Shown: positions 1 to 11,301 of the stretch, piece after piece
Position numbering within the stretch: the first letter of the stretch is position 1
How the letters are laid out: each line of letters opens with the position of its first letter
Assembly (NCBI GenBank): GCA_013298745.1
Contig: JAAFIT010000039.1
Location: forward strand, 1-11,301
DNA: 11,301 bases
From: Sphingomonadales bacterium
GTDB lineage: Bacteria > Pseudomonadota > Alphaproteobacteria > Sphingomonadales > Sphingomonadaceae
Direction: 5' to 3'
Made by a program: the position numbers and the translations under genes
The notes under the pieces: model-generated
Told to the model about the DNA's origin: nothing
The model's database searches: none
What the model saw: only the letters and a program-made list of their open reading frames with translations

Positions 1-930
1 GCGACCGTAGGTGGCGTCGCCGGTGGCACCGAACAGTTTATAGGCAGCAACGCCCGGCAGCACGACGATGGCCGGCACGATCATCAGCCGGATGACTCCG
101 GCGGCGAAGACGCCTTTCTGGCCCTCGCGCAAATTTGGTGCCGCCATTGCGCGCTGGGTGATGGTCTGGTTGGTCGACCAATAGAACATCTGGATGAAGA
201 TCATGCCGGTCAGCAGCGTCTGCCACGGAATGGGGGAGTCGGGACCGCCGACCATGCTCAGCCGTTCGGCGGGAATGCCGTCGAACGACCAGCCAATCGC
301 TGACATGGCGAGCACGACCACGGCCAGTGCGCTGCCGAGCACGCCGACGCCGGCAATTGTGTCATAGACGGCGACGGCGCGCAGCCCGCCGAGAATGGCG
401 TAGAGCGACCCAGCGACGCCGAGCACGGCGGCCAGCGGCAACAGCGGCAGATCGACGCCCGAGACGGTGCGCAGGAACAACGCGCCGGTGTAGAGTGCGA
501 TCGGCAGGTAGATGAAGATGTTGCCGACAAGGAACAGCGCCGACACCAGCGCGCGAAGGTGTTTCGAGCCGTACTTCTTCTGCAGCAATTCGGTCGTCGT
601 CGTGCAGTTGTTGCGATAGTAGATCGGCAGGAAAATCAGCGCGAGCATGGCGAGGCCGAACACCGCCGACAGCTCCCACCATGACAGCAGCAGCATCTGG
701 TTGCCATTCATGCCGACCAGTTGCTCGGTCGACAGGTTGGTGAGGGTGATCGATCCGGCAATGAATGGCCATTTCAGCCCGCCGCCGGCCAGAAAGAACT
801 CGCGATTGCTGTTGGTGTTGCGGCCCGCCGTTTCCCCGGCTGCGCGGGCCATGCGGCGCACCTGCCACCAGGTCGCCAGCGCCATGGCGATGGTCAGCGC
901 TGCGAAAACGCCGATCTGGACGATATTCAA
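1..930 (-). CDS. SSS-family sodium:solute symporter (SGLT-like), 3'-truncated by window edge
   Basis: Inner-membrane transporter of the sodium:solute symporter family (TC 2.A.21), most like the sugar branch (vSGLT/YidK type); the substrate is not deducible. The reading frame is open for 310 codons and runs off the window. It shows a first membrane segment at residues 4-22, the family stretch EFFLAGGGLKW (44-54), STEQLVGM (67-74) in the sugar-contact helix 2, a repeated series of hydrophobic helices, and WSTNQTITQR (251-260), which corresponds to the substrate-facing NQ helix of vSGLT. Sugar members are usually 500-600 aa, so the C-terminal part is missing. No ATG fits the start. I chose TTG at 930-928 because GGGGGGAG (complement of 937-944) lies 6 nt upstream; the in-frame TTG at 936-934 would abut the ribosome site. 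The gene points away from the tRNA-Val gene and has no visible partner. Confidence 0.88.
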   Translation of the reverse strand, partial: MNIVQIGVFAALTIAMALATWWQVRRMARAAGETAGRNTNSNREFFLAGGGLKWPFIAGSITLTNLSTEQLVGMNGNQMLLLSWWELSAVFGLAMLALIFLPIYYRNNCTTTTELLQKKYGSKHLRALVSALFLVGNIFIYLPIALYTGALFLRTVSGVDLPLLPLAAVLGVAGSLYAILGGLRAVAVYDTIAGVGVLGSALAVVVLAMSAIGWSFDGIPAERLSMVGGPDSPIPWQTLLTGMIFIQMFYWSTNQTITQRAMAAPNLREGQKGVFAAGVIRLMIVPAIVVLPGVAAYKLFGATGDATYGR

Positions 931-936
931 TCGCAA

Positions 937-944
937 CTCCCCCC
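937..944 (-). promoter_or_regulatory. Unusual G-rich ribosome binding site of the symporter
   Basis: On the minus strand the sequence is GGGGGGAG, 6 nt before the TTG start at 930. It is richer in G than the AAGGAG sites of the receptor and trxB genes in this window. It is exactly complementary (8 of 8) to the loop CTCCCCCC of the predicted sRNA at 7637-7644. Confidence 0.6.
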
Positions 945-975
945 AGCCTCAGGCTGTCGTCTTAGCGGGTGAACG

Positions 976-1004
976 TTGCACGCCGCGCGGCAGCACGCTA
1001 GGGC
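976..1004 (+). promoter_or_regulatory. Possible promoter of the tRNA-Val gene
   Basis: TTGCAC (976-981), a 17-bp spacer, then TAGGGC (999-1004). This would start transcription about 10 nt before the mature 5' end of the tRNA. The -10 match is only moderate, so this is a low-confidence proposal. Confidence 0.3.
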
Positions 1005-1022
1005 TTTGCGACCCGCTGGTCG

Positions 1023-1098
1023 GGGCGATTAGCTCAGTTGGTAGAGCATCTCGTTTACACCGAGAGGGTCGGCGGTTCGAGCCCGTCATCGCCCACCA
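1023..1098 (+). tRNA. tRNA-Val (anticodon TAC), CCA encoded
   Basis: A full cloverleaf can be drawn. The acceptor stem is GGGCGAT (1023-1029) pairing with ATCGCCC (1088-1094), followed by ACCA (1095-1098). The D-stem is GCTC/GAGC. The anticodon stem is TCTCG/CGAGA around loop TTTACAC, with anticodon TAC at 1056-1058, which reads valine GUN codons. The T-arm carries GTTCGAG. The 3' CCA is in the DNA. No integrase gene or repeated tRNA tail is seen nearby, so there is no sign that this tRNA is an integration site. Confidence 0.97.
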
Positions 1099-1184
1099 GT
1101 GCCGGCTCCAAAGCCCCTGCCAAAGTGTTGCCGTGCCGCAACATCCCGCCACCATGTGCAGTTGCAGCAAACTCGTCCCTTTGT

Positions 1185-1206
1185 TGTCAAGAAACTGTCA
1201 CATAAG
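1185..1206 (+). promoter_or_regulatory. Direct repeat and -10-like box upstream of the TonB receptor
   Basis: TGTCA occurs at 1185-1189 and 1196-1200, 11 bp apart (one helical turn), immediately followed by the -10-like CATAAG (1201-1206). This AT-richer patch is the best promoter or operator candidate in the 223 bp between the tRNA and the receptor start. A convincing -35 box at standard spacing is not visible. Transcription from here would give a leader of roughly 110 nt. Confidence 0.3.
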
Positions 1207-1321
1207 TCCCGCAGAGGGCCTGCAGTGAGTCGTGTGCTGGCCGTTGCGTCGGATGCGCGTCAATCGAATGTCATTGCCATTTCGCGGCGCTGCGGCCGCG
1301 GCTTCAACAAGGAGCTTCTCC

Positions 1322-4300
1322 ATGCGTCATCTGCGTCTCGGTTGTGCCATTGCCGCACTCATTGCACCGGCTGCTGCGCTTCATGCCCAGGAAACCACGT
1401 CGAGCATCCGTGGCCAGGTGACCAACGATGCCGGCGCCGGCATTGCAAACGCCACGGTCGTCATCACCCACACGCCTTCGGGTACCCGTTCGACCCAGAC
1501 CACCGATTCGGATGGGAACTTCAACGCGTCGGGTCTGCGCCTCGGCGGCCCCTACACCGTTGCCGTGACGGCGTCGGGCTTCGATCCTGCTTCGGAAGCC
1601 GTTGGCAACCTGCTCGCCGGCACGCCGCAGCGCGTCACGGTGTTCATGGCCCCGGCGGGTCAGACGATCACGGTGACCGCGGGCCGCACGCGTTCGGTGA
1701 TCGCGATCCAGACCGGTGCCGCCACGTCGCTGAACGCGCGTGACATTGCTGGCGTTTCGAACGTCAACCGCGATATCCGCAACCTTGCGGCGCGCAGCCC
1801 GTTGGTGACGCTTGATCCGACCAACGGCGGTGCCATCTCGATTGCCGGGCAGAACAACCGTTTCAACCGCTTTACCGTCGATGGCGTGGCCTTTGGCGAT
1901 CCGTTCGGGCTTGAAGCCGGCGGTCTCGTCTCGACGCGCGGTCCGGTGCCGCTTGATGCCATCGGCGAATTCACCGTCGAAGTCGCGCCGGTCGATGTCC
2001 AGCAGGGCTTCTTCCAGGGCGGCACGATCAACACCCAGCTGAAGTCGGGTGGCAATGATTTCTCGATGCTCGGTGGCTTCTACTACAGCAGCGACAGCCT
2101 GCGCGGCACCCGTGCTGCTGGCCTGACCCGCACTGGCGAATTCAGCTCCAAGATCTTCACGGCACAGGTGACCGGCCCGATCATCAAGGACAAGCTGTTC
2201 TTCGCCGTCACCTATGAAGGTCTGCGCGATACCGTGCCGTTGGCAATCAGCCCCGACAACCTCGGCATCACCCAGGGTCAGATCGATCAGATCGATCAGA
2301 TTGCCGATACGGCCTATGGCTATGACACGCTGGGTGTCGCCGATGGCGTCAAGGAAAACGATGACAAGCTGGTCGCCAAGGTCGACTGGAACATTGCCGA
2401 TGGTCACCGCGCCAGCGCCACTTATATCTACAACAAGGGTAACGCTCTTGCCGGTCAGACCGGAACCGGTCAGCTCACCGCGACCAATCCGAACTTCCAG
2501 CTGAAGTCGAACAACTACGACCAGGGCGCCGTCAACCACTTCGGCATCATCCAGTTCAACGACCAGTGGACGGACAATTTCTCGACCCAGCTGCGCGCCT
2601 CCTATGCCGATTACACCCGCTTACAGGTGCCCTATAATGGCCGTGACTTTGGTGAATTCCGCACCTGCCTTGCACCGACCTCGAGCCTTCCAGCACTGAC
2701 CTGCCCTGCGGGCGTTCGCCAGTTGACCTTTGGTCCAGATATCAGCCGTCAGGCCAATGAGCTTGAATCGACGTCGCTTAACATCGAGTTCCAGGCATCG
2801 TTGAAGATGAACAACCACACGGTGAAGTTCATCGCTGAACGCCGTACCCAGGAGATCCGCAACGTCTTCGCCCAGCGCGTTTCGGGCGCCTGGTATTTCG
2901 ATTCGGTCGCCGATCTGCAGGCCAAGCGCGCCAGCGAACTCGATTTCGCCACGCCGATCCGCGGCGGTATCGATACCGTCACGGCGCTCTTCGAAAACAA
3001 CAGCTGGACCTTCGGCTTGCAGGATACTGTCGATGTCACCGACGATCTGACGGTTATCGCCGGCTTCCGCTGGGATCTGTTCGATACCCCTGACCAGCCG
3101 TTCTTCAACCAGGCGTTTGTTGATCGCTTCGGCTTCGCCAACAATGCGACGCTGAACGGTCGTCATCTGTTCCAGCCGCGCCTTGGCTTGAACTGGAAGG
3201 CATCGGATCGCCTCGCGGTTCGCGGTTCGGCCGGCCTGTTCGGCGGCGGGAGCCCCAACGTCTGGATTTCGAACAACTATTCCAACCCCGGTCCCACGCT
3301 TGGACGTGCGCAGGTTCGCCGCGTTCCCGGCGTCAATGGCGCCGCCGATACTTACACGGTGTCTGGCGTCACCGGTCTGACGGCGGCACAGCAGAACGCC
3401 ATCGGCGCGGCCGCCCTGAATAACGTTTCAGGCGGCACGGGTGTGCCGTCGACGCTGGTGGATGCCATTCGCACCACCGGAACCGCGCAGTCGCCAACCA
3501 ACGCGCTCGATCCGAACTTCGAAGTGCCCTCGACATGGCGTGTTTCGGCGTCGGTCGACTACACCGCCGATTTCGGCGGGCTTGGTGACGATTGGAAGCT
3601 TGGTGCCGACGTGATCTGGTCGCGTGTCAACAATGCGCTGGAATGGACCGATATCCGCTCGGTTCCGACGGGTATCCTGCCCGATGGCCGGCCGCGTTAC
3701 TCGGTGCTGCCCGGTCAGGGCACCACGACCAACACCGACATGCTGCTCACCAACGTCGATGTGGGTTATAGCTGGAATATCGTCGCGCGCTTCGACAAGC
3801 GCTGGGAAAATGGCTTCCGCCTTGGCGGCGCCTATACCTTCCAGCGCGTCAAGGATCAGAATCCCGGCACCTCGTCGGTGGCCTTCTCCAACTATACCAA
3901 CGCCGCTGCGACCGATCCCAACTTTGCCGCTTATGGCACGTCGAACTATCAGCGTGACGATGCGTTCCGCCTCGTCGCCGGCTATGATGCGGCGCTGTTC
4001 GGCGACAACATGACCCGCGTCGAACTTTTCTTCAACAGCCTCTCGGGTCAGCGGTTCAGCTATACCTTTGCCGACCAGGCTTCGGGCAACAATCGCTCGG
4101 CCGTGTTTGGCGTGACCGGCACCAACAACCGCTACAACATCTATGTCCCGAATGTGTCTTCGGCCACCGCCGACCCGCGTGTGGTCTATGCTCCGGGCTT
4201 TGATTTCGCGGGCTTCCAGAACTTCATCCAGAATTCGGAGCTCAACAAATATCAGGGCCAGATCGCGCCGAAGAATATCGGCAAGGCACCGCGCTACAAC

Positions 4301-4591
4301 AAGCTCGACCTGTCGGTCCGTCAGGAAGTGCCGTTCGTTTTCGGCGGCAAGATCGAACTGCTGGCGGATATCGAAAACGTCCTCAACCTCCTCGATTCCG
4401 ATTGGGGCACCATCAAGCAGGTTGCCTTCCCTTACTATGGCACCTTGGCGAACGTGACATGCGGTAACGCAGCCTGCAGCAACTATGTCTATGCCAACCG
4501 TGCCGGCTCGACCTTCGTGCCGCCGGCGCAGGCGGTGAACTTCAACGGCTCGCTTTGGGGCATTCGCTTCGGCGCGCGGGTGAAGTTCTAA
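1322..4591 (+). CDS. TonB-dependent outer-membrane receptor with carboxypeptidase-regulatory-like N-terminus (Oar-like)
   Basis: Outer-membrane active-transport receptor energised by TonB-ExbBD; the ligand is unknown. I chose ATG 1322 (1089 aa) because AAGGAG (1309-1314) lies 7 nt upstream and the protein then opens with a clean signal peptide, residues 1-22, ending ALHA before QETTSS. The frame is open to 1232, but that would put 30 residues before the signal peptide. Residues about 28-115 form a carboxypeptidase-regulatory-like beta domain (IRGQVTNDAGAGIANATV... with DSDGNF). A plug domain follows (about 120-250, including NNRFNRFTVDGVAFGD). The rest is a large barrel ending in WGIRFGARVKF, with the terminal Phe expected of outer-membrane barrels. 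Four cysteines form two close pairs (C449/C461, C1047/C1052), probably disulfides in extracellular loops. The gene stands alone: tRNA upstream, terminator downstream, no transporter partner. The lack of a ligand clue leaves specificity open. Confidence 0.93.
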   Translation: MRHLRLGCAIAALIAPAAALHAQETTSSIRGQVTNDAGAGIANATVVITHTPSGTRSTQTTDSDGNFNASGLRLGGPYTVAVTASGFDPASEAVGNLLAGTPQRVTVFMAPAGQTITVTAGRTRSVIAIQTGAATSLNARDIAGVSNVNRDIRNLAARSPLVTLDPTNGGAISIAGQNNRFNRFTVDGVAFGDPFGLEAGGLVSTRGPVPLDAIGEFTVEVAPVDVQQGFFQGGTINTQLKSGGNDFSMLGGFYYSSDSLRGTRAAGLTRTGEFSSKIFTAQVTGPIIKDKLFFAVTYEGLRDTVPLAISPDNLGITQGQIDQIDQIADTAYGYDTLGVADGVKENDDKLVAKVDWNIADGHRASATYIYNKGNALAGQTGTGQLTATNPNFQLKSNNYDQGAVNHFGIIQFNDQWTDNFSTQLRASYADYTRLQVPYNGRDFGEFRTCLAPTSSLPALTCPAGVRQLTFGPDISRQANELESTSLNIEFQASLKMNNHTVKFIAERRTQEIRNVFAQRVSGAWYFDSVADLQAKRASELDFATPIRGGIDTVTALFENNSWTFGLQDTVDVTDDLTVIAGFRWDLFDTPDQPFFNQAFVDRFGFANNATLNGRHLFQPRLGLNWKASDRLAVRGSAGLFGGGSPNVWISNNYSNPGPTLGRAQVRRVPGVNGAADTYTVSGVTGLTAAQQNAIGAAALNNVSGGTGVPSTLVDAIRTTGTAQSPTNALDPNFEVPSTWRVSASVDYTADFGGLGDDWKLGADVIWSRVNNALEWTDIRSVPTGILPDGRPRYSVLPGQGTTTNTDMLLTNVDVGYSWNIVARFDKRWENGFRLGGAYTFQRVKDQNPGTSSVAFSNYTNAAATDPNFAAYGTSNYQRDDAFRLVAGYDAALFGDNMTRVELFFNSLSGQRFSYTFADQASGNNRSAVFGVTGTNNRYNIYVPNVSSATADPRVVYAPGFDFAGFQNFIQNSELNKYQGQIAPKNIGKAPRYNKLDLSVRQEVPFVFGGKIELLADIENVLNLLDSDWGTIKQVAFPYYGTLANVTCGNAACSNYVYANRAGSTFVPPAQAVNFNGSLWGIRFGARVKF

Positions 4592-4603
4592 GTCGCAGCG
4601 CCG

Positions 4604-4912
4604 CGTGCGTGTAGCGAAGGCTACGCGCCGACAGGCGCAAGACCGGACGGCGAACGAAAAAGGGTGCCCCCAACGGGGCACCCTTTTTTGATTCGTCCGA
4701 TGGCGCGGCTATGCCGCGTTCTTGCTGTCTTCTTCCCTCTAAGATTAGCGGACTCGGCGGCTCAGCCGCCGGCCGCGGGTGAAGTGAAGAAGCGGGGAAG
4801 AAAGAGCACGGGCAAAGCCCGTGCCGACGTCAGACGGGTTCGGCCGCCGAAGGGGCGGCCGCCCCGCTGGCCGATTTCGCGCCTGTCGGCGCGCTTCCCG
4901 GCTGTGCCGGTC
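4604..4912. repeat. Cluster of small perfect hairpins between convergent genes
   Basis: This is the gene-free stretch between the receptor stop and the Lrp stop (4592-4930). Besides the terminator it holds at least seven GC-rich hairpins with 3-5 nt loops: 4607-4628 (9 bp with one G-T, loop GAAG), 4704-4718 (6 bp, TAT), 4755-4771 (7 bp, TCA), 4806-4824 (8 bp, AAA), 4841-4861 (8 bp, GAAGG), 4878-4893 (6 bp, TGTC) and 4898-4910 (5 bp, TGT). The 15-mer CGCGCCGACAGGCGC at 4624-4638 recurs in inverted orientation at 4879-4893. The stems are all perfect or nearly so while their sequences differ, which suggests REP-like elements or a mosaic of them. An open frame crossing this region has no family resemblance or credible start and is not called. 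Confidence 0.6.
4657..4689 (+). terminator. Intrinsic terminator after the TonB receptor (possibly bidirectional)
   Basis: Perfect 9-bp stem GGGTGCCCC (4662-4670) with GGGGCACCC (4675-4683), loop CAAC, flanked by five A's (4657-4661) and six T's (4684-4689). The T run serves the plus-strand receptor gene; the A run would give a U tract on the minus strand too, so it could also stop transcripts coming from the lrp side. Confidence 0.92.
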
Positions 4913-4930
4913 CAGCGCGCTCGCGGCGCT

Positions 4931-5407
4931 TCAATCAACCGGCACCCCCGGCCGCGACAACGCCGTCCTGATCACAAACGAGGTCTTCACACTCTCGACA
5001 TTCGGCGCCGGGGTGAGCTTGCTCGTCAGAAACTTCTGAAATTCCTGCAAATCATGCGCGACGACCTTCAGGATGAAGTCGATTTCGCCATTGAGCATAT
5101 GGCATTCGCGGATCTGGGGCAGGGTGGCGACATGCTCTTCAAAGGCCTTGAGATCGTCCTCTGCTTGGCTTTTCAATGACACCATCGCGAACACGGTGAT
5201 GCCATAACCAAGCGCCTGAGAATCAAGATCGGCGTGATAGCCAAGGATCGTGCCATTTTCCTCAAGCGCGCGAACACGGCGCAGGCAGGGCGGGGCCGTC
5301 AACCCGGCACGTTCGGCCAGATCGACATTGGTGATGCGGCCTTCGGCTTGCAGATGGCGCAGTATAACCCGGTCAATATCGTCGATCGGCAGCCGGGAGC
5401 GATGCAT
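4931..5407 (-). CDS. Lrp/AsnC-family transcriptional regulator
   Basis: Feast/famine DNA-binding regulator of 158 aa, the usual length for the family. The N-terminal winged HTH spans about residues 7-57 (DDIDRVILRHLQAEGRITN, then LTAPPCLRRVRALEENG with the recognition helix). The C-terminal RAM domain (about 70-150) carries the ligand-site pattern LNGEIDFILKV. Such proteins act as dimers to octamers and often sense amino acids; the effector here is unknown. The start ATG (5407-5405) has GGAG 9 nt upstream. It is divergent from trxB across a 158-bp intergenic region and so is placed to regulate both itself and trxB. The lrp-trxB-lysR order is one I recall from Rhizobiales; its conservation in this lineage is inference. 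Confidence 0.93.
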   Translation of the reverse strand: MHRSRLPIDDIDRVILRHLQAEGRITNVDLAERAGLTAPPCLRRVRALEENGTILGYHADLDSQALGYGITVFAMVSLKSQAEDDLKAFEEHVATLPQIRECHMLNGEIDFILKVVAHDLQEFQKFLTSKLTPAPNVESVKTSFVIRTALSRPGVPVD

Positions 5408-5440
5408 ATGGTGAAACTCCGTGGCGTTAAGACAGGCTTT

Positions 5441-5468
5441 GTCATAACATTATTACCGGAACTCGCAA
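5441..5468 (-). promoter_or_regulatory. Candidate lrp promoter with overlapping AT-rich dyad
   Basis: On the minus strand, TTGCGA (5468-5463), a 16-bp spacer and TATGAC (5446-5441) form a plausible promoter. Overlapping its -10 box is the dyad ATAACATTAT (5444-5453, arms ATAA/TTAT), the only AT-rich patch in an otherwise GC-rich divergent region. This is the composition expected of an Lrp-type site, so autoregulation is likely but unproven. No strong trxB promoter could be assigned on the other strand. Confidence 0.35.
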
Positions 5469-5565
5469 GGCGGCCTGTTTGCCGCAGTTTGCGACACCGC
5501 CCGATGTTGGGGGTGCAATAATCCGCCGCAGCGCCTAATTGAAAGCATCGTCAAGGAGTCGTTCC

Positions 5566-6546
5566 GTGCCCGAAGTGCAATCCTCACAGCCCCGCAAGAC
5601 CCAGGTTCTCATCATCGGTTCGGGCCCGGCGGGCTATACAGCCGCCATTTATGCCGCGCGTGCGGCGCTGGCACCGGTGCTGATCGAAGGCTTGCAGCCG
5701 GGTGGCCAGTTGACCATCACGACCGAAGTCGAAAACTGGCCCGGCGATGTCACGGTGCTCGGCCCGAACCTGATGGTACGCATGGCCGAACAGGCCCGCC
5801 ATGTCGGTGCCGACCTGGTTGCGGACATTGTCACGCGGGTCGATTTTTCAAAGCGACCATTCCTGGTCGAATGTGACTCGGGCGCCAGTTTCCTCGCGGA
5901 AACCGTCATCGTCTGCACCGGCGCACAGGCGCGTTGGCTCGGCCTGCCCAATGAAACGAAGTTTCGGGGTTTCGGTGTGTCGGCCTGCGCCACCTGCGAT
6001 GGCTTTTTCTTCCGCGGTAAGACGGTTGCCGTGGTTGGCGGCGGCAACACTGCTGTCGAGGAAGCGCTGTTCCTCACGAATTTCGCGTCGAAGGTGCACC
6101 TTATCCACCGCCGCGATGAATTGCGCGCCGACAAGACCAACCAGGCCCGGTTGCTCGCCAACCCGAAGGTTGAAACCCATTGGAATGCTGAAATTGCCGA
6201 TGTCGAGGGTACCAGCGACCCGTTGACCGTGACCGGCGTGGTGCTGCGCGATACGGTGACCGGTGCCACCCGCCCGCTTGCGTGCGATGGGCTGTTCATT
6301 GCGATCGGCCATGTCCCGGCGACTGCGTTGTTCGCCGGCCAATTGGCGATGGACGATGAAGGTTATCTGATCACGGCGCCGGATTCGACCGCAACCTCGG
6401 TCCCCGGCGTGTTTGCCGCCGGCGACGTCAAGGACAAGCTTTATCGCCAGGCGGTGACCGCCGCCGGCATGGGTTGCATGGCAGCGCTGGAGGCAGAACG
6501 TTTCATGGCCCATGGCGCGCATGCCTTGAGCGAAGCCGCCGAATAG
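5566..6546 (+). CDS. trxB: Thioredoxin-disulfide reductase (NADPH)
   Basis: Cytosolic flavoenzyme that passes electrons from NADPH through FAD and a redox cysteine pair to thioredoxin. I start it at GTG 5566 (326 aa) because AAGGAG (5553-5558) sits 7 nt upstream; the frame extends to a TTG at 5539 that lacks such a site. The FAD dinucleotide fold is at the N-terminus (VLIIGSGPAGYTAAIYAARA), with GGQLTITTEVENWPG after it. The active-site pair is SACATCDG (C141 and C144). The NADPH fold is VAVVGGGNTAVEEA followed by HRRDELRADK, the NADPH-type arginine motif, not the divergent motif of ferredoxin-linked homologs. The C-terminal FAD segment is GVFAAGDVKDKLYRQAVTAAG. Length and motifs are complete. 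The LysR gene follows after 18 bp and is probably co-transcribed; the Lrp gene is divergent. Confidence 0.97.
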   Translation: MPEVQSSQPRKTQVLIIGSGPAGYTAAIYAARAALAPVLIEGLQPGGQLTITTEVENWPGDVTVLGPNLMVRMAEQARHVGADLVADIVTRVDFSKRPFLVECDSGASFLAETVIVCTGAQARWLGLPNETKFRGFGVSACATCDGFFFRGKTVAVVGGGNTAVEEALFLTNFASKVHLIHRRDELRADKTNQARLLANPKVETHWNAEIADVEGTSDPLTVTGVVLRDTVTGATRPLACDGLFIAIGHVPATALFAGQLAMDDEGYLITAPDSTATSVPGVFAAGDVKDKLYRQAVTAAGMGCMAALEAERFMAHGAHALSEAAE

Positions 6547-6564
6547 CGGCGGGAAGGGGCGGCC

Positions 6565-7485
6565 GTGAACCTCGATTGGGAAAAGTTGCGGCTGTTCGAG
6601 GTCGTCGCCGAGGCCGGCAGCTTCACCGAGGCGGCACGGCGGCTACACATGAGCCAGCCAGCGCTGTCGCGGCAGATCGGGGCGCTGGAGGATCAGATCA
6701 GCGCCAAGCTGTTCCATCGCCATGCGCGCGGGCTGGCGATGACGCATGAGGGTGAGCAGTTGCGCGCTGCCACCGCCGACATGCAGGATCGCCTCGAACG
6801 CGCTCGCGACGCCATCGATGCGTCGCGTGATCGGCCGACCGGCGAGATCCGGTTGACCACGACCGTCAGTTTCGGCTCGACCTGGCTGGCACGGCAACTG
6901 GGCGAATTTCTCGATCTCTATCCCGATATCGTCATCAACCTGATGCTGTCGGACAATGATGTCGATCTGGCCAAGCGCGAAGCCGATGTCGCGATTCGCT
7001 TCCATCCGCCGCTGCAATCCGAACTGGTGCAGAAGCCGTTGCTGCCGATCCGCCATTATCTCTGCGCGGCGCCAGAGTATATCGCCCGGCATGGGGTGCC
7101 GCGCAGCGTTGGCGATCTCAACAATCACCGGCTTATTGCCTATGGCGATACGGCGCCGGATTTTCTCAAGGGCATCAACTGGGCGCTCGAACTCGGCCAT
7201 GATGGCGCGCCCCGCGTCGCGGCGCTGTCGATCAACAACAGCTATGGTGTTTTGCAGGCCGTGGAGGCGGGGGCGGGCATCGCAGCGCTGCCCAGCTATC
7301 TCATCCGCTTCTCGGGCAAGGTGAGGGTCGTGCTGCCCGAGATCGAAGGCGCGGTGTTCCGCACCTTCTTTACCTACCCCGCTGAATTGAAGCGCTCGCT
7401 TCGGGTCGCGGCACTGCGTGACTTTCTGGTGGGCCGGATGACGGCAGCCAATCTCGATATCGATCGCTATGCCCTCAGCGCGTAG
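6565..7485 (+). CDS. lsrB: LysR-type regulator resembling LsrB/VtlR
   Basis: LysR-family regulator of 306 aa. The N-terminal winged HTH (about 4-62) reads KLRLFEVVAEAGSFTEAARR, then SQPALSRQIGALED and LFHRHARGL; a linker helix leads to the effector-binding domain (about 92-300). It resembles the Rhizobiales LsrB/VtlR proteins as I remember them (DW-KLR start, LFHRHARGL, LTTTVSFG, FLDLYPDI, HRLIAYG, TYPAELK, RDFLVG), and like them it lies beside trxB; the symbol is an orthology inference. Start GTG 6565 follows GGGAAGGGG at 6551-6559. The protein has one cysteine (C167), so an OxyR-like intramolecular disulfide switch is excluded. Its stop is 6 bp before two palindromes with LysR-box geometry and a predicted sRNA, which suggests the sRNA is its target. 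The effector is unknown. Confidence 0.9.
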   Translation: MNLDWEKLRLFEVVAEAGSFTEAARRLHMSQPALSRQIGALEDQISAKLFHRHARGLAMTHEGEQLRAATADMQDRLERARDAIDASRDRPTGEIRLTTTVSFGSTWLARQLGEFLDLYPDIVINLMLSDNDVDLAKREADVAIRFHPPLQSELVQKPLLPIRHYLCAAPEYIARHGVPRSVGDLNNHRLIAYGDTAPDFLKGINWALELGHDGAPRVAALSINNSYGVLQAVEAGAGIAALPSYLIRFSGKVRVVLPEIEGAVFRTFFTYPAELKRSLRVAALRDFLVGRMTAANLDIDRYALSA

Positions 7486-7491
7486 CGCGCA

Positions 7492-7510
7492 CTATGCACC
7501 AGGTGCATAG
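7492..7510. promoter_or_regulatory. Palindromic operator 1 (LysR box candidate, distal)
   Basis: Perfect 19-bp palindrome CTATGCACCAGGTGCATAG centred on base 7501. The inner 15 bp contain T7495-N11-A7507, the LysR-family box. It lies at about -66 relative to the inferred sRNA start, where LysR regulators place their recognition site. No T run follows, so it is not a terminator. Confidence 0.65.
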
Positions 7511-7523
7511 CTGCGCTGCAATA

Positions 7524-7538
7524 TTGTGCACTGCACAA
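7524..7538. promoter_or_regulatory. Palindromic operator 2 (LysR box candidate, promoter-proximal)
   Basis: Perfect 15-bp palindrome TTGTGCACTGCACAA centred on base 7531, containing T7525-N11-A7537. Its centre is exactly 30 bp (about three helical turns) from palindrome 1 and falls at about -36, overlapping the inferred -35 box. That is the activation-site position used by LysR regulators. Confidence 0.6.
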
Positions 7539-7560
7539 CAAGCGCTACCAAGCCTAGATA
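7532..7560 (+). promoter_or_regulatory. Inferred promoter of the anti-SD sRNA
   Basis: TGCACA (7532-7537, four of six matches to TTGACA), a 17-bp spacer and TAGATA (7555-7560). Transcription would begin near 7567, just before the first hairpin at 7570. The poor -35 box overlapping an operator suits a promoter that needs an activator. Confidence 0.45.
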
Positions 7561-7566
7561 TGACCT

Positions 7567-7770
7567 GTGGCCGTCGCTGACGGCGCACATTCGCTTCGTC
7601 CTCCCCCGACGACCGAATGCTTGATTGCCGGTCACTCTCCCCCCTTGAGACCGGCAATCGATCCGCACGCGGCGCTGCTCCATCCCCCCCGGAGCCCCCC
7701 GCATGAATGCGGATCACCATTTTGGGCCGGGACCGTGCGCTTTTGAGCTGCCGGTCCCGGCCCTTTTTTT
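7567..7770 (+). ncRNA. Predicted trans-acting sRNA with three C-rich anti-Shine-Dalgarno loops
   Basis: No protein gene is credible here, but the stretch folds into consecutive hairpins. H1 7570-7584: GCCGTC/GACGGC, loop GCT. H2 7588-7619: CATTCG/CGAATG plus TCGTC/GACGA, loop CTCCCCC (7601-7607). H3 7623-7659: perfect 11-bp stem GATTGCCGGTC/GACCGGCAATC, 15-nt loop containing CTCCCCCC (7637-7644). H4 7677-7695: GCTCC/GGAGC, loop ATCCCCCCC. A 12-bp terminator stem with seven T's ends it. Perfect pairing in the stems with C-rich single-stranded loops is the architecture of alphaproteobacterial anti-SD sRNAs. Position next to an LsrB/VtlR-like gene matches the AbcR (alpha-r15) sRNAs of Rhizobiales, although AbcR RNAs are shorter (about 110-120 nt), so this may be a functional analog and not a homolog. 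The 5' end is inferred from the -10 box; the 3' end is secure. Confidence 0.72.
7724..7770 (+). terminator. Strong intrinsic terminator of the sRNA
   Basis: Perfect 12-bp stem GGGCCGGGACCG (7724-7735) with CGGTCCCGGCCC (7752-7763), a 16-nt loop, and seven T's (7764-7770). It is plus-strand only, since the opposite flank has no matching A run beside the stem. It insulates the lysR/sRNA unit from the tRNA gene that begins 46 bp later. Confidence 0.95.
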
Positions 7771-7815
7771 GTGGCCTGTGCCGGCTCGCTGCGCTACCGA
7801 AGCCCGAGCTTTTCC

Positions 7816-7890
7816 GGGCCTGTAGCTCAACGGTAGAGCCGGCCGCTCATAACGGCTAGGTTGGGGGTTCGAATCCCTCCGGGCCCACCA
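7816..7890 (+). tRNA. tRNA with CAT anticodon (elongator Met or Ile2), CCA encoded
   Basis: Cloverleaf: acceptor GGGCCTG (7816-7822) with CGGGCCC (7880-7886), then ACCA (7887-7890). D-arm GCTC/GAGC with a short loop. Anticodon stem GGCCG/CGGCT around loop CTCATAA, with anticodon CAT at 7848-7850. T-arm GGGGG TTCGAAT CCCTC. It is not the initiator: position 1 pairs with 72 (G-C) and the anticodon stem lacks the three G-C pairs. The pairs C4-G69 and C5-G68 match those described as TilS determinants in E. coli tRNA-Ile2, so the CAT may be modified to lysidine and decode AUA, but elongator Met cannot be excluded. It converges on alaC, whose stop is 13 bp away. Confidence 0.95.
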
Positions 7891-7903
7891 AACTCCTGCA
7901 ATC

Positions 7904-9112
7904 CTACCCGGCTTTTGCCGATGGTGTGTTGACGCCCATCGACTGCAGATACTTTTTCACATTGCGCGCTGCCTGGCGCAGGCGCTGCTCATTTTCCACC
8001 ATCGCAATGCGGACAAAGCCTTCGCCGTCCTCGCCATAGCCAACGCCCGGCGCCACGGCGACGCCGGCATGGGTCAGCAATTGCTTGGAAAACTCGAGGC
8101 TGCCGAGATGGGCGAGCGCCGGCGGCAGCGGTGCCCAGCAGAACATGCTGGCGCGCGGTGCCGGAATTTCCCAGCCGGCGCGGCCGAAGCTTTCCACCAG
8201 CACGTCACGCCGGCGGTGATAGAGTAGCCGGTTTGATTCAACGATATCCTGCGGGCCGTTGATCGCGGCAACGGCGGCAGCCTGGATCGGCGTGAATGCA
8301 CCATAATCGAGATAGGATTTGACCCGGGTCAGGGCGCTGATCAGCGTCTTGTTGCCGACGGCAAAGCCGATGCGCCAACCGGCCATCGAATAGGTTTTCG
8401 ATAACGAGGTGAACTCGATCGCGACATCCTTGGCGCCCGGAACCTGCAAGATCGACGGTGTTGGGCAGCCGTCGAAGTAAAGCTCAGAATAGGCCAGATC
8501 CGATAGCACCCAGATCTGATGTTTTTTGGCAAAGGCGACGACGCGCTCGTAAAAGGCAAGATCGACGGTTTCGGCAGTGGGGTTGGATGGATAGCCCATC
8601 ACCAGCACTGACGGCTTGGGCACGGTGAACTTCATTGCGCGCTCAAGCGCTTCGAAATAGCGCTCGTCGGGCGTTGTCGGTACGCTGCGGATAGTGGCGC
8701 CGGCGATGATGAAGCCGAAGGTGTGGATGGGGTAGCTGGGGTTCGGCGCCAGCACGACGTCACCCGGTGCGGTGATCGCCTGGGCGAGGTTGGCGAGCCC
8801 CTCCTTGGAGCCCAGGGTGACGACAACTTCGCTTTCGGGGTCGACATCGACGCCGAAGCGACGGCCATAATAGCCGGCTTGGGCCTTGCGCAGGCCGGGG
8901 ATCCCCTTTGACGCCGAATAACCATGGGCATCGGGCTTGCGCGCGACTTCGCACAGCTTTTCGATGACATGCGGCGGCGGCGGCAGATCGGGATTGCCCA
9001 TGCCGAGATCGATGATGTCATCTCCGCGGGCGCGCGCCGCCGCCCGCATCGCGTTGACTTCGGCGATGACATAAGGCGGCAGGCGGCGGATGCGGTAGAA
9101 ATCGTCGTTCAT
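7904..9112 (-). CDS. alaC: AlaC-type glutamate-pyruvate (alanine) aminotransferase
   Basis: PLP-dependent class I/II aminotransferase of 402 aa that makes alanine from pyruvate and glutamate in the cytosol. Strong resemblance to E. coli AlaC throughout: RIRRLPPYVIAEV, DIIDLGMGNPDLPPPPHV, HGYSASKGIPGLR, SKEGLANL, APNPSYPIH, YPSNPTAE, SDLAYSELYFDG, then SLSKTYSMAGWRIGF with the Schiff-base lysine K239 and SYLDYGAFTPIQAAA. The substrate-carboxylate arginine is R368 in GFVRIAMVEN. I chose ATG 9112 because AlaC homologs begin shortly before RIDRLPPY; the frame stays open to a TTG at 9163, but that codon lies in the U tract of the upstream gene's terminator. GGAAAG sits 9 nt before the ATG. Related LL-diaminopimelate aminotransferases are the main alternative, but the sequence is closer to AlaC. 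Confidence 0.92.
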   Translation of the reverse strand: MNDDFYRIRRLPPYVIAEVNAMRAAARARGDDIIDLGMGNPDLPPPPHVIEKLCEVARKPDAHGYSASKGIPGLRKAQAGYYGRRFGVDVDPESEVVVTLGSKEGLANLAQAITAPGDVVLAPNPSYPIHTFGFIIAGATIRSVPTTPDERYFEALERAMKFTVPKPSVLVMGYPSNPTAETVDLAFYERVVAFAKKHQIWVLSDLAYSELYFDGCPTPSILQVPGAKDVAIEFTSLSKTYSMAGWRIGFAVGNKTLISALTRVKSYLDYGAFTPIQAAAVAAINGPQDIVESNRLLYHRRRDVLVESFGRAGWEIPAPRASMFCWAPLPPALAHLGSLEFSKQLLTHAGVAVAPGVGYGEDGEGFVRIAMVENEQRLRQAARNVKKYLQSMGVNTPSAKAG

Positions 9113-9161
9113 GGCACGGGGCTTTCCGATGGGGCGTCCCATTTGGGTCTGCAGATCCAAC

Positions 9162-9192
9162 AAAAAGGGCGAGGGCGTTGCCGCCCCCGCCC
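9162..9192 (-). terminator. Intrinsic terminator of the small secreted-protein gene
   Basis: Minus strand: GGGCGGGGGCG (complement of 9192-9182), loop GCAA, CGCCCTCGCCC (9177-9167) and five T's (9166-9162). The 11-bp stem has one G-T pair. It ends 49 bp before the alaC start, so alaC probably needs its own promoter or readthrough. Confidence 0.85.
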
Positions 9193-9220
9193 AATTTTGG
9201 ATTGAAACGGTTGCGCTGGT

Positions 9221-9478
9221 TTACTTCTTGCGCGCTGCGGCCTTTGCATTGGCGGCGGCGGCGCTGTCCTTGCCATCCGGCGTCCACTTGCCGCCATTGC
9301 GGGCGTCGCGGGCATCGGCCTGTTCCCCGGTCATCGCACGGGCTTCCTGCCCGGCGGTCTGAATGCATCCGTCGGTGACCTTGGCGCTGCACTTCGGACG
9401 TTCAGCGGCGGCGGGCGCCTGCGCAACGGCGGGAACGGCCATCAGCGCGGCAGCGACAACGAGCAACGGCTTGATCAT
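9221..9478 (-). CDS. Small secreted protein of unknown function
   Basis: I do not recognise this 85-aa protein. It has a clear Sec signal peptide: MIK, a hydrophobic core LLVVAAALMAVPAV, and a cleavage motif AVA before QA (after residue 19). The mature chain of about 66 aa is hydrophilic, with two cysteines (C30, C38) that could form a small disulfide loop, a KWTPDGKD segment, and an Ala/Lys-rich tail ending AAARKK. A periplasmic location is expected. The start is well supported: GGAG lies 7 nt before ATG 9478. It has its own terminator just downstream, making it a stand-alone transcription unit between alaC and the divergent phaC. No active-site motif is visible, so no role is proposed. Confidence 0.8.
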   Translation of the reverse strand: MIKPLLVVAAALMAVPAVAQAPAAAERPKCSAKVTDGCIQTAGQEARAMTGEQADARDARNGGKWTPDGKDSAAAANAKAAARKK

Positions 9479-9665
9479 CGAAAATCTCCGTGTAGTTACC
9501 GGATCGAACCCCGGTCGGAGGCGTACATAGCGCTGTTGCGTGACGACTGGAAGTGCGATTCTTGCGTGTCGTAGCGGTTTGAAAGCGATGGTGTTTCGCA
9601 GCTAGCCGGTTCAATATGCCAAATGCATAGACATCAGCAGAATTAGCCGAATTGGGGACCGTATC

Positions 9666-11301
9666 ATGGCCGACGCGCCCGCCGAGCCGCAGCCGCTCGA
9701 AATCTTCCAGAAGTGGACGGAGATTTCGGGTCGCAGCCAGCAGATGATGATGGAGTTCTGGGCCAAGGAGCAGGGCACGGCCTTGCCCAGTTTCGATCCG
9801 CTCGGCGCCATGGCGACCTGGCAGTTGGCGATGACCGCGGCAATGGCCGAACCGCAGAAGCTTTTCGCACTGCAAACGCGCTACATGACTGACGCGATGG
9901 CGCTATGGCAGTCGTTCATCCTGCCGGGGTCCGCTCCCAGCCCGGTGGCGACGGTGAAGGACAAGCGCTTTGCGGGCGAAGCCTGGAACGAGGCCCCGGC
10001 CTTTGATTTCCTGCGCCAATCCTATCTGCTCGCCTCCAATTACATGCTCGAAGCCAGCAAAGGCATCGAAGGGCTCGACGAGCACGAGAAAAGCCGGGCG
10101 CAGTTCTTCATCAAGCAGTTCGTCGATGCCATGTCGCCATCGAACTTCGCGCTGACCAACCCCGAAGTGCTCAAGACAACAGCCGAAACCGGTGGCGCCA
10201 ACCTGTTGAAAGGGTTGGAGCACATGATGGAGGACATGGCCGCCGGTCGCATGAAGATGACCGACGAGGATGCCTTTGAAGTCGGCCGCAATGTCGCCAT
10301 CACGCCGGGCAAGGTGGTGTTCGAAAACCGCCTGTTCCAGTTGATCCAGTACAGCCCGACAACGGCAAAGGTGCACGAGATTCCGCTGCTGATCTTCCCG
10401 CCATGGATCAACAAATTCTACATCCTCGACCTGACGGCGGAGAAGAGCTTCATCCGCTGGGCGGTGGAGCAGGGGCTGACGGTCTTCGTCACCTCGTGGA
10501 AGAACGCCGATGAAACGCTCGCCGATGTGACGCTCGACAATTATGTCGGCGAAGGCCAGCTGACGGCGCTCGATACCGTCCTCGATATCTGCGGCACGAC
10601 CAGCGCTCACACCATCGGCTATTGCGTTGCCGGCACCACGCTTGCCGCGACGCTGGCTGTGCTGGCCGCGCGGGGGGAAGCCGAGAAGGTCCGGTCCGCA
10701 ACATTCTTCACGGCGCAGGTCGATATGAGCGAATGCGGCGAACTCGCGGTCTTTGTCGATCCGGCAACCCTCGACACGCTCGACAAGCTGACGGCGGAGC
10801 AGCCCTGGCTCGATGGCCGCAACATGGCGATGACCTTCAACATGCTGCGATCGAATGATCTGATCTGGAACTACGTCGTCAACAACTACATGATCGGCAA
10901 GGATTATATGCCGTTCGATCTGCTGTATTGGAACAGCGATGCCACCAATGTCCCGGCGCTGTGGCATCGGAGCTATCTGACCGACATTTATCGCGACAAT
11001 CTGCTGGTCAAGCCTGGCGGCATTACCGTGCTCGGCGTGCCCGTTGATCTTACCAAGGTGGCCACGCCATCCTATATCCAGGGCGGCAAGGAAGATCACA
11101 TCGCCCCGGCGCGATCGGCGTATAAACTCACCAACCAGTTCACCGGTGAAAAGCGCTTCGTGCTCGCCGGCTCCGGCCATATCGCCGGCGTCGTCAACCC
11201 GCCGTCGGCGAACAAATATCAATATTGGACGAGCGAGACGCTGCCCGAGCGCTTCGATGACTTTGTCGCCACCGCCAAGGAAACCAAGGGCAGTTGGTGG
11301 C
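9666..11301 (+). CDS. phaC: Class I poly(3-hydroxyalkanoate) synthase, 3'-truncated by window edge
   Basis: Polymerises 3-hydroxyacyl-CoA into PHA storage granules. 545 codons are present; class I synthases are near 590 aa, so only the C-terminal tip is missing. The N-terminal PhaC domain includes EIFQKWTEISGRSQQMMMEFW and QFVDAMSPSNFALTNPEVL; the alpha/beta-hydrolase catalytic domain follows (FPPWINKFYILDL, VFVTSWKN). The triad is intact: C320 in GYCVAGTT, D477 in GGKEDHIAP, H505 in GSGHIAGVVNPP, close to C319/D480/H508 of Cupriavidus necator. The nucleophile motif reads G-Y-C-V-A-G, with Ala where many class I enzymes have Gly. The start ATG has GGGG 8 nt upstream. No phasin, phaA, phaB or phaR gene is visible in the window; the gene is divergent from the small secreted protein. 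A long open frame on the opposite strand is a GC-rich shadow. Confidence 0.96.
   Translation, partial: MADAPAEPQPLEIFQKWTEISGRSQQMMMEFWAKEQGTALPSFDPLGAMATWQLAMTAAMAEPQKLFALQTRYMTDAMALWQSFILPGSAPSPVATVKDKRFAGEAWNEAPAFDFLRQSYLLASNYMLEASKGIEGLDEHEKSRAQFFIKQFVDAMSPSNFALTNPEVLKTTAETGGANLLKGLEHMMEDMAAGRMKMTDEDAFEVGRNVAITPGKVVFENRLFQLIQYSPTTAKVHEIPLLIFPPWINKFYILDLTAEKSFIRWAVEQGLTVFVTSWKNADETLADVTLDNYVGEGQLTALDTVLDICGTTSAHTIGYCVAGTTLAATLAVLAARGEAEKVRSATFFTAQVDMSECGELAVFVDPATLDTLDKLTAEQPWLDGRNMAMTFNMLRSNDLIWNYVVNNYMIGKDYMPFDLLYWNSDATNVPALWHRSYLTDIYRDNLLVKPGGITVLGVPVDLTKVATPSYIQGGKEDHIAPARSAYKLTNQFTGEKRFVLAGSGHIAGVVNPPSANKYQYWTSETLPERFDDFVATAKETKGSWW

Follow-up and report, generated by a model that had tools for sequence, protein, structure and literature searches.

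Introduction

Two families of rhizobial small RNA, AbcR and NfeR1, are the closest described counterparts of the RNA analysed here, and they are cited below from parts of the papers concerned. In A. tumefaciens the gene order is trxB-vtlR-abcR1-abcR2 and AbcR1 is VtlR-dependent (PMC7486931); the same source reports that mutation of lsrB in S. meliloti left AbcR unchanged, a result that a later paper contradicts for AbcR1 (PMC8844928). In PabcR1 this later paper locates the LsrB consensus, GCAT-N3-TG-N3-T, between -61 and -49, along with tandem T-N11-A motifs. NfeR1 is also activated by LsrB (PMC10746234), and the family to which it belongs, ar14, comprises three hairpins with hypervariable stems and a motif in every loop (PMC7143759). 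For both NfeR1 and AbcR, blocking of translation has been shown (PMC10746234, PMC8844928, PMC7143759).

We have analysed an 11,301-nucleotide stretch of sphingomonad DNA (contig JAAFIT010000039.1, hereafter the window), in which positions 7567-7770 very probably encode, judging from sequence comparison, a genuine small regulatory RNA found in certain bacteria of fresh water and soil. The RNA is NfeR1-like in design and AbcR-like in place, and lies below the cut-off of both. It looks like an undescribed cousin of the well-studied RNAs of plant-symbiotic bacteria; the openly accessible literature, consulted in part (subscription papers were outside its scope), yielded no description of it.

Results and discussion

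Architecture of the locus

The source genome is fragmented (2.96 Mb, 525 contigs, 79% complete) and carries one copy of the RNA. The gene order is an Lrp/AsnC-type regulator (minus strand), trxB, a LysR gene, the RNA, a tRNA (CAT), an LL-diaminopimelate-type aminotransferase (minus strand) and a class I phaC, and the named relatives of the window by LysR identity include Polymorphobacter and Sandarakinorhabdus. The RNA starts on the same strand as lysR, 82 nt past the lysR stop. The trxB product is recognised by TIGR01292 (NCBIfam), which scores 390.9 bits against the residues of 5587-6543 (cut-off 343.45). A separate 1119-residue reading frame at 1232-4591 is outer-membrane-receptor-like by eye, and the residues of 1322-4588 matched no family in NCBIfam. 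The features are:

5539..6546, plus strand: trxB, thioredoxin reductase, upstream of the LysR gene (open reading frame; NCBIfam TIGR01292)
6565..7485, plus strand: LysR-type regulator, likely the sphingomonad counterpart of LsrB/VtlR and the activator
7493..7517, plus strand: LsrB/VtlR-type box, an ATGC-N7-GCAT palindrome with GCAT-N3-TG-N3-T at 7505-7517 (consensus from PMC8844928)
7524..7538, plus strand: second palindrome, TTGTGCACTGCACAA, of T-N11-A type (pattern complete in 17 of 36 copies)
7555..7560, plus strand: -10-like hexamer TAGATA (A/T-rich hexamer in most copies)
7567..7770, plus strand: predicted small RNA, about 204 nt (fold z -7.4; covariation)
7570..7584, plus strand: 5' hairpin GCCGTC/GACGGC (helix 1; 100% of cells paired, 11 sequences)
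7588..7619, plus strand: hairpin 1, loop CTCCCCC at 7601-7607 (81.4% of cells paired; 6 of 11 pairs changed on both sides)
7623..7659, plus strand: hairpin 2, 11-bp stem, loop C-tract CTCTCCCCCCTT at 7635-7646 (helices 3 and 4; 10 of 12 pairs changed on both sides)
7660..7715, plus strand: hairpin 3, outer and inner stems, loop ATCCCCCCC at 7682-7690 (helices 5-7; 9 of 14 pairs changed on both sides)
7724..7770, plus strand: intrinsic terminator, stem 7724-7763 followed by T7
7816..7890, plus strand: tRNA, anticodon CAT, downstream neighbour (ARAGORN; Rfam RF00005)

The segment 7540-7790 has a folding energy of -118 kcal/mol; 200 dinucleotide shuffles average -84.8 (sd 4.5), and none of them equalled the real sequence (z -7.4). 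A preliminary description of this DNA had reported three hairpins with C-rich loops, and these are found where it placed them (CTCCCCC, ATCCCCCCC and CTCTCCCCCCTT); its perfect middle stem also agrees with the letters, which read by eye as GATTGCCGGTC/GACCGGCAATC, 11 of 11 paired. The terminator, given there as 12 bp, has a longer stem of 17 pairs with one small interruption, and the description had overlooked the 5' hairpin at 7570-7584, the outer stem GATCCGC/GCGGATC that encloses hairpin 3, and the regulator. A simple pattern scanner applied to 7400-7900 detected neither a sigma-70 promoter nor a terminator.

Relation to known RNA families

At the Rfam cut-offs only tRNAs are found in the window and in 36 related sources, and none of the families to which the preliminary description had pointed (AbcR/ar15, ar14, suhB) reaches threshold at the RNA. 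The ar14 model (RF02344) scores 17.8 bits in the window against a gathering score of 58.8. It gives sub-threshold matches at the RNA in six of ten relatives' loci (28-50 bits, best 49.5); among 41 genomes of relatives six have a match (best 52.9) and none exceeds 58.8, three of the six being the LysR-linked locus (L109-L111) and three not beside LysR. In design the RNA nevertheless resembles ar14/NfeR1 of Rhizobiaceae, Brucellaceae and Phyllobacteriaceae, having three hairpins of unlike stems with an anti-Shine-Dalgarno-like C-rich motif in each loop, and the layout, earlier judged apparently different from NfeR1, is the same three-hairpin layout as in the published accounts, as far as cited here (PMC10746234, PMC7143759). 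It differs in that those loops share the motif CCUCCUCCC, whereas here they hold C5-C7 tracts (CTCCCCC, CTCTCCCCCCTT and ATCCCCCCC) and no identical motif, and in that NfeR1 is 122-123 nt long while this RNA has about 204 nt and an extra 5' hairpin.

In place it resembles AbcR1 and AbcR2 (ar15, RF02345), lying directly behind trxB-lysR with the same type of box, here at 7505-7517, at a similar distance. The link to AbcR is closer than the conceptual likeness noted before, comprising a common trxB-lysR neighbourhood and regulator-box type. Unlike AbcR, which has two motifs and a tandem arrangement, the RNA has three loops and a single copy. AbcR is further characterised by Hfq binding and by its repression of transporter messages. 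The ar15 model has no match at any listed score in 7450-7812 (gathering score 40), and it is uninformative across the class, with 0 of 115 genomes over its cut-off and one below it.

The RNA is also C/U-rich like SuhB/mmgR (RF00519), SorX and SorY, which are much shorter; the cited part of one report describes SuhB of Sphingopyxis granuli, a sphingomonad repressor, as a 61-nt RNA (PMC6563040). The window RNA region has no suhB match (up to E 10; gathering score 41) and no SorX match, and SorY reaches 13.5 of 111 bits. Sub-threshold matches to SorX, SorY or suhB lie behind LysR in 16 of 29 other alphaproteobacterial loci, and one such match of 28.4 bits occurs in a sphingomonad locus (L026). 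Three tandem SorX-like sub-threshold matches were seen behind LysR at L067:2591-3196. Two hairpins with C-rich loops align with ar7 (RF02342) and 6C (RF01066) at 27.2 and 19.7 bits, the cut-offs being 60 and 47. Some 2 kb downstream of the RNA, six of ten loci (L012, L015, L019, L021, L026 and L031) carry sub-threshold matches to the Caulobacter small RNA CC2171 (51.9-69.1 bits, cut-off 75), possibly another conserved RNA.

Conservation and covariation

A search with the LysR protein gave 35 named sphingomonad loci, and the 480 nt 3' of each gene were compared. Covariation was assessed in 11 sequences (the window, the L003 copy and nine loci) over a 43-pair structure, of which 26 pairs show compensatory change and 65 cells are changed on both sides. 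In all, 88.1% of cells pair, a measure biased in the structure's favour because hairpin 1 was set by hand from the window fold and the remaining pairs came from RNAalifold on the same sequence-based alignment. The covariation score is 0.406 against 0.210 in shuffles, none of 500 shuffles reaches any of five measures, and slid partners are all much worse than the real pairing. Another alignment, A2, was set aside, as RNAalifold on A2 missed hairpin 2. The preliminary description would have been contradicted by relatives whose stems do not covary and whose C-rich loops are lost; in the relatives compared the stems covary and the loops are kept. A structured small RNA at 7567-7770 is strongly supported by this comparative evidence.

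Individual loci depart from the pattern. Hairpin 1 is lost in L010, and in L029 and L033 the RNA sits further downstream, with other DNA between it and lysR. One of the 35 loci, L032, has no such RNA in the 2.5 kb examined and no C-tract in a hairpin loop behind LysR. Polymorphobacter glacialis (G252) has a second, near-identical RNA copy, together with its box and palindrome (L003:1553-1708, minus strand; the same place as L076), which lies away from lysR and trxB beside a receptor-like reading frame.

A sequence search of the family gives matches in 7 of 298 genomes at E<=0.001, five of these matches being 24-45-base stretches without structure, and given this weakness LysR synteny was used to find copies. 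LysR homologs themselves occur in 91 of 144 genomes of the class (E<=1e-40) and in 38 of 298 of the family (E<=1e-60; 15 of 96 genera). Our model R1, run on whole genomes with stricter filters, finds four of the 298 at E<=0.01, near relatives only, although LysR is present in 38, so that R1 cannot prove the RNA absent. At the same threshold R1 matches 26 of the 35 named loci, nine of the 26 being training sequences, and two of 29 outgroup loci (L060 and L061), both behind LysR. The first of these lies outside the family, and at L060:2546-2687 there is an RNA behind LysR that has three hairpins with C-loops as well as the complete box pattern.

C-rich loops and possible targets

Behind LysR, C-tracts lie in at least two hairpin loops in 34 of the 35 named loci and in at least three in 22, counts that take in terminator loops. 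The earlier suggestion that chance would not place C-runs in the loops is borne out: 93 of 120 tracts downstream of LysR are in loops, terminator loops again included, compared with 117 of 428 in other parts of these loci and 230 of 744 after shuffling of the flanks, though as the 35 loci are related the p-values are not independent. The window alone has three of the four tracts of the region in loops, against 5 of 17 in its remainder. In the 29 outgroup loci the enrichment is not significant (40/118 versus 90/351, p 0.10). A perfect-stem hairpin counter was dropped, having missed most copies.

The loop letters vary by lineage. Polymorphobacter-type loci have CTCCCCC-like loops and Sandarakinorhabdus-type loci CTCCTCCCC-like ones; loci of the Sphingosinicella and Sandaracinobacter types, most of them with two main hairpins, have loops resembling CTCCCTCCCTCCC. 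Three C-loop hairpins are a feature of the window and its near relatives, and many more distant loci have two. In five Sandarakinorhabdus-type loci (L019, L020, L021, L026 and L027) the loop of the terminator is C-rich as well (ATCCCCCC, CTCCCCC or similar), possibly a further seed.

We propose that 7567-7770 would be the gene of a small RNA of about 204 nt with its own promoter and terminator. As the box, its spacing and the neighbourhood suggest, the adjacent LysR would bind the GCAT-N3-TG box and adjacent palindrome and activate transcription, and the loops of the three predicted hairpins would display C-rich tracts that are alike, any one of which could pair with the G-rich Shine-Dalgarno sequence of target messages and block their translation. 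Given the complementarity of the C-tracts to such sequences and the rhizobial precedent, our best guess is that the RNA represses the translation of several messages, and an LsrB/VtlR-controlled, multi-seed translational repressor of the AbcR/NfeR1 kind is the reading we consider probable.

The window's own genome has 34 sites of GGGGGAG-N3-9-ATG against one for the reversed pattern. Thirty of the 34 were examined; 20 reading frames were scanned with Pfam and 12 have a family, including two TonB-receptor plugs, hydrolases and peptidases. In the genus (seven genomes) the ratio to the reversed pattern is 345:32 for GGGGGAG and 373:62 for the comparison word CGGGGAG. Enrichment of GGGGGAG before ATG is equal in 20 genomes lacking LysR (848:143) and in 31 of the 38 that have it (1426:263), so no target can be named. 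This genome-wide test of target co-adaptation, bearing on the Shine-Dalgarno masking that the preliminary description had claimed, is therefore negative, and by analogy masking by the C-loops is plausible.

The missing target signal would also fit a sponge, an RNA that would use its repeated C-rich loops to titrate a second RNA or an RNA-binding protein rather than to contact message start regions, and several equivalent loops in one molecule would suit titration. However, the letters of the loops change from lineage to lineage, and the cited parts of the literature report message repression for NfeR1 and AbcR, the RNAs that look nearest; we regard a sponge as unlikely.

Probable promoter and regulator

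Boxes were aligned without gaps in 36 copies, those of the window, L003 and 34 loci. Of these, 32 have GCAT-N3-TG and 19 have the full GCAT-N3-TG-N3-T, compared with a shuffling expectation of 1.7 of 36 for the box pattern. The pattern scan first gave 33 and 21, but the sole match in L044 and the full match in L020 fall within the LysR gene, whence the lower counts; box positions in L022, L029, L034 and L044 were assigned via near-matching letters. The box of the window, GCATAGCTGCGCT at 7505-7517, lies inside the ATGC-N7-GCAT palindrome. Counting from the box start, a TGC at +27 to +29 is invariant (36/36), an A/T-rich hexamer follows at about +49 to +52 in most copies, shifting by one to three bases, and most copies have the start of the 5' hairpin at about +64. 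A start some six bases past the hexamer, predicted here at about 7566-7568, puts the box at about -61 to -49, matching the published PabcR1. In L029 and L033 the box is beside the RNA and not beside lysR, and the second copy in P. glacialis keeps its box though the locus is without LysR or trxB. Given the rigid spacing and a box that stays with the RNA, we take the locus to be an RNA gene that has a LysR-dependent promoter of its own.

The same observations bear on whether the RNA could instead lack a promoter and arise by processing of the lysR or trxB-lysR message at its 3' end. Such an origin would be in keeping with its position on the lysR strand, 82 nt past the stop, and with the negative promoter scan, but it accounts neither for the rigid box-to-RNA spacing, nor for a box that moves with the RNA in L029 and L033, nor for a second copy whose locus has no LysR or trxB, and is quite unlikely.

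As to the regulator of the proposed LysR-dependent promoter, the best solved chain for the window LysR is 9hh1 (E 5e-79; the next has E 3e-26). The A. tumefaciens LsrB structure paper, in the part cited, contains the code 9HH1, and its cysteine numbering fits the aligned chain (PMC11975290). By best chain match, not phylogeny, the protein is thus closest to solved LsrB; it is also trxB-adjacent, as are its homologs in all 35 named loci and in 25 of 29 other alphaproteobacterial loci. It is likely the sphingomonad LsrB/VtlR and the activator of the RNA, a link that is the main addition to the preliminary description. The redox cysteines C144, C236, C244 and C273 of A. tumefaciens LsrB are V, V, A and T in the window LysR; among the sequences aligned, C144 occurs in 5 of the 36 sphingomonad and 2 of the 29 other LysR proteins, and C236, C244 and C273 are absent from all 36 and all 29. 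B. abortus LsrB is described in the same source as having two of the four (PMC11975290). With these residues mostly absent the signal sensed by the LysR may differ, and thiol sensing may be particular to rhizobia.

That the region is a structured repeat or a cluster of terminators with no regulatory function is very unlikely: GC-rich hairpins are common near terminators, and 117 of 428 C-tracts elsewhere in the loci are also in loops, but such a cluster would leave unexplained the covariation with loops kept, the fixed promoter layout and the recurrence of the region downstream of this one gene in 34 of 35 loci. An 81-residue protein encoded on the minus strand at 7475-7720, where the frame is open and an SD-like pattern precedes an ATG at 7588-7605, is extremely improbable, as neither the gaps of one to four bases between relatives nor the compensatory stem changes befit a reading frame.

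Implications

The small regulatory RNA proposed here adds a covariation-backed RNA, with no Rfam family at threshold, to bacteria in which few small RNAs have been described, and names an LsrB/VtlR-type LysR as its likely activator. It also joins two rhizobial RNA families that have a common regulator but are filed apart. AbcR and NfeR1 might be two descendants of one ancient RNA beside LsrB/VtlR, of which the sphingomonad form, with its AbcR position and NfeR1 body, keeps both halves, a tentative idea that we hold to be doubtful. If it were true, LysR, box and loop RNA as a module would be older than the redox cysteines of rhizobia and older than the roles in symbiosis and virulence, and seeds would drift by lineage while the design, one motif per loop on free stems, is kept. 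With its loops preserved as a set on drifting stems, such an RNA offers a natural case for redundant seeds, and what LsrB/VtlR controlled before symbiosis and virulence becomes testable in harmless, culturable strains.
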